Of a stretch of DNA of 54,975 nt, positions 1-54,975 are shown piece after piece. The DNA is from Candidatus Nitrosopelagicus sp. (lineage in GTDB: Archaea; Thermoproteota; Nitrososphaeria; Nitrososphaerales; Nitrosopumilaceae). Made by a program: the position numbers and the translations under genes. Location of the stretch: assembly GCA_028345575.1 (NCBI GenBank), contig JAOMDR010000007.1, forward strand, positions 1 to 54,975, written 5' to 3'. How positions within the stretch are numbered: position 1 is the first letter of the stretch; the number at the start of each line of letters is the position of its first letter. The notes below the pieces were generated by a model. That model saw only the letters and a program-made list of their open reading frames with translations, was not told the DNA's origin and ran no database searches.

Positions 1-81
1 ATTTTCTTTTGCAAAATCTATTTTTTCTTTAAGATTATTCCCATGATATGAATTACCTAAAATTGAATCAACGAGGAGCAT
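1..81 (-). CDS. N-terminal fragment of a probable urease accessory protein UreE (runs off the left edge)
   Basis: An open frame of 27 codons begins with ATG at 81 and runs leftward out of the window. The first residues, MLLVDSILGN, resemble the start of UreE proteins such as that of Helicobacter (MIIERLIGNL, from memory). UreE is the nickel metallochaperone that loads urease. The fragment lies divergent to ureA, where accessory genes would be expected. A TAGTGCTAA word sits 7 bp upstream of its start. Only 27 residues are visible, so the identity rests mainly on context; another urease accessory protein is possible. Confidence 0.45.
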   Translation of the reverse strand, partial: MLLVDSILGNSYHGNNLKEKIDFAKEN

Positions 82-87
82 TGAAAA

Positions 88-96
88 TAGTGCTAA
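88..96 (+). promoter_or_regulatory. TAGTGCTAA motif, copy 1
   Basis: Exact 9-bp TAGTGCTAA in the divergent region between the probable ureE fragment and ureA, about 46 bp upstream of the ureA TATA element. One of six exact copies in the window; regulatory role inferred. Confidence 0.4.
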
Positions 97-137
97 TTAC
101 TGTGTTTTAAACATAAATGGAAAATAGGTTTCTAATC

Positions 138-147
138 GTTAAATATG
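138..147 (+). promoter_or_regulatory. TATA element of ureA
   Basis: GTTAAATATG centred about 25 bp upstream of the ureA ATG at 167, the spacing expected for an archaeal TATA box with transcription beginning at the start codon (leaderless mRNA). Confidence 0.5.
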
Positions 148-166
148 TGAAAAAGCAGATTTATTC

Positions 167-469
167 ATGTTTTTAACACCTAGAGAGATTGATAAATTAC
201 AAATTTTTACCGCAGCACAGGTTGCATTAAGAAGAAAAGAAAGGGGATTGAAATTAAATCATCCAGAATCGATTGCCGTAATTGCAGACCACATTTTAGA
301 AGGAGCTAGAGATGGGAAATCGGTTTCAGAATTAATGAGTTCTGGAAAAAATGTATTAAAAAAAGATGACGTACTGCCAGGAGTCATAGATATTATTCAT
401 ACAATTCAAGTGGAAGCCACATTTAATGACGGAACAAAACTCGTGACGATTCACGACCCCATAGTGTGA
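167..469 (+). CDS. ureA: urease subunit gamma (UreA)
   Basis: This 100-residue protein is the small gamma subunit of nickel urease, which hydrolyses urea to ammonia and carbamate in the cytoplasm. It starts [11 protein letters not shown] and contains [21 protein letters not shown], the family signature, and its length matches UreA. The ATG at 167 follows a TATA element by about 25 bp. The stop codon overlaps the GTG start of the next gene (GTGA), so translation of the two is probably coupled. Identity is secure. Confidence 0.97.
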
Positions 470-2598
470 TAGATATGATTTCCAGATGGCGTTCCAAAAC
501 ACCTCATATAGGAGAATACATGCCTGCAGAGGGCAACATAATTGCCAATAAATCCAAAAAAACATTCAAACTAAATGTTTCAAACACAGGTGATAGACCA
601 ATCCAAGTTGGTTCTCATACACATTTTGCAGAAGCAAATAAGGCATTAGAGTTTGATAGAGAAAAAGCACTAGGATATCATCTAAACATATCATCAGGTA
701 CATCAATTAGATTTGAACCAGGAGAATCAAAACATGTCGAGGTTGTAGAATTTGGAGGAACTAAAACAATTTTTGGGTTTAGCGGATTAGTAAGTGGCGA
801 ATTGGAATCAAAACGAGAAGAGGCGGTAAAAAATATTCATGAAAAAGGTTTCAAAAGTGTTTTAGAAAATATAGAAAATGAATCAACTTCATTAGAAATT
901 CCACGTAGTAGATATGTAGAATTATTTGGGCCAACCAAAGGCGATAGGGTCAGACTAGCAGATACAGATTTGGTGATAGAGATTGAAAAAGATTTGATCA
1001 AGTATGGAGATGAGTTAGTTTTTGGTGGCGGAAAAAGTGCAAGAGATGGTCTTGGTCAAGCAAGTGGAGTATTACGAGATGAATCTGCAGATTTAGTGAT
1101 TACCAATGCAATGATAATTGATCCAAAATTAGGAATAATTAAAGCAGATATTGGAATTAAAGATGGAAAAATTTTAGGTGTTGGAAATGCAGGTAATCCA
1201 AACGTCATGGATGATGTAGACATCATCGTATCATCCAATACAGAGATAATTTCAGGAGAACATACAATTTGTACGCCAGGTACAATTGATAGTCATATTC
1301 ACTTTATCTCGCCTCAACAAGCAATAGATGCAATTTGTAATGGAACAACCACAATGATTGGAGGAGGAACAGGACCTGCGGATGGCACAAATGCAACAAC
1401 ATGCACACCAGGAGAATTTAATATTCATAAAATGATAGAAGCAGTAGAAGAATTTCCAATGAATTTTGGATTTTTGTGTAAAGGAAATGATTCTAAAGAA
1501 GAATCGTTGATGGAACAAATCAAGGCAGGAGCATGTGGATTAAAACTACATGAGGACTGGGGAACAACTCCGGCTACAATTAATTCTGCGTTAAATGTGG
1601 CAGACAAAACAGATACTCAAGTTGCAATACATACCGATACTCTAAACGAATGTGGCTATGTGGATGATACTATTGCTGCAATTAATGGAAGAGTAATCCA
1701 CACATACCATACAGAGGGAGCAGGAGGAGGTCACGCCCCAGACATTATGAAAATAGCATCAGAACCAAATATTTTGCCGTCATCGACTAATCCTACAAGA
1801 CCTTTTACTACCAATACACTAGAAGAACATCTAGACATGATGATGGTATGTCATCATTTGAACCCATCAGTTCCAGAAGATATATCATTTGCAGAATCAA
1901 GGATTCGAGCCGAGACGATTGCCGCAGAAGACATTCTACATGATGTGGGAGCACTTAGCATGATGTCTTCAGATAGTCAAGCAATGGGAAGAGTAGGAGA
2001 GGTTACAACAAGAAATTGGCAAACAGCAGATAAAATGAGAAAAATGAAAGGACCACTAGCAGAAGATAATGAAGATAATGACAATTTTAGAATCAAAAGA
2101 TATATTTCAAAAATTACCATCAACCCTGCAATTACACATGGAATATCAGACTACGTGGGTTCAATAGAACCAGGAAAAATTGCAGATATTGTTGTATGGA
2201 TGCCACAGTTTTTTGGAATCAAACCAAAAATGATCATAAAGGGAGGATTCATCGCATATGCGTTGATGGGCGACCCTAACGCATCAATTCCAACTACAGA
2301 GCCAGTTTACTACAGACCAATGTTTGGAGCATTGGGAAAAGCAAAGAAAACTACATCAGTCACGTTCACATCACAACTTGCACTTGATAACGGCTTGGAA
2401 GAAAAAATGAAAATTGAGAAAAAATTACTTCCTGTGAAAAATTGTAGAAACATTGGAAAAAAAGATATGGTGCATAATGATGCTACACCAAAAATAGAGA
2501 TAGACCCAGAAACATATGAGGTAAAAGTTGATGGTGAAATCGCTACAGTTGATCCTGCTACAGAAGTATCACTAGGACGTTTGTATAGTTTATTCTAG
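466..2598 (+). CDS. ureBC: fused urease beta and alpha subunits (UreB-UreC)
   Basis: This 710-residue chain carries the whole beta subunit (residues about 15-115, including [13 protein letters not shown] and RFEPGE) joined by a roughly 30-residue linker to the whole catalytic alpha subunit (from about 148, [19 protein letters not shown]). Nickel ligands are intact: H277, H279, carbamylated K360, H389, H415 and D503, plus substrate-binding H362 and flap residues C462/H463. These correspond to Klebsiella UreC 134, 136, 217, 246, 272, 360, 219 and 319/320 at a constant offset of 143. It starts with GTG at 466, overlapping the ureA stop by 4 nt; an in-frame ATG lies at 475. Its 3' end overlaps the convergent zinc-ribbon gene by 4 bp. 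B and C are separate in most bacteria, so the fusion is notable. Confidence 0.97.
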
Positions 2599-3089
2599 AT
2601 ATTACCTAACAACATCTTTCTATTGTTAATCGTTCTTCGTACTAACATAAATCCGGCAGCTGTTGTAAATGCGCCAAATAGAATATTGACAATACTCATC
2701 TCACCAGACGAAGTTCCAGTTAATGTAAAGACCATTCCAAGAATCATCATTAAGCCACCCAAAGCACCAATAATGAGCATCGGGATTGGAAGTTTTTGTT
2801 TCATATCTCCACGACTTTTGTCTGGCAATACACCACTTGCGGCTACTTTATGACAAACATCACAAAAGTGCTTTTGCTTTTTTCCTTGCCACGCAGTTTG
2901 TAAGAAGAAGAATTCGGTTTGACACAAATCACATGGTTTTTGTGGTATTGTTACTTTGCCATTTTTTTCCCAATCTTGACCAACTTTTAGCATGCATGGT
3001 TTACAGAAACTTCCAGGTACTCTCCAAAATTTATTGAACTTGTACTTTTTCATACCAAGTACGATACCACAACCTGTACAAGACGTCAT
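2595..3089 (-). CDS. zinc-ribbon protein with two C-terminal membrane segments
   Basis: A 164-residue protein. The N-terminal half has four cysteine pairs: CTGC at 4-7, CKPC near 29, CDLC near 53 and CDVC near 76, consistent with two treble-clef or rubredoxin-like zinc sites. The C-terminal half has two hydrophobic stretches (about 101-123 and 132-151) that should span the membrane, followed by a basic tail. It is convergent with ureBC and overlaps its end by 4 bp. I do not recognise a family; a membrane-anchored zinc protein is all the sequence supports. Confidence 0.75.
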
Positions 3090-3184
3090 GTTAAAGCATC
3101 AATCCTAGCATTAAAAAGAATTTTGGATGGAAATCCAAGTAGTAATTTGTTGAATACATAATTAAAATGGTAAAAGGGGGGAGG

Positions 3185-5230
3185 TTATTTTGTGGAAGAG
3201 GCGTGCTTCTTGCCTGAGAACACTTCCGCGAAGCCTTTCCGTGCTTCCACAATCGGCATGAATATGATGATTGCGGCTGCAGCGCTGACCCAAGCGATTG
3301 CGATTCCTACCCATAGTCCGTAGAATCCAAAGTCGAAGACGTATCCTGAGAAGTACAATGGCATTGGCCAGAATATGATAACTACCAAAGTGAGCAAGCC
3401 TCCACCTCTAACACTGAACTTGAAGGCTTTCTTTAGTTGTTCTTCGTCTTGTTCACGCTTTGCAACTTCGGTAGCAGTGATTTCGTGTTGTTCCATGTCG
3501 TCAGTGACAAGGGACATGTGTTGGTCCAATTCTTTCCAATCGTATTTCTTGTTCTGAGCCAAACTGATGACTATACAGATTAAGCCTGATGATAATATCG
3601 CAACTACATTTCCATAAAGCATTGGGAATGCACCGCCAAGTGATGCTATATCTATGACTCCATTGGCCTCAGAGGCTGCAACACTTGTCCAAGTGGTTAG
3701 TGATAGACAGACACCTATTAGTGCGCCCGCTACCGCACCGGCACGAGTTGTTCTATTCCAAATAATCGTTAACGCAATCGGGATGACAGCAGAGCCAATC
3801 AATATTCCCATTGCTAAGTATACAAATCCTAAACTAAGTCCCATTCCTAACAGTACGACCGCAAGCGCACCCATTCCAAGTCCAAACGCAACTATAACAC
3901 CACGACTCACCTTCAACAGCTGTTTGCCTGTAGCCTGTGGATTCTTGTAAGTACGGTATACATCGTATGTAATCAACGAAGATACTGCGATTAGTTCTGC
4001 AGATCCTGCTGAAGTCACAGCCATGAATAGCATGACTAGCACCATGATGGCACCTATCTCACCCATTAGCACTGATGCTGCTGCTGGGACTACAAGTCCG
4101 AGCTGCACCTGCTCTGGAGATAGCTCAACATCTATCGCCACCGCCGTCAGTCCCATAGTAGTTGCTAGTGTAAATGGAATTGCGAACCAGCACATTCCAC
4201 CAAGTAAGAAACCCTTTACTGTGGAACTTGGTTGTGCAGCAATTGCACGTTGCCAGTAAGCCTGGTCAACAAAGACAGTTCCAAAGTTTCCTACAATATT
4301 GATAACTCCAAAGATTAAGCCTCCTGCCGAAGCCATTGTAAGGTATGCACCCATAGCGTTACCATATGTGCTTGGATCACCTTCAACTGCTCCGCCTTCA
4401 GCGAAGGTTGGTGATATCACCGGATTAAGCGAAGCTGCCTCCACCAGTTTGTTATACATTCCTTCGACACCACCCGTGATTGGACTGATGAAGAATACCA
4501 TCGCAACGAATGTTAGAATTACTATAAAGATAATGACCGTGTGCATGTAATCCGCTACAAACGTAGCCTTGAGACCACCTACAAGTGTGTAAATCATGAC
4601 ACCAACTGGGATTAAGAATGCTGCTAGAGAAATGTCCATACCGGTAAGTCCGTTAACTACGGCTGCACCTCCAAGTAGAAGCATACCAGTTACAATCATG
4701 TTACATGTTAATGCGAAACCTAAGAAAACTTTGTGAGTACCAGCGCCGAATCTTGCTCTGATAATTTCTAAGAATGTGTGTGCGTTTGGTGCCTTTCGTT
4801 TTAGTTCAATGGCTAGAATTCCGAACAAAAGTACTTGAATTGATGCTCCTGCTGCATACCAGAAAGGACCACTTACACCGTAAAGATACGCTACAGTTGA
4901 GGATTGAAGCAGTGTGGCAGCCCAAGTCCATGCTGACACGATTGCAGCCGCAGTTAGACCAGTTTTAATGATTCTTCCTGCAGTATTGAATCCTTCAGAA
5001 CTTTGCATGTTTCCAAGGTATTTTTCTTCAATCTTAATCTCGGCAGATATGATTCCGGCAAAGACCATTCCAAGACCAACAACAATAAACCAACCGACGG
5101 ATTCGTCTAATACTTCTCCAAGTACAAATTCCCCTTCAATGGCACCGGCGGCGTCTGCGCTTTGAATTAACCCCATTGATGCGATCGACATAAGAAATAG
5201 CGACAACATTGCCATAGAGCCAATTTTCAT
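3185..5230 (-). CDS. sodium/solute symporter, DUR3-like urea transporter
   Basis: A 681-residue SSS-family symporter, predicted to import urea with sodium. It has a hydrophobic N-terminal leader, about 13-15 membrane segments and the stretch SAWTWAATLLQSS (about 99-111), typical of urea-type SSS proteins. The C-terminal half carries a long cytoplasmic loop rich in charged residues and a final pair of membrane segments. It resembles its neighbour at 5389-7692 closely through the whole core. Codon use here is clearly richer in G and C than in neighbouring genes. A TATA element lies about 26 bp before the ATG. Urea as substrate is inferred from family and from urease next door. Confidence 0.9.
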   Translation of the reverse strand: MKIGSMAMLSLFLMSIASMGLIQSADAAGAIEGEFVLGEVLDESVGWFIVVGLGMVFAGIISAEIKIEEKYLGNMQSSEGFNTAGRIIKTGLTAAAIVSAWTWAATLLQSSTVAYLYGVSGPFWYAAGASIQVLLFGILAIELKRKAPNAHTFLEIIRARFGAGTHKVFLGFALTCNMIVTGMLLLGGAAVVNGLTGMDISLAAFLIPVGVMIYTLVGGLKATFVADYMHTVIIFIVILTFVAMVFFISPITGGVEGMYNKLVEAASLNPVISPTFAEGGAVEGDPSTYGNAMGAYLTMASAGGLIFGVINIVGNFGTVFVDQAYWQRAIAAQPSSTVKGFLLGGMCWFAIPFTLATTMGLTAVAIDVELSPEQVQLGLVVPAAASVLMGEIGAIMVLVMLFMAVTSAGSAELIAVSSLITYDVYRTYKNPQATGKQLLKVSRGVIVAFGLGMGALAVVLLGMGLSLGFVYLAMGILIGSAVIPIALTIIWNRTTRAGAVAGALIGVCLSLTTWTSVAASEANGVIDIASLGGAFPMLYGNVVAILSSGLICIVISLAQNKKYDWKELDQHMSLVTDDMEQHEITATEVAKREQDEEQLKKAFKFSVRGGGLLTLVVIIFWPMPLYFSGYVFDFGFYGLWVGIAIAWVSAAAAIIIFMPIVEARKGFAEVFSGKKHASSTK

Positions 5231-5250
5231 AGATGTTTTCAGAACTTTTT

Positions 5251-5262
5251 GTTATATATGAA
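5251..5262 (-). promoter_or_regulatory. TATA element of the first urea symporter
   Basis: On the minus strand TTCATATATAAC is centred about 26 bp upstream of the ATG at 5230, consistent with a leaderless transcript. Confidence 0.5.
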
Positions 5263-5353
5263 TTCCAAGAATTGAGAATATGACACTTTAGATTTCAAGT
5301 TCTGCGGCAGTTATATTCTAACAGTCGACGTCGGCTTAAAATTTATTATTTAT

Positions 5354-5360
5354 AAAAAAA
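5354..5360 (-). terminator. T-tract terminator after the symporter-USP gene
   Basis: Seven consecutive T on the minus strand about 28 nt after the stop codon at 5389, followed by further AT-rich sequence. Archaeal intrinsic termination typically uses T-tracts without a strong hairpin. Confidence 0.4.
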
Positions 5361-5388
5361 TAGTTTTGTGTTTGTTATATGCAAACCA

Positions 5389-7692
5389 CTAGACTAACAC
5401 AATTGGTTTTGAGCTTAGAGTAAGTAACTTAGAAGTGACATGTCCCAAATCAGAATCAGTATCACTTAGACCCTTACGACCCATTACAATTGTATCAACA
5501 TTTAGTGAAGTTGCAAGTTCTGATATCTTTTTTGCAGGATCACCTAGCTTGACAATTCGTTCATAGTTTTTCAATTTGCTTGGAAGTAAAATTCCCAAAA
5601 GCATTTTTCGTCCATCTTGTTCCATCTTTAATGTCATTTCTTCATCCATTGATTCGTCATCATCAGTCCACTCTATGATATGAGCAAGGTATACTTTGAT
5701 GTTAGAAGATTCCTTCATTACATAATTTACATAATTCAATGACCGCATGGATGAGACAGAGCCATCGACAGCAACAAGAATTTTTTGGGCAATTTCATTT
5801 CCAGAAAGATCATGACCATATTTGTCAGATTTTTTAGGTTTTGAAGAAATGACTATATTTTTCAAAACATGGGCAATTCCAGATCTTGATTGTATTATAG
5901 GTAAAGCCCAAACTAAAGACCCAGCAGTTGCAGCCCACAATATGGCAACCCATATCCAAACATGGTAAACAGTTTCAGTAAAAACATAATTTGATAAAAA
6001 TAATGGAATTGGCCATACTACGACAAGAATCAAAGTTAGAGTCAAACCATACCTCATACTAAATTTAGATGCATTTTTGAGTGATTCTTCATTTGTTTCT
6101 TTTTCTAGGCGTTTTCTAATTTGCTCATCAACTACAAAAATTTCATGTTTTAGTTTAGAGAAATTAAAGTTTTCAGGTCGGAATAAACTTCCGATTACAG
6201 TGATAACAAGACTGGTCAAAATTGATGCAAGGTTTCCTGCCAATAATGCAAACATGTTAGAAGTAGATGCAAGAGAAATTTCTCCAGAGGTTGCATATGC
6301 ATATCCAAGCCAAACTGTAACTCCACATCCAAGACCGATTATCGAAGCGATTGTTGCAGCATATCTATTGGTGTCTTTCCATAAAATTGCAAGTGAAATT
6401 GGTGCAACTGCAGAACCTATCAAAACACCCATTGCAAGATAGACGTATTGCAAGCTTACTCCAAACTGGAATAACATGGATGCCAAAGCACCCATTCCAA
6501 GTCCAAATCCAAGTATAGCATATCTCGAAATTCTCATTAATTGCCTTCCGGTGGATGAAGGTTTGATGTATGTTCGAAATACATCATAAGTTACAAGAGA
6601 GGATACAGAGATTAATTGTGCAGAACCTGCAGCAGTTACAGCAGTGAATAAAACAGTAAGCATTAGAATTGCGCCGATGTCGCCTAAAAGATGTGCAGCT
6701 GCCAATGGAGCAACCAATCCTGAACTAATTTCAAGAGGAGTTAATTCAAGATTCACCGCAACTGCAGCTAATCCCAAAGTTGTTGCAAGTGCAAAAGGAA
6801 TGGCAAACCACGCTAATCCCCCTACTAAAAATCCAGGAACTACAGAACGAGGACGAGATGCAATTGCACGTTGCCAATAGGATTGATCAACAAAAACAGT
6901 TCCAAAGTTTCCCACAATATTGATAACTCCAAAAATTAATGCCCCAACTGATGCAAGTGTTAAAAATGAACCAGCTGCATTTCCTTCAACAGGATACATT
7001 GCAGCAGCGTTAGATAATTTTTCAAACATTCCAGAGATTCCACCAATATCAGGATTGACAAAATATATCGCAGATGTGAAAATCAAAACGACCACAAAGA
7101 TGAATGCTGTATTGAAATATTCTGCAAGAAATGTTGCTTTTAGACCACCAAACAAAGTATACGCAATTACGCCTACAGGAATCAAAAATGCAGCAATGTA
7201 GACGTTAATTCCAGTTAGTGCATTTACAACAGCCGCACCGCCCAAAACCAACATTGCAGTTACTATGATATTTGTAAGAAATGCAAAACTAAGAAATACC
7301 TTATGTGATGATTTACCAAATCTTGAATTTATCATTTCAGGAAAAGTGTGAGACATAGGAGATTTTCGTTTTAATTCAATTGCCAATATGGCAAATAATA
7401 CAACCTGGATTGATGCACCAGCTGCATACCAAAAAGGACCACTTATCCCGTATTGATATGCCACAGTAGATGATTGAAGAAGAGTTGCAGCCCACGTCCA
7501 TGCAGATACAACAGAGGTAACGATTAATCCGGTTTTTACAGTTCTACCTGCAGTTGAAAACCATTCAAAAGTTTTCTTGGTTCCAAGCCATTTTGTTTCA
7601 GCTTTAACCAAAATCAATACAACAGATGCCAGTAAAATTCCAACACCAATTAAAATTAGATAACCAATACTTTCATCAAGAATATAGGACAA
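5389..7692 (-). CDS. DUR3-like urea symporter fused to a universal stress protein domain
   Basis: A 767-residue protein. Residues about 1-600 are an SSS-family symporter closely similar to the neighbour at 3185-5230 (shared SAWTWAATLLQSS near 60-72). Residues 637-767 (bases 5389-5784) form a C-terminal UspA domain: KILVAVDGS start, HIIEW strand, and a terminal glycine motif GRKG-x8-GHVTS. The usual ATP-binding Usp motif is G-x2-G-x9-G(S/T), so this is one residue short with His after the third Gly, and ATP binding is uncertain. The start is TTG at 7692; an in-frame stop lies directly upstream, and an AT-rich TATA-like stretch sits near 7711-7719. Coupling of transport to energy or stress status is an inference. 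Confidence 0.92.
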   Translation of the reverse strand: MSYILDESIGYLILIGVGILLASVVLILVKAETKWLGTKKTFEWFSTAGRTVKTGLIVTSVVSAWTWAATLLQSSTVAYQYGISGPFWYAAGASIQVVLFAILAIELKRKSPMSHTFPEMINSRFGKSSHKVFLSFAFLTNIIVTAMLVLGGAAVVNALTGINVYIAAFLIPVGVIAYTLFGGLKATFLAEYFNTAFIFVVVLIFTSAIYFVNPDIGGISGMFEKLSNAAAMYPVEGNAAGSFLTLASVGALIFGVINIVGNFGTVFVDQSYWQRAIASRPRSVVPGFLVGGLAWFAIPFALATTLGLAAVAVNLELTPLEISSGLVAPLAAAHLLGDIGAILMLTVLFTAVTAAGSAQLISVSSLVTYDVFRTYIKPSSTGRQLMRISRYAILGFGLGMGALASMLFQFGVSLQYVYLAMGVLIGSAVAPISLAILWKDTNRYAATIASIIGLGCGVTVWLGYAYATSGEISLASTSNMFALLAGNLASILTSLVITVIGSLFRPENFNFSKLKHEIFVVDEQIRKRLEKETNEESLKNASKFSMRYGLTLTLILVVVWPIPLFLSNYVFTETVYHVWIWVAILWAATAGSLVWALPIIQSRSGIAHVLKNIVISSKPKKSDKYGHDLSGNEIAQKILVAVDGSVSSMRSLNYVNYVMKESSNIKVYLAHIIEWTDDDESMDEEMTLKMEQDGRKMLLGILLPSKLKNYERIVKLGDPAKKISELATSLNVDTIVMGRKGLSDTDSDLGHVTSKLLTLSSKPIVLV

Positions 7693-7726
7693 TCACTAAA
7701 CATAAAATAATAATTATTTAAACTCA

Positions 7727-7735
7727 TAGTGCTAA
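7727..7735 (+). promoter_or_regulatory. TAGTGCTAA motif, copy 2
   Basis: Exact TAGTGCTAA between the divergent symporter-USP gene and the Lrp-like gene, about 30 bp upstream of the Lrp TATA element; followed at 7741 by GCGTGAG, a word also found beside the copy at 29113. Confidence 0.4.
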
Positions 7736-7788
7736 TTTAGGCGTGAGTTATTGAAACCCTTACATATTCTGACGAGCATATATGATTA

Positions 7789-8322
7789 ATGACAGACGAG
7801 ATTGATGAATTAATAATTTCAGCCTTATCAAAAGACTCCAGACAAGATTCCGCAGAAATTTGGGATTTTCTAAGAGGTTTTGGGCACGACGTAGCCCCCG
7901 AGGAAATTGAATCAAGAATTTCAAAACTATCTCAAGAAGGAGTAATCACAGGATATTCGATTACAATAGACCCAAAAAAACTACCAAAGCGAATAATTAG
8001 AACCACCCTAATCACATTCAAAGTATCTCAATCACTTCGTAAAAGAACAGAAAGTTTGAAAAAATATCTAAAAGATGCTCCATTTGTAATTTTTTCAGGA
8101 AGTACAAAAGGAGGATTAGATTGGATTACAATTAGATCATTCCCGTCGGTAGAAATTGCAGATGAAGAGACCGATATTTTCAGAAATCTGTTCGGAGATA
8201 TTATTCAAACATATCAGGTTTATGATTTTGCACCAACAAAAGAGGTATCATTACACGCCCTATCATATACAGAAAAGGAACACAAAGAATTTCTTAAAGA
8301 ATGGATGCCACCATTCCTATAG
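7789..8322 (+). CDS. Lrp/AsnC-type transcriptional regulator
   Basis: A 177-residue protein with an N-terminal winged helix-turn-helix (about 1-60, including ISKLSQEGVITGYSITID, the hallmark junction of Lrp proteins) and a C-terminal alpha-beta RAM-like effector/dimer domain (about 70-150). The family binds small molecules, often amino acids, and switches nearby genes. It is divergent to the symporter-USP gene, so control of urea uptake is plausible but inferred. The ATG at 7789 follows a TATA-like TACATATTCTG by about 24 bp. Confidence 0.85.
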   Translation: MTDEIDELIISALSKDSRQDSAEIWDFLRGFGHDVAPEEIESRISKLSQEGVITGYSITIDPKKLPKRIIRTTLITFKVSQSLRKRTESLKKYLKDAPFVIFSGSTKGGLDWITIRSFPSVEIADEETDIFRNLFGDIIQTYQVYDFAPTKEVSLHALSYTEKEHKEFLKEWMPPFL

Positions 8323-8324
8323 AA

Positions 8325-9188
8325 TTATAATTTTAGAGTTTTCCTTAAAGTGACCCTTTCAAAATGAATTGTTTCATCCAACAATTCATGTAATTTGTAA
8401 CGTAAATCCATCATGTATGTAACTACTTCACGTCTAACCTTTGGGTCAGAAATAGTTTGAGATTCATTTGCTACAGAATCAATTCGCGATAGGGCCATTT
8501 TTAGACCAAGTTTTGTTTTTTTGGTAATTCTATGGGATTGTTCAGCTTTGGTTGTCCGAGGATCGTCATCTTTTTTTACTTTTGATTTCTTTATTGAACG
8601 AATCTGTTTTACTGTCAAGTGATCATCATAAATTCTCTGAGCCATTTCAGCTTGTTCTTCAGATGGAACACCTAGTAATTCGAGACTTTGGCTGACCGAA
8701 AGGGCATTTTGGATTAACTGCTTTTTTGCCTCAGATGGTAATTTCAAAAGTTGAATTCTATGCGATACATATTCTTCACTTTTTTCAATTTTACTTGCTA
8801 GTTCAGATACACCGCCCCATCCAAAATCATCAACATATTTTTTGAATGCTTCTGCCTCTTCAAGTGCATTAAGTGATTTACGCTGAATATTCTCGGTTAA
8901 TTGTATCTCATAGGTTTGTTTATCACTTAATTCTCTGATTTTTGACTGAATGTGGCGCCATCTCAAAGAACGGCATGCCTCAAATCTTCGATAGCCAGCA
9001 ACAATTTCAAATCCTAATGCGACAGGTCTAACCAATATTGGCTGTAACAAACCATGTTCTGTGATACTTTTTACAAGTGAGCGGAATTCAGGGTCATTTT
9101 TGTCAATTTTATGCCTAACCTCAAATGGAGAATGCTTAATCATACGCATCTCAATTGGCTCAATAATACTAGAATCAAAATGTTCCAT
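8325..9188 (-). CDS. ParB/Spo0J-family protein
   Basis: A 287-residue protein with the ParB N-terminal nucleotide-binding domain: HGLLQPILVRP (46-55), GYRRFEA (65-71) and TENIQR (98-103), the two motifs that bind CTP in ParB. A helix-turn-helix follows (about 118-150, SELASKIEKSEEYVSHRI), then a charged C-terminal region. ParB proteins load onto parS sites and act in chromosome segregation or organisation. No parA is adjacent and I found no obvious parS palindrome nearby. Convergent with the Lrp-like gene, with a 2-bp gap. Confidence 0.88.
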   Translation of the reverse strand: MEHFDSSIIEPIEMRMIKHSPFEVRHKIDKNDPEFRSLVKSITEHGLLQPILVRPVALGFEIVAGYRRFEACRSLRWRHIQSKIRELSDKQTYEIQLTENIQRKSLNALEEAEAFKKYVDDFGWGGVSELASKIEKSEEYVSHRIQLLKLPSEAKKQLIQNALSVSQSLELLGVPSEEQAEMAQRIYDDHLTVKQIRSIKKSKVKKDDDPRTTKAEQSHRITKKTKLGLKMALSRIDSVANESQTISDPKVRREVVTYMMDLRYKLHELLDETIHFERVTLRKTLKL

Positions 9189-9195
9189 GGTGGAA

Positions 9196-9204
9196 TAGTG
9201 CTAA
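9196..9204 (+). promoter_or_regulatory. TAGTGCTAA motif, copy 3
   Basis: Exact TAGTGCTAA lying 8-16 bp upstream of the ParB-like start codon; unlike most copies it would overlap the transcription start region rather than lie upstream of the TATA box. Confidence 0.35.
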
Positions 9205-9306
9205 CATGAACTACTTAGACTTGTTGTTTTTCTAAGATCTTAGAATAATATCCACTATGAAAAAAAAGGCATTTTGGTTAAATTTAGTATATAACTAATT
9301 TCAGGT

Positions 9307-9447
9307 GTGTCTCGCTTCGAAAAAGCAACAAAACCATACGACATTCAACCAACATTATGGATGTCTATCGGATTAACAATTTTGGTAGGTTCGATAATTG
9401 GCAAACTGATAGATGCCACAGAATTCACATCTCAGTTTTTAAGATAG
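9307..9447 (+). CDS. small single-span membrane protein (46 aa)
   Basis: A 46-codon frame starting with GTG. The protein has a polar N-terminus (SRFEKATKPYD), one hydrophobic segment (about 18-36, WMSIGLTILVGSIIGKLID) and a short tail. A TATA-like AGTATATAAC lies about 20 bp upstream. It lies 17 bp before the following HTH gene and may be co-transcribed with it. No family recognised. Confidence 0.55.
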   Translation: MSRFEKATKPYDIQPTLWMSIGLTILVGSIIGKLIDATEFTSQFLR

Positions 9448-9464
9448 TATAATTTTATTTTAAT

Positions 9465-10028
9465 GTGGAATTAGATACAACCGATTTGAAGGTAATGGGT
9501 GCTGTGAAAAAAGGTCTCACAACATTTGGTGGGATAAAAAATGGAGTTCATTTGAAAAAGGACGAACTGGTAAAAATTTTAGATATTTTGGATAACAGTC
9601 AATTAATCTCATCAACAACTGGAACCGGATTATTAGGGCAGAAAAAATTAATTATCAACTTAACAGACAAAGGAGAAGAAAGAATTCAAGAGTATCTAGA
9701 AATGTTACGAGTTAAGTGGAAAGAAATGATTGATTTAGCAATAGCAGGCGAAAGAGACCAACTTGATCAAATAATTGTAGATAATCCATTCATGGTGAAC
9801 ATGATGGTATTTTTTGGAGTTACAGATTTGCCAACTCTGAGTAGACTAAATTTAAGATTCCTTTTGGAAGGAAAACATCTTTGCTACAAATGTAAAAAGG
9901 AGCTAAAAGGATTGATGCAAAAATTTGCAGTATCAGATGTTAGGAAATTTAATTTCAAACTACCTCGAGGAATGACTACACGGGATGACCTGTGTGCAGA
10001 TTGCTTTAACAGTCTAGGTAGATCGTGA
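9465..10028 (+). CDS. winged-helix protein with a C-terminal zinc-binding module
   Basis: A 187-residue protein starting with GTG. Residues about 5-75 form a winged helix (DELVKILDILDNSQLI, then a LLGQKKLIINLTDKGEERI wing). A helical section rich in Met and Phe follows (about 105-118). Two cysteine pairs, CYKC near 139 and CADC near 178, probably bind one zinc. The N-terminal two thirds align by eye with the protein at 40234-40749, which lacks the zinc module, so the two are paralogues. A DNA-binding regulator is likely; the target is unknown. Its end overlaps the convergent gene by 15 bp. Confidence 0.7.
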   Translation: MELDTTDLKVMGAVKKGLTTFGGIKNGVHLKKDELVKILDILDNSQLISSTTGTGLLGQKKLIINLTDKGEERIQEYLEMLRVKWKEMIDLAIAGERDQLDQIIVDNPFMVNMMVFFGVTDLPTLSRLNLRFLLEGKHLCYKCKKELKGLMQKFAVSDVRKFNFKLPRGMTTRDDLCADCFNSLGRS

Positions 10029-10268
10029 CATTCTTTTCTTAACTATCTGAAGTACAATTCTTGCAATAATTATACCGATTACAATAATTATAGCGTACGT
10101 CCAAATATCAGCTAAATCTTGATCTTCCTGTTGTGCCTCATCTAGAGGTTTTGAATCAAATTGAGCACCAGGAGCGAATACGTCCTTATCCATTACAGTC
10201 TCAGCAAAAGCAACACTAGGTACAATTGTAACTACCATGACAAATAATATAATTAAAAATAGATTCAA
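10014..10268 (-). CDS. small exported or membrane protein (84 aa)
   Basis: Begins with a clear signal peptide or first membrane segment (2-22, ending SVAFA), then a short acidic outside region (about 23-54) and a second hydrophobic span (about 55-75) with a basic tail (KKRMSR). Predicted topology: small extracytoplasmic loop anchored by the C-terminal helix. Function unknown. Confidence 0.65.
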   Translation of the reverse strand: MNLFLIILFVMVVTIVPSVAFAETVMDKDVFAPGAQFDSKPLDEAQQEDQDLADIWTYAIIIVIGIIIARIVLQIVKKRMSRST

Positions 10269-10309
10269 GTGACTTTTTTGGTGATTTGGGGGATTTAACG
10301 ATTTGTGAA

Positions 10310-10396
10310 TTAACCTAAAAAGTTGGTTACACCTAGAAAGAGACCAATGATGCTGATTAATACAACTACGACTCCCATTACCTGTTTGTCATTCAT
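10310..10396 (-). CDS. 28-residue single-span membrane peptide
   Basis: ATG at 10396, stop at 10310. The peptide MNDKQVMGVVVVLISIIG continues as a hydrophobic helix to the end. It lies upstream of the 84-residue membrane protein on the same strand, 41 bp away. Such micro-proteins often serve as subunits of membrane complexes, but nothing identifies a partner. Supported only by the intact hydrophobic frame. Confidence 0.45.
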   Translation of the reverse strand: MNDKQVMGVVVVLISIIGLFLGVTNFLG

Positions 10397-10453
10397 AATA
10401 ATTCTAAAAAAATGACCAATTTAACAATTCAGGGTGTTCGAATTTATTGAAAA

Positions 10454-11059
10454 TTAATTGAATTTGTTTTCAAAGACTACTTTATCTAATGATAATTGTC
10501 CACCACGTTCTGCTGCAGGGGAAGCAGCCTTTCCGACAACAATCATCATCACAATTATGTGTTCATCAGGAAGATTGATGATTTTTGCTATCTCATCATA
10601 TTCAAAACCAACCATAGGGCAAGAATCAAGACCCATTTGTTTTGCAGCAAGCATTATGGTTTGTGCTGCAAATCCACAAGAACGCATTGCCTCATCTCTT
10701 CTATTTTGAGGACTTTCAGAATATTTTTTGTGCATTGCATCTCGAACATGTTCTTGTTTTTCAAGAGGATGATTCTTCCAATATCTCATAGGATCGTCTT
10801 TCCATGCATCCATATTTCCACATAGTAAGATGACAAGTGACCCATCTAGCGGTTGAGCTTGATTTCGAGCAGCGACATGAATTTTTTCTTTTACTGCTTG
10901 ATCGGTTATGGTGACAAACCGCCAGTTTTGTTGATTGTAGCTGGTAGGAGAAAGTATTGTTAACTCCATCAATGATTTTACCTGTTCAGGACTCATTTTG
11001 TAGGTGTTATCAAATTTTTTTATTGCACGTCTTGTTTTAATTGCATCAAAAGTATCCAT
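10454..11059 (-). CDS. nitroreductase-family flavoprotein
   Basis: A 201-residue FMN-dependent NAD(P)H oxidoreductase of the nitroreductase fold. Signs: the N-terminal TRRAIKKFDNTYKM (FMN phosphate-binding arginines), SPTSYNQQNWRF (about 38-49), and the later GLDSCPMVGFEYDEI plus VGKAASPAAERGG near the C-terminus. Substrate unknown. It lies just downstream of the methylmalonyl-CoA operon on the same strand (26-bp gap), though no functional link is evident. Confidence 0.9.
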   Translation of the reverse strand: MDTFDAIKTRRAIKKFDNTYKMSPEQVKSLMELTILSPTSYNQQNWRFVTITDQAVKEKIHVAARNQAQPLDGSLVILLCGNMDAWKDDPMRYWKNHPLEKQEHVRDAMHKKYSESPQNRRDEAMRSCGFAAQTIMLAAKQMGLDSCPMVGFEYDEIAKIINLPDEHIIVMMIVVGKAASPAAERGGQLSLDKVVFENKFN

Positions 11060-11085
11060 TTTCTATATCAATTCCATTTTTTAAT

Positions 11086-11484
11086 TTATTTTTCAGGATG
11101 AGAGCATAATTCAGCCAGTACACCCTCTAATGATTTTGGGTGAATGAATGTGACTTTAGTTCCAGCAGAGCCAGGTCGAACCTTTCCCAAAAATTGTACT
11201 CCACAACCTTCCATTCTTTCTACCTCACCTTCAATGTTATCAGTTTCTAATGCCATGTGGTGTAGACCTGGACCTTTTTTATCAAGAAATTTTTTAATTG
11301 GACTATCATCTTTGGTGGGTTGCATCAACTCAATTCGTCCATTTTCCATAGAAATTATTGCAACCTTTACTCCTTCAGATTCCACTGTTTCAAATTCTAT
11401 TTCATCAATACCAAGTGCTTTTTGATACACCTTAGCTGACTCCTCTACATTATTTACCGCAATTGCGATGTGATCAATTTTCAT
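11086..11484 (-). CDS. mce: methylmalonyl-CoA epimerase
   Basis: A 132-residue glyoxalase-fold enzyme interconverting (S)- and (R)-methylmalonyl-CoA. It begins MKIDHIAIAV; likely metal ligands are H5, Q55 (in LMQPT), H75 or H76 (in GLHHMALE) and E125 (in GVLAEL). It follows directly on the mutase large subunit gene with no gap, so the genes form one operon with MeaB. In Nitrososphaerota this step belongs to the 3-hydroxypropionate/4-hydroxybutyrate CO2-fixation cycle. Confidence 0.96.
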   Translation of the reverse strand: MKIDHIAIAVNNVEESAKVYQKALGIDEIEFETVESEGVKVAIISMENGRIELMQPTKDDSPIKKFLDKKGPGLHHMALETDNIEGEVERMEGCGVQFLGKVRPGSAGTKVTFIHPKSLEGVLAELCSHPEK

Positions 11485-13083
11485 CTAAAATATCTCCTTT
11501 GGCCTATATTCACCAAATACTTCCCGTAACGTGTTACTGATTTCTCCAGTTGTAGCATATGTTTTAACAGAATCAAGTATGAATGGCATGATATTCTTAT
11601 CAGTCTCTGCCGCTGCCTGTAATTTTGATAATGCAGTATTAGTTTTTTTGTTATCTCTAGATTTTCGTAATGCCTTGATTGCTTTTTCTTGTTTTGCACC
11701 AAGGGAATCATCAATTCGTAGCAGTTTTTGTTTTGCCTCAACCTCATCTACAAATTTGTTGACGCCGACTAAAACTCGTGAAGAATCATCAACCTCTTTT
11801 TTGATACGATAAGCATTTTGTCTAATCTCTGCTTGGAAGAATCCTTTTTCTATTGCTTTGAGTGAGCCACCCATTTTATCAATTCTTTTGAGATATGCCC
11901 ATGTTTGTTCTTCAATCTCATCACACAATTCTTCTAGATAATGTGAGCCAGCCATTGGGTCTACTGTTTTTGTAATACCTGATTCAGATGCAACAATTTG
12001 TTGTGTTCTTAATGCAATTTTTGCAGACTCTTCAGTTGGTAAAGCCAATGCTTCATCTCTTGAATTGGTATGAAGAGATTGAGTTCCCCCCAATACAGCA
12101 GCCATTGTTTGCATTGCAACACGAACAATGTTGTTATCAGGTTGTTGTGCGGTAAGTGATTCACCACTAGTTTGAGTATGGAATTTTAATTGTAATGATT
12201 TTTCATTTTTAGCATGGAATCTTTCTTTTAAGATTTTTGCATATACTTTTCTTGCAACTCTGAACTTTGCTATTTCTTCAAAGAACTCAATAGTACAACA
12301 AAAGAAAAATGATAATCTTGGAGCAAACTCATCAATTTTTAATCCCTGTGCGATACATGTTTCAATGTATTCTATGGCATTTGCAATAGTAAATGCAATT
12401 TCTTGTACAGCATTTGATCCTGCTTCTCTTATGTGATAACCAGATATGGAGACAGGATACCATTGTGGAACCTCGGTTGCACAATAACCAATCATATCAC
12501 CGATTATACGCATCGACGGTTCAGGAGGATAGATGTACGTATTTCTTGCAATGTATTCCTTGAGTATGTCGTTTTGTGTGGTTCCTCGTAATTGTTTACT
12601 TGAGAATCCTTGAGATTGTCCTACGGCAATATAGTATGCAAGTAATGTGGATGCAGTTGCATTAATCGTCATTGATGTTGAAACTTTACCTAATTCAATT
12701 CCGTTGAAAACGGTCTGCATATCTTTTAGAGATGAAATTGATACACCTACCTTTCCTACCTCACCTTCGGCTTGTGGTGCATCAGGGTCATGACCAATTT
12801 GTGTAGGTAAATCAAATGCCATAGATATTCCAGTTTGCCCCTTATCCAACATGAACTTGTATCTCTTGTTACTTTGTGCAGCATCGCCGAATCCAGCATA
12901 CTGACGCATAGTCCAAAATCTATCTCGATACATTCCTTGATGAATACCACGTGTGTACGGGAATTTTCCAGGAACTTCTTTTGTTTTCTTTTTAGTGGAT
13001 TTTACATAAAATGGCTTAATTGGAATACTAGAATCTGTAACGTATTGTTTTTCTGCTAATTTTGTTTTCTTTTTCACTGCCAT
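11485..13083 (-). CDS. mcmA: methylmalonyl-CoA mutase, large (catalytic) subunit
   Basis: A 532-residue catalytic TIM-barrel subunit lacking the C-terminal B12-binding domain, which is encoded separately at 14085-14507. Family motifs: YTRGIHQGMYRDRFWTMRQYAG (about 44-65), AFDLPTQIGHDPD, FHTQTSGESLTAQQP (about 305-319), GGTQSLHTNSRDEA. It converts (R)-methylmalonyl-CoA to succinyl-CoA by a radical mechanism. Operon order on the minus strand is meaB, mcmA, mce. Two-subunit mutases of this kind are usual in archaea. Confidence 0.97.
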   Translation of the reverse strand: MAVKKKTKLAEKQYVTDSSIPIKPFYVKSTKKKTKEVPGKFPYTRGIHQGMYRDRFWTMRQYAGFGDAAQSNKRYKFMLDKGQTGISMAFDLPTQIGHDPDAPQAEGEVGKVGVSISSLKDMQTVFNGIELGKVSTSMTINATASTLLAYYIAVGQSQGFSSKQLRGTTQNDILKEYIARNTYIYPPEPSMRIIGDMIGYCATEVPQWYPVSISGYHIREAGSNAVQEIAFTIANAIEYIETCIAQGLKIDEFAPRLSFFFCCTIEFFEEIAKFRVARKVYAKILKERFHAKNEKSLQLKFHTQTSGESLTAQQPDNNIVRVAMQTMAAVLGGTQSLHTNSRDEALALPTEESAKIALRTQQIVASESGITKTVDPMAGSHYLEELCDEIEEQTWAYLKRIDKMGGSLKAIEKGFFQAEIRQNAYRIKKEVDDSSRVLVGVNKFVDEVEAKQKLLRIDDSLGAKQEKAIKALRKSRDNKKTNTALSKLQAAAETDKNIMPFILDSVKTYATTGEISNTLREVFGEYRPKEIF

Positions 13084-13089
13084 ATTTTA

Positions 13090-14007
13090 TCACTTTATGA
13101 AATTTTTTGTCAGCTTGTCTGCTGCCTCAAACGGATCCATTTTTTTTTCTTGTACCTTTTTCAAATATGAAGAAAATGACTTGTTTTTACCAATCATTAT
13201 TGAAATTTCCTGTCTAACGTTATTTAAAATAATATCTTCTAATTCAGATTTTAGCCGAGTTTTCTCAGAACTCTGTTTATCCTTTATTTTTTGTTTCATT
13301 AATTCCTTTAACTTTGAAGCTAACTCTTTGATTCCCTTGTTTTTCTTCACAGATGTTTTGAGGATTATTGCTTCTTCTTCTGCAGTTCCAATAAAATCTT
13401 GTAATGCCTGAAATAGTTGTGTTGCACCATCCAAGTCACTCTTGTTTACCAAATAGATATCACCAATTTCTGTAATTCCTGCTTTTATGGTTTGAATGCT
13501 ATCTCCAGTATGTGGATTAAATGTGACAACGGTAATATCTGCAATTTTTGAAATGTCAACTTCTGTTTGCCCCGCCCCAACACTTTCAATTATTATTGGA
13601 TTGAATCCGGCATATTCTAGTACACGTAAACTATTCCTAACCGAGTGCGCAATGGCACCAGTTGCACCACGAGATGCAATACTTCGAATATAGGTTCCAG
13701 TATCAGTTGATTCTGACATTCTAACACGGTCACCTAAGATAGCACCACCTGTAACATGGCTAGTAGGATCTACTGCCAATACAGCAGGTTTCATCTTTAG
13801 TTTTTTCATCTCCATTGATAATTTGTTTATGAGAGATGATTTTCCAGCACCGGCAGGACCTGTGATTCCAATAACAATTGCCTTGCCAGATGTTTTGTAT
13901 ATTTTTTTGATTAATTGACGTGCCTCTTTTGGGTCATTTTCCATTATGGATATAGCCTTTGCAATCGCACCTCTCTTTGCTTTTTTTAAATCTGGAAGCA
14001 TTGCCAT
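13090..14007 (-). CDS. meaB: MeaB/ArgK-type G-protein chaperone of methylmalonyl-CoA mutase
   Basis: A SIMIBI GTPase that guards and reloads cobalamin in methylmalonyl-CoA mutase. It has the Walker A GPAGAGKSSL, AVDPTSHVTGGAILGDRVRM, ESVGAGQTEVDI and NKSDLDG. The longest frame begins at a TTG at 14067, but I chose the ATG at 14007 (MAMLPDLKKAK): a TATA-like element near 14031-14039 sits about 27 bp upstream of it, and the extra 20 residues look unrelated to the family. The protein is then 305 residues. It lies 6 bp upstream of mcmA. Confidence 0.95.
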   Translation of the reverse strand: MAMLPDLKKAKRGAIAKAISIMENDPKEARQLIKKIYKTSGKAIVIGITGPAGAGKSSLINKLSMEMKKLKMKPAVLAVDPTSHVTGGAILGDRVRMSESTDTGTYIRSIASRGATGAIAHSVRNSLRVLEYAGFNPIIIESVGAGQTEVDISKIADITVVTFNPHTGDSIQTIKAGITEIGDIYLVNKSDLDGATQLFQALQDFIGTAEEEAIILKTSVKKNKGIKELASKLKELMKQKIKDKQSSEKTRLKSELEDIILNNVRQEISIMIGKNKSFSSYLKKVQEKKMDPFEAADKLTKNFIK

Positions 14008-14084
14008 ACAAAACCGTCTCATCCCTTGATTAAAAATCTTAGATGTAAAGAAAGATTTTAAAGCCAAATTTTAAGAATTAAGTC

Positions 14085-14507
14085 ATGAAGCAAAAGGTAC
14101 AATCACGACGCGTTAAAATTCTAGTTGCAAAATTGGGTCTAGACGGTCATGATAGAGGTGCCCTAATCCTATGTAGAGCATTCAGAGATGCAGGAATGGA
14201 GGTAATCTATTCAGGATTATTTGCTACACCAGACAGAATTGCACAAATTGTAGAAGATGAAGATGCAGACGCTGTTGCCTTAAGTTTGCTTAATGGGGCT
14301 CACGGAACATTATTTCCAAGAGTTGTAAAAGAATTGAAAAAGAAAAGGATCAATGATGTGCTTGTTGTCGGAGGAGGAGTAATACCTGAAGAAGATAAAA
14401 AAGCATTAGAAAAATCAGGAGTTACAGGAAACTTTGGTCCAGGAACATCACTAGATTTGATAATCGAGCATATTACAAAAGGCGTTTCTAAACTAAGAAA
14501 ATTATAA
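14085..14507 (+). CDS. methylmalonyl-CoA mutase, B12-binding small subunit
   Basis: A 140-residue cobalamin-binding Rossmann domain with the base-off/His-on motif DGHDRG (H22 is the lower cobalt ligand), SLLNGAHGTLFP and VVGGGVIPEED. It completes the mutase whose catalytic subunit is on the opposite strand. The gene is divergent to meaB; a TATA-like GATTTTAAAG (14054-14063) lies about 26 bp before its ATG. Convergent with ilvC, 2-bp gap. Confidence 0.96.
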   Translation: MKQKVQSRRVKILVAKLGLDGHDRGALILCRAFRDAGMEVIYSGLFATPDRIAQIVEDEDADAVALSLLNGAHGTLFPRVVKELKKKRINDVLVVGGGVIPEEDKKALEKSGVTGNFGPGTSLDLIIEHITKGVSKLRKL

Positions 14508-14509
14508 GT

Positions 14510-15508
14510 TTATTCAGTAGAATCAGGCCACATCATCTTTCTCATCTGTTTTCCTACAGTTTCGATTTGATGACCATCCAAGTCTTTCATGTATTTATCA
14601 AATGCAGCCTTTCCTTCGTTTTGATAATTATCAATCCATTCTTTGTTGAATGTTCCGTCTTGAATCATTGTTAGAACTTTTTTCATGTTTTCTTTTGTAT
14701 CAGGTGTCATTACCATTGGACCTCTTGTTAATCCACCGTATCTTGCAGTCTCTGAAACACGTCTCCACATTCCATTAATTCCATATCTTTGAATCATATC
14801 TACAATTAATTTTAATTCGTGTAATACCTCAAAGTATGCAATTTCTGGTTGATAACCTGCTTCTACTAGAGTTTCAAATGCATTAACTACCATTGAAGCT
14901 GAACCTCCACATAAATCGGCTTGTTCTCCGAACCAGTCAGTTTCTACTTCTTCTTTGAATGTTGTTTGTATTAATCCTGCACGTGCACTACCAATTGCTT
15001 TTGCAATTCCTAATGTTCTATCCCATGCTTTTCCTGTTTTATCTTGTTCAACTGCAACAATTGATGGAGTTCCAAAGTTTTGTAGATATGTCTCTCTAAC
15101 TTTAGAGCCAGGACCTTTTGGTGCAACCATGATTAGATCAACGTTTTCTGGTGCGTCAATCCATTTCCAGTAAATTGCTGCTGCATGTGAAAATGATAAT
15201 GCTTTTCCATCAGATAGGTTTGGACCAATCTCTTCTTTGTACACTTTGGCTTGAACCATATCAGGAATTAAAATATGAACAATGTCTGCTTTTTTTGTGG
15301 CATCAGATACTGACATGACTTCATGACCATCATCTTTTGCTTTTTGCCATGTTGGACTGCCCTCTTTTAGACCAACAATAACTTTGAGACCTGAGTCTTT
15401 CATGTTGTTTGCCTGTGCATCACCTTGGATACCGTATCCAATTACTGCGACAGTTTGGTCTTTGATAGGGTCAAGACTAATGTCTGCGTCTTTCCATGTC
15501 TTTGCCAT
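14510..15508 (-). CDS. ilvC: ketol-acid reductoisomerase
   Basis: Second step of valine/isoleucine synthesis: NADPH- and magnesium-dependent isomeroreduction. The Rossmann motif GYGIQG near 25-30, HILIPDMVQ, the catalytic VAPKGPGSKVR region, and FKEEVETDWFGEQADLCGG with metal-binding acidic residues are present; the length fits class I enzymes. The longest frame begins with TTG at 15526, but ATG at 15508 (MAKTWKDADI) is preferred because a TATA element is centred 25 bp upstream of it. The same element seems to serve the divergent gene at 15557. Confidence 0.97.
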   Translation of the reverse strand: MAKTWKDADISLDPIKDQTVAVIGYGIQGDAQANNMKDSGLKVIVGLKEGSPTWQKAKDDGHEVMSVSDATKKADIVHILIPDMVQAKVYKEEIGPNLSDGKALSFSHAAAIYWKWIDAPENVDLIMVAPKGPGSKVRETYLQNFGTPSIVAVEQDKTGKAWDRTLGIAKAIGSARAGLIQTTFKEEVETDWFGEQADLCGGSASMVVNAFETLVEAGYQPEIAYFEVLHELKLIVDMIQRYGINGMWRRVSETARYGGLTRGPMVMTPDTKENMKKVLTMIQDGTFNKEWIDNYQNEGKAAFDKYMKDLDGHQIETVGKQMRKMMWPDSTE

Positions 15509-15528
15509 ACTAAAATTCAAAGTCAATT

Positions 15529-15538
15529 CTATATAATC
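15529..15538. promoter_or_regulatory. shared TATA element between ilvC and a small membrane protein gene
   Basis: CTATATAATC lies midway between two start codons 49 bp apart: about 25 bp from the ilvC ATG (15508, minus) and 24 bp from the ATG at 15557 (plus). No second TATA-like element is visible in the gap. Confidence 0.55.
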
Positions 15539-15556
15539 TATGCAATAATCAAGTTC

Positions 15557-15796
15557 ATGATTACAGATAATCCAAAATTTGTAAAGTTACTAATAATTGC
15601 AATATTTGCAATTGTAGTTCCTCTTAGCATTATAGGAATTAACATGTATGAGAAAAACGTTACAAATCCTCGAATATGGGAAGGATGGACATGTAGTGAA
15701 ATGGAGAAATTTGCATTAGAAGATAGAGATGATAGTCTAAACGATTATCAGGCAAGTAAATTTCACGAGGATTTGTCAGAATGTCTTTCTAGATAA
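15557..15796 (+). CDS. small membrane-anchored protein (79 aa)
   Basis: Starts at the ATG at 15557 (MITDNPKFVKLL), placed by the TATA element about 24 bp upstream; an apparent longer frame from 15425 would read through ilvC coding sequence and is rejected. One N-terminal membrane segment (about 8-27) is followed by an acidic outside domain with two cysteines (WTCSEMEKF and DLSECLSR). Its stop abuts the convergent zinc-ribbon gene. Function unknown. Confidence 0.65.
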   Translation: MITDNPKFVKLLIIAIFAIVVPLSIIGINMYEKNVTNPRIWEGWTCSEMEKFALEDRDDSLNDYQASKFHEDLSECLSR

Positions 15797-15916
15797 TTAT
15801 AAAGTAATTATTTTTTTGCAACTTGCACATTGGAGCTTTACTCCGTTATCTTCTAGTCTTTCAAATTTTTTAGAACCACATTCAGGACATATTGGACATG
15901 CTCTTGCAGGTTTCAT
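15797..15916 (-). CDS. 39-residue zinc-ribbon protein
   Basis: ATG at 15916 overlaps the stop of the upstream SelB-like gene (ATGA), implying translational coupling. The peptide has CPIC-PEC near 7-13 (C7, C10, C13) and CASC at 30-33, a compact zinc ribbon with a basic end. It is probably a working partner of the upstream translation-factor-like protein. Confidence 0.65.
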   Translation of the reverse strand: MKPARACPICPECGSKKFERLEDNGVKLQCASCKKIITL

Positions 15917-16830
15917 TGTGGCACACCGCTTCCAATTATGCGAACAGTGTTCGATTCAGGTTTTAGTAGTACACATACATCACCAGGCATTACAATAACC
16001 GGTTTTTCAAATGTAAGTTTCATAGGAGATACGGATGCAAATTTTGCAGCCTTTATCTGAAGACCTACACTTACAAGACACATTTGATTTTCTGCCAAAG
16101 TTGATTTGAAGAACTGATTTTGTTTATAGTCTATAGTAAGTTCAGTTACTGTTTTGATTGAACTATCATTTGATAAGACATCACCACGAGTTATCTCATC
16201 ATGTTTGATATTTTTAAGAGATAATCCAACTCTAGCAGGAGAAATGGATTCTTTGATATCATCGTCATGCATCTGAATTGATTTTACCATCGCTTCAATT
16301 TCAGAGGGATAGTGCTGAATCTTATCATATTGAGTAATTTTTCCAGACAGAACCTTTCCTAATGCCACGGTTCCCACACCTTTGACATCAAATGTATGAT
16401 CAATTACAATACTGGTACTTCCATCTTTTTTTGCAACGGTAAAGTTTGCTAATTCTTCTTTAATTTTATCCTGTTCAACTTTCGTGTATCCTTCAATTAC
16501 AGTTCCCTTTATCATTAAATCTAATCTAGCCTCATCAACATCATATGAATGAGATAAAATTCCATCTTTTTTTCCAAGCGCATCTAATGCAAGAATTTGT
16601 TCACCCGTAAATTTATCCAATGTATTTACATGAAAGATTACGTATTCTGCTAACGCAATTGCCTGAAATAGAGGTTGGATTTTTTCGGGAAATCCATTTG
16701 GAGTTACAAATGTGTAAATTTTTTCCGCTTCTTTTCTATCAAATAATGTTAGATCAGTAGACGTACCTTTTTTGCCAAAATCAGTTGCAATTGATTGGTC
16801 ACCTAAGATTACAAAATTTACAGACTCCAT
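15913..16830 (-). CDS. SelB/EF-Tu-like protein with a degenerate G domain
   Basis: A 305-residue protein with the two beta-barrel domains of translational GTPases. Domain 2 is evident at about 147-168 (FDVKGVGTVALGKVLSGKI, as in SelB) and domain 3 at about 225-305. The first 120 residues occupy the place of the G domain, but the P-loop is absent (LGDQSIATDFGKKG) and there is no NKxD, so GTP binding is unlikely. Known archaeal SelB-like paralogues lose GTPase motifs in this way. It sits between a YchF-type GTPase gene (15-bp gap) and a coupled zinc ribbon, which suggests a ribosome- or tRNA-linked role. Confidence 0.8.
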   Translation of the reverse strand: MESVNFVILGDQSIATDFGKKGTSTDLTLFDRKEAEKIYTFVTPNGFPEKIQPLFQAIALAEYVIFHVNTLDKFTGEQILALDALGKKDGILSHSYDVDEARLDLMIKGTVIEGYTKVEQDKIKEELANFTVAKKDGSTSIVIDHTFDVKGVGTVALGKVLSGKITQYDKIQHYPSEIEAMVKSIQMHDDDIKESISPARVGLSLKNIKHDEITRGDVLSNDSSIKTVTELTIDYKQNQFFKSTLAENQMCLVSVGLQIKAAKFASVSPMKLTFEKPVIVMPGDVCVLLKPESNTVRIIGSGVPQ

Positions 16831-16845
16831 TGATAACCACTAATT

Positions 16846-18066
16846 TTATCCAGAGGCTTTCTTTGTTGCGCTTACTAGTGAAATAACATCTCTATCTCGC
16901 AACTGATAGTGGGTTGGCAATCTAAGATTGTACCTCAAATCTTTTGCATGTAATAATCCCTTTGATAATCCGGTGTGAATTTCATTTGCCAAGTCTTTTA
17001 CGGTTGCTCCATCTTTGAGTAAAATCAAATCAGGAAGTATGTGTCCTTTTTTATCAGAAAGTTTATTCTCATCAGCGACGGGGTAAACTGCATTCATTTT
17101 TAATAATTTGAAGACGGTGACATTTATTGCAAATTGAACTCCAGTTCGCATATATTCACCCATGATATCTTGTTTGATGAAATTTAGTGCGTTTGTTTGT
17201 TTATCGTTTAATTCTTCAGGTTTAACAATATCAAACTGCTCAGATCCTGGAGAATATTTTATCAAATCTTGCTGTTCTGCACGTCTTAGAGTTAACTCAC
17301 TATCAGCACTTGCAGGGACAGTGATGACTTCATTATATCGTTCACGAAGACGATTAAAGTTTTTGTCAGCACCAGGAACATCAATTTTGTTTGCAACTAT
17401 GAGAGTAGGTTTTGAAATTTTACGTAAAATTTTTGCAAATTCTTTTGTTTGACCCATATCAAAGTCATCAAAAGCAATTTCTTCTAAATTGGTAGTTTTT
17501 AGTGCCTGAATTACATGTGATTTTTTAACACCAATTCCTTGGTATAGCTCAGTTAATGCATCAACTTGATCTGTACCATCACGAATATTTTTAGAAAGTT
17601 TATCTCTATTTCCTTCCAGAATTTTTTGATACCACATTACCAACTCTTCTTCAATGTCAGCAAAGTCAGATACAGGATCACCAGAACCAGGTTCTGTTAT
17701 TTTTCCTGTTGCATCTATACTTCCAGAGCAATCAACAACATGTAACAATGCATCAGATTGTGCAGCAATAGAAAGAAATTGGTTTCCCAATCCCTTCCCT
17801 TTCCATGCATCTTTGATTAATCCAGGTAAATCAATTAATTCGATAGGAATGTAACGCCATCCGTCAACACATTTTGAATTGTTTGGTTCATCTTGAACAT
17901 TAAACTCCATATGAACACACAAAGTAATTGCCTGACCAGTTCCTGTTTGTGGTTTTTTTGTTGTAAATGGATATGTGGAAATTTCAGTAGATGCTAATGT
18001 TGCAGAATTGAAGAAGGTGGTTTTGCCAGTATTTGTTTTACCTATAATTCCAATCTTTATCGCCAT
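16846..18066 (-). CDS. OBG/YchF-family translation-associated GTPase with TGS domain
   Basis: A 406-residue P-loop GTPase. G1 is GKTNTGKTT (9-17), G3 is DLPG and G4 is NKID, so unlike bacterial YchF (which prefers ATP) it keeps a standard guanine-specificity motif. A helical insert carrying GNRDKLSKNIRDG interrupts the G domain, and a C-terminal TGS domain (about 325-400) ends the protein. Such proteins bind ribosomes. It is in a minus-strand run with the SelB-like gene downstream. Confidence 0.92.
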   Translation of the reverse strand: MAIKIGIIGKTNTGKTTFFNSATLASTEISTYPFTTKKPQTGTGQAITLCVHMEFNVQDEPNNSKCVDGWRYIPIELIDLPGLIKDAWKGKGLGNQFLSIAAQSDALLHVVDCSGSIDATGKITEPGSGDPVSDFADIEEELVMWYQKILEGNRDKLSKNIRDGTDQVDALTELYQGIGVKKSHVIQALKTTNLEEIAFDDFDMGQTKEFAKILRKISKPTLIVANKIDVPGADKNFNRLRERYNEVITVPASADSELTLRRAEQQDLIKYSPGSEQFDIVKPEELNDKQTNALNFIKQDIMGEYMRTGVQFAINVTVFKLLKMNAVYPVADENKLSDKKGHILPDLILLKDGATVKDLANEIHTGLSKGLLHAKDLRYNLRLPTHYQLRDRDVISLVSATKKASG

Positions 18067-18098
18067 GAATTATTTTCCATTTTATTGTATTTATCTGA

Positions 18099-18464
18099 TT
18101 ATTTTTTGAGTTTGTTTTCTATATTTGATATTGAATTTTGAATTTCTTTTAGATTCCATTTAATCTCATCTAATTCTTCAGGAGTGATTTCATCATGCCA
18201 TTTTTCAAGCATTGTTTTTGTGATTTCAGTACAATTGTACAAAACGGCCCAGTATGGATGATGCTCTGCAGTTGTGTATGCCAATTCTGCCGTATCATCT
18301 ACCCCAAGTTTTGCTCTTGTGACAGAATCCATTTTTTCACCAAAAATTTTTACAGAGTCATATTCGAGATTTGATTCCATCTTTATCTGAGTCTGTTTTT
18401 TCTCAAATTTTTCTACTAAAAGTTGAAGCTCGTCATAAAATGCTTGAAATGAATTATCAGACAT
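18099..18464 (-). CDS. uncharacterised helical protein (121 aa)
   Basis: Mostly helical and charged, with coiled-coil-like ends (LQLLVEKFEKKQTQIK at about 14-29 and NLKEIQNSISNIENKLKK at the C-terminus). The middle carries TAELAYTTAEHHPYWAVLYN. Its ATG overlaps the stop of the upstream CoA-binding gene by 1 bp, so it is in the same operon. No family recognised. Confidence 0.7.
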   Translation of the reverse strand: MSDNSFQAFYDELQLLVEKFEKKQTQIKMESNLEYDSVKIFGEKMDSVTRAKLGVDDTAELAYTTAEHHPYWAVLYNCTEITKTMLEKWHDEITPEELDEIKWNLKEIQNSISNIENKLKK

Positions 18465-18874
18465 TATGATAACCGACTATGTTCTGCCAACATGCATCTA
18501 TTGTAAACAACATCAATTCCAGCATCTTTTGCTAGTTTTTCTGCTTCTTCATTATGAATTCCCTCTTGAAGCCAAATGACTTTGGGTTTTTTCTTTATTG
18601 CTTCTTTTATGATTGGCATTACCTGATCTGATGGTCGAAATACATCTACAATGTCAACATCATCAGGCACATCTGTAATCACATCATAGCACTGTTTTTT
18701 CAGTATAACATCTGCATTTGGATTTACAGGAGTGATGTCATATCCATTTTCATGTAGATATTTTGGTACATAATGTGCAGCCTTATCTGGATTCTTTGAC
18801 ATCCCTACAACTGCAATTTTTTTCATCTTTAAAATTTCTAAAATTTCTTCATCAGAATGAGGATCGTCTTCCAT
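18464..18874 (-). CDS. CoA-binding-domain protein (YccU type)
   Basis: A 136-residue stand-alone CoA_binding_2 Rossmann domain: KIAVVGMSKNPDKAAHYVPKYL (19-40), ITPVNPNAD, VDIVDVFRPSDQV, KVIWLQEGIHNEEA and YNRCMLAEHSRL. These match the YccU/YneT family, thought to bind CoA or related nucleotides; the physiological role is unclear. It heads the minus-strand operon that continues to the SelB-like gene. Confidence 0.9.
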   Translation of the reverse strand: MEDDPHSDEEILEILKMKKIAVVGMSKNPDKAAHYVPKYLHENGYDITPVNPNADVILKKQCYDVITDVPDDVDIVDVFRPSDQVMPIIKEAIKKKPKVIWLQEGIHNEEAEKLAKDAGIDVVYNRCMLAEHSRLS

Positions 18875-18905
18875 AGTAGAAAATTATTTTTTTGAACTAA
18901 TTATA

Positions 18906-19025
18906 CTAATCGTCATGTTCATGCTCTGTTAAATGGCAATCACAGCTACAAAGCTCAGTGGTATGATTATTTTGGCAATCAATACACTCAAAGTGTCTAT
19001 GATTCTCACAGCTAGAGCAGATCAT
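18906..19025 (-). CDS. 39-residue Cys/His-rich putative zinc protein
   Basis: ATG at 19025, stop at 18906. Cysteines occur at C3, C6, C14, C17, C27 and C29 or nearby, with several His residues, ending in EHEHDD. The pattern CSSC / CIDC / CSCDCH suggests one or two zinc sites. A TATA-like run (GATATATAAT on the minus strand, about 19053-19062) lies roughly 30 bp upstream. Function unknown. Confidence 0.55.
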   Translation of the reverse strand: MICSSCENHRHFECIDCQNNHTTELCSCDCHLTEHEHDD

Positions 19026-19105
19026 AAATAACTATACAACTACATGTTATTTATTATATATCAAGAAAACTTTGGTTATTATTACGACAAAGATCCTTCA
19101 AAATT

Positions 19106-19936
19106 GTGGATATTTCTGTAGGACATACACCAGATTCAGATGACGCATTCATGTTTTATGCAATGTTTACGGGTAAAGTAAAATCAGATGACTTCAACGT
19201 CACTCATGTTATAGAAGATATTGAAAAATTGAATAGAAAAGCAAAGAATCCAGAATTAGATGTTACCGCAGTTTCAGTTCATGCATGTGCACACATTCCA
19301 AATTATGTTATGTTAAGAAGCGGTGGAAGTTTTGGAATTAACTATGGACCAATTGTTACTGCAACAAAACCTATGACAATTGAAGAGATAAAAAAATCAA
19401 AGATTGCCATTCCAGGAGAAATGACTTCGGCATATTTGTTGTTACAATTAATGATTGGTAAATTTGATTATGTCGAAATGAACTTTAGTGATATTCCAGA
19501 AGCTGTGAGAAGTGGCAAGGTTGATGTTGGATTGGTAATTCATGAAACACAATTATCATTTGAAGAAGAGGGGATACAAAAAATTCTAGATGTAGGGGAA
19601 TGGTGGGATAAAGAATCCGGAGGATTGCCAGTTCCATTAGGAGTCAATGTGATGAATGAAGAACTTGGTCCAGAATTAATTAACAAATTTGACTTGTATT
19701 TACAAGAATCCATCAAATTTGCAAGAAATAACATTAAAGATGGAATTGATTATGCAATGAAATACAGTAGAGGAAAATCAAGAGAATTGATTGAAAAATT
19801 TGTACTCATGTATGTTAATGAGGTAACTGTAGATATGGGAGAACCAGGAGAAAAGGCTGTAAAATTGATGTTTAAGATGGCAAAAGAAAAGGGACTTGTT
19901 CCTGAGTTTGAGTTAAAAATTTCAAAACCACTTTAA
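19106..19936 (+). CDS. mqnD: 1,4-dihydroxy-6-naphthoate synthase (futalosine pathway)
   Basis: A 276-residue periplasmic-binding-protein-like enzyme of the MqnD/MqnA family. Signs: the opening GHTPDSDDAFMFYAM, TAVSVHACAHIPNYVMLRSGGSFG, YGPIVTA, and GLVIHETQL with the catalytic-type His. MqnD converts cyclic dehypoxanthinylfutalosine to dihydroxynaphthoate in menaquinone synthesis. It starts with GTG at 19106; a weak TATA-like GGTTATTATT lies about 27 bp upstream. The pathway enzyme MqnE is 2 kb away at 21902-23002. Nitrososphaerota are known to contain menaquinones. Confidence 0.93.
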   Translation: MDISVGHTPDSDDAFMFYAMFTGKVKSDDFNVTHVIEDIEKLNRKAKNPELDVTAVSVHACAHIPNYVMLRSGGSFGINYGPIVTATKPMTIEEIKKSKIAIPGEMTSAYLLLQLMIGKFDYVEMNFSDIPEAVRSGKVDVGLVIHETQLSFEEEGIQKILDVGEWWDKESGGLPVPLGVNVMNEELGPELINKFDLYLQESIKFARNNIKDGIDYAMKYSRGKSRELIEKFVLMYVNEVTVDMGEPGEKAVKLMFKMAKEKGLVPEFELKISKPL

Positions 19937-20191
19937 TTATTTTTTAGAATTTCTAAAAAACGAGGTAACAAACAATGCCATACCTGCCAAGAGAATAACA
20001 ATTCCAATTGAGAATTCAATTTTCAATCTATTGTGAATTTCTTTTTGTTCAGATTCCAAGGTCGCATACATTTCAGGCTCAATCTTATCAAAATATTGGA
20101 TTTGTGGATAATCAAAAAGCATAATGAATGAACCTAGAATCAATAAAATGATTCCAATGAAAAACCATGTGGGATTTTGTATATGTACCAA
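19937..20191 (-). CDS. small two-span membrane protein (84 aa)
   Basis: Two hydrophobic segments (about 8-25 and 58-78) flank an acidic helical loop with many Glu residues (YATLESEQKEIHNRLK). The start appears to be TTG at 20191. It abuts mqnD convergently with no gap. Function unknown. Confidence 0.6.
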   Translation of the reverse strand: MVHIQNPTWFFIGIILLILGSFIMLFDYPQIQYFDKIEPEMYATLESEQKEIHNRLKIEFSIGIVILLAGMALFVTSFFRNSKK

Positions 20192-20262
20192 TTATTTTCT
20201 AAAAAAAGAATCAAAGATAAATTGTTCATATTGCTTATATTCAAAATTCACTTACTCTATAC

Positions 20263-20334
20263 ATGAAAACAAACCAAAATAATGATTCAACATATGATTA
20301 CTCTGGACTTTTCATTGATGACGAAGAATTCTAA
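20263..20334 (+). CDS. possible 23-residue acidic micro-protein
   Basis: ATG at 20263 to TAA at 20334. The peptide is polar and acidic, ending in GLFIDDEEF. TTATAT at 20235-20240 is about 26 bp upstream of the ATG, the usual spacing here. Only the promoter spacing and intact frame support it. Confidence 0.3.
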   Translation: MKTNQNNDSTYDYSGLFIDDEEF

Positions 20335-20390
20335 TTCTGAGCCTATCAAGTCAACATCTAGTATTTATTATGCAGAGCCATAAACTGTCC

Positions 20391-20609
20391 ATGAAGCTTT
20401 ACTTAGACTTTGATCCTTGTGTTGAATGCAAAGAGATGATGACAGAATTGTCATCTGAAGAGATGCTTTTTGCAGACGATGAGACAAGAGCAGATGTATC
20501 AGCAAAATTCTTGAGACATTTGACATACAATCACAATGAGGTTGTTAAAGCAGTAATGTCAGAAGTAAAAAGTCAACAAAGAAGTCCAGAGTTTGACCTT
20601 TACAAGTAA
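20391..20609 (+). CDS. small CxxC protein (72 aa)
   Basis: MKLYLDFDPCVECKEMMTEL has a single CVEC pair at 10-13, with an otherwise acidic helical protein ending in QRSPEFDLYK. The frame is open from 20370, but the ATG at 20391 is favoured because GTATTTATT (20360-20368) lies about 27 bp upstream. Its stop abuts the convergent dus gene. No family recognised. Confidence 0.6.
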   Translation: MKLYLDFDPCVECKEMMTELSSEEMLFADDETRADVSAKFLRHLTYNHNEVVKAVMSEVKSQQRSPEFDLYK

Positions 20610-21575
20610 TTAGGCTGTCACTTTCTGCAATAATAATTCTTTAAGATCATCTGTAGTTTTTGCAGCACTTAGTCTATTCCGAAGTTGCCCTCCCCCAACA
20701 GTTCCTTTTGTAAATCGGATAGCCTGTTGCTTGATATTTGCAAATCTAATGTTGTATTTTTCTGTTAATTCGAGGTATGTGACAAATGCTTCTAACCTAT
20801 CAGTAAGGGAATACTGTTTGTATGTACCATCTTCAAGAAAATCATTAATCTGCTCAAAAATGAATGGATTGCCCATTGCACCTCTTCCAACCATTAAATA
20901 ATCACATCCAGTATAATCAAGAACTTTTTTAGCAATTTCAGGAGAGGTGATATCACCATTTCCAACTACAGGAACAGAAACATTTTGTTTTAATTTTTTA
21001 ATCATATCCCAGTCTGAATGCCCAGAGTATCCCTGAGAGACAGTTCGTGGATGTAATGTCATTAATTGTATTCCTTCTTGTTCTGCAATTTTTGAGATTT
21101 CTAGGAATAGAGATGTATTTTCTTCAGTGACACCCATTCTCATTTTTAGCGATATGGGTTTTTTCACAGTATTTACTAAGGTTCTAAATATTTCTCGAGT
21201 TAAATCAGAGTTTTGTAATAATGCACCACCTGCCATTTGTTTTGTAATATGAGGAGCAGGACACCCCATATTGTAATCAATCATGTCAAAGTGAGGTTCT
21301 ACAATTTTTGCAGCCTTTTCCAATGCAGCGATATCAGAGCCAAATAATTGAACAGATAACGGACGTTCTTTTTCAGAAAATTCAATAAATTCAGTAATAT
21401 TTTTGGATTCAGATTCTAATTGTTCATGTTTAGCAACTATCGCATTTACGCTAGTTAATTCTGTAACAACAAGTCCTGCACCCATCCTTTTACACATTAT
21501 ACGTAGTGCAGGATCACTTACGCCAGCCATTGGAGCCAGAAATACCTTACTTGTGAAATGTGGGAGTTGTGACAT
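20610..21575 (-). CDS. dus: tRNA-dihydrouridine synthase
   Basis: A 321-residue FMN enzyme reducing uridine in tRNA. Motifs: VFLAPMAGVSDPALR (11-25), the catalytic-Cys segment DYNMGCPAPHITKQMAGGALL (about 98-118), LKMRMG, LHPRTVSQGYSGHSDW and PVVGNGDI, all in family order on the TIM barrel. The ATG at 21575 lies about 24 bp from a TATA element that is apparently shared with the divergent gene at 21628. Confidence 0.95.
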   Translation of the reverse strand: MSQLPHFTSKVFLAPMAGVSDPALRIMCKRMGAGLVVTELTSVNAIVAKHEQLESESKNITEFIEFSEKERPLSVQLFGSDIAALEKAAKIVEPHFDMIDYNMGCPAPHITKQMAGGALLQNSDLTREIFRTLVNTVKKPISLKMRMGVTEENTSLFLEISKIAEQEGIQLMTLHPRTVSQGYSGHSDWDMIKKLKQNVSVPVVGNGDITSPEIAKKVLDYTGCDYLMVGRGAMGNPFIFEQINDFLEDGTYKQYSLTDRLEAFVTYLELTEKYNIRFANIKQQAIRFTKGTVGGGQLRNRLSAAKTTDDLKELLLQKVTA

Positions 21576-21593
21576 ATGATGTGTTTTTCAGAA

Positions 21594-21605
21594 TTATATA
21601 TTAAA
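21594..21605. promoter_or_regulatory. shared TATA element between dus and a small membrane protein gene
   Basis: TTATATATTAAA lies between divergent start codons at 21575 (minus) and 21628 (plus), about 24 and 28 bp from each; it is the only TATA-like sequence in the 52-bp gap. Confidence 0.55.
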
Positions 21606-21627
21606 TCTACATTTCCTAAATGAAGTT

Positions 21628-21909
21628 ATGTTAGTAGATAAAAGAATTTTAGCAGGAGGCGTATCTATGATTGTCGTTGGAATGGTACTTTCAGGAATAC
21701 TAACAGACATGACACCAATTGGCAGAGAAGGAATGACTGAAGAAGAAAAGTACGAGTTTATGGTTAATGAAAGAGAAAATGAAGATTTTAAAACACTTTC
21801 AGGCATTTTGGTTGGTATTGGATTTTTACTAGTTTTGATTAGTTTTGGGGCACGCAGAAAAAGAAAAGGCGGTGCAAAGAAAACAGAAAAGAAACCTGCA
21901 ACTAAGTGA
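21628..21909 (+). CDS. small two-span membrane protein (93 aa)
   Basis: Two hydrophobic helices (about 8-25 and 59-73) enclose an acidic loop (EGMTEEEKYEFMVNERENED), with a strongly basic tail (RRKRKGGAKKTEKKPATK) that should lie in the cytoplasm. The 3' end overlaps mqnE by 8 bp. Function unknown. Confidence 0.65.
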   Translation: MLVDKRILAGGVSMIVVGMVLSGILTDMTPIGREGMTEEEKYEFMVNERENEDFKTLSGILVGIGFLLVLISFGARRKRKGGAKKTEKKPATK

Positions 21910-23002
21910 AGGTTTGAAGTGTTTTAAAGAATGTATTTCGTTGAATAGGGGTACGACCAATCTCTTTTGCTAAATTCGCTAATTCCAATAATGAAGAGTT
22001 GGTAGGTTTCCCCGCTGCACGATAAATTTCCTCAGAAAATGCAGTTCCCACCAAATCATTTCCTCCATGTGATAATGCAACTTGAGCGAGTTTTGTTCCA
22101 TATGCAACCCAGTATACAGAAATATTCTTGAGTGTCTGTGCCAGCATTAGTCTAGATAATGCAATAATTTTCAGATCATAGATAGAAGAGGATTCATGTT
22201 CCACCTTGTGTTCCTTTTCAAGCTCAGTATTATCTAGACTGAACTTTAGTGGAATCAAAGTGATAAACCCATTAGTCTTTTTTTGTAACTCTCTAATCTT
22301 TATGAGATGATCAACAATATGTTCTGGTTTTTCTATATGACCATAAAGCATTGTAACGTTGCTTTTAATTCCAAGATTATGTGCAACTTCGATGGTATCA
22401 AGCCATTGTTGGCCAGTACACTTTCCTCGAATGATTTTTGTTCTAACATCAGGATGGAATAATTCAGCTCCGCCTCCAGGCATTGAGTCAAGACCTGCAT
22501 CTTTTAATCTAGATAAAATTTCAGTGACAGAGTTTTTTGTTAATTTTGAGAGAAAGAAAATTTCTGCTGCAGTGAATGCCTTAATGGTCATATCAGGATG
22601 TTTTTGTTTTATAGCAGACATCATTTGTTCGTAATAGTCAAGTTGTAAATCAGGATGAAACCCTCCTACAATGTGTACTTCAGTTGCGCCCAAATCTTTT
22701 GCAGCTGCAACTCTTTTTTCTATTTGATCAGGAGTAAGTGTGTAAGCGTCATCTTCATCACCTTTACGATAAAATGCACACATTTGACAACTGGCAGCAC
22801 ATAAATTTGTATAATTCATGTAGTATGAGGCAGCAAATGAAACAGTATCTCCTACAAGTTTTTTTCTTACAATATCAGCTGCTGCACCAACGACATGAAG
22901 ATTATCATCATTTAGGATCTCCATACCATCATCAAATGTTAGTTCTTCACCATTTATGGCATGTTCAATTGCAGTTGAAGTCCCAACCAACTCTTCTAAC
23001 AT
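21902..23002 (-). CDS. mqnE: aminofutalosine synthase, radical SAM
   Basis: A 366-residue radical SAM enzyme with the CxxxCxxC cluster motif at C68, C72 and C75 (CAASCQMC). The segments VHIVGGFHPDLQLDYY, IKAFTAAEI, GLDSMPGGGAELF and TMLYGHIEKPEH match MqnE better than MqnC or the F420 enzyme CofH. MqnE joins the enolpyruvyl benzoate product of MqnA to SAM to form aminofutalosine, the first committed menaquinone step. With mqnD nearby it implies a futalosine route; MqnA, MqnB and MqnC are not in the window. Confidence 0.9.
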   Translation of the reverse strand: MLEELVGTSTAIEHAINGEELTFDDGMEILNDDNLHVVGAAADIVRKKLVGDTVSFAASYYMNYTNLCAASCQMCAFYRKGDEDDAYTLTPDQIEKRVAAAKDLGATEVHIVGGFHPDLQLDYYEQMMSAIKQKHPDMTIKAFTAAEIFFLSKLTKNSVTEILSRLKDAGLDSMPGGGAELFHPDVRTKIIRGKCTGQQWLDTIEVAHNLGIKSNVTMLYGHIEKPEHIVDHLIKIRELQKKTNGFITLIPLKFSLDNTELEKEHKVEHESSSIYDLKIIALSRLMLAQTLKNISVYWVAYGTKLAQVALSHGGNDLVGTAFSEEIYRAAGKPTNSSLLELANLAKEIGRTPIQRNTFFKTLQTFT

Positions 23003-23021
23003 GTTTCACTTGATAACAGTG

Positions 23022-23033
23022 AAAATATAAAAC
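23022..23033. promoter_or_regulatory. shared TATA element between mqnE and a C2H2 zinc-finger gene
   Basis: AAAATATAAAAC lies almost exactly midway between the mqnE ATG (23002, minus) and the ATG at 23054 (plus), about 26 bp from each. Confidence 0.55.
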
Positions 23034-23053
23034 AATGCAAACCAAGATTTAGT

Positions 23054-23221
23054 ATGGTGTTACCGTTAGTTGACGAGGATAAACCAAAGTGCTTTTTGTG
23101 CCACGATACATTTGATGACTATGATAATCTACGAGAACATCAGGAAACGAAGCATAAGGATTATTTTGAATTTCACGATAAGAAGAGAGGTCCCGCACCA
23201 GGCGATGTTAATATTTTTTAG
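23054..23221 (+). CDS. C2H2 zinc-finger micro-protein (55 aa)
   Basis: ATG at 23054 to TAG at 23221. It contains one classical C2H2 finger, CFLC-x12-H-x4-H (about residues 13-34), followed by an acidic and basic tail ending GPAPGDVNIF. The finger could bind nucleic acid or protein. The 3' end overlaps the TPR gene by 14 bp. The TATA element is about 26 bp upstream. Confidence 0.7.
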   Translation: MVLPLVDEDKPKCFLCHDTFDDYDNLREHQETKHKDYFEFHDKKRGPAPGDVNIF

Positions 23222-23696
23222 ATTTTTGTGATTTTAGTAGTTCTAACGCCTTTTGTTTGCCCATATTTGCTAAGTCATAGTTCTTATCAATTGTAAGCGC
23301 CTTTTTGAAGCAAACCAGAGCAGAATCGAGTTCACCCATTTCACCCAAAGACATACCCTTGCATGCAAGCGCCATTGCGAAACGAGGTTTGATTTTTAAT
23401 GCAGAATCATAACATTCTATGGCATCAGAAAATTTAGATTTGGCATGAAGCAATGTTCCTTTTCCAATTAACGCATCCAAATTTTTTGAATCTTCCTTTA
23501 AAGCAGAATTATAAGTCTGGAAAGATTGTGAATTTTTTCCCATTCGTTGTAATGTAGCAGCCTTGTCTAATAATGCAGGAATATTTTTTGGATCAGAATG
23601 AAGAACTTTATCATAAAGAAGAATGGCTTCGTCATATTCCTGATCTTCAGCAAGATCGGATGCTTGTTCCAACATTTTTTGGAATTTGTTTTCCAC
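23208..23696 (-). CDS. tetratricopeptide-repeat protein (162 aa)
   Basis: About four TPR units span residues 10-150 (AILLYDKVLHSDPKNIPALLDKA, SFQTYNSALKEDSKNLDALIGKG, AIECYDSALKIKPRFAMALACKG, ALVCFKKALTIDKNYDLANMGK), with no signal peptide. A cytoplasmic protein-protein scaffold; partner unknown. Confidence 0.88.
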   Translation of the reverse strand: MENKFQKMLEQASDLAEDQEYDEAILLYDKVLHSDPKNIPALLDKAATLQRMGKNSQSFQTYNSALKEDSKNLDALIGKGTLLHAKSKFSDAIECYDSALKIKPRFAMALACKGMSLGEMGELDSALVCFKKALTIDKNYDLANMGKQKALELLKSQKSKKY

Positions 23697-23725
23697 TGAT
23701 TAGAATAATATTTCCTAGATAATAT

Positions 23726-24439
23726 TTATTTTCGTTTAATTTTTCTATATATTGAAAAACCAATTAGGGCGAATATACCAGATATAATTCCAACAAATAT
23801 TACAAGAGGTGTAAAGTCTTCAGAGAAATATCTTGATTCAAGCCATGCGTTTGGCAATACGGTTACAAAATCATTTCCAGAGAAATCCTCCACATATCCT
23901 ATAGCAAGAGCTAATTTTCCAGAGGAACCTGTTTTATCAAATACTGCCATGTAGTATGTACCAGGTGCTTCTATCTCAAGATCAATTTCTTGACGTTCCC
24001 AATATGTGATTTGACCAAAGGGTTCATAGAATTCTGTTGAAGGTATAGAACCATTATAATCAAAAACATATGCATCGTAACCTTCTGGAATAGGATAATT
24101 GAAATTTTTGTCAGTATCTAGTACCTTTAGCTCATCCACCAAGTCAAGAAATGTTGAAGGTCCTATTAATACAAGCGAAGGAGTGAATTTTTCTAAATTA
24201 TCTAGCTTCGGGATAACAATACTACTGAAAAGTCTGTCATCTTTTTCTGCATCAAATTTGTAAAACAATGCATTGCCTTCCAATTCTTCGTACATTGCCC
24301 AAGAAATAACAGGATCTGGAATTTCCAATGCAGATTCATAATCTGTATTCGTTCCATCTGTAGGAATTAATTTATGACCAAATGCAGATGCAGGAAGCAT
24401 CAACAAGCAAAATAATCCAATAAAGATAATTTTCTGCAT
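23726..24439 (-). CDS. secreted, C-terminally membrane-anchored protein (237 aa)
   Basis: An N-terminal signal peptide (1-21, ending ASAFG) leads to an extracellular beta-rich domain with GTYYMAVFDKTGSSGKLALAIGYVEDF near 160-190, reminiscent of bacterial pre-peptidase-like beta folds. A membrane anchor (about 212-230) and basic tail (YRKIKRK) end it. No catalytic motif seen. A surface-binding role is possible. Confidence 0.65.
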   Translation of the reverse strand: MQKIIFIGLFCLLMLPASAFGHKLIPTDGTNTDYESALEIPDPVISWAMYEELEGNALFYKFDAEKDDRLFSSIVIPKLDNLEKFTPSLVLIGPSTFLDLVDELKVLDTDKNFNYPIPEGYDAYVFDYNGSIPSTEFYEPFGQITYWERQEIDLEIEAPGTYYMAVFDKTGSSGKLALAIGYVEDFSGNDFVTVLPNAWLESRYFSEDFTPLVIFVGIISGIFALIGFSIYRKIKRK

Positions 24440-24511
24440 GATTACCTATCAATGTTTGAACATTTAACGCATGAATGCCAATTTCACATAGTCAAATCTA
24501 GGCATGAATAC

Positions 24512-24520
24512 TAGTGCTAA
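24512..24520 (+). promoter_or_regulatory. TAGTGCTAA motif, copy 4
   Basis: Exact TAGTGCTAA in the divergent region between the secreted-protein gene and the gene at 24571, about 24-32 bp upstream of the plus-strand TATA element. Confidence 0.4.
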
Positions 24521-24570
24521 CACGTAATTTTTTTACGTTTTTTAAATACACAGTTTTGACCACCGCATGT

Positions 24571-24903
24571 ATGAAGCTAAAACTGCCATTCAAATTAAAA
24601 ATAAAATATCTAAATGCAAACGAAGACAGTTTCCAAGGTAAAGCTGTATTTCACGAAAAAGAGCATCCTATCAAAATTCATGCAGAAAATAATGAAAAGA
24701 TTATCAAAGTTCCATTTTCAGTAATGGGAGTTACTGACGATGAAATACTAGTGAGAGTGTCAGGACCATCAGGAGTATACGTAGAAGACCGCATAAAATT
24801 CAAAGGACAGTCAAAATGGGTAGAAATAGACTCTGACATCATATTTTTTGAAATTGCAAACAGTCAACACAAGTTTGACACTATGGAAATATTTGTTAAA
24901 TAG
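24571..24903 (+). CDS. uncharacterised beta-rich protein (110 aa)
   Basis: The frame is open from 24514, but the ATG at 24571 (MKLKLPFKLKIKYL) is preferred because TTTTTAAATA is centred about 27 bp upstream. The protein alternates beta strands and charged loops, with no cysteines, signal peptide or membrane span. It abuts the convergent oxygenase gene. No family recognised. Confidence 0.6.
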   Translation: MKLKLPFKLKIKYLNANEDSFQGKAVFHEKEHPIKIHAENNEKIIKVPFSVMGVTDDEILVRVSGPSGVYVEDRIKFKGQSKWVEIDSDIIFFEIANSQHKFDTMEIFVK

Positions 24904-25650
24904 TTAGGTCCAAGAATTAAAACAATTTTCGGTTGATTCTCCAAAAAAGAAAGTCAACGTTATACGAGATTTTAATCCAGATATAGATTCAATTTGATGA
25001 TAAAATTTTGGATTTAAAATAACCATATTTCCAACGATAGGTCTTATTTTTGTTTGATAAACACCTCTAATCAAATCTGAAGAATAGCCAAATTCTGGTT
25101 CTCTCATCATTTCATCTTTTTTAGACCACATTTTATGAAAAATTGTTAGTTCTCCACCAACATCAGGGGATTGAAGATAAAGAATTGCAGATAATTGATT
25201 TTTGAATCGACTTACATTAAATTCACTCATCTCAAAATGAGAGTTATCACGATGAAGGTGTACAGAATCTCCACTCTCATGTATTCTGATTACAGCATCG
25301 GAGTAAACATTACCATTTTCAGTTGCAGTGTATATTTTTTTTCCAAATAATTTTGATATTTTTTGTTGCATGAAGGTTAAAGGTGAAATATTTTCTGAGA
25401 ATAAATTTTTTAAAATTTCATTTGATTTTTTTGATTTTGAAAAGTATCTTTGCTTTTCATATATATGCGAACTTAGAGATGTACCAAATTTTGTTGAAGA
25501 GTCATTTCTTTGAGACATATTCAAAATTTTACGAGATATAGAAATACAATCAGATTTTGATAAAACCTTTGGAATAATTAAAGCAGGAATTTTTCCAGTA
25601 ATCAAATCATCGTACGATGATGTTTCATCTAAAATTTGTGGAGCCCACAT
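24904..25650 (-). CDS. 2-oxoglutarate/Fe(II)-dependent oxygenase (prolyl hydroxylase-like)
   Basis: A 248-residue double-stranded beta-helix enzyme, counting from the ATG at 25650. The Fe(II) triad is H133-x-D135 (in HLHRDNSHF) and H218 (in FYHQIE); R229 (in GLKSRITLTFFFG) would hold 2-oxoglutarate. This matches the P4H/PKHD-type hydroxylases acting on protein side chains. The frame is open to 25686, but the ATG at 25650 shares one base with the stop of the upstream gene (TGATG), showing coupled translation. The substrate may be that upstream protein, which is an inference. Confidence 0.87.
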   Translation of the reverse strand: MWAPQILDETSSYDDLITGKIPALIIPKVLSKSDCISISRKILNMSQRNDSSTKFGTSLSSHIYEKQRYFSKSKKSNEILKNLFSENISPLTFMQQKISKLFGKKIYTATENGNVYSDAVIRIHESGDSVHLHRDNSHFEMSEFNVSRFKNQLSAILYLQSPDVGGELTIFHKMWSKKDEMMREPEFGYSSDLIRGVYQTKIRPIVGNMVILNPKFYHQIESISGLKSRITLTFFFGESTENCFNSWT

Positions 25651-25937
25651 CAGTATCCGCCAGCGCCCGAATGCGAGACTGTACATACGAGTTTATTCTC
25701 AGAATTCCTGCCTGAAATTTCACATTTTACAAATTTATTATTGAGACTTTCTTCAATTTGAGTGATATTTCTAGAGTTTTCATCTACAGGAATACTTGGA
25801 ATATCAATTTCAGTGAATTGAATTTGTTCCACATCTTGATAGCTATCCTGATTAGTATCCTTTTGATGTGAAACATTCATCTCAAACGAATTTGTTGTAA
25901 TAATTTTTGTTACAGTTCCCCAAATTATATCAGACAT
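25650..25937 (-). CDS. degenerate SNase/OB-like small protein with a C-terminal HSGAGGY tail
   Basis: A 95-residue protein. By eye it follows the staphylococcal-nuclease pattern: GTVTKIITTNSFEM near 7-20, IDIPSIP near 45-51, LNNKFVKCEISGRNSENKLVCTVS near 65-88. It lacks the catalytic Arg/Glu set, so nuclease activity is unlikely. It ends in SHSGAGGY, an unusual Gly/Ser/His/Tyr tail. It is translationally coupled to the 2OG oxygenase and starts 28 bp after the WWA-repeat gene starts its own unit downstream. A substrate or partner of the oxygenase is conceivable. Confidence 0.6.
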   Translation of the reverse strand: MSDIIWGTVTKIITTNSFEMNVSHQKDTNQDSYQDVEQIQFTEIDIPSIPVDENSRNITQIEESLNNKFVKCEISGRNSENKLVCTVSHSGAGGY

Positions 25938-25963
25938 TTTTTATCATAAGAAAAAGAGAGATG

Positions 25964-26932
25964 TTATGGTACAACAATAAGATTCAATGGAAGATCCAAG
26001 TTACCAAATGGTTCTGCAATTCGTAAATAGTAATCCTTGCCTGAATCATATTCAAAGTTTTCATAACTACCATAACCTATTGCAGGTCCCCATAAGATAT
26101 TGACGAATTTGGCTTGTCCTGGTTTTAGTACGACGTTACCAGATGTAAAGTCAGAACCAGAGTTTACCCATTTTTTTCCTCCATCCCATACAGTGTAATT
26201 ACATATGGATGGGCTAGTGCACATTAGTGTCTCATTTGAGGAACCAGTGTTTTGAACCATCATTTGTAAGTTTAAGAGAGGTTGTCCTGTTGCAGTGTAT
26301 GCAATGTTGTTGTATTCTTTAACTCCCTTTCGAGTTTCCTCCTTGAAATCTGCTACATAATAGTATGCAACATTACCAAGTTGGAATTTCTCACCACTGT
26401 TCTGGTATGTTTTTAATTTGTATTCATCTTTGATTACTTTCTCACATTCACGGATTTCTCTTTTGTTTTCTCCGCCTTGACATTTGGCTAACATTTCATC
26501 AAGATCTGCGTTGCCAGATGATTGTGATTTAGTAGTTTCTTTAGGGGTGGATTGATATTGTGATTTTGATGCACCGTCATCACTTACAGCGCTTGGGCTA
26601 ACTTGCATTATACCCATCTTTATCAAATATTGAAGTGCATTGACAAACTCATTTTCAGTTAGTGTACCATCTGCCCACCAGCCAGCATTGTTCTTTACCC
26701 AAGCCGGAATAGTATCAGATGCACCTGAACTTCGTGTGGTTGACGGAACATTGATTATTCCATTTTCAATCATATATTGAACACCAGAAACAAATGCAGC
26801 GTCGTCAATTTGGCCTTCTGCCCACCATCCTGCATTATTTTTTACCCAATCGGGGACATTAGTAGCATCAACACTGCCAACCATAGAGGTCAGTAGTAAA
26901 ACACCTGCAATTCCCGCGAGTATTGCTTTCAT
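25964..26932 (-). CDS. secreted protein with two WWA repeats
   Basis: The start was moved from 26965 to the ATG at 26932, giving a clean signal peptide (MKAILAGIAGVLLLTSMVGSV) with a TATA element (CTTATATATTG, about 26952-26962) 25 bp upstream. Two roughly 45-residue repeats follow, each of the form P-x-W-V-K-N-N-A-G-W-W-A then an acidic stretch and a hydrophobic helix (QYMIENGII, QYLIKMGIM). A Ser/Gln-rich linker and a C-terminal beta-rich domain end the 322-residue protein. The same repeat occurs in the protease at 41811-43283. Probably cell-surface; function unknown. Confidence 0.75.
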   Translation of the reverse strand: MKAILAGIAGVLLLTSMVGSVDATNVPDWVKNNAGWWAEGQIDDAAFVSGVQYMIENGIINVPSTTRSSGASDTIPAWVKNNAGWWADGTLTENEFVNALQYLIKMGIMQVSPSAVSDDGASKSQYQSTPKETTKSQSSGNADLDEMLAKCQGGENKREIRECEKVIKDEYKLKTYQNSGEKFQLGNVAYYYVADFKEETRKGVKEYNNIAYTATGQPLLNLQMMVQNTGSSNETLMCTSPSICNYTVWDGGKKWVNSGSDFTSGNVVLKPGQAKFVNILWGPAIGYGSYENFEYDSGKDYYLRIAEPFGNLDLPLNLIVVP

Positions 26933-26963
26933 TAAACTTTGGACGCAATTACAATATATAAGC

Positions 26964-26972
26964 AAGTGCTAA
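26964..26972 (+). promoter_or_regulatory. AAGTGCTAA, near-match of the TAGTGCTAA motif
   Basis: One mismatch from the motif; a second relative, TAGTGCCTAA, lies at 26982-26991. Both are in the divergent region between the WWA-repeat gene and the SRPBCC gene. Confidence 0.3.
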
Positions 26973-27036
26973 TTGGTCAACTAGTGCCTAACATCACCAT
27001 CTTTAGACTTTAATTCAATAAATTATCAAAAAAGAT

Positions 27037-27474
27037 ATGCCAAAATTTTCATTTACAAAATTAGTTGATATTGATAGAGACGTATTCTTTGCAATCAGTA
27101 CAGATTATGAAAAGTTTACAAAAATTCTTCCAGAATATTTTCTAGAACTAAAAGTTATTCAAAAAAAGGGTAATACAACAACAATTTTTGAGACCTTAAA
27201 ATTCCTAGGAAAAACGGTTAACGTTACTACAGAGCATGTTGTAGAAAAACCAGATAGACATATTGTCAAAATGCTGGATGGACAAGCAAAAGGTACAGTC
27301 TTTGATGAAACATATGAAAAAGTTGGAGAACAGACAAAGGTTACAATCGAAGTTGATTTTGTACTATCGGGTGGACTCAAAATTTTGGGAATGTTTGCTA
27401 AAAGTAAGATCGAAAGTAGTATGAAAACGGTCTTAGACGAATTTGCAAATTATGCAAAAGAACACTCAAAGTGA
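27037..27474 (+). CDS. SRPBCC/START-like lipid- or ligand-binding protein
   Basis: A 145-residue helix-grip fold of the polyketide-cyclase/CoxG-like type: DIDRDVFFAISTDYEKFTKILPEYF near 11-35, alternating strands (TTTIFETLKFLGKTVNVTTEHVVE), and a long C-terminal helix (FAKSKIESSMKTVLDEFANYA). Such proteins carry hydrophobic ligands or act as cyclases. It is convergent with the FAD oxidoreductase and overlaps it by 9 bp. Confidence 0.8.
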   Translation: MPKFSFTKLVDIDRDVFFAISTDYEKFTKILPEYFLELKVIQKKGNTTTIFETLKFLGKTVNVTTEHVVEKPDRHIVKMLDGQAKGTVFDETYEKVGEQTKVTIEVDFVLSGGLKILGMFAKSKIESSMKTVLDEFANYAKEHSK

Positions 27475-28842
27475 AGAAAGATGTTTTTCTATTAACGGAT
27501 GTGCTAAAACGGCACTATGTGCTGCAGAGTCGGTTCCAATACCATAACTAATAGTAGAATCACCTACAAAAAATAATCCATCTACGTGAGATACAGAATG
27601 TGGCATTTTATTTTTCCATACTAAGCCTGGTTCTTTTACCACAGCCTCTACAAGTTTCCAAGCCATAGGCCTATCCCATAATAAGGAATCATCAAAGTCA
27701 GGATAAATTTCAGATAACTCCTGTTTCATTTTTGAAACAATTTCTTTAATTCGTGTAGGATTCTCAGTTTCTTCAGGTTTTACAGGAGTGCCAACTATGA
27801 TGAGATGTTCTCCTTTAGGCGATACTGATGGAGTAATGTTCGAAATAAAGAAAATTCCTTTTGAGACATAGTTTTCACCTACCGGAAAAACAACCTGACG
27901 TTCATCCAGTCTTTTTGATAATGCAAAATGAACTTCAACTACAGAAGTTGTTTTATTAAGTCGATTTGTTTTTTTGATAAAATCATCATCAAAGACTCCA
28001 GAGTCAAATAATTGATTAATCGCATGATATGCAGGATATGAGATAATTACACAGTCACTTGGGACTATTTCCCCAGTAGATAGTTCAACACCGGTTACCT
28101 TTCTATCTTTGACAATCACCTTTTTGATAGAAGACCCCAGATTAACTTGAGAATTTTTTTCTTTGACATAATTTGCCATTACCTCACTAATTCGGTCATA
28201 TCCACCCATGTCGGGATATGCAAATTCACTTGTTCCCCCTTTGAATGGATTTGCACGAATTATGGTTCTTGCAAATTCACCAAGAGAGATATGATCAGGG
28301 GTGTCTGCAAATGCAAGCATACAGACAGCATCAAAAAATTGTTTAGAATGAAAATCAAGTTTGGAGGTAACTTTTGTTAAAGGTACAGCGTCTAATTTTT
28401 CTGCTTTTTCCATACTAGTAAATGCCATAGGAAGAAGTATCTTCAGTAAGGATATTCGGCTCTTGAATGGGATTAAAGACATTTTCAGGATATCTGCAAT
28501 TCCTTTTGGGTAGGTATGGAATCCATTGTCATAAAATGCAATTTTATCGACAATTGCAAGTTTAAGTCTAGATTCTATCTTGACATCTTTTAGAATTTCA
28601 TATATTGCCGATTTTTTGTAAAACGGCATTATATGAAAGCCATTGTCTAAAATGTGGTTTTTGAATTCCATAGAGGCAGTTCTTCCACCCACGCGCTCAG
28701 ATTTTTCATGAACAGAAACAGGGTGTCCGTCGTTTACCAAGAGGGTTGCAATTGATAGACCACCGACACCAGCGCCTATTATGACGACTGGTTTAGTCGA
28801 TGGATTTTTTGAAATCTCTTTACTGTGATTTTCAGAATTCAT
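27466..28842 (-). CDS. FAD-dependent oxidoreductase, phytoene desaturase-like
   Basis: The N-terminal dinucleotide motif VIIGAGVGGLSIATLLVNDGHPVSVHEKSERVGGRT (about 21-55), a long substrate domain and a C-terminal FAD-contact segment DGLFFVGDSTISYGIGTDSA are those of the CrtI/protoporphyrinogen oxidase superfamily. Substrate is unknown: carotenoid, isoprenoid lipid or quinone tail are options. The frame begins at a TTG at 28854, but the ATG at 28842, one base past the upstream stop, is the better start (458 aa). Probably co-transcribed with the zinc-ribbon gene. Confidence 0.88.
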   Translation of the reverse strand: MNSENHSKEISKNPSTKPVVIIGAGVGGLSIATLLVNDGHPVSVHEKSERVGGRTASMEFKNHILDNGFHIMPFYKKSAIYEILKDVKIESRLKLAIVDKIAFYDNGFHTYPKGIADILKMSLIPFKSRISLLKILLPMAFTSMEKAEKLDAVPLTKVTSKLDFHSKQFFDAVCMLAFADTPDHISLGEFARTIIRANPFKGGTSEFAYPDMGGYDRISEVMANYVKEKNSQVNLGSSIKKVIVKDRKVTGVELSTGEIVPSDCVIISYPAYHAINQLFDSGVFDDDFIKKTNRLNKTTSVVEVHFALSKRLDERQVVFPVGENYVSKGIFFISNITPSVSPKGEHLIIVGTPVKPEETENPTRIKEIVSKMKQELSEIYPDFDDSLLWDRPMAWKLVEAVVKEPGLVWKNKMPHSVSHVDGLFFVGDSTISYGIGTDSAAHSAVLAHPLIEKHLSSL

Positions 28843-28843
28843 T

Positions 28844-29062
28844 TTACGCAGCAACAGATGTTGTTGGTTCAGTAGGTATGACTCTTTTCTTATTTCGAGA
28901 TTTAGTTCTCAAAATCATTTTGCAACAAGGACAACGAATTTGTTCGGTGTCAAGCCATACTTCACACCAACTGCAACGTTTTAGTCCATATTGATATTTC
29001 ATTGAGTTTGGAACTTTCATTACTTTGTGCTGTGTGCATATTCCTTTACATGATGCTCCCAT
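28844..29062 (-). CDS. small zinc-ribbon protein (72 aa)
   Basis: MGASCKGICTQHK opens the protein, then CSWC near 31-34 and CPCC near 45-48 form a zinc ribbon, followed by a basic tail (RTKSRNKKR). The frame extends to a TTG at 29068, but the ATG at 29062 has TTAAATATC about 25 bp upstream. It is directly followed by the FAD oxidoreductase. Confidence 0.7.
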   Translation of the reverse strand: MGASCKGICTQHKVMKVPNSMKYQYGLKRCSWCEVWLDTEQIRCPCCKMILRTKSRNKKRVIPTEPTTSVAA

Positions 29063-29100
29063 GAACAATTTACTGAATTATGATATTTAATAGTTATGCA

Positions 29101-29946
29101 CTAGCGTGAGTCTAGTGCTAATTTTTTACATTTTAACATCAAATAACCGATCAGTTCATTTTCAGATGCAGATTGCATTTTTTTCATAGATTCAAAAAGT
29201 ATTTTTTCTACATATTTAGAATAACGTGAAAGAATTTTTTTCCGTAATTCAGAACGATTGTTGATATAATATTCAGCAAGAGGAGAGTAAACATTTTTTC
29301 CAATATCATTTGATTCTATAATTTCAAATCCATTTTTAGAAAGTTCATCTACAATATTTTTTTGGGAATAATGTTCGGATGACCAAGTGAATTTCAATAT
29401 TCCAAGATTGCTAAAACTGGAATTATCTGTAGCAGTAGGTATTGCAAGTGCAAGAATTCCATCATCTTTTAAAACACGATTCGATTCAGAAAAAAAATCT
29501 CCAATAGGTTTGAAGTGTTGGGCAGATTCTAATGCAATTATACGATCTAGTGATGAATTGGAAAATGGAAGCATCCTTGCGGTTGAGTTTAATTTTGATA
29601 TTTTACCAGGATCAACTGAGGCCAATTGTGAGAAATTTACGTTTACAGAAGAGATTTGTAATGAAGGGTATTGAGAACTCCAAATTTTAGCAGGTCCTAA
29701 AATTCCACTTCCAATATCAGCAATCACCTCTGCGGTAGATATTTCAGCCATTTCGCCAATTAGTTGACATAATTGTTTTTGAGCATCGATAGGATGAAAA
29801 GTAGAATTATCCCAATAGCCAAAATTCAACATATCTCCACCAGTAGAGACCTCCATAATTGGAGAAAGTGAATCATACAATTTTACAACATCATTTTCAT
29901 TTCTTCGAAATGTCCATAGAAGTAAGTCTATAGGATTTATCAGCAT
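29101..29946 (-). CDS. class I SAM-dependent methyltransferase
   Basis: A 281-residue protein with motif I VIADIGSGILGPA near 74-86, ARMLPFSNSSLDRIIALESAQHF near 122-144 and VLKDDGILALAI near 157-168. The lead-in MLNFGYWDNSTFHP and the EHYSQKNIVDEL loop resemble the small-molecule (sterol, sugar or quinone O/C-methyltransferase) subfamily. Substrate unknown. A TAGTGCTAA copy lies inside its last codons. Confidence 0.87.
   Translation of the reverse strand: MLINPIDLLLWTFRRNENDVVKLYDSLSPIMEVSTGGDMLNFGYWDNSTFHPIDAQKQLCQLIGEMAEISTAEVIADIGSGILGPAKIWSSQYPSLQISSVNVNFSQLASVDPGKISKLNSTARMLPFSNSSLDRIIALESAQHFKPIGDFFSESNRVLKDDGILALAIPTATDNSSFSNLGILKFTWSSEHYSQKNIVDELSKNGFEIIESNDIGKNVYSPLAEYYINNRSELRKKILSRYSKYVEKILFESMKKMQSASENELIGYLMLKCKKLALDSR
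29113..29121 (+). promoter_or_regulatory. TAGTGCTAA motif, copy 5
   Basis: Exact match inside the 3' end of the methyltransferase gene, about 51-59 bp upstream of the start of the zinc-ribbon gene on the minus strand; preceded by GCGTGAG at 29104. Confidence 0.3.
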
Positions 29947-29977
29947 GTTAAAAATAAAAAAACCGTGGATATATGAT

Positions 29978-30109
29978 TTAAGGCAAATCCACTAATTCTT
30001 CAACACAGTGTTTGTGAACCCAAACCTCATCTGCGTTTTTGGCGATTTCCTTACCTTTACGGATATCATCGCCACAGCTTTTGCATTTTCCGTCGAATCT
30101 TGCTTTCAT
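29978..30109 (-). CDS. 43-residue treble-clef zinc protein
   Basis: MKARFDGKCKSCGDDIRKGK carries CKSC at 9-12, and WVHKHC near 31-36 supplies His and Cys, the layout of a small treble-clef (PARP/LIM-like) finger. The frame is open from 30166, but the ATG at 30109 is favoured by a TATA-like CATTTACG about 26 bp upstream and because the longer N-terminus is low-complexity. Confidence 0.7.
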   Translation of the reverse strand: MKARFDGKCKSCGDDIRKGKEIAKNADEVWVHKHCVEELVDLP

Positions 30110-30265
30110 GTATGTCAATAGTGAGGTGTGCGTAAATGTGATGCTTTGTTGATTTGATTGACCCAAACTCAGTCTAAAATCAATTCTCGTTCATAGAGGG
30201 ATCAATTTTTTTGACCATCTTTGTCAATCAGAAAAGGCAATTTGCATATTATAGATCAAAATTCA

Positions 30266-30424
30266 ATGTATGATATGCAAACGGAAGATTTTGAATCCAA
30301 ATCAGGACAGGATTTTTGGGATAATGCAAACAAGTATTCATGGTCAAATGGAGAATATGAATTTCTAAGAGAAATGTCATTTATTATGGTAAATCTCCAC
30401 CATCAGAACAAATCTGAAGAATAA
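30266..30424 (+). CDS. small acidic protein (52 aa)
   Basis: Starts MYDMQTEDFESKSGQDFWDN and is rich in acidic and aromatic residues. GCATATTATA (30244-30253) lies 18 bp before this ATG and 27 bp before the next in-frame ATG at 30275, which may be the true start. A longer frame from a TTG at 30221 is less likely. Function unknown. Confidence 0.45.
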   Translation: MYDMQTEDFESKSGQDFWDNANKYSWSNGEYEFLREMSFIMVNLHHQNKSEE

Positions 30425-30433
30425 TAGTGCTAA
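30425..30433 (+). promoter_or_regulatory. TAGTGCTAA motif, copy 6
   Basis: Exact match 60-68 bp upstream of the TFB gene at 30493. A related inverted word, TTAACACTAG, follows at 30444-30453. Confidence 0.35.
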
Positions 30434-30492
30434 AGAAAAAAAGTTAACACTAGAAGACATTACTAATTAATTCAAACTGATATAGTAGAATA

Positions 30493-31509
30493 GTGAAAAA
30501 AGATTCTCAATCTAACGATCACATTTGTAAAAATAACAAGGGTAAAGATGTTCTCTTAGTTTCTGACAGCACTACAGGAGAAGTGATGTGTTCATCGTGT
30601 GGAGAGGTTATATCACAAAATGAAGCAGAGCTTGGACCAGAATCTGTACAAACAGGTGAAGATTACATGTCCAAATCCAGAACAGGTAGAAAATCAACAC
30701 TCGCATTTAACGACATGGGGCTATCCACTGTAATTCAACAATCAGACAAGGATGCAACAGGTAAAAATCTGAGTGGAGAGATGAAAAGGACATTTTATCG
30801 TTTACGAATGTGGGATAAGAACAGTAAAGCACTTCCAGGTCATAGAAACATGCAAAAAGCTTTCACTCTGTTAGAAGGTCTCAAAGCAAAATTATCACTT
30901 ACAGATGCAGCAGTTGAACAAGCCGCATACATTTACAGGAAAACATTAGCCAAAAAAATTGGAAGGGGTAGAAGTATACCGGTAATCTTGAGCGCTTGTG
31001 TATACGCATCATGCAGATTCACAAATACACCAAGAACTATACAGGATGTTGCAGATGCAACAAATCTACGAAGAACAAGCATACATAGAATTTATAGAAT
31101 GCTAGTACGAGATTTAGATTTAACACTTGAAACATACAACCCGGTAAGTTTCATTACAAGAATTACAACAGAAGTAGGAGCATCTGAAAAAACTAAACGA
31201 GATGCCATAAAATTCCTGATTAAGGCCGAAGAATTAATGATAACCAGCGGTAAAAATCCAGTCGCAATGGCTGCAACAGTCGTTTATCTTGCTGCAATAG
31301 CAAATACCGAGAAGGTGTCCCAAACCCAAGTATCAAAAGCAGCAAATATCAGTAGTGTTACAATTAGAAATCTTTGTAAGAAACTGAAGGATGCAAAAAT
31401 AGCATCATTTGCAAATCCAAAACTAACCAAAGCTGTAAAAAATGACGAAGAGATAACAAGTGATGAAACATTTAATGTTACAACAAGACAAAAAATGAAA
31501 AAAGATTAA
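30493..31509 (+). CDS. tfb: transcription initiation factor TFB, variant with an incomplete zinc ribbon
   Basis: A 338-residue TFB starting with GTG. The two cyclin repeats are intact (KLSLTDAAVEQAAYIYRKTL, ACVYASCRFTNTPRTIQDVADAT; then VAMAATVVYLAAIA and VSQTQVSKAANISSVTIRNLCKKL). The B-reader region STLAFNDMGLSTVI is present. In the zinc ribbon the second cysteine pair is C33/C36 (CSSC), but the first CxxC is replaced by H10-I-C12. A C-terminal extension of about 40 charged residues follows the second repeat. Nitrososphaerota have many TFBs; this one is probably a specialised alternative factor. A canonical copy is at 44040. Confidence 0.93.
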   Translation: MKKDSQSNDHICKNNKGKDVLLVSDSTTGEVMCSSCGEVISQNEAELGPESVQTGEDYMSKSRTGRKSTLAFNDMGLSTVIQQSDKDATGKNLSGEMKRTFYRLRMWDKNSKALPGHRNMQKAFTLLEGLKAKLSLTDAAVEQAAYIYRKTLAKKIGRGRSIPVILSACVYASCRFTNTPRTIQDVADATNLRRTSIHRIYRMLVRDLDLTLETYNPVSFITRITTEVGASEKTKRDAIKFLIKAEELMITSGKNPVAMAATVVYLAAIANTEKVSQTQVSKAANISSVTIRNLCKKLKDAKIASFANPKLTKAVKNDEEITSDETFNVTTRQKMKKD

Positions 31510-31703
31510 CCAAGTTCTGCTTTTTTAATGCCACTTGTTTCTATTTCATAACGCAATGGAGCAGGAAGTTCCAAATATGGTTTGTTTACCAAAAGTTTGA
31601 TTTGGTCGTCAGGAACCTGAACCCGTTTTAATAATTTTCCACGTTGATGAGCATAAGATTTATTCCAAAAGGTATTTGCATCGAATGTTTCGATTTTAAC
31701 CAT
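31506..31703 (-). CDS. small protein downstream of EF-2 (65 aa)
   Basis: Starts with ATG at 31703, overlapping the EF-2 stop by one base, so the two are translationally coupled. The protein is basic in the middle (HQRGKLLKRVQVPDDQIKLL) with no cysteines or membrane segment. The coupling suggests a translation-related role, but no family is recognised. Confidence 0.6.
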   Translation of the reverse strand: MVKIETFDANTFWNKSYAHQRGKLLKRVQVPDDQIKLLVNKPYLELPAPLRYEIETSGIKKAELG

Positions 31704-33898
31704 TAGTCTCGGTCAATAAATTCAGTTGGTGCAGGAGGGTTTGGGCTTAATCCTTTTCTCTTTCGAATATCTTCAGTTAGAGTTGCAGCAATTGATTTTG
31801 GTACAGGAGTCCATGCTTTGAAGTGAGTATTCCACATTGCTTTACCAGCTGTTTGACCACGCATTTTTTCAGATATATCAAATGTTTCAACTGCAGGAAC
31901 TTCACCAATTACAATACTTGTTGCACCTTTTTGTTGCATATCCAGAACTTTACCACGTTTTCCTTGTAGTACAGATGAAACGTTTCCAATTAGATCAGTC
32001 GGAACACGGACCTCAATTGCAAGCATTGGTTCTAGTAATACAGGTTCAGCAGACAAAAATGCTGCAAGACATGCACGCCTTGATGCAGGACCAATTTGAG
32101 ACAATCCTCTATGAGCAGTGTCTTCATGAGGAACAAAATGTGTAAATGTGAATTTACAATTTCTTACTTGTTCTTTTGTGAGACCTCCCTCACTCATTAC
32201 TTCATCAAATCCAGACAATAGCGAATCGGTAGATTCATCTACAAATTGTACACCTTTTGTTCCGTTAATCATAACATTTCCACGTGAATCAAACCTCATT
32301 ACCTTCTTTGCGACATCTGGAGACCAACCTTTTTCACGTAATAGTTGTGCGGTTTCTTTTTTATCCTTCATTTCACTTAGAGTTCCATTTCTACACATTT
32401 CTGCAATTTCAGGCTCTAATGGTTCAACTTTCATGAAAATTTTATTGTGACGGTTTGGAGATTTTGCCATAACTGGTTCACATCCTCCATTAATTGTTTC
32501 TCGATAATTGATTAATGGTTCAGAGGTTACAATTTCAACTTTAGCATCTTTGATTAAATTAACGGCTACGTCAAGATGCAATACACCCATGCCAGCCATA
32601 ATAGTTTCACCACTTTCTTCATCAATTTTGATTACAAGATTTGGATCTTCAATTGTAAGTTTTCTTAAAACTTCTACAAGTTTTGGTAAATCTTTTGGAT
32701 GCTTTGGTTCAATTGCCATTTGTACAACAGGTTCTGAAACATATTTCGATGCTTCGAATACAGGAATATCTTTTACTGTAGAAATAGTCTGACCTGCGCG
32801 AACATCAGTTAATCCTAATAACGCAGGAATGTTTCCAGCTCCTAATTCGCCAACTTGTTCTCTTACGTTTGACATGAAAAAGTTTACAGATTGAACACGT
32901 CCTTCACGTTTTGTATCAATAATGTTAATTGTTTGACCATCCTTGATTGTTCCAGAAAATAATCTTCCAATTGCTACAGGACCAGCTGCAGGATCAATTG
33001 TCATGTTTACACACATCATAATTGTAGGACCGTTATCATCACATGCAAGAAGTGCTTTACCAGTATCAGATTCTAAGTCACCTTTCCAGATTTTTGGGAT
33101 TCTGTACTTCTGTGCAACATGTGGAGGTGGATGATGTTTTACTACCATTCCAAGTACACCTTCAGCTAATGGTGCTTTTTCTACTAAATCTTCAACTTTA
33201 CCGGAATCTGAATATGCATCAATAACATCTTTGAAGGTAACACCCTTTTTCTTCATGATGTCAACATTGATTGCCCATTTGTCTTTTGCAGAACCAAAGG
33301 TCACACTACCATCTTGAATAGATACTTTCCATTTTTCCTTGTATTCTTCTTCAGCATAAGTATCAATTAATTCATTAAAATTTGCAACGACACTAGCTAG
33401 TGTTTCTTGCATTTTTTCAGGGGTCAATCTTAATTCTTTTATCAGTCGATCAATTTTATTGATATACAAAACAGGTCTTACACGTTCTTCAAGAGACATT
33501 CTAGTCACAGTTTCAGTTTGAGTCATTATACCTTCTACAGCATCACATACCACAACAGCACCATCAATTGCCCTAAGACTTCTAATTACACGACCAGAAA
33601 AATCGACGTGGCCGGGAGTGTCAATCATGTTGATAACGTAATCATCATCATCTTGTTGATAATGTAAAGTGACATTAGCTTGAACAATTGTGATTCCTCT
33701 TTCTTGTTCAGCTTTCATTGAATCCATTGCTAGTGCACTTCCAGCAGTTGATGGAGAGATAATTCCAGAGTGTGCCAAAAGACTATCACTCATAGTAGTT
33801 TTACCGTGGTCTACGTGTGCAATAACACCAAAATTTCTGATCTTATCTTTATCACTGATGATTTTCATCACTTCAGATGTGGACTTGTATTTAGTCAT
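31703..33898 (-). CDS. translation elongation factor aEF-2
   Basis: A 731-residue GTPase driving ribosomal translocation. G1 is AHVDHGKTT (27-35), the switch I element ERGITI, G3 DTPGH, G4 NKID. Domain IV contains HEDTAHRGLSQIGPASRRA, whose His is the expected diphthamide site, and domain V ends with the short tail FIDRD. Start ATG at 33898, with a TATA-like TTTAATACA about 30 bp upstream. Codon use is AT-rich like the rest of the window. Confidence 0.98.
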   Translation of the reverse strand: MTKYKSTSEVMKIISDKDKIRNFGVIAHVDHGKTTMSDSLLAHSGIISPSTAGSALAMDSMKAEQERGITIVQANVTLHYQQDDDDYVINMIDTPGHVDFSGRVIRSLRAIDGAVVVCDAVEGIMTQTETVTRMSLEERVRPVLYINKIDRLIKELRLTPEKMQETLASVVANFNELIDTYAEEEYKEKWKVSIQDGSVTFGSAKDKWAINVDIMKKKGVTFKDVIDAYSDSGKVEDLVEKAPLAEGVLGMVVKHHPPPHVAQKYRIPKIWKGDLESDTGKALLACDDNGPTIMMCVNMTIDPAAGPVAIGRLFSGTIKDGQTINIIDTKREGRVQSVNFFMSNVREQVGELGAGNIPALLGLTDVRAGQTISTVKDIPVFEASKYVSEPVVQMAIEPKHPKDLPKLVEVLRKLTIEDPNLVIKIDEESGETIMAGMGVLHLDVAVNLIKDAKVEIVTSEPLINYRETINGGCEPVMAKSPNRHNKIFMKVEPLEPEIAEMCRNGTLSEMKDKKETAQLLREKGWSPDVAKKVMRFDSRGNVMINGTKGVQFVDESTDSLLSGFDEVMSEGGLTKEQVRNCKFTFTHFVPHEDTAHRGLSQIGPASRRACLAAFLSAEPVLLEPMLAIEVRVPTDLIGNVSSVLQGKRGKVLDMQQKGATSIVIGEVPAVETFDISEKMRGQTAGKAMWNTHFKAWTPVPKSIAATLTEDIRKRKGLSPNPPAPTEFIDRD

Positions 33899-33972
33899 AT
33901 GGCAATCATCCTAGATAATCGTGTATTAAACCTTATGAGAAATTATTGTTATCAAAGAACAATTTTGTAAAA

Positions 33973-34677
33973 TTAAAGATCAATTTCACTTTGTTTCATC
34001 AATTGTTTTGTCATTTGTAGATATAATTCAGGATCCAGTTCTTTGGCAAATCCTTTGTCAGTATTTATGAGATAAACAGAATGGATGTGAGCATTTTGAA
34101 TATCATCTAAATTTATTTTGGGATTTTTATAAAATCGGTCACATAATTTTTTGAGTTTTTTTACATCATCAAGATTTCGTTCATTTGGAGGAAGTAAAAA
34201 CAATTCAGACATTGGCAAAATATTCACTACAGGAGTAGCAAGTGAGAATTTTTCACAGTGTTTACTATAACGAGCAATTTTACTAACAATTCTTGCAGCA
34301 TGATAATCCACAGTATCTAACGCATGCTCAGGAGGAGTAAATCCAGTCTCAATTTCTATAATGGCAGTATCATCACCTTTTTTTCCAAATAAATCACAAA
34401 CCAAAATATCAGATATTGATTTTTCGACATCTACTGTAAATCCGTGAGAGATTAATTCTGCTGCACAAATTAATTCAAGAATTGAATGATTGATTTTTAC
34501 TAAATTTTTCTTGTAGTATTCAATTAGGTTTTGTCTGACAAAGTTAAGTTTAGGAGTTAATTCAGGCGACAAATTCTTCGACAAGAGTTCAGTTATAGCA
34601 TACACGTCATCTTGAAATTTTTCAACATCCACTATACAATTACAGCAAAAAAGGAGCTTAAGAAGTTTATACTCCAC
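33973..34677 (-). CDS. uncharacterised protein with a nuclease-like core (234 aa)
   Basis: No firm family. The central segment SDILVCDLFGKKGDDTAIIEIETGF (about 88-112) has the D-x(n)-E-x-E layout and strand pattern of PD-(D/E)xK enzymes, followed by a helix with HAARIVSKIARYSKHC. There is no membrane span. The start is GTG at 34677; an internal GTG at 34632 (VDVEKFQDD) is a possible alternative, and no TATA element decides between them. Confidence 0.55.
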   Translation of the reverse strand: MEYKLLKLLFCCNCIVDVEKFQDDVYAITELLSKNLSPELTPKLNFVRQNLIEYYKKNLVKINHSILELICAAELISHGFTVDVEKSISDILVCDLFGKKGDDTAIIEIETGFTPPEHALDTVDYHAARIVSKIARYSKHCEKFSLATPVVNILPMSELFLLPPNERNLDDVKKLKKLCDRFYKNPKINLDDIQNAHIHSVYLINTDKGFAKELDPELYLQMTKQLMKQSEIDL

Positions 34678-34712
34678 CTAAATAAAAATAGAAAATAAGA
34701 AAAGTGGACAGT

Positions 34713-35195
34713 TTAGATTCTTGGTGTGAAACTAAGTCTGCCTTTTGCAGATAATACTACGATTGAAGAAATTGCAACAACAAGTACTAGAGATGCGATT
34801 GTACCAAATTCTGGAACAACTGCGCCATCTGCAACTTCTACTACAACGGTTGATTTGTTGATAGAGGCAGAACCTTGTTGTGCGGTAATTGAATACTCGC
34901 CATCTTGTTTCCACATTGGACCACCAACACCGATTGTTGAAGTGAATGAACCATCAGAATCAGGGTTTATTTGATCAATAGAAACTACGTTTCCGTTTGG
35001 TGCAAGAACCATGATTGTTACAGGAGTATTACTTGATGTAGCATGTCCTGTGATGGTGATTGTTGTTGAACCCTCAACGGCATCTGCTTCAATTGTCAAG
35101 CCATCCATTGCATGTCCATCAGCGAATGCCAAAGGCATACCTGCGACTAGCATCAAGCTTGCCAATATTGTCAGTGTGTGTTTAGAGTTAATCAC
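34713..35195 (-). CDS. PEFG-CTERM cell-surface protein
   Basis: A 160-residue secreted protein. The signal peptide ends at about MPLAFA, an Ig/beta-sandwich domain follows (TITGHATSSNTPVTIMVLAPNG, GGPMWKQDGEYSITA), and the C-terminus has PEFG, a hydrophobic helix and a basic end (KGRLSFTPRI). This tripartite tail is the PEFG-CTERM sorting signal of Nitrososphaerota, cleaved by an archaeosortase. The frame is open to 35228, but the GTG at 35195 gives the proper signal peptide and has TATATACA 24 bp upstream. Confidence 0.85.
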   Translation of the reverse strand: MINSKHTLTILASLMLVAGMPLAFADGHAMDGLTIEADAVEGSTTITITGHATSSNTPVTIMVLAPNGNVVSIDQINPDSDGSFTSTIGVGGPMWKQDGEYSITAQQGSASINKSTVVVEVADGAVVPEFGTIASLVLVVAISSIVVLSAKGRLSFTPRI

Positions 35196-35252
35196 TGGTA
35201 TAACAACCGAATATGTGTATATAAACAATCTGATTCAATGAAACATCATTTT

Positions 35253-35495
35253 TTATTTATTTTCTTTTAAAAATATACGAATTGCTTCTAGATGAGAGCA
35301 GTTTGCTTTCAATCCTTTTCCATGATGAAATTTATAGAAATTTTTGAAACCAGGACATTCACAGGAATCAGAAGTTACAAAATAAGATTTTGAAGGATCG
35401 CTAGAAGATTTTACTTGAAAAAGATCATCTTCAATTTTTACAACGCCATCATTTTCAACAAGTTTCTCTGCTTTTTTGATTGTGTTAGAACTCAA
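35253..35495 (-). CDS. SWIM-type zinc-finger protein (80 aa)
   Basis: The core is CECPGF near 46-51 and NCSHLEAIRIFL near 65-76, that is C-x-C-x(n)-C-x-H, the SWIM finger, preceded by a beta-rich segment (VKIEDDLFQVKSS, KSYFVTSD). SWIM domains bind DNA or proteins. It begins with TTG one base after the rhodanese stop and is thus in its operon. Confidence 0.72.
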   Translation of the reverse strand: MSSNTIKKAEKLVENDGVVKIEDDLFQVKSSSDPSKSYFVTSDSCECPGFKNFYKFHHGKGLKANCSHLEAIRIFLKENK

Positions 35496-35496
35496 A

Positions 35497-35790
35497 TTAT
35501 TTGGTCCATGTCATATAGCCACCTTCAAGGTTGATTGCTGAAAATCCAGCCTTTACTAATTCATCAGCCGCGATGTTTCCACGATAACCAGATGCACAGT
35601 AAACACAAATTTTCTTGTCTTTAAGATCATCAATTTGACCTTTTTTTGCATTTCTGATAGCCAGTCCCAGAGGCATATTCTGAGAGTTATCGATTGCACC
35701 ATTTGCAACTTCGTCTGGTTCTCTAACATCAATAATAACAAATTTGTCTTGTTCTTGTTTAAGTTGGTCTTTCGTTATAGATTCTGCCAT
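35497..35790 (-). CDS. rhodanese-domain sulfurtransferase (97 aa)
   Basis: A single-domain rhodanese: VIIDVREPDEVANGAIDNSQNMPLG in the N-terminal half and the active-site loop CASGYRG with catalytic C65, then LEGGYMTW. It would carry persulfide sulfur in the cytoplasm. The ATG at 35790 shares a central TATA element with the divergent gene at 35843. Confidence 0.92.
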   Translation of the reverse strand: MAESITKDQLKQEQDKFVIIDVREPDEVANGAIDNSQNMPLGLAIRNAKKGQIDDLKDKKICVYCASGYRGNIAADELVKAGFSAINLEGGYMTWTK

Positions 35791-35810
35791 ACAATATTAC
35801 AATTGTATTG

Positions 35811-35822
35811 ACATATATTTTT
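35811..35822. promoter_or_regulatory. shared TATA element between the rhodanese gene and its divergent neighbour
   Basis: ACATATATTTTT is centred about 26 bp from the ATG at 35790 (minus) and 27 bp from the ATG at 35843 (plus). Confidence 0.55.
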
Positions 35823-35842
35823 TAATTTACTCAAGATATTCC

Positions 35843-36229
35843 ATGGATGAAAAGGAATTACAAGAAATAGTTGAAAAATCTAGTTCAAATTTCAAAATTT
35901 TAATTGAAAATAACTCATTTACAGTAGATGAAATCAAAATATTTCAAACAGATAATCCAATAACTGAGCCTACTACAAGAGGAGGAGTTTATTTTGCAGA
36001 AATGAAAGAATGGAAAGTAGAAGCTACAATTTTAGACATATCAATTTCAAAATATCTTTCAAAGGCAATGCTTGGACCTAACAAAGATTTTCTTGATATA
36101 ATATTGTATGCCATAAATGAAAATAGAGAAAAAATTTCACTCGTTACAAATCTCAAAAATAGTATGCAAAATACATCAAAAATTATTCTTTATTTGACAT
36201 TGAAAGATGCAATTATAGAATTACAATAA
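35843..36229 (+). CDS. uncharacterised protein (128 aa)
   Basis: Starts MDEKELQEIVEKSSSNFKIL. The frame is open back to 35744, but that would cross the rhodanese gene; the ATG at 35843 is set by the TATA element. Predicted soluble, mixed helix and strand, with no conserved motif visible. Overlaps the convergent J-protein gene by 9 bp. Confidence 0.6.
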   Translation: MDEKELQEIVEKSSSNFKILIENNSFTVDEIKIFQTDNPITEPTTRGGVYFAEMKEWKVEATILDISISKYLSKAMLGPNKDFLDIILYAINENREKISLVTNLKNSMQNTSKIILYLTLKDAIIELQ

Positions 36230-37054
36230 TTTACAAAATTTGTCATATTCTGCTTTTAATTTTTTATCAGATAATATTTCATATGCCTTATTAATTTGAG
36301 CCATTTTTTCTTCTGAAGAATCCTTGTTTCGATCAGGATGGTACTGTTTTGCCAGTTTTCGGTATTGATTTTTAATTTCAGATTCTGAAGAATCGTTTGT
36401 TAATCCTAAAATCAAATAATAATTTGGCAACGAATTATCATTATACATTTCACTAAACTCTTTTGCTTCAGTACTTCGTTTATGAGAACCAAAAATCTCT
36501 TCTTCAGACCATTCAGAATGATATTTTTCATAATCACGATCTTTTTTAGAATCTAATTTCGCTTCATCATAACTGGTTTTCTTTCTTAGTATGATATGCC
36601 TTGCAAGATAAAGGAAAATTCCTGCAATAATAATTATCACAATAGCAAATGTAAGATAAAGATCTTCAGGACTAACATAATAGTCAGACACGGCAGAGGG
36701 AGGATTCACTTGTGCACCAGAATCATAAAAAAATTTTGCAGATAATGTAGAGTCACCCGATTCAGCCACCACTAAATAATTTCCACTTTTTTGCCATCCT
36801 CCAATTCCTGCAATTATAAGAGTAGAAAATTTATTTTCATCATCAGGTTTTAGGCTTTCATTCCAAACATTTTTTCCATTAGAATCTCTTACAGAAATGA
36901 AAACAGAATCAAATTCAGTAGACCCCCAGACAGAAATAAAATCCGATTTTTCATATAGAGCCTTGTCAATGTTGAGAGTCAGTTCATCACCAAATACATT
37001 CGAAATAGGTAAAATCAAGATTAAAGATAAAATTCCAATGTATAATTTTTTCAT
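36221..37054 (-). CDS. membrane J-domain protein with an extracellular beta domain
   Basis: 277 residues from the ATG at 37054, which has ATTATATC about 26 bp upstream. Order: signal peptide (MKKLYIGILSLILILPISNVFG), an extracytoplasmic beta-rich domain (about 22-125, with GGWQKSGNYLVVAESGD), a transmembrane helix (about 130-152), then a cytoplasmic tail ending in a full J domain with YHPDRN (HPD motif intact) and AYEILSD. J domains recruit and stimulate Hsp70/DnaK. The extracellular part resembles that of surface proteins with GGPMWKQDGEY-like loops (34713). Confidence 0.85.
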   Translation of the reverse strand: MKKLYIGILSLILILPISNVFGDELTLNIDKALYEKSDFISVWGSTEFDSVFISVRDSNGKNVWNESLKPDDENKFSTLIIAGIGGWQKSGNYLVVAESGDSTLSAKFFYDSGAQVNPPSAVSDYYVSPEDLYLTFAIVIIIIAGIFLYLARHIILRKKTSYDEAKLDSKKDRDYEKYHSEWSEEEIFGSHKRSTEAKEFSEMYNDNSLPNYYLILGLTNDSSESEIKNQYRKLAKQYHPDRNKDSSEEKMAQINKAYEILSDKKLKAEYDKFCKLL

Positions 37055-37187
37055 AATAAAATCAATCAAAGAATTAGATATAATGTAAACTGTTCAATTT
37101 ATTCGTGAAATTCACATCAGAAAATAACCAAAAGTGTTGAAAAAATTTAACAGGTTTTTGCTAATATTAGAGAGTAGTTTAGTGGTC

Positions 37188-37331
37188 ATGGTAATAGGTT
37201 ACTGTGTAAAATGTAGAGACAAAAGAGAAATGAATGGTACCCAAGCTGTAACCATGAAAAATGGCAAACCAGCAACAAAAGGTACATGCCCAACATGTGG
37301 CATCTCGATGTTTAGAATTGGTAAAGCATAA
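37188..37331 (+). CDS. DUF5679-type zinc-ribbon micro-protein (47 aa)
   Basis: MVIGYCVKCRDKREM gives CVKC at 6-9, then a short hairpin (VTMKNGKPATKG) and CPTC at 34-37: a two-pair zinc ribbon matching the DUF5679 pattern often found in archaea. The frame is open from 37134, but only this ATG starts directly before the conserved part; CTAATATTAG lies about 23 bp upstream. Confidence 0.78.
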   Translation: MVIGYCVKCRDKREMNGTQAVTMKNGKPATKGTCPTCGISMFRIGKA

Positions 37332-37365
37332 CTAGACATCAAATAATCTTTTTTGGAGAATTTTC

Positions 37366-37620
37366 CTAGGGATGATTCCATTCATCAGATATTCCATTCC
37401 ACAATGAACGGAAATTTTTTGGCGATTGTTCAATTTCACCCTGAATACGATTATCCACTACAAAGAAAAAATTTTCCATTGCATCCACACCGCCATCATC
37501 AAAAAGTTCTTTTCCAATCTCTTTGAATCGAGATTTTTTTGATTCTAATTGATCAGAGCCAGGATTTTGTAAACAAAATGTTAACAAATCAATCATTTCT
37601 TCTTCTAGCATAAAATCCAT
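37366..37620 (-). CDS. small acidic protein (84 aa)
   Basis: Acidic and helical (MLEEEMIDLLTFCLQNPGSDQLE, GKELFDDGGVDAMENFF), ending SLWNGISDEWNHP. No cysteine pair or membrane span. Its last codons lie 38 bp from the SNF2 gene start region on the same strand. Unknown function. Confidence 0.6.
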   Translation of the reverse strand: MDFMLEEEMIDLLTFCLQNPGSDQLESKKSRFKEIGKELFDDGGVDAMENFFFVVDNRIQGEIEQSPKNFRSLWNGISDEWNHP

Positions 37621-37657
37621 AATTCTTTTACAAATTTTTGATTAAAAAATATTGATG

Positions 37658-39370
37658 TTAGAATTTTGCCCCAAGTTTATCATGAATTTGAGCAAGAATC
37701 ATCTTTGCCTTTTCTTTATTTTCAAAGGATTCACCTTGTTTATCTAATATTGAATCTATTTCAAATTCTTTATCTGTAAGAATTTCTGCAACATGTTCAT
37801 CAAGAGTTCCTTTTCCAACCAAATAATATGCAAAGACAGTATTTTTCTGACCAATTCTATGCAATCTATCTTCAGCCTGACGATGAATTGCAGGACTCCA
37901 ATCTAATTCTGCAAATATCACATATTTTGCGTTTGTTAGATTAATACCAACATTACCTGCCCTCAAACCTGCAATCATTAACTTTGTTTGTCCTTTTTGA
38001 AATCTATCAATTTCACGTTGTCGCATAACATCAGTTTGACCACCAATAATTGATGCAGGATTATAATCTGCTAAGCTTTGATGTAATAGATTATGAATTG
38101 CCTTATGATGGCAAAATACCACAACACTTTCCTCTATCTCCATGATGTCATTTACAAAGTTAGTTACATGTTTCAATTTTGCAAGACCTGCAGCCTGCCT
38201 CTCACTTTCTATTGCACGATGATATGATGCAGATTTATCAAATGCAGATTCTGCATACTTTTGTTCTTCTTCAAGTTTTTTCCAAATTTTTTGTAATTCA
38301 GCCTTGTAAAACTTTTCATCTGCATGAACAGGTGAAGAGTATCGTACCTTAGCTTTTAATTCCTTAAGAACATCAGATTTTTTTCTTCTTAGCATTACAT
38401 GTTTTGTTAATTGATTGCGTAAGGTATCACGTTTATTTTCAAGAACTATAGCTTTTCCCTTTTCATTTACATAACAGAAATATTCACAAAACTCTTTGAA
38501 ACTTCCGAGTAGACCAGGTTTTAGAATATCAACAATTGGCCAAATTTCAGAACCTCTGTTGTAAATTGGGGTTCCAGATAAACCAACTCTATATTTCACG
38601 CTCTCATCAGTTGCAAGTGATTTTACAGCAGCGTATTTTTGAGTAGTCTTGGATCTTAAATGTTGAACTTCATCACAGACAACAGAACGAATTCCAAGTT
38701 TTAGTAAATCAGGTAATCGTTTAGAAAGTAATTCATAATTAATTATATAGAAATCATATTCTCCAATATCTGCATTTTTTCCATTTCGAATCATCGTACT
38801 AGAAGGTGATTCACTATCAATAACTTTCCCATTTTTTCCTTTTTTCTTGAGAAATTTTTCAATTTCTCTTTGCCAATTTGTTAAAGTTACAAGTGGTGCA
38901 ACAATTAATGCAGGGAATGAATTTTTTTCTTTTGACAGATACGCAAGTGTTTGAACAGTTTTTCCAAGACCCATTTCATCAGCAAGTAATGCATTACCAC
39001 TTGATTTAATTAAAAAATCCAGACCTTCTCTTTGAAAATCTAGCAGGTTGCCTTTGAATTGTTTACTAGGTGTAGCCTGTTGTAGTTTTTCAATTTTTGG
39101 AACTCTTGTTTTTTTAATTGTCAACGGTGCAATTTTTCTTCTCCAAACAGAATTCGATAGAATCTCAAACGAATAACGATCATTAATCATTTTTAATTTT
39201 TTGATATTTTCATCACTATCAGATACGATGACTTCATCAGGTTTATCCCCATACCATCCACGGGGGATTAATTTTGATGCCATGTTGACTGCACGAGTTC
39301 CAGAAATCTTCCAGCACCAAGTTCCAGAATAACGATCCAATACAAATTCTAGAGTTCCAAATTTTTCCAT
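37658..39370 (-). CDS. SNF2-family ATPase (SMARCAL1/ZRANB3-like)
   Basis: A 570-residue double-RecA motor. Walker A is DEMGLGKT (about 132-139), motif II is DEVQH instead of the common DEAH, motif III is GLSGTPIYN, and the C-terminal lobe has GLRAGNVGINLT, LDWSPAIHRQAEDRLHRIGQ (motif VI). An N-terminal region of about 100 residues, WCWKISGTRAVNMASKLIP, may be a DNA-binding module. Family members remodel nucleoprotein or anneal/reverse forks; the job here is inferred. Confidence 0.92.
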   Translation of the reverse strand: MEKFGTLEFVLDRYSGTWCWKISGTRAVNMASKLIPRGWYGDKPDEVIVSDSDENIKKLKMINDRYSFEILSNSVWRRKIAPLTIKKTRVPKIEKLQQATPSKQFKGNLLDFQREGLDFLIKSSGNALLADEMGLGKTVQTLAYLSKEKNSFPALIVAPLVTLTNWQREIEKFLKKKGKNGKVIDSESPSSTMIRNGKNADIGEYDFYIINYELLSKRLPDLLKLGIRSVVCDEVQHLRSKTTQKYAAVKSLATDESVKYRVGLSGTPIYNRGSEIWPIVDILKPGLLGSFKEFCEYFCYVNEKGKAIVLENKRDTLRNQLTKHVMLRRKKSDVLKELKAKVRYSSPVHADEKFYKAELQKIWKKLEEEQKYAESAFDKSASYHRAIESERQAAGLAKLKHVTNFVNDIMEIEESVVVFCHHKAIHNLLHQSLADYNPASIIGGQTDVMRQREIDRFQKGQTKLMIAGLRAGNVGINLTNAKYVIFAELDWSPAIHRQAEDRLHRIGQKNTVFAYYLVGKGTLDEHVAEILTDKEFEIDSILDKQGESFENKEKAKMILAQIHDKLGAKF

Positions 39371-39429
39371 GTTGTGTTTCCGAATTTTAGCTCATAGTTT
39401 TTCATGGTTTATGAACTTTAGGTTTGAGA

Positions 39430-40152
39430 TTATTCGTGGTTTATATCTGATTCAAGTAGTTTGGTAGTTCTTTGAAGTAATTGCTCCAAATTAGTGCATT
39501 CTAGAATTGGTTGTAGATCTAATGGGGTTTGAGATGCTAATGCACATAATGAATGAACATACTCCATTGTAGGAGTTTCAGTTTTGAGATAATATTGTTC
39601 TAAAACATGATCTAGTTGATGTGATGTTAAATCAAGATTATCATTAGTTTTTTTAATTTTATTTTTCCATAAATCTACCAGATTTTCCCAATCATCGAGA
39701 GAAATTGATTCATCGATTTCAGAAATCATTTCAATTTCAGCCTGTATGTACATTTTCTTTTCAACCCCATCATTGTGGTGTAGTTGTTCAATTGTTTTTG
39801 CACCTTCCATAGTGAAAGGATCATAATCTTCAGTTTTTTTCAGAGATGGAGAAATTAAACGAATAATTCTAAATTTTCTACGACCTCTAACATTTACAAA
39901 TAAATGACCACTTGTAGAATCCACATCTTTGCAATCAACTATTTTTGCAAGAGTTCCAATATCATAAGGTGCTTGCCAATTAGACAGAGTTGCACTATCA
40001 TGCCCTAAACAAACTCCAAATTCTTTCTCACCAAGCATACAATCATCAATCATTTGCTTATATCGAGGTTCAAAAATTCTTAAAGGAAGATCTTGATTAG
40101 GAAATAATACTAAATCTAATGGAAATATTGGGATAATCTTAGTTTCACTCAC
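39430..40152 (-). CDS. LON substrate-binding domain protein
   Basis: A 240-residue stand-alone Lon N-terminal domain: IPIFPLDLVLFPNQDLPLRIFEPRYKQMIDD (about 7-37), GTLAKIVDCKDVDSTSGHLFVNVRGRRKFRI, then a helical bundle. There is no ATPase or protease domain. Such proteins are thought to act as adaptors or ligases in protein quality control. Starts with GTG at 40152; CATAATATAAAA (40169-40180) lies about 23 bp upstream. Confidence 0.85.
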   Translation of the reverse strand: MSETKIIPIFPLDLVLFPNQDLPLRIFEPRYKQMIDDCMLGEKEFGVCLGHDSATLSNWQAPYDIGTLAKIVDCKDVDSTSGHLFVNVRGRRKFRIIRLISPSLKKTEDYDPFTMEGAKTIEQLHHNDGVEKKMYIQAEIEMISEIDESISLDDWENLVDLWKNKIKKTNDNLDLTSHQLDHVLEQYYLKTETPTMEYVHSLCALASQTPLDLQPILECTNLEQLLQRTTKLLESDINHE

Positions 40153-40233
40153 AAACGTGCTATGCCGTCATAATATAAAATTCAACTACATTTTTAGGCA
40201 ATATTTTAAAAAGAAAATATAAGATATTGTATT

Positions 40234-40749
40234 ATGAATGACGAAAATAAAGAAACAGTAGTTTTAGGATTAATTAGTAGAGGCATATCTAAATTTGATA
40301 GAATTTCTCGAGAGTCAAATGTTGATCCTAAAGATTTAGAATTAATTTTACAGAAATTAGAAAATTCAAGGTTAATCAAAGTAGATAAGAAAAAGGGATG
40401 GTTGGGTACAAAAATAGAAATTAATCCAACTGAAGAGGGGTACAAAGAATTCGAAAATCAATTAAAAAAATTACAAGAAAAATGGAAACAATTAGAAAAT
40501 ACCTACAAGTCTGGAAATAAACAAGAACTAGAACAAAAGCTCAAAGAACATAAATCATTTTTGCCATCAATGATGATGTTTGGTATTGTGGATATGATGA
40601 TGTTTAGTATGATGTTTAGTATGATTGGTTCAAGCATGGGAAGTTTCATTCCAACTGAAGATATGGGAGGAATGGATGACGGTGCAGATGATGTTGGAGG
40701 ATCCGATAGTGGAAATGATAGTGGATTCGATATTGACATAGGTTTCTAA
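40234..40749 (+). CDS. winged-helix protein with a Met-rich and Gly/Asp-rich tail
   Basis: 171 residues. The N-terminal winged helix (GISKFDRISRESNVDPKDLELILQKLENSRLI, then GWLGTKIEINPTEEG) aligns by eye with the protein at 9465-10028. A coiled-coil helix follows (QLKKLQEKWKQLENTYKS), then a Met-rich patch (PSMMMFGIVDMMMFSMMF near 110-127) that may insert in or lie on a membrane, then an acidic Gly/Asp/Ser tail. A TATA-like ATATTTTAAA precedes by about 26 bp. Its stop overlaps birA's ATG. Confidence 0.65.
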   Translation: MNDENKETVVLGLISRGISKFDRISRESNVDPKDLELILQKLENSRLIKVDKKKGWLGTKIEINPTEEGYKEFENQLKKLQEKWKQLENTYKSGNKQELEQKLKEHKSFLPSMMMFGIVDMMMFSMMFSMIGSSMGSFIPTEDMGGMDDGADDVGGSDSGNDSGFDIDIGF

Positions 40750-41750
40750 TGTCATACACATCATTTGATAACGTAGGATTGATGAAGGTACTATCTTTTT
40801 TCCAAACACATGATTCAGAATATTTATCAGGTCAAGATCTTAGCGATGTTTTAAAAATTAGCAGAGTTGCAGTATGGAAACATATTAAAAAAATTAAATC
40901 ACTAGGTTACAAAATAGAATCAAAACAAAAATTAGGATATAGATTAGTTAACGATACAGAAAAATTATTGCCATGGGAGATTACAACAAACCTCAAAACT
41001 AAAATAATTGGAAAAAGAGTTCATTATTTTGAAGAAATTGATTCCACGCAAAATTTTGCACAACAAATTGCATCCGATAAAAAAGAAAATGGAGCAATAA
41101 TTATTGCTGAAAAACAAACAGATGGTAGAGGGCGTTTAGATAGAAAATGGACATCCCCAAAAGGAGGCATATCGTTTTCATTAATTATTCATCCAAAATT
41201 TGATGTATCAAGTTCAACATTAATTCCAATTTTATGTGCAGTATCATTATCAAAATCAATTAAATCAGTTTTAGGAATAGAAACTGAAGTGAAATGGCCA
41301 AATGATATTACAATGAATGGGAAAAAAGTTGCAGGTATCCTGGTTGATGCTTCATTTCAAGCAAATAGAATTGACTATCTAATTCTGGGTATTGGGATTA
41401 ATTTTGATATTGATGCAAAAAAACTTGAAAAACGATTATCAAAAACTCCAAATTTTTATGGAGTGGATTCACTTCGAAAAAAAGAGAACAAAACACCTCC
41501 AAAATTACTTCTCAAAGAATTTTTAGTACAGTTGGAAAAAAGTCTCGCACAATTAGATAATGGAGAAAAATCAAACATCGTAAAAGAGTGGACAAAAAGG
41601 GCAGCAGGAATCGGTAAGAAAATTACAATAAATACTTCAAATGGAAAAATTTTAGGAGTAGCACAAGGAATAGATAATGACGGTGCATTGAAATTAAAAA
41701 CTAGAAAAGAAATAAAGAGAATACTTGTAGGCGATGTGGTTTTATCTTGA
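40749..41750 (+). CDS. birA: bifunctional biotin ligase/repressor BirA
   Basis: 333 residues: N-terminal helix-turn-helix (SGQDLSDVLKISRVAVWKHIKKI, about 26-48), then the biotin-protein ligase domain with the biotin/ATP loop GRGRLDRKW, VKWPNDI and KVAGILVDA, and a small C-terminal SH3-like domain (about 285-333). It biotinylates the carboxyl-carrier protein. In this organism the main client would be the acetyl/propionyl-CoA carboxylase of the carbon-fixation cycle. Coupled to the upstream winged-helix gene by a 1-bp overlap. Confidence 0.96.
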   Translation: MSYTSFDNVGLMKVLSFFQTHDSEYLSGQDLSDVLKISRVAVWKHIKKIKSLGYKIESKQKLGYRLVNDTEKLLPWEITTNLKTKIIGKRVHYFEEIDSTQNFAQQIASDKKENGAIIIAEKQTDGRGRLDRKWTSPKGGISFSLIIHPKFDVSSSTLIPILCAVSLSKSIKSVLGIETEVKWPNDITMNGKKVAGILVDASFQANRIDYLILGIGINFDIDAKKLEKRLSKTPNFYGVDSLRKKENKTPPKLLLKEFLVQLEKSLAQLDNGEKSNIVKEWTKRAAGIGKKITINTSNGKILGVAQGIDNDGALKLKTRKEIKRILVGDVVLS

Positions 41751-41810
41751 ACCTAGTACAATAGTCCATTTTGTAGAATCATTTAATTTTGAAAAATAAG
41801 ATAAATTAGT

Positions 41811-43283
41811 ATGCAGAAGAGAAAAGTTGCAGAATATTCATTTGTCATGTCGATGGTTTTTGTATTATTTCTATCACCTAACATTAATGACTCATTTGCT
41901 GAAGGAATACGAGAGGTTCCAGATCTATACAAAAAAGCTAATGAGCATTTTATGATTGGAGAATATCATGAAGCAATAGAACTGTATGATAAGATTTTAG
42001 AAATTTCACCCACAAATACAAAGACATCTCTGATGAAAGGAATTGCGCTAGAAAATCTTGAGAGACACAAGGCTTCAATTTTAGAATTTTACAAGGTAAA
42101 TCAACAAGAACCCAAAAATATTACAGCATTAATTGGATTAGGAATTGGGTTTGGAAATTACGGAGAATACAAACAAGCATTGAAATATTTTGAACAAGCC
42201 TATGAGTTATCTCCAGAAAACCATGTTGTAAAAAATTATTATGATTTTGCAATAAAAAATGAAAAAAAATACCTGTATAATGAAGCTGAAAAACCAGAAG
42301 TATTTTCATTAAATATTCCGGAAACAGTACCAGCGTGGATTAAAAATACTGCAGGATGGTGGGCTACAGATAAAATTCCTGATGGAGAATTTGTTAAATC
42401 ATTACAATATCTTGTAGAAAATAAAATCATTAATGTTGAATCTTCAGATAATACGATAGCAGGTTCTTCACCACAATCAATTCCAGCATGGATTAAAAAT
42501 ACTGCAGGATGGTGGGCTACAGATAAAATTCCTGATGGAGAATTTTTGAAAGGGATTGATTTTTTGATTTCTAATAATTTGCTAATAGTTGATTTGCCAG
42601 ATGTGCAAGGATTGTCAGAAGAAGAACAAAAAGTTAATGATAGAAATCAATGGGAATTTTCTAGGTATTTAGACAGAATTGAAAATATAGTCAATAAAGA
42701 TAAGAGATACATAGAATTTCCAAATCCAAGTAATGATGTTATTAAGAAATTCATGAGAGATTATGTAAAGTGGAACTATGATCAACAAATTGAGATTGGG
42801 AACCAAGGATTTCCAAATCCAGAGTATAAACTAAAAGATGACGTATATTATTTAGAATACAAAATTTATGTTAATGATCAACCAGCAGCATTACCATTAG
42901 ATCATGTTGGCACATTGGTGAATTCATTCAAGATGTGGGAAGATATGGAATTCACTGCAAGTGATGGAAAGAAAGTAAAAATAAATTTCGTCATAACCAA
43001 AACAAAAACTGATGCAAATCTTTGGGTGACATGGGTTGTTAGACCCTTGGGCGAAGGAGTTTTGGGACATGCGAATCTTGGAAAAGGTGTAGTCGAAGTA
43101 GCATTAGGAGGTTATGGATGCGACGGGAATTTTCAATTATACCATGTAGATACAGTGGAATATATCATGACACATGAATTGGGTCACGGAATAGGACTAC
43201 AACATAGTGAGGACCCAAATAGCATAATGTTTCCATCAATGAAAAATACACAATATGCATATTGTGTATTGGATGTGGATTGA
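41811..43283 (+). CDS. secreted TPR-WWA-matrixin metalloprotease
   Basis: 490 residues with a signal peptide (about 1-31, ending DSFA). TPR units cover about 38-150, then two WWA repeats (PAWIKNTAGWWATDKIPDGEF) about 170-260, nearly identical to each other. The C-terminal catalytic domain carries HELGHGIGLQH (HExxHxxGxxH, zinc ligands and catalytic Glu) and the downstream SIMFPSM Met-turn, the metzincin/matrixin signature. Probably an extracellular protease attached through its WWA repeats. Substrate unknown. Confidence 0.85.
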   Translation: MQKRKVAEYSFVMSMVFVLFLSPNINDSFAEGIREVPDLYKKANEHFMIGEYHEAIELYDKILEISPTNTKTSLMKGIALENLERHKASILEFYKVNQQEPKNITALIGLGIGFGNYGEYKQALKYFEQAYELSPENHVVKNYYDFAIKNEKKYLYNEAEKPEVFSLNIPETVPAWIKNTAGWWATDKIPDGEFVKSLQYLVENKIINVESSDNTIAGSSPQSIPAWIKNTAGWWATDKIPDGEFLKGIDFLISNNLLIVDLPDVQGLSEEEQKVNDRNQWEFSRYLDRIENIVNKDKRYIEFPNPSNDVIKKFMRDYVKWNYDQQIEIGNQGFPNPEYKLKDDVYYLEYKIYVNDQPAALPLDHVGTLVNSFKMWEDMEFTASDGKKVKINFVITKTKTDANLWVTWVVRPLGEGVLGHANLGKGVVEVALGGYGCDGNFQLYHVDTVEYIMTHELGHGIGLQHSEDPNSIMFPSMKNTQYAYCVLDVD

Positions 43284-43318
43284 AAAAAATAATACTGATT
43301 CAATAGTTTAAAAAATGA

Positions 43319-43900
43319 TTAACCTAATGCTCTAGAATGTTTTTGTGTGTGTGGTCGTTCTCCGGAAAATTTACGTCGCATATGTCCAGATGGTCGCCCG
43401 TATAATAATTCCAAGAACCAACTCTCATGTTCAATTTCTTCCATGAGTATATCCTTTGCAATATCATATGTAGCAGGATCTTTATCATATGTCATTTTAC
43501 ATACGATATTCCAATTAACAATTGCACCCTGTTCAGCTTTTAGACACTTTTCCAAAATTGCTTTTATGTCTGTAGGATTTTTTGGTAATTGTAAGAATTC
43601 ACATCCAGACATTTTGGTAAATGCCTGTGCATCATTTGGCAGACTACCTCCCAATTGAAATATTCTCTCAATACAAGACTCAAAGTGACTTAGATCTTCA
43701 AGACGTGCATCTTCAATAATTCCTTTAATTCCTTCACCTTCCATTCCAGTACAATGCATTCTTAGATTTGTAAAGTAATAGTATGCAGTGAATTCAACAG
43801 ATGCATTTGTTATTAGCTGTTTCACTAGTTTGTCAACATTCAATCCATTTTTTTTCAGAACTTCAACACCAACAACTTTTGGTTTTTTTGATGTCGCCAT
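43319..43900 (-). CDS. Dps-like ferritin-family protein
   Basis: A 193-residue four-helix bundle. Candidate di-iron ligands: E36 (in ASVEFTAYYY), E69 and H72 (in RLEDLSHFE), E128-region AEQGAIVNW, and EEIEHESW near 162-169. The pattern fits archaeal DPSL/ferritin-like proteins that store iron or detoxify peroxide. A basic tail (RPSGHMRRKFSGERPHTQKHSRA) may bind DNA. Confidence 0.85.
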   Translation of the reverse strand: MATSKKPKVVGVEVLKKNGLNVDKLVKQLITNASVEFTAYYYFTNLRMHCTGMEGEGIKGIIEDARLEDLSHFESCIERIFQLGGSLPNDAQAFTKMSGCEFLQLPKNPTDIKAILEKCLKAEQGAIVNWNIVCKMTYDKDPATYDIAKDILMEEIEHESWFLELLYGRPSGHMRRKFSGERPHTQKHSRALG

Positions 43901-44009
43901 AATCTAATTATTTTCATAGACAAATAAAGAGTTTCTCTACTTAGACTAACGATATAGAATGATTTCATGAATAAAGACATACAATTAACCATAAGATTAG
44001 TTGTGAAGT

Positions 44010-44020
44010 CATATTAACAT
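44010..44020 (+). promoter_or_regulatory. TATA element of the canonical tfb gene
   Basis: CATATTAACAT centred about 26 bp upstream of the TTG at 44040, supporting TTG as a leaderless start codon. Confidence 0.5.
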
Positions 44021-44039
44021 CAAAATGACATTAGAATAG

Positions 44040-44942
44040 TTGAAATCATCTAACGAACAAAGATGTCCTTCTTGTAACAAAACCACACTGATAACTGATG
44101 ATAATTCAGGTGAAATTGTTTGTAAAACATGTGGGATTGTTTTATCAGAAGGAAGCGAGGCAAGTGGACCAGAATGGAGATCATTTGCAAATGACGGTGT
44201 TGATAAAAGTAGAACAGGAACTGGCACATCAATAACGATGCATGATATGGGTTTATCCACAGTTATTGGTGCAGTCAATAAGGATGCAACAGGAAAACCA
44301 CTTTCATCAGCAATGAAACAGTCATTTGATAGAATTAGAACATGGGACAGTAGATCACAAGCTCATACATCTATAGATAAAAATTTAAGACAAGCGCTAA
44401 GTGAGATGGATAAGTTAAAGGATAAATTATCATTAACGGATGCTGTAATTGAGAAAGCAGCATACATTTACCGAAAAGCAATTGATAAAAAATTAGTTAA
44501 AGGACGTTCAATACAAGGATTAGTTGCAGCATGTGTTTATGCTGCATGTAGAGATACAGAAACACCTAGAACTTTGGATAACGTCGCAGATGGGATAAAT
44601 ATTAGAAGAAAAGATGTAGCACGATGTTATAGATTGGTCTTTAGAGAATTAGATTTGAAAGTTCCAGTTGCAGATCCAATTAATGGAATTCCAAGAATTG
44701 CAAGTGTTGCAGGATTAGGAGAAAAAACAAAACGAAAAGCGGTCGAGATTCTTAGAAAAGCAAAAAAAATAGGAGTTGTAGCAGGAAAAGATCCTACAGG
44801 ATTAGCTGCTGCTGCATTATATCTTGCATGTATTACAGAAGGCGGAAATAAAACTCAAAAAGAAATTTCAGAAGCTTCAGGCGTTACAGAAGTAACAATT
44901 CGTAACAGATGTGCAGGTCTTAAAGTATTTTTAGAAAATTAG
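44040..44942 (+). CDS. tfb: transcription initiation factor TFB (canonical)
   Basis: 300 residues. Complete zinc ribbon (CPSC at 9-12 and CKTC at 28-31), B-reader/linker (TSITMHDMGLSTVI) and two cyclin repeats. It recruits RNA polymerase to TBP-bound promoters. The start is an unusual TTG: a TAG stop directly precedes it in frame, and a TATA element is placed 26 bp upstream, so it is probably leaderless. Confidence 0.97.
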   Translation: MKSSNEQRCPSCNKTTLITDDNSGEIVCKTCGIVLSEGSEASGPEWRSFANDGVDKSRTGTGTSITMHDMGLSTVIGAVNKDATGKPLSSAMKQSFDRIRTWDSRSQAHTSIDKNLRQALSEMDKLKDKLSLTDAVIEKAAYIYRKAIDKKLVKGRSIQGLVAACVYAACRDTETPRTLDNVADGINIRRKDVARCYRLVFRELDLKVPVADPINGIPRIASVAGLGEKTKRKAVEILRKAKKIGVVAGKDPTGLAAAALYLACITEGGNKTQKEISEASGVTEVTIRNRCAGLKVFLEN

Positions 44943-44944
44943 AA

Positions 44945-45508
44945 TCAACCAAAGTCGTCTAAAGGATCTTTTTCACGTCTACGCATTATAGAGAATATTC
45001 CAAGAGTCATACCGAGCTGATACATAACATACAAAATTATTTGAAATGTACTAGGAACATAATCAGTGAATCTACCTAACATCGCAATAATAAATACAAT
45101 TACACTTATTGTAAAAATGAAATAACGTGAAATACTATTCAATTCTGCAAATCTAAATAATAGTATCAAAGTAATAGAAATGAATATTCCAGTTACAGCT
45201 ATAATTCCTGCATTAAGTCCGAGTACATCAATAAGTAAAAGAAATGCCGCTTCAGGAGTTTCAGGCATTACAAACTCAGTGAATTCAACTTTAGAGGGTT
45301 CTGCAAATTTTGAAATATTTCCAGCAGCATTAATTGAAAATAATATTAAAATAATTATTGATACGCCTTTTGCATATTTTTTTAATTTGGGAAACTTTCT
45401 TCTTATACCTCGAGCAAGAATTGCACCTTGTAAAAGACCAATTCCAAAGACAATAGCAAATGTATAGTAATAATATTCTTCAGCTAATTGTAATATTTCC
45501 AATTCCAT
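44945..45508 (-). CDS. integral membrane protein (187 aa)
   Basis: Five hydrophobic segments (about 15-33, 46-64, 87-115, 125-145, 152-175) with short loops and a charged tail (RRREKDPLDDFG). No transporter motif is recognised. It abuts tfb convergently. Function unknown. Confidence 0.68.
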   Translation of the reverse strand: MELEILQLAEEYYYYTFAIVFGIGLLQGAILARGIRRKFPKLKKYAKGVSIIILILFSINAAGNISKFAEPSKVEFTEFVMPETPEAAFLLLIDVLGLNAGIIAVTGIFISITLILLFRFAELNSISRYFIFTISVIVFIIAMLGRFTDYVPSTFQIILYVMYQLGMTLGIFSIMRRREKDPLDDFG

Positions 45509-45609
45509 ATTATTTCATTCATGACTATTTTAAAGTCTGGAGATTAGAATAAACAGACTAGGTACAACAAATTGAATAGACTTTTCAACCCATAAAATAA
45601 TCAATTATT

Positions 45610-45915
45610 ATGACTGAAGATTTCAAGATAGAAACACCATATCTACCAGGAGAAAAAGGATGTAGAATTACATGGTTATTTACAGATGATGAAGAAAAAA
45701 CTCTTTACTTGAGACACGAAGATTTGATGGAAATGATTGAGATTTTAGAACACGGTACAACTGCAAAAATTGAGATGGAAGATGGTGCAAGTTCAATATT
45801 AGTAAATTCTGATTCCACAGATTTCTTTCTTGCAGGTCAAAAATCACAAAAGATTGAAACTCTTGCCTTAAAAATTGCATTAAGAGATTTTATGAAAAAT
45901 AATCCTAATGCATAA
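45610..45915 (+). CDS. uncharacterised small protein (101 aa)
   Basis: Starts MTEDFKIETPYLPGEKGCRI; beta-rich N-terminal half and an amphipathic helical C-terminal half (KIETLALKIALRDFMKN). No cysteine pair or membrane span. Its end overlaps a possible small frame on the other strand (45905). No family recognised. Confidence 0.62.
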   Translation: MTEDFKIETPYLPGEKGCRITWLFTDDEEKTLYLRHEDLMEMIEILEHGTTAKIEMEDGASSILVNSDSTDFFLAGQKSQKIETLALKIALRDFMKNNPNA

Positions 45916-46009
45916 GATCAAGATAAAATCTAAATTCAAAATTACAATCATTTGAATAATAATTGTAACCAGATAACATGATATGACCACATAAGTTACA
46001 TCTAATCAA
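45905..46009 (-). CDS. possible 34-residue zinc-knuckle frame, perhaps the 3' part of a frameshifted gene
   Basis: A frame from TTG at 46009 reads LIRCNLCGHIMLSGYNYY and ends FYLDLMH. The CNLCGH motif is protein-like. It is in the +1 frame relative to the ATG frame at 46002-46088 on the same strand, which it overlaps. Together they could be one gene of about 60 codons broken by a one-base shift, or a translational frameshift. Confidence 0.3.
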   Translation of the reverse strand: MIRCNLCGHIMLSGYNYYSNDCNFEFRFYLDLMH

Positions 46010-46088
46010 TTTGATTTCCTAAACTCCATTTCAAAGCTTGTATTACTTCTATGTCGTTTGTCTTTTCAAGTAATTTTTTAATTTTCAT
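46002..46088 (-). CDS. possible 28-residue helical micro-protein
   Basis: ATG at 46088, stop at 46002. The peptide is a plausible amphipathic helix (MKIKKLLEKTNDIEVIQALK). CTTTATTAATC on the minus strand lies about 26 bp upstream, giving normal promoter spacing. See the overlapping frame at 45905-46009. Confidence 0.35.
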   Translation of the reverse strand: MKIKKLLEKTNDIEVIQALKWSLGNQID

Positions 46089-46128
46089 AACTTATTATAC
46101 ACTCATAGATTAATAAAGTATATTTTTT

Positions 46129-46205
46129 TTAGGTTTTCCTAACTTTTTTTATAATAATTAGTTAGTTTTACCTAATTTATTGTAAATATTATTAGTCATA
46201 GCTAA
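46129..46205. repeat. three phased TTAG-N6-CTAA inverted repeats upstream of the cold-shock gene
   Basis: Three 14-bp copies of the form TTAG-N6-CTAA: 46129-46142 (TTAGGTTTTCCTAA), 46162-46175 (TTAGTTTTACCTAA) and 46192-46205 (TTAGTCATAGCTAA). They begin 33 and 30 bp apart, about three helical turns each, and the last lies just upstream of the cspA TATA box. This looks like a multi-site operator. Confidence 0.6.
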
Positions 46206-46218
46206 TCTAAAAAATCAG

Positions 46219-46228
46219 ACATAAATAG
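46219..46228 (+). promoter_or_regulatory. TATA element of the cold-shock gene
   Basis: GACATAAATA centred about 28 bp upstream of the ATG at 46252. Confidence 0.45.
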
Positions 46229-46251
46229 ACATCAGATTATAACAGGTCAAG

Positions 46252-46446
46252 ATGGAAACAGGAACCGTAAAATGGTTTAACCAAACTAAAGGCTTTGGTT
46301 TTATCGAACGCGAAAATGAAGACAAAGACTTGTTTGTCCACAAGACAGAAGTTAATGGTCAGATTAGAGACGGCGATAAAGTTGAGTTTGAAATTGGTGA
46401 ATCCGAAAAAGGCCCAGCCGCAACAAAAGTGAAAAAAGTAGACTAA
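46252..46446 (+). CDS. cspA: cold-shock domain protein (CspA-like)
   Basis: 64 residues, a single cold-shock domain: TGTVKWFNQTKGFGFIE (RNP1 is KGFGFIE), DLFVHKTEV (RNP2) and GDKVEFEI, ending in a basic TKVKKVD. It binds single-stranded nucleic acid as an RNA chaperone. CSPs are common in bacteria and patchy in archaea. Upstream lie three operator-like repeats; a T-tract follows the gene. Confidence 0.95.
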   Translation: METGTVKWFNQTKGFGFIERENEDKDLFVHKTEVNGQIRDGDKVEFEIGESEKGPAATKVKKVD

Positions 46447-46501
46447 GACTAGTAATTTTAAATTAATTTTCTTAACAATCTATTATCGAGTAACTACTAT
46501 C

Positions 46502-46510
46502 TTTTTTTTT
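46502..46510 (+). terminator. T-tract terminator after the cold-shock gene
   Basis: A run of nine T about 55 nt past the stop codon, then further AT-rich sequence with a weak inverted repeat (ATTTTAATTTT / AAAATAAAAT). Fits archaeal T-rich termination. Confidence 0.45.
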
Positions 46511-46571
46511 ATTTTAATTTTAAAATAAAATGTATCTTGTGTAAATTTATTAAAAATTGAATTTGATAATG

Positions 46572-46587
46572 CCTAGTTTACACTAGG
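46572..46587. repeat. short hairpin beyond the 23S rRNA 3' end
   Basis: CCTAGT-TTAC-ACTAGG, a 6-bp stem with 4-nt loop, 42 bp past the 23S helix on the minus strand. May aid termination or 3' processing of the rRNA transcript. Confidence 0.4.
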
Positions 46588-46607
46588 GGAATCAAAAAAT
46601 GAAACGC

Positions 46608-46621
46608 CATGCATGTGTCTT
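46608..46621 (-). repeat. 23S rRNA processing stem, 3' strand
   Basis: The 14-nt CATGCATGTGTCTT here is exactly complementary in the transcript to 49659-49672, so the regions flanking 23S can form a long duplex outside the terminal helix, as in archaeal pre-rRNA processing. Confidence 0.7.
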
Positions 46622-46628
46622 TCTATGT

Positions 46629-49651
<3,023 letters not shown>

Positions 49652-49658
49652 TTTACAC

Positions 49659-49672
49659 AAGACACATGCATG
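49659..49672 (-). repeat. 23S rRNA processing stem, 5' strand
   Basis: AAGACACATGCATG, the exact complement of 46608-46621, located just outside the 23S terminal helix in the spacer to 16S. Confidence 0.7.
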
Positions 49673-49714
49673 ACGATCATTGCCGAACTAGTGCGGTAGT
49701 CGGCTACATCCTTC

Positions 49715-49736
49715 TTACATCATTTTCATGATGTAA
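49715..49736. repeat. hairpin in the 16S-23S spacer
   Basis: Perfect 9-bp stem TTACATCAT / ATGATGTAA with a TTTC loop, in the roughly 130-bp spacer. The spacer contains no tRNA gene, unlike many euryarchaea. Confidence 0.65.
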
Positions 49737-49755
49737 TGCATCGATGGTGATGCAA

Positions 49756-49777
49756 AGATTATGTGCTTCCGTAATTC
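49756..49777 (-). repeat. 16S rRNA processing stem, 3' strand
   Basis: AGATTATGTGCTTCCGTAATTC (split here as AGATTATGTGC, TTCCG, TAATTC) pairs in the transcript with the leader at 51309-51332 over 22 bp, interrupted by two single-base bulges on the leader side. Confidence 0.72.
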
Positions 49778-49782
49778 TTTCT

Positions 49783-51255
<1,473 letters not shown>

Positions 51256-51477
51256 TATATTATTTTATTTTCAAAGTACATTTTTTGCACAACTAATTTC
51301 TTTTATTGGAATTAACGGAATGCACATAATCTTCACATCTCAGATTTGATCTTTTGATCAGATCCTCATTTTGTATGCGTAACTGGAGGCCTCTAAATCA
51401 CAAAATGGCATCTTGCCATACTTCATCAAAGGCGCCGCCAAAGCGTTACGTATGCGAAAATTTGAGTTGGTGAAGGC
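51256..51477 (-). ncRNA. rRNA operon 5' leader
   Basis: About 200 nt of transcribed leader without a gene. It contains the 16S processing strand (51309-51332), a hairpin TGATC-AAAA-GATCA near 51345-51361 and a hairpin ATGGCA-TCT-TGCCAT at 51405-51419. No box C/D signature was clear to me. Confidence 0.5.
51309..51332 (-). repeat. 16S rRNA processing stem, 5' leader strand
   Basis: The transcript here reads AGATTATGTGC, A, TTCCG, T, TAATTC; all but the bulged A and T pair with 49756-49777. It lies about 55 nt before the 16S 5' end. Confidence 0.72.
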
Positions 51478-51488
51478 ATTATAAACCA
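51478..51488 (-). promoter_or_regulatory. rRNA operon promoter (TATA element)
   Basis: On the minus strand GGTTTATAATG, a good TATA box; transcription would start about 26 nt downstream near 51457-51460, giving a 200-nt leader before 16S. Confidence 0.5.
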
Positions 51489-51527
51489 TTCAAAATGTAG
51501 GCATGAATGACCGTTTTTGGCGATCAG

Positions 51528-51537
51528 TAATATAATG
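51528..51537 (+). promoter_or_regulatory. TATA element of the GSA-aminomutase-like gene
   Basis: TAATATAATG centred about 28 bp before the ATG at 51561. Confidence 0.4.
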
Positions 51538-51560
51538 AAAGGAAAGAAAATAGGTAGGAT

Positions 51561-52874
51561 ATGACCAACATACAAGAAATTTACAAGAAAAAAACTAAGG
51601 AGTCATCCAAACTATTTGCAAAAGCAAAAAAAGTCCACATCAACGGTGTTCATCACAATATTAGATTTTTTGAGCCATATCCATTTATCACAAAATCTGC
51701 AGAGGGTAAATTTCTCAAAGATGTAGATTCTAACAAATATGTAGATTATTGGATGGGGCATTGGAGTTTGATTTTAGGACATGCTCAAAAACAAGTTCAG
51801 AAAAAAGCAGCAGCACAATTGAAAAAAGGATGGATGCATGGAACATCAAATGAAAATGCAATTTTACTTTCTGAAAGAATTTCCAAAGCAGTTCCAGTAG
51901 CAGAAAAAATTCGTTATGCGTCAACAGGTACAGAGGCTACAATGTATTCAGTTAGATTGGCTCGTGCAGTAACAGGTAAAAAAATTATTGCAAAAATTGA
52001 TGGAGGATGGCATGGATATACAACAGATTTACTCAAAACGGTAAACTGGCCATTTGATGTTTCTGAAAGTCAAGGATTGACAGATGAAGAACATATCGTA
52101 TCATTACCATTGAATAATTTGCAGGAATCATTAAGAATTTTAAAATCAGTGAAAAAGGATTTAGCTGGAGTTTTAGTTGAACCAGTTTTAGGAGGAGGGG
52201 GAGCAATCCCTGCAACTAAAGAATACTTACAAGGATTGCAAGAAATGGTAAAAGCAAATAATTCATTATTCATGCTAGATGAAATTGTTACAGGATTTAG
52301 ATTTAGATATGGATGCATCTATCCAACTATGAAACTTGACCCAGATATCGTGACACTTGGAAAAATTGTTGGTGGAGGATTTCCAATTGGAGTGATTTGT
52401 GGAAAAGATGAGATTATGGAACATGCAAACACTTCTGTAAATTCTAAAAAAAGTAGAACCTACATTGGAGGTGGTACATTTTCTGCAAATCCATTGTCAA
52501 TGACTGCAGGAGATACAACACTTCAGATTTTGAAAAATAAGAAAAACACACTTTACAAAAAATTAGATAGATTAGGAAATGAGACAACAAAAATGCTAAA
52601 AAAGATATTTTCTGAAGATGTGATAGTTACAGGAAAAGGCTCATTGTTCATGACACATTTTCCAAGAAATGGAATGAACGAAATTAACAATGCGGCAGAT
52701 GCAGCAAAATGTGATTCTACAAAATTATTCAACTATCATTTTGAGATGATATCTAAAAATGGCATATTCTTCTTACCAGGTAAACTTGGAGCATTTTCAG
52801 ATGCACATTCAATGACCGATGTGAAAGAGATGAAAATGGCTACTGAAAGTTTTGTGTCAAATTTCAAGAGATAG
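51561..52874 (+). CDS. class III PLP aminotransferase, glutamate-1-semialdehyde aminomutase family
   Basis: 437 residues. The fold I motifs are [72 protein letters not shown] and [13 protein letters not shown] with the PLP-binding Lys. It is close to HemL in length and order, but the YWMGHWS segment and the missing heme neighbours leave open a different amino-transfer substrate. Tetrapyrrole synthesis (5-aminolevulinate) is the default role. Sits just upstream of a nitroreductase gene on the same strand (34-bp gap). Confidence 0.8.
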
Positions 52875-52908
52875 GGAAATTTTTTATCTCAATGATTAAA
52901 GGAGTCTT

Positions 52909-53562
52909 ATGGATAAAAAAATAGATCCTAAACGCACCTGGCCTAAAGGATATGAGCCAAAGGAAGATCCAGGTGAAGATTTATCGATTAGGCTAGGATT
53001 AATGACAAATATTCTAAATAAAAAAACAGAGAAAAAGCTGAATACAGATATTTTCAAGGTTATGGCAACTCGAAGATCAACTAGAAAATTTTCCAAAAAT
53101 CCGGTAGAGAAATGGAAAATTGACAAAATTTTAGCGGCTGCAGATACTGCACCAACAGCAGGTAATTTTCAGGGATTTGAGATTTTTTACATCAGTGATA
53201 AAGATACGAAAGAAGAATTAGTCAAAGCAGCAAACAAACAAGCCTATGTGAATACCCCATTAGTGCTAGTATTTTGTATGAATCCAACTAGAGTGAAACT
53301 TGACTTTCCTGCAAAAGTAATTATGAAGTTTTCAATTCAAGATGCAACTCTTGCTGCGGCATACTCTCAATTAGCCGCATCTGCATTAGGATTAAGTAGT
53401 ATTTGGATAGGCATGTTTGATGAAGAAAGAGTGAAAGAAATCATAGGAACAGAACTCAGACCTACATCATTATTGTGTGTAGGATATCCAATTAAGAAAA
53501 GACCTGCAAAACAAAGAAGGCAATTAAAAGAATTAATCCACGTAGTTGAGAAAAAAGACTAG
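52909..53562 (+). CDS. nitroreductase-family flavoprotein
   Basis: 217 residues. After a 50-residue N-terminal extension (KRTWPKGYEPKEDPGEDLS) comes the nitroreductase core: VMATRRSTRKFSKNPVEKWKI (FMN-binding arginines), AADTAPTAGNFQGFEIF, DATLAAAYSQLAASALGLSSIWIG, VGYPIKKRP. Likely uses FMN and NAD(P)H. Probably in an operon with the aminotransferase. Convergent overlap of 4 bp with the next gene. Confidence 0.9.
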   Translation: MDKKIDPKRTWPKGYEPKEDPGEDLSIRLGLMTNILNKKTEKKLNTDIFKVMATRRSTRKFSKNPVEKWKIDKILAAADTAPTAGNFQGFEIFYISDKDTKEELVKAANKQAYVNTPLVLVFCMNPTRVKLDFPAKVIMKFSIQDATLAAAYSQLAASALGLSSIWIGMFDEERVKEIIGTELRPTSLLCVGYPIKKRPAKQRRQLKELIHVVEKKD

Positions 53563-53960
53563 TCGTCAGCAAGCGTCTTTGTAAATCCAGATGAATCATC
53601 TGAGAAAATTTTAACAACATTTTCAGCTAATTTTTCAATATCAAGACCAGGTTCAGCAGATATCAAAAGTATGTTTGTAGTAACTGGGAATGGGAAACTG
53701 ATTAAAATTACTTTGTCACGTCTTGATGCAATGTAGTTTAGCGCACCAAGTGAATATTTTAGTTCATCAGTTCTTAATGATACGGTTAGTGCAAATTTAT
53801 AAAAGTCATTTAACTTTGTTTCATCTCCTTCATACGGAGTAACACCATCAGTGAAACCTCCAGCAATTTTTTCACCAGCATGATTAATGATTGCTGCAAA
53901 TCTAACACCATCATGATGTTGAATTTCTTTACATCTTGGATCATAGACTGAATCTTCCAT
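53559..53960 (-). CDS. uncharacterised protein, possible roadblock-like fold (133 aa)
   Basis: A compact alpha-beta protein: DPRCKEIQHHDGVRFAAIINHAGEKIAGG near the N-terminus, two long helices, YIASRRDKVILISFPF and a final helix (IEKLAENVVKIFS). The layout resembles roadblock/LC7 or profilin-like sensor domains that are expanded in Nitrosopumilus genomes (family name not certain to me). The ATG at 53960 shares a TATA element with the frame at 54006. Confidence 0.6.
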   Translation of the reverse strand: MEDSVYDPRCKEIQHHDGVRFAAIINHAGEKIAGGFTDGVTPYEGDETKLNDFYKFALTVSLRTDELKYSLGALNYIASRRDKVILISFPFPVTTNILLISAEPGLDIEKLAENVVKIFSDDSSGFTKTLADD

Positions 53961-53980
53961 AACGTATCTAGAAACTTTGA

Positions 53981-53992
53981 GTATAATAATTA
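53981..53992. promoter_or_regulatory. shared TATA element between the 53559 gene and the 54006 transcript
   Basis: GTATAATAATTA is centred about 25 bp from the ATG at 53960 (minus) and 21 bp from the ATG at 54006 (plus). Confidence 0.45.
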
Positions 53993-54005
53993 TAGTGAGG
54001 ACAGA

Positions 54006-54071
54006 ATGGCATCTGCCGTTTACGCAGGAGTTAACGCGTATTGGATTTTAAGCAGAGTTGCCCCCCACTGA
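54006..54071 (+). ncRNA. possible structured small RNA, or a 21-residue peptide (alternatives)
   Basis: This stretch is richer in G and C than its surroundings. It can be read as a 21-codon frame (MASAVYAGVNAYWILSRVAPH). It can also fold: GGCA and CTGC (54008-54016) pair with GCAG and TGCC (54052-54062), and CGTT/AACG (54017-54036) form an inner stem. A TATA element precedes it. Either option, or both, is possible. Confidence 0.35.
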
Positions 54072-54107
54072 ATTGATTTGATCGTTTCTCTAATAAAAAG
54101 TAAAGTA

Positions 54108-54224
54108 TTACTGAACAGCGATTAATTTTTCTTTTTTGGCTTTAGCTTCTCTTCTCATTTTTGCAATTACATTTGCAAGCATTTGTTGTTGGATTGCTTC
54201 TAAATCTTCACAAACGCTACTCAT
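54108..54224 (-). CDS. 38-residue helical protein coupled to the upstream gene
   Basis: ATG at 54224 overlaps the upstream gene's end by 8 bp; stop at 54108. Sequence MSSVCEDLEAIQQQMLANVI continues as a basic helix (AKMRREAKAKKEKL). It could be a partner of the acidic 123-residue protein. Function unknown. Confidence 0.55.
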   Translation of the reverse strand: MSSVCEDLEAIQQQMLANVIAKMRREAKAKKEKLIAVQ

Positions 54225-54588
54225 CTTCATCCTCATCCACGAATTGCCAATTTTTCATTAGTTGTTTTCTCAAGGTTTCAACTTGCTTTTCGTCTAGAGC
54301 TTTACCTGTGTTTTTGTCAACCGGCACCACATTCATACCTGCAAGTTTGTACTCTACGTCAAAAAGGGATAATTTTGATTTCTCCTGTAAAACAGGAACG
54401 CCATCTGCATCGATTGCTCGGTCCACATCAAATGGTTCTTCTTCATCCATATCACGATGCATGTAACTTGATGTTACCTCACCTTTTTTTGGAGTAAATT
54501 TTTTGGCTATTTCCTTTTCAATGTCTAAGGTAGTTTCATTTTCATGGTATAGTCGTCTTCCAGTCTCTTCTTCGATAAACTCAGGCAT
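54217..54588 (-). CDS. uncharacterised acidic protein (123 aa)
   Basis: MPEFIEEETGRRLYHENETT opens an acidic protein, with AIDADGVPVLQEKSKLSLFDVEYKLAGMNVVPVDKNTG in the middle and an acidic end (VDEDEDE). No membrane segment or cysteines. Co-transcribed with the basic 38-residue protein, so the pair may bind by charge. No family recognised. Confidence 0.6.
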   Translation of the reverse strand: MPEFIEEETGRRLYHENETTLDIEKEIAKKFTPKKGEVTSSYMHRDMDEEEPFDVDRAIDADGVPVLQEKSKLSLFDVEYKLAGMNVVPVDKNTGKALDEKQVETLRKQLMKNWQFVDEDEDE

Positions 54589-54612
54589 GAATGACGTCTA
54601 TCTTGTGTGTAT

Positions 54613-54837
54613 TTAATTTTTGGCGTCTCTGAAAAAGAACTTGAAAAGAGCCTCGCGTCGTCCTTTTTTACTCATATTTCTTGTTAAAACACGATATATT
54701 GTATATGATAATCCGATGGATACAACGATCGTATATCCAATACAAGATGGATCTTCATAACAAGGTGTTCCAATAATTTTATTCTTTATTGCAAACATTG
54801 ATGGAAGTAATATCGCATCCAGACTACAGGAATCCAT
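54613..54837 (-). CDS. small single-span membrane protein (74 aa)
   Basis: An N-terminal region with paired cysteines (SCSLD, PCYEDPSC) precedes one membrane segment (about 34-48, IGYTIVVSIGLSYTIY) and a strongly basic cytoplasmic tail (RNMSKKGRREALFKFFF). The external cysteines may form a disulfide. Function unknown. Confidence 0.55.
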   Translation of the reverse strand: MDSCSLDAILLPSMFAIKNKIIGTPCYEDPSCIGYTIVVSIGLSYTIYRVLTRNMSKKGRREALFKFFFRDAKN

Positions 54838-54885
54838 GCTCTGTATTGGTTTTATGATTAAAAAATCTGGCGCTAATTTTTAGAA

Positions 54886-54975
54886 TTAAAAGAAGCGTTT
54901 TTTGATTGCAACGATTGCTGCTGCCGGTGCTACAAAGTACATTCCAATGTTAAGTAGGATTATACTAATTCCATA
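54886..54975 (-). CDS. C-terminal fragment of a membrane protein (runs off the right edge)
   Basis: An in-frame tail of 29 residues enters from the right edge: YGISIILLNIGMYFVAPAAA then IVAIKKRFF and stop at 54886. It is a transmembrane helix with a basic end. Too short to assign. Confidence 0.5.
   Translation of the reverse strand, partial: YGISIILLNIGMYFVAPAAAIVAIKKRFF

Follow-up and report, generated by a model that had tools for sequence, protein, structure and literature searches.

Three copies of the palindrome TTAG-N6-CTAA lie upstream of a cold-shock-domain gene (csp) in Candidatus Nitrosopelagicus sp., and they raise the question of which gene they serve and which type of regulator they might receive. 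Nitrosopelagicus and Nitrosopumilus are major nitrifiers of the ocean. In the literature searched, no transcriptional switch described for either genus was found, and in the literature covered for the box, mostly outside subscription journals, no description of a TTAG-N6-CTAA box in these archaea was found. The window, i.e., the whole stretch of 54,975 nt that was analyzed, had been read in an initial annotation as carrying a cooperative cold-shock operator with half-sites related to a second word, TAGTGCTAA. This reading is partly supported: an operator-like, selected array was recovered, and neither the cold-shock-specific role nor the link to TAGTGCTAA was. On the comparison of related genomes, the triplet probably belongs to an Fe and Fe-S regulon as an operator array of the iron type (DtxR/IdeR-like), captured by csp.

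Position and spacing of the array

The three palindromes are real, and their coordinates are collected with those of the flanking genes in Table 1. The start-to-start steps of 33 and 30 bp correspond to 3.14 and 2.86 helical turns, with the middle site approximately 1.5 bp off phase, and the outer sites 1 and 3 are 63 bp or 6.0 turns apart. As judged from the DNA, the three-turn spacing fits cooperative binding.

Table 1. Features of the array and its two flanks (positions of the window)
Feature	Position	Strand	Remark
Site 1, TTAGGTTTTCCTAA	46129-46142	none	matches TTAGGNNNNCCTAA; 40 nt to the divergent ATG
Site 2, TTAGTTTTACCTAA	46162-46175	none	fits TTAG-N6-CTAA
Site 3, TTAGTCATAGCTAA	46192-46205	none	46 nt to the csp ATG
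28-codon ORF in the place of the 96-101 aa membrane-protein gene of relatives	46002-46088	-	remnant or replacement
TATA-like TTTATTAA of the divergent promoter	46110-46117	-	11 nt from site 1; read against the membrane-gene promoter consensus
TATA-like ATAAATA of csp	46221-46227	+	starts 15 nt past site 3
csp, cold-shock-domain protein, 64 aa	46252-46446	+	PF00313

The single motif TTAGN6CTAA occurs five times in the window against 0.92 expected, a number reached by 1 of 100 shuffles, and it is not enriched genome-wide (30 vs. 68 for the reversed pattern). The triple cluster is found in 12 of 31 genomes of the genus, whereas the reversed-pattern control is found in 0 of 31. All 12 triplet genomes have the same steps (33 and 30 bp), and site 1 reads TTAGGTTTTCCTAA in 11 of them and TTAGGATTTCCTAA in the remaining one. 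In a thirteenth genome, G012, sites 1 and 2 are followed by a fragment of site 3 where the contig ends. The count of 12 leaves out two further matches, in G025 and G015, which consist of TTAGARGGTGCTAA repeats; these were read as pentapeptide-repeat coding and rejected as operators. The same repeats (L068, L069, and L137 in Nitrosopelagicus), which in L137 lie within a 718-codon ORF, are a source of false positives for the operator motif. L137, a record named as Nitrosopelagicus, also places the genome of the window with this genus: it matches a locus of the genus-mate G015 at 100% identity over 3,074 bp and a locus of the window's genome at 96% over 1,916 bp.

The initial annotation had also proposed that the TTAG/CTAA half-sites and TAGTGCTAA may be read by related regulators. 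The proposal was rejected, the word being at control level genome-wide (12 vs. 14 in G000, the genome of the window) and no TTAG-N6-CTAA being found at its six contexts in the window. These six copies (positions 88, 7727, 9196, 24512, 29113, and 30425; 6/6 on the plus strand) are an observation in their own right: six in the 55-kb contig compare with 0.36 expected and make up half of the 12 in the genome. Since three of them have the same spacing from csp as three copies in G025 (498473, 499778, and 504391), the cluster is conserved despite the control-level genome count.

A two-way promoter between csp and a membrane-protein gene

The array sits on a two-way promoter and, on the comparison of genomes, the divergent membrane-protein gene is its older partner. 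The minus-strand ATG of the 28-codon ORF lies at the canonical distance from site 1, and the corresponding ATG opens a membrane protein of 96-101 aa in G008, G027 (gap 39), G019, and G028, and ORFs of 28-49 codons in eight other genomes, including that of the window. A family-wide search found orthologues of the membrane gene in 116 of 250 Nitrosopumilaceae genomes. Upstream regions were covered for 70 loci among these matches, 69 of which have a located start (the start in L208 of G012 was not located by the script, and its gap is 40 by eye). At least one exact TTAG-N6-CTAA, the only form counted, is present within 160 bp upstream in 68 of the 69, and the sole locus lacking a box, L348, has only 11 bp of upstream DNA. 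The box nearest to the ATG is at 40 nt in 64 loci, 39 in two, 42 in one, and 46 in one, and additional boxes lie at 54 nt (58 loci), 89 nt (22), and 103 nt (11). Nitrosopelagicus and part of Nitrosopumilaceae have in common the outer boxes at 40 and 103 nt, a distance of six turns (63 bp). The membrane protein itself has no Pfam match and no convincing match in NCBIfam or PDB. At a contig end in G008 (L311, G008:C137), a second double box is followed 40 nt on by a partial membrane-protein match, which may be an additional copy or, alternatively, contaminating DNA in the G008 bin.

According to the promoter consensus, a TATA element approximately 29 nt from the ATG is preceded by the box at a distance of 11 nt for the membrane gene and 12 nt for the Fe-S gene sufC, i.e., the promoter is leaderless and the box lies immediately outside the BRE. 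In the window, the divergent side has this typical geometry (40 nt to the ATG and 11 nt to the TATA). The csp side is atypical, with 46 nt to the ATG and the TATA at 15 nt instead of the usual 11-12. The csp TATA-like element is conserved across the csp promoters of the genus, including those that lack the triplet, and its position predicts a near-leaderless csp mRNA with a putative start site. Beyond csp, a 23S rRNA gene runs on the opposite strand from about position 46636.

If the array were a dedicated cold-shock operator, whose three sites would cooperatively receive a temperature-responsive regulator of csp, it would be expected to accompany csp. In 10 genomes it does stand upstream of csp at a distance of 46 nt, and it is retained in genomes with a truncated divergent gene. 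However, the triplet precedes only 10 of 39 distinct csp genes of the genus and relatives (43 rows minus four duplicates), and 2 of 12 arrays, in G019 and G028, stand with the membrane gene beside the 23S gene where csp is missing. The contrary pattern named in the initial annotation, csp conserved with the repeats lost, was found in part: at the rRNA-side csp locus the triplet is present in 10 of 13 genomes and absent in three (G016, G001, and G021). In G016, csp directly follows the same upstream gene. As these three genomes retain csp and its TATA with the array gone, csp can manage without the array. Furthermore, related boxes family-wide precede membrane-protein, zinc-ribbon-like, and Fe-S genes. 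A cold-shock-specific device is thus highly improbable.

Two further groups of csp genes have upstream elements of their own. Upstream of the second csp paralogue (L033, L031, L032, and L034-L036; e.g., G000:C40), an inverted repeat of higher G+C content is conserved around CCATACATGAGCTTAGGCATGCATGG; it may be an RNA element or an operator, and Rfam gave no match upstream of L033. The csp copies L020 and L022-L025 form a separate group in the genus, tandemly duplicated in some genomes, with a common upstream block of approximately 120 bp (...CTTGGGGAGCATCGTGGA...) and no Rfam match upstream of L020 and L025.

How the array was maintained can be seen in the eight genomes whose divergent ORF is truncated. 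The 24 bases in the half-sites of the array are 100% identical among them and the array as a whole has 95% identity on average, compared with 55% for the ORF region, 81% for the flank toward csp, and 92% for third codon positions of csp. The difference between 95% in the array and 55% in the ORF region indicates that the array remained constrained after the decay of the old gene, and the comparison supports its description as operator-like and selected. Most simply, csp would use the array; the alternative is that the constraint comes from a short microprotein. According to this alternative, the array now serves only the divergent side, which in some genomes encodes a membrane microprotein of 40-49 aa, leaving csp as a bystander. 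The canonical spacings (a 40-nt gap and 11 nt to the TATA) are seen on the divergent side and not on the csp side, the short ORFs have N-terminal and some C-terminal residues in common in several genomes, and the array is lost at three rRNA-side csp loci, all of which suit a bystander. By contrast, the ORFs of G000 and G018 are 28 codons long and dissimilar from the others past the first residues, yet the three sites are intact, and a purely divergent role is considered unlikely. The preferred reading remains that csp seems to have come under the array by lying on the opposite side of the promoter of another gene.

Other genes preceded by the box and its candidate regulator

A double box of two abutting copies (TTAGN6CTAATTAGN6CTAA) is found in 113 of 250 family genomes, and its reversed control in one (G174). 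Most of 27 other double-box loci have a Cys-rich, zinc-ribbon-like ORF of 46-62 aa 40-43 nt downstream, "zinc ribbon" being a putative label read from the Cys spacing; Pfam gave no match for two of these proteins. A direct search for this family yielded 30 loci, two of them without a start, and the box is present in 23 of the 28 with a located start, mostly at 40-41 nt (four loci have a gap of 32 due to an upstream in-frame ATG; L318 has N upstream, and L316 is likely the wrong gene). The exact box is absent in 18 of 18 zinc-ribbon-like relatives from g37, g38, g6, and g40, and two g34 relatives carry an exact and a degenerate box.

In the window's own genome (G000), the box lies 40-41 nt before the genes of SufC, SufB, an Mrp/NBP35-type Fe-S carrier ATPase (PF10609 and PF01883), a 4Fe-4S ferredoxin, and Thi4, and 37 nt before that of a ferredoxin-reductase-like protein. 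SufC was identified from its sequence, Pfam giving ABC_tran, and it lies 40-42 nt downstream of the sufC box, TTAGGATYARCTAA, in 29 of 30 loci. Overall, the box stands 37-43 nt before zinc-ribbon-like, sufC, sufB, Mrp-type, ferredoxin, and Thi4 genes. With sufB, sufC, the Mrp-type carrier, ferredoxin, and Thi4, the targets have the composition of an iron or metal regulon; no uptake transporter is among the box targets examined. In most genomes, the totals of TTAGN6CTAA-N38-42-ATG differ little from those of the reversed pattern, and the case therefore rests on cross-species conservation, by which the operator identity and ancestry of the box are well supported. In g28 genomes (L236, L237, L238, and L297; G061-G063), a double box separates a ferritin-like gene from a TFB gene, and L297 has a small Cys-rich ORF 41 nt from it. 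The ferritin-like/TFB pair of the window (43319-43900, minus; 44040-44942, plus) has no exact box in between.

The box resembles that of a known family of metal regulators. The IdeR consensus is the 19-bp TTAGGTTAGSCTAACCTAA, and the 14-bp TTAGGNNNNCCTAA is proposed for a single dimer (PMC8464063). The 14-bp form fits site 1 in 12 of 12 triplet genomes; sites 2 and 3 fit TTAG-N6-CTAA, but one or two inner G/C of TTAGGNNNNCCTAA are missing. Like actinobacterial IdeR/DtxR boxes, site 1 and its orthologues thus have the 14-bp form with TTAG/CTAA halves and N6, the targets are Fe- or Fe-S-related, and DtxR genes are present in the host genomes. Unlike those boxes, the sites here belong to archaeal leaderless promoters, always upstream of the BRE/TATA, with a putative binder, and the targets are Fe-using and Fe-S genes, not uptake genes.

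Public genomes were scanned for three TTAG-N6-CTAA at free spacing, which gave at least 120 stretches, 80 of which were listed and examined. Among these listed matches, a FeoB GTPase lies within 1.2 kb of the array in 34 of 80 loci, eight arrays are inside long ORFs, and 38 more have no FeoB within 1.2 kb by pattern. All seven neighboring small regulators that were tested belong to the DtxR family (PF01325 and PF02742). The FeoAB/DtxR arrays of Clostridia and relatives share the three TTAG-N6-CTAA and adjoin a DtxR gene, with steps that cluster at 29-30 and 34-36 bp. They are bacterial, and 14 of the 34 FeoB arrays among the matches listed hold TATAAT inside, which suggests repression there, whereas the archaeal boxes examined leave the TATA uncovered.

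DtxR-family genes are present in 242 of 250 family genomes, and G000 has two with PF02742. The closest chains are those of SloR/DtxR/IdeR for paralogue A and of MntR for paralogue B. Naming the regulator by phylogenetic profile fails, as DtxR is near-universal and neither paralogue nor the recognition helix tracks the box: genera that are poor in boxes or lack them have both paralogues as well, and the helix is the same there (13 of 30 DtxR loci gave sequence). Co-occurrence therefore does not name the binder, which we infer. Among 30 DtxR loci that were scanned, none carries the box ahead of the DtxR gene (L277 and L290 contain one at another place), and autoregulation was thus not seen. A MarR/SlyA binder, whose site we take to be TTAGCAAGCTAA, resembles the box in its TTAG/CTAA half-site only and was set aside after the DtxR/FeoB result. 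Archaeal DtxR-family proteins, e.g., MDR1 of Archaeoglobus, control metal genes and have multi-site operators. The archaeal DtxR regulons described by Leyn and Rodionov in 2015 may already include a thaumarchaeal motif.

In architecture, the closest known system is the Ss-LrpB operator with its three sites at about three-turn steps, which presumably differs from the array in site sequence and target set. Three Ss-LrpB dimers wrap about 100 bp of DNA, and sites in Lrp-type operators are clustered and spaced two or three turns (PMC2995911). An Lrp/AsnC-type regulator could analogously wrap the DNA of the three phased sites, as Ss-LrpB does on its own promoter, and the three palindromes at 33 and 30 bp within a 77-bp array agree with this precedent in step and scale. 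However, the TTAG/CTAA halves match the IdeR box, the targets are Fe-S genes, the bacterial counterpart arrays flank DtxR and FeoAB, and the phased layout is not common to the other targets, which have single boxes or abutting boxes 14 bp apart. An Lrp-type binder is accordingly rated as quite improbable.

Iron, sign of control, and fate of the operator

The DtxR/IdeR-type reading would make the array three single-dimer boxes on a bidirectional promoter. A metal-bound DtxR-family dimer would occupy each 14-bp site, dimers next to the basal promoter could cooperate owing to their three-turn spacing, and the recruitment of TFB/TBP to both genes would be tuned by iron or Fe-S status. In Nitrosopelagicus, csp stands on the far side of the array, and in one subgroup the membrane gene then decayed with the array kept. 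The operator identity, targets, geometry, and decay in this scheme come from the comparison of sequences described above; the regulator, the metal, cooperativity, the sign of control, and csp as a real target are what we infer.

Known archaeal activators, such as Ptr2, GvpE, and TFB-RF1, bind just upstream of the BRE. Because the spacing is nearly fixed and the targets use rather than import iron, activation is the bolder reading, put forward tentatively. A DtxR-family, geometry-locked activator docked upstream of the BRE, approximately 40 nt from leaderless starts, might turn on iron-using genes (ferredoxin, Suf, and small Cys-rich) when iron is sufficient; csp might be wired to the same switch, so that RNA chaperoning would follow iron and not temperature. 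Blocking of TFB by the bound regulator may be the alternative to activation.

Fe-S proteins are reported to be among the most expressed in N. brevis. With a box that marks Fe-S genes, ferredoxin, and two small uncharacterized families, an iron/Fe-S regulon becomes directly testable in these archaea, and the zinc-ribbon-like and membrane small proteins gain their first functional context. The locus further provides a clear case of an operator that would have outlived its own gene and passed to a neighbor.
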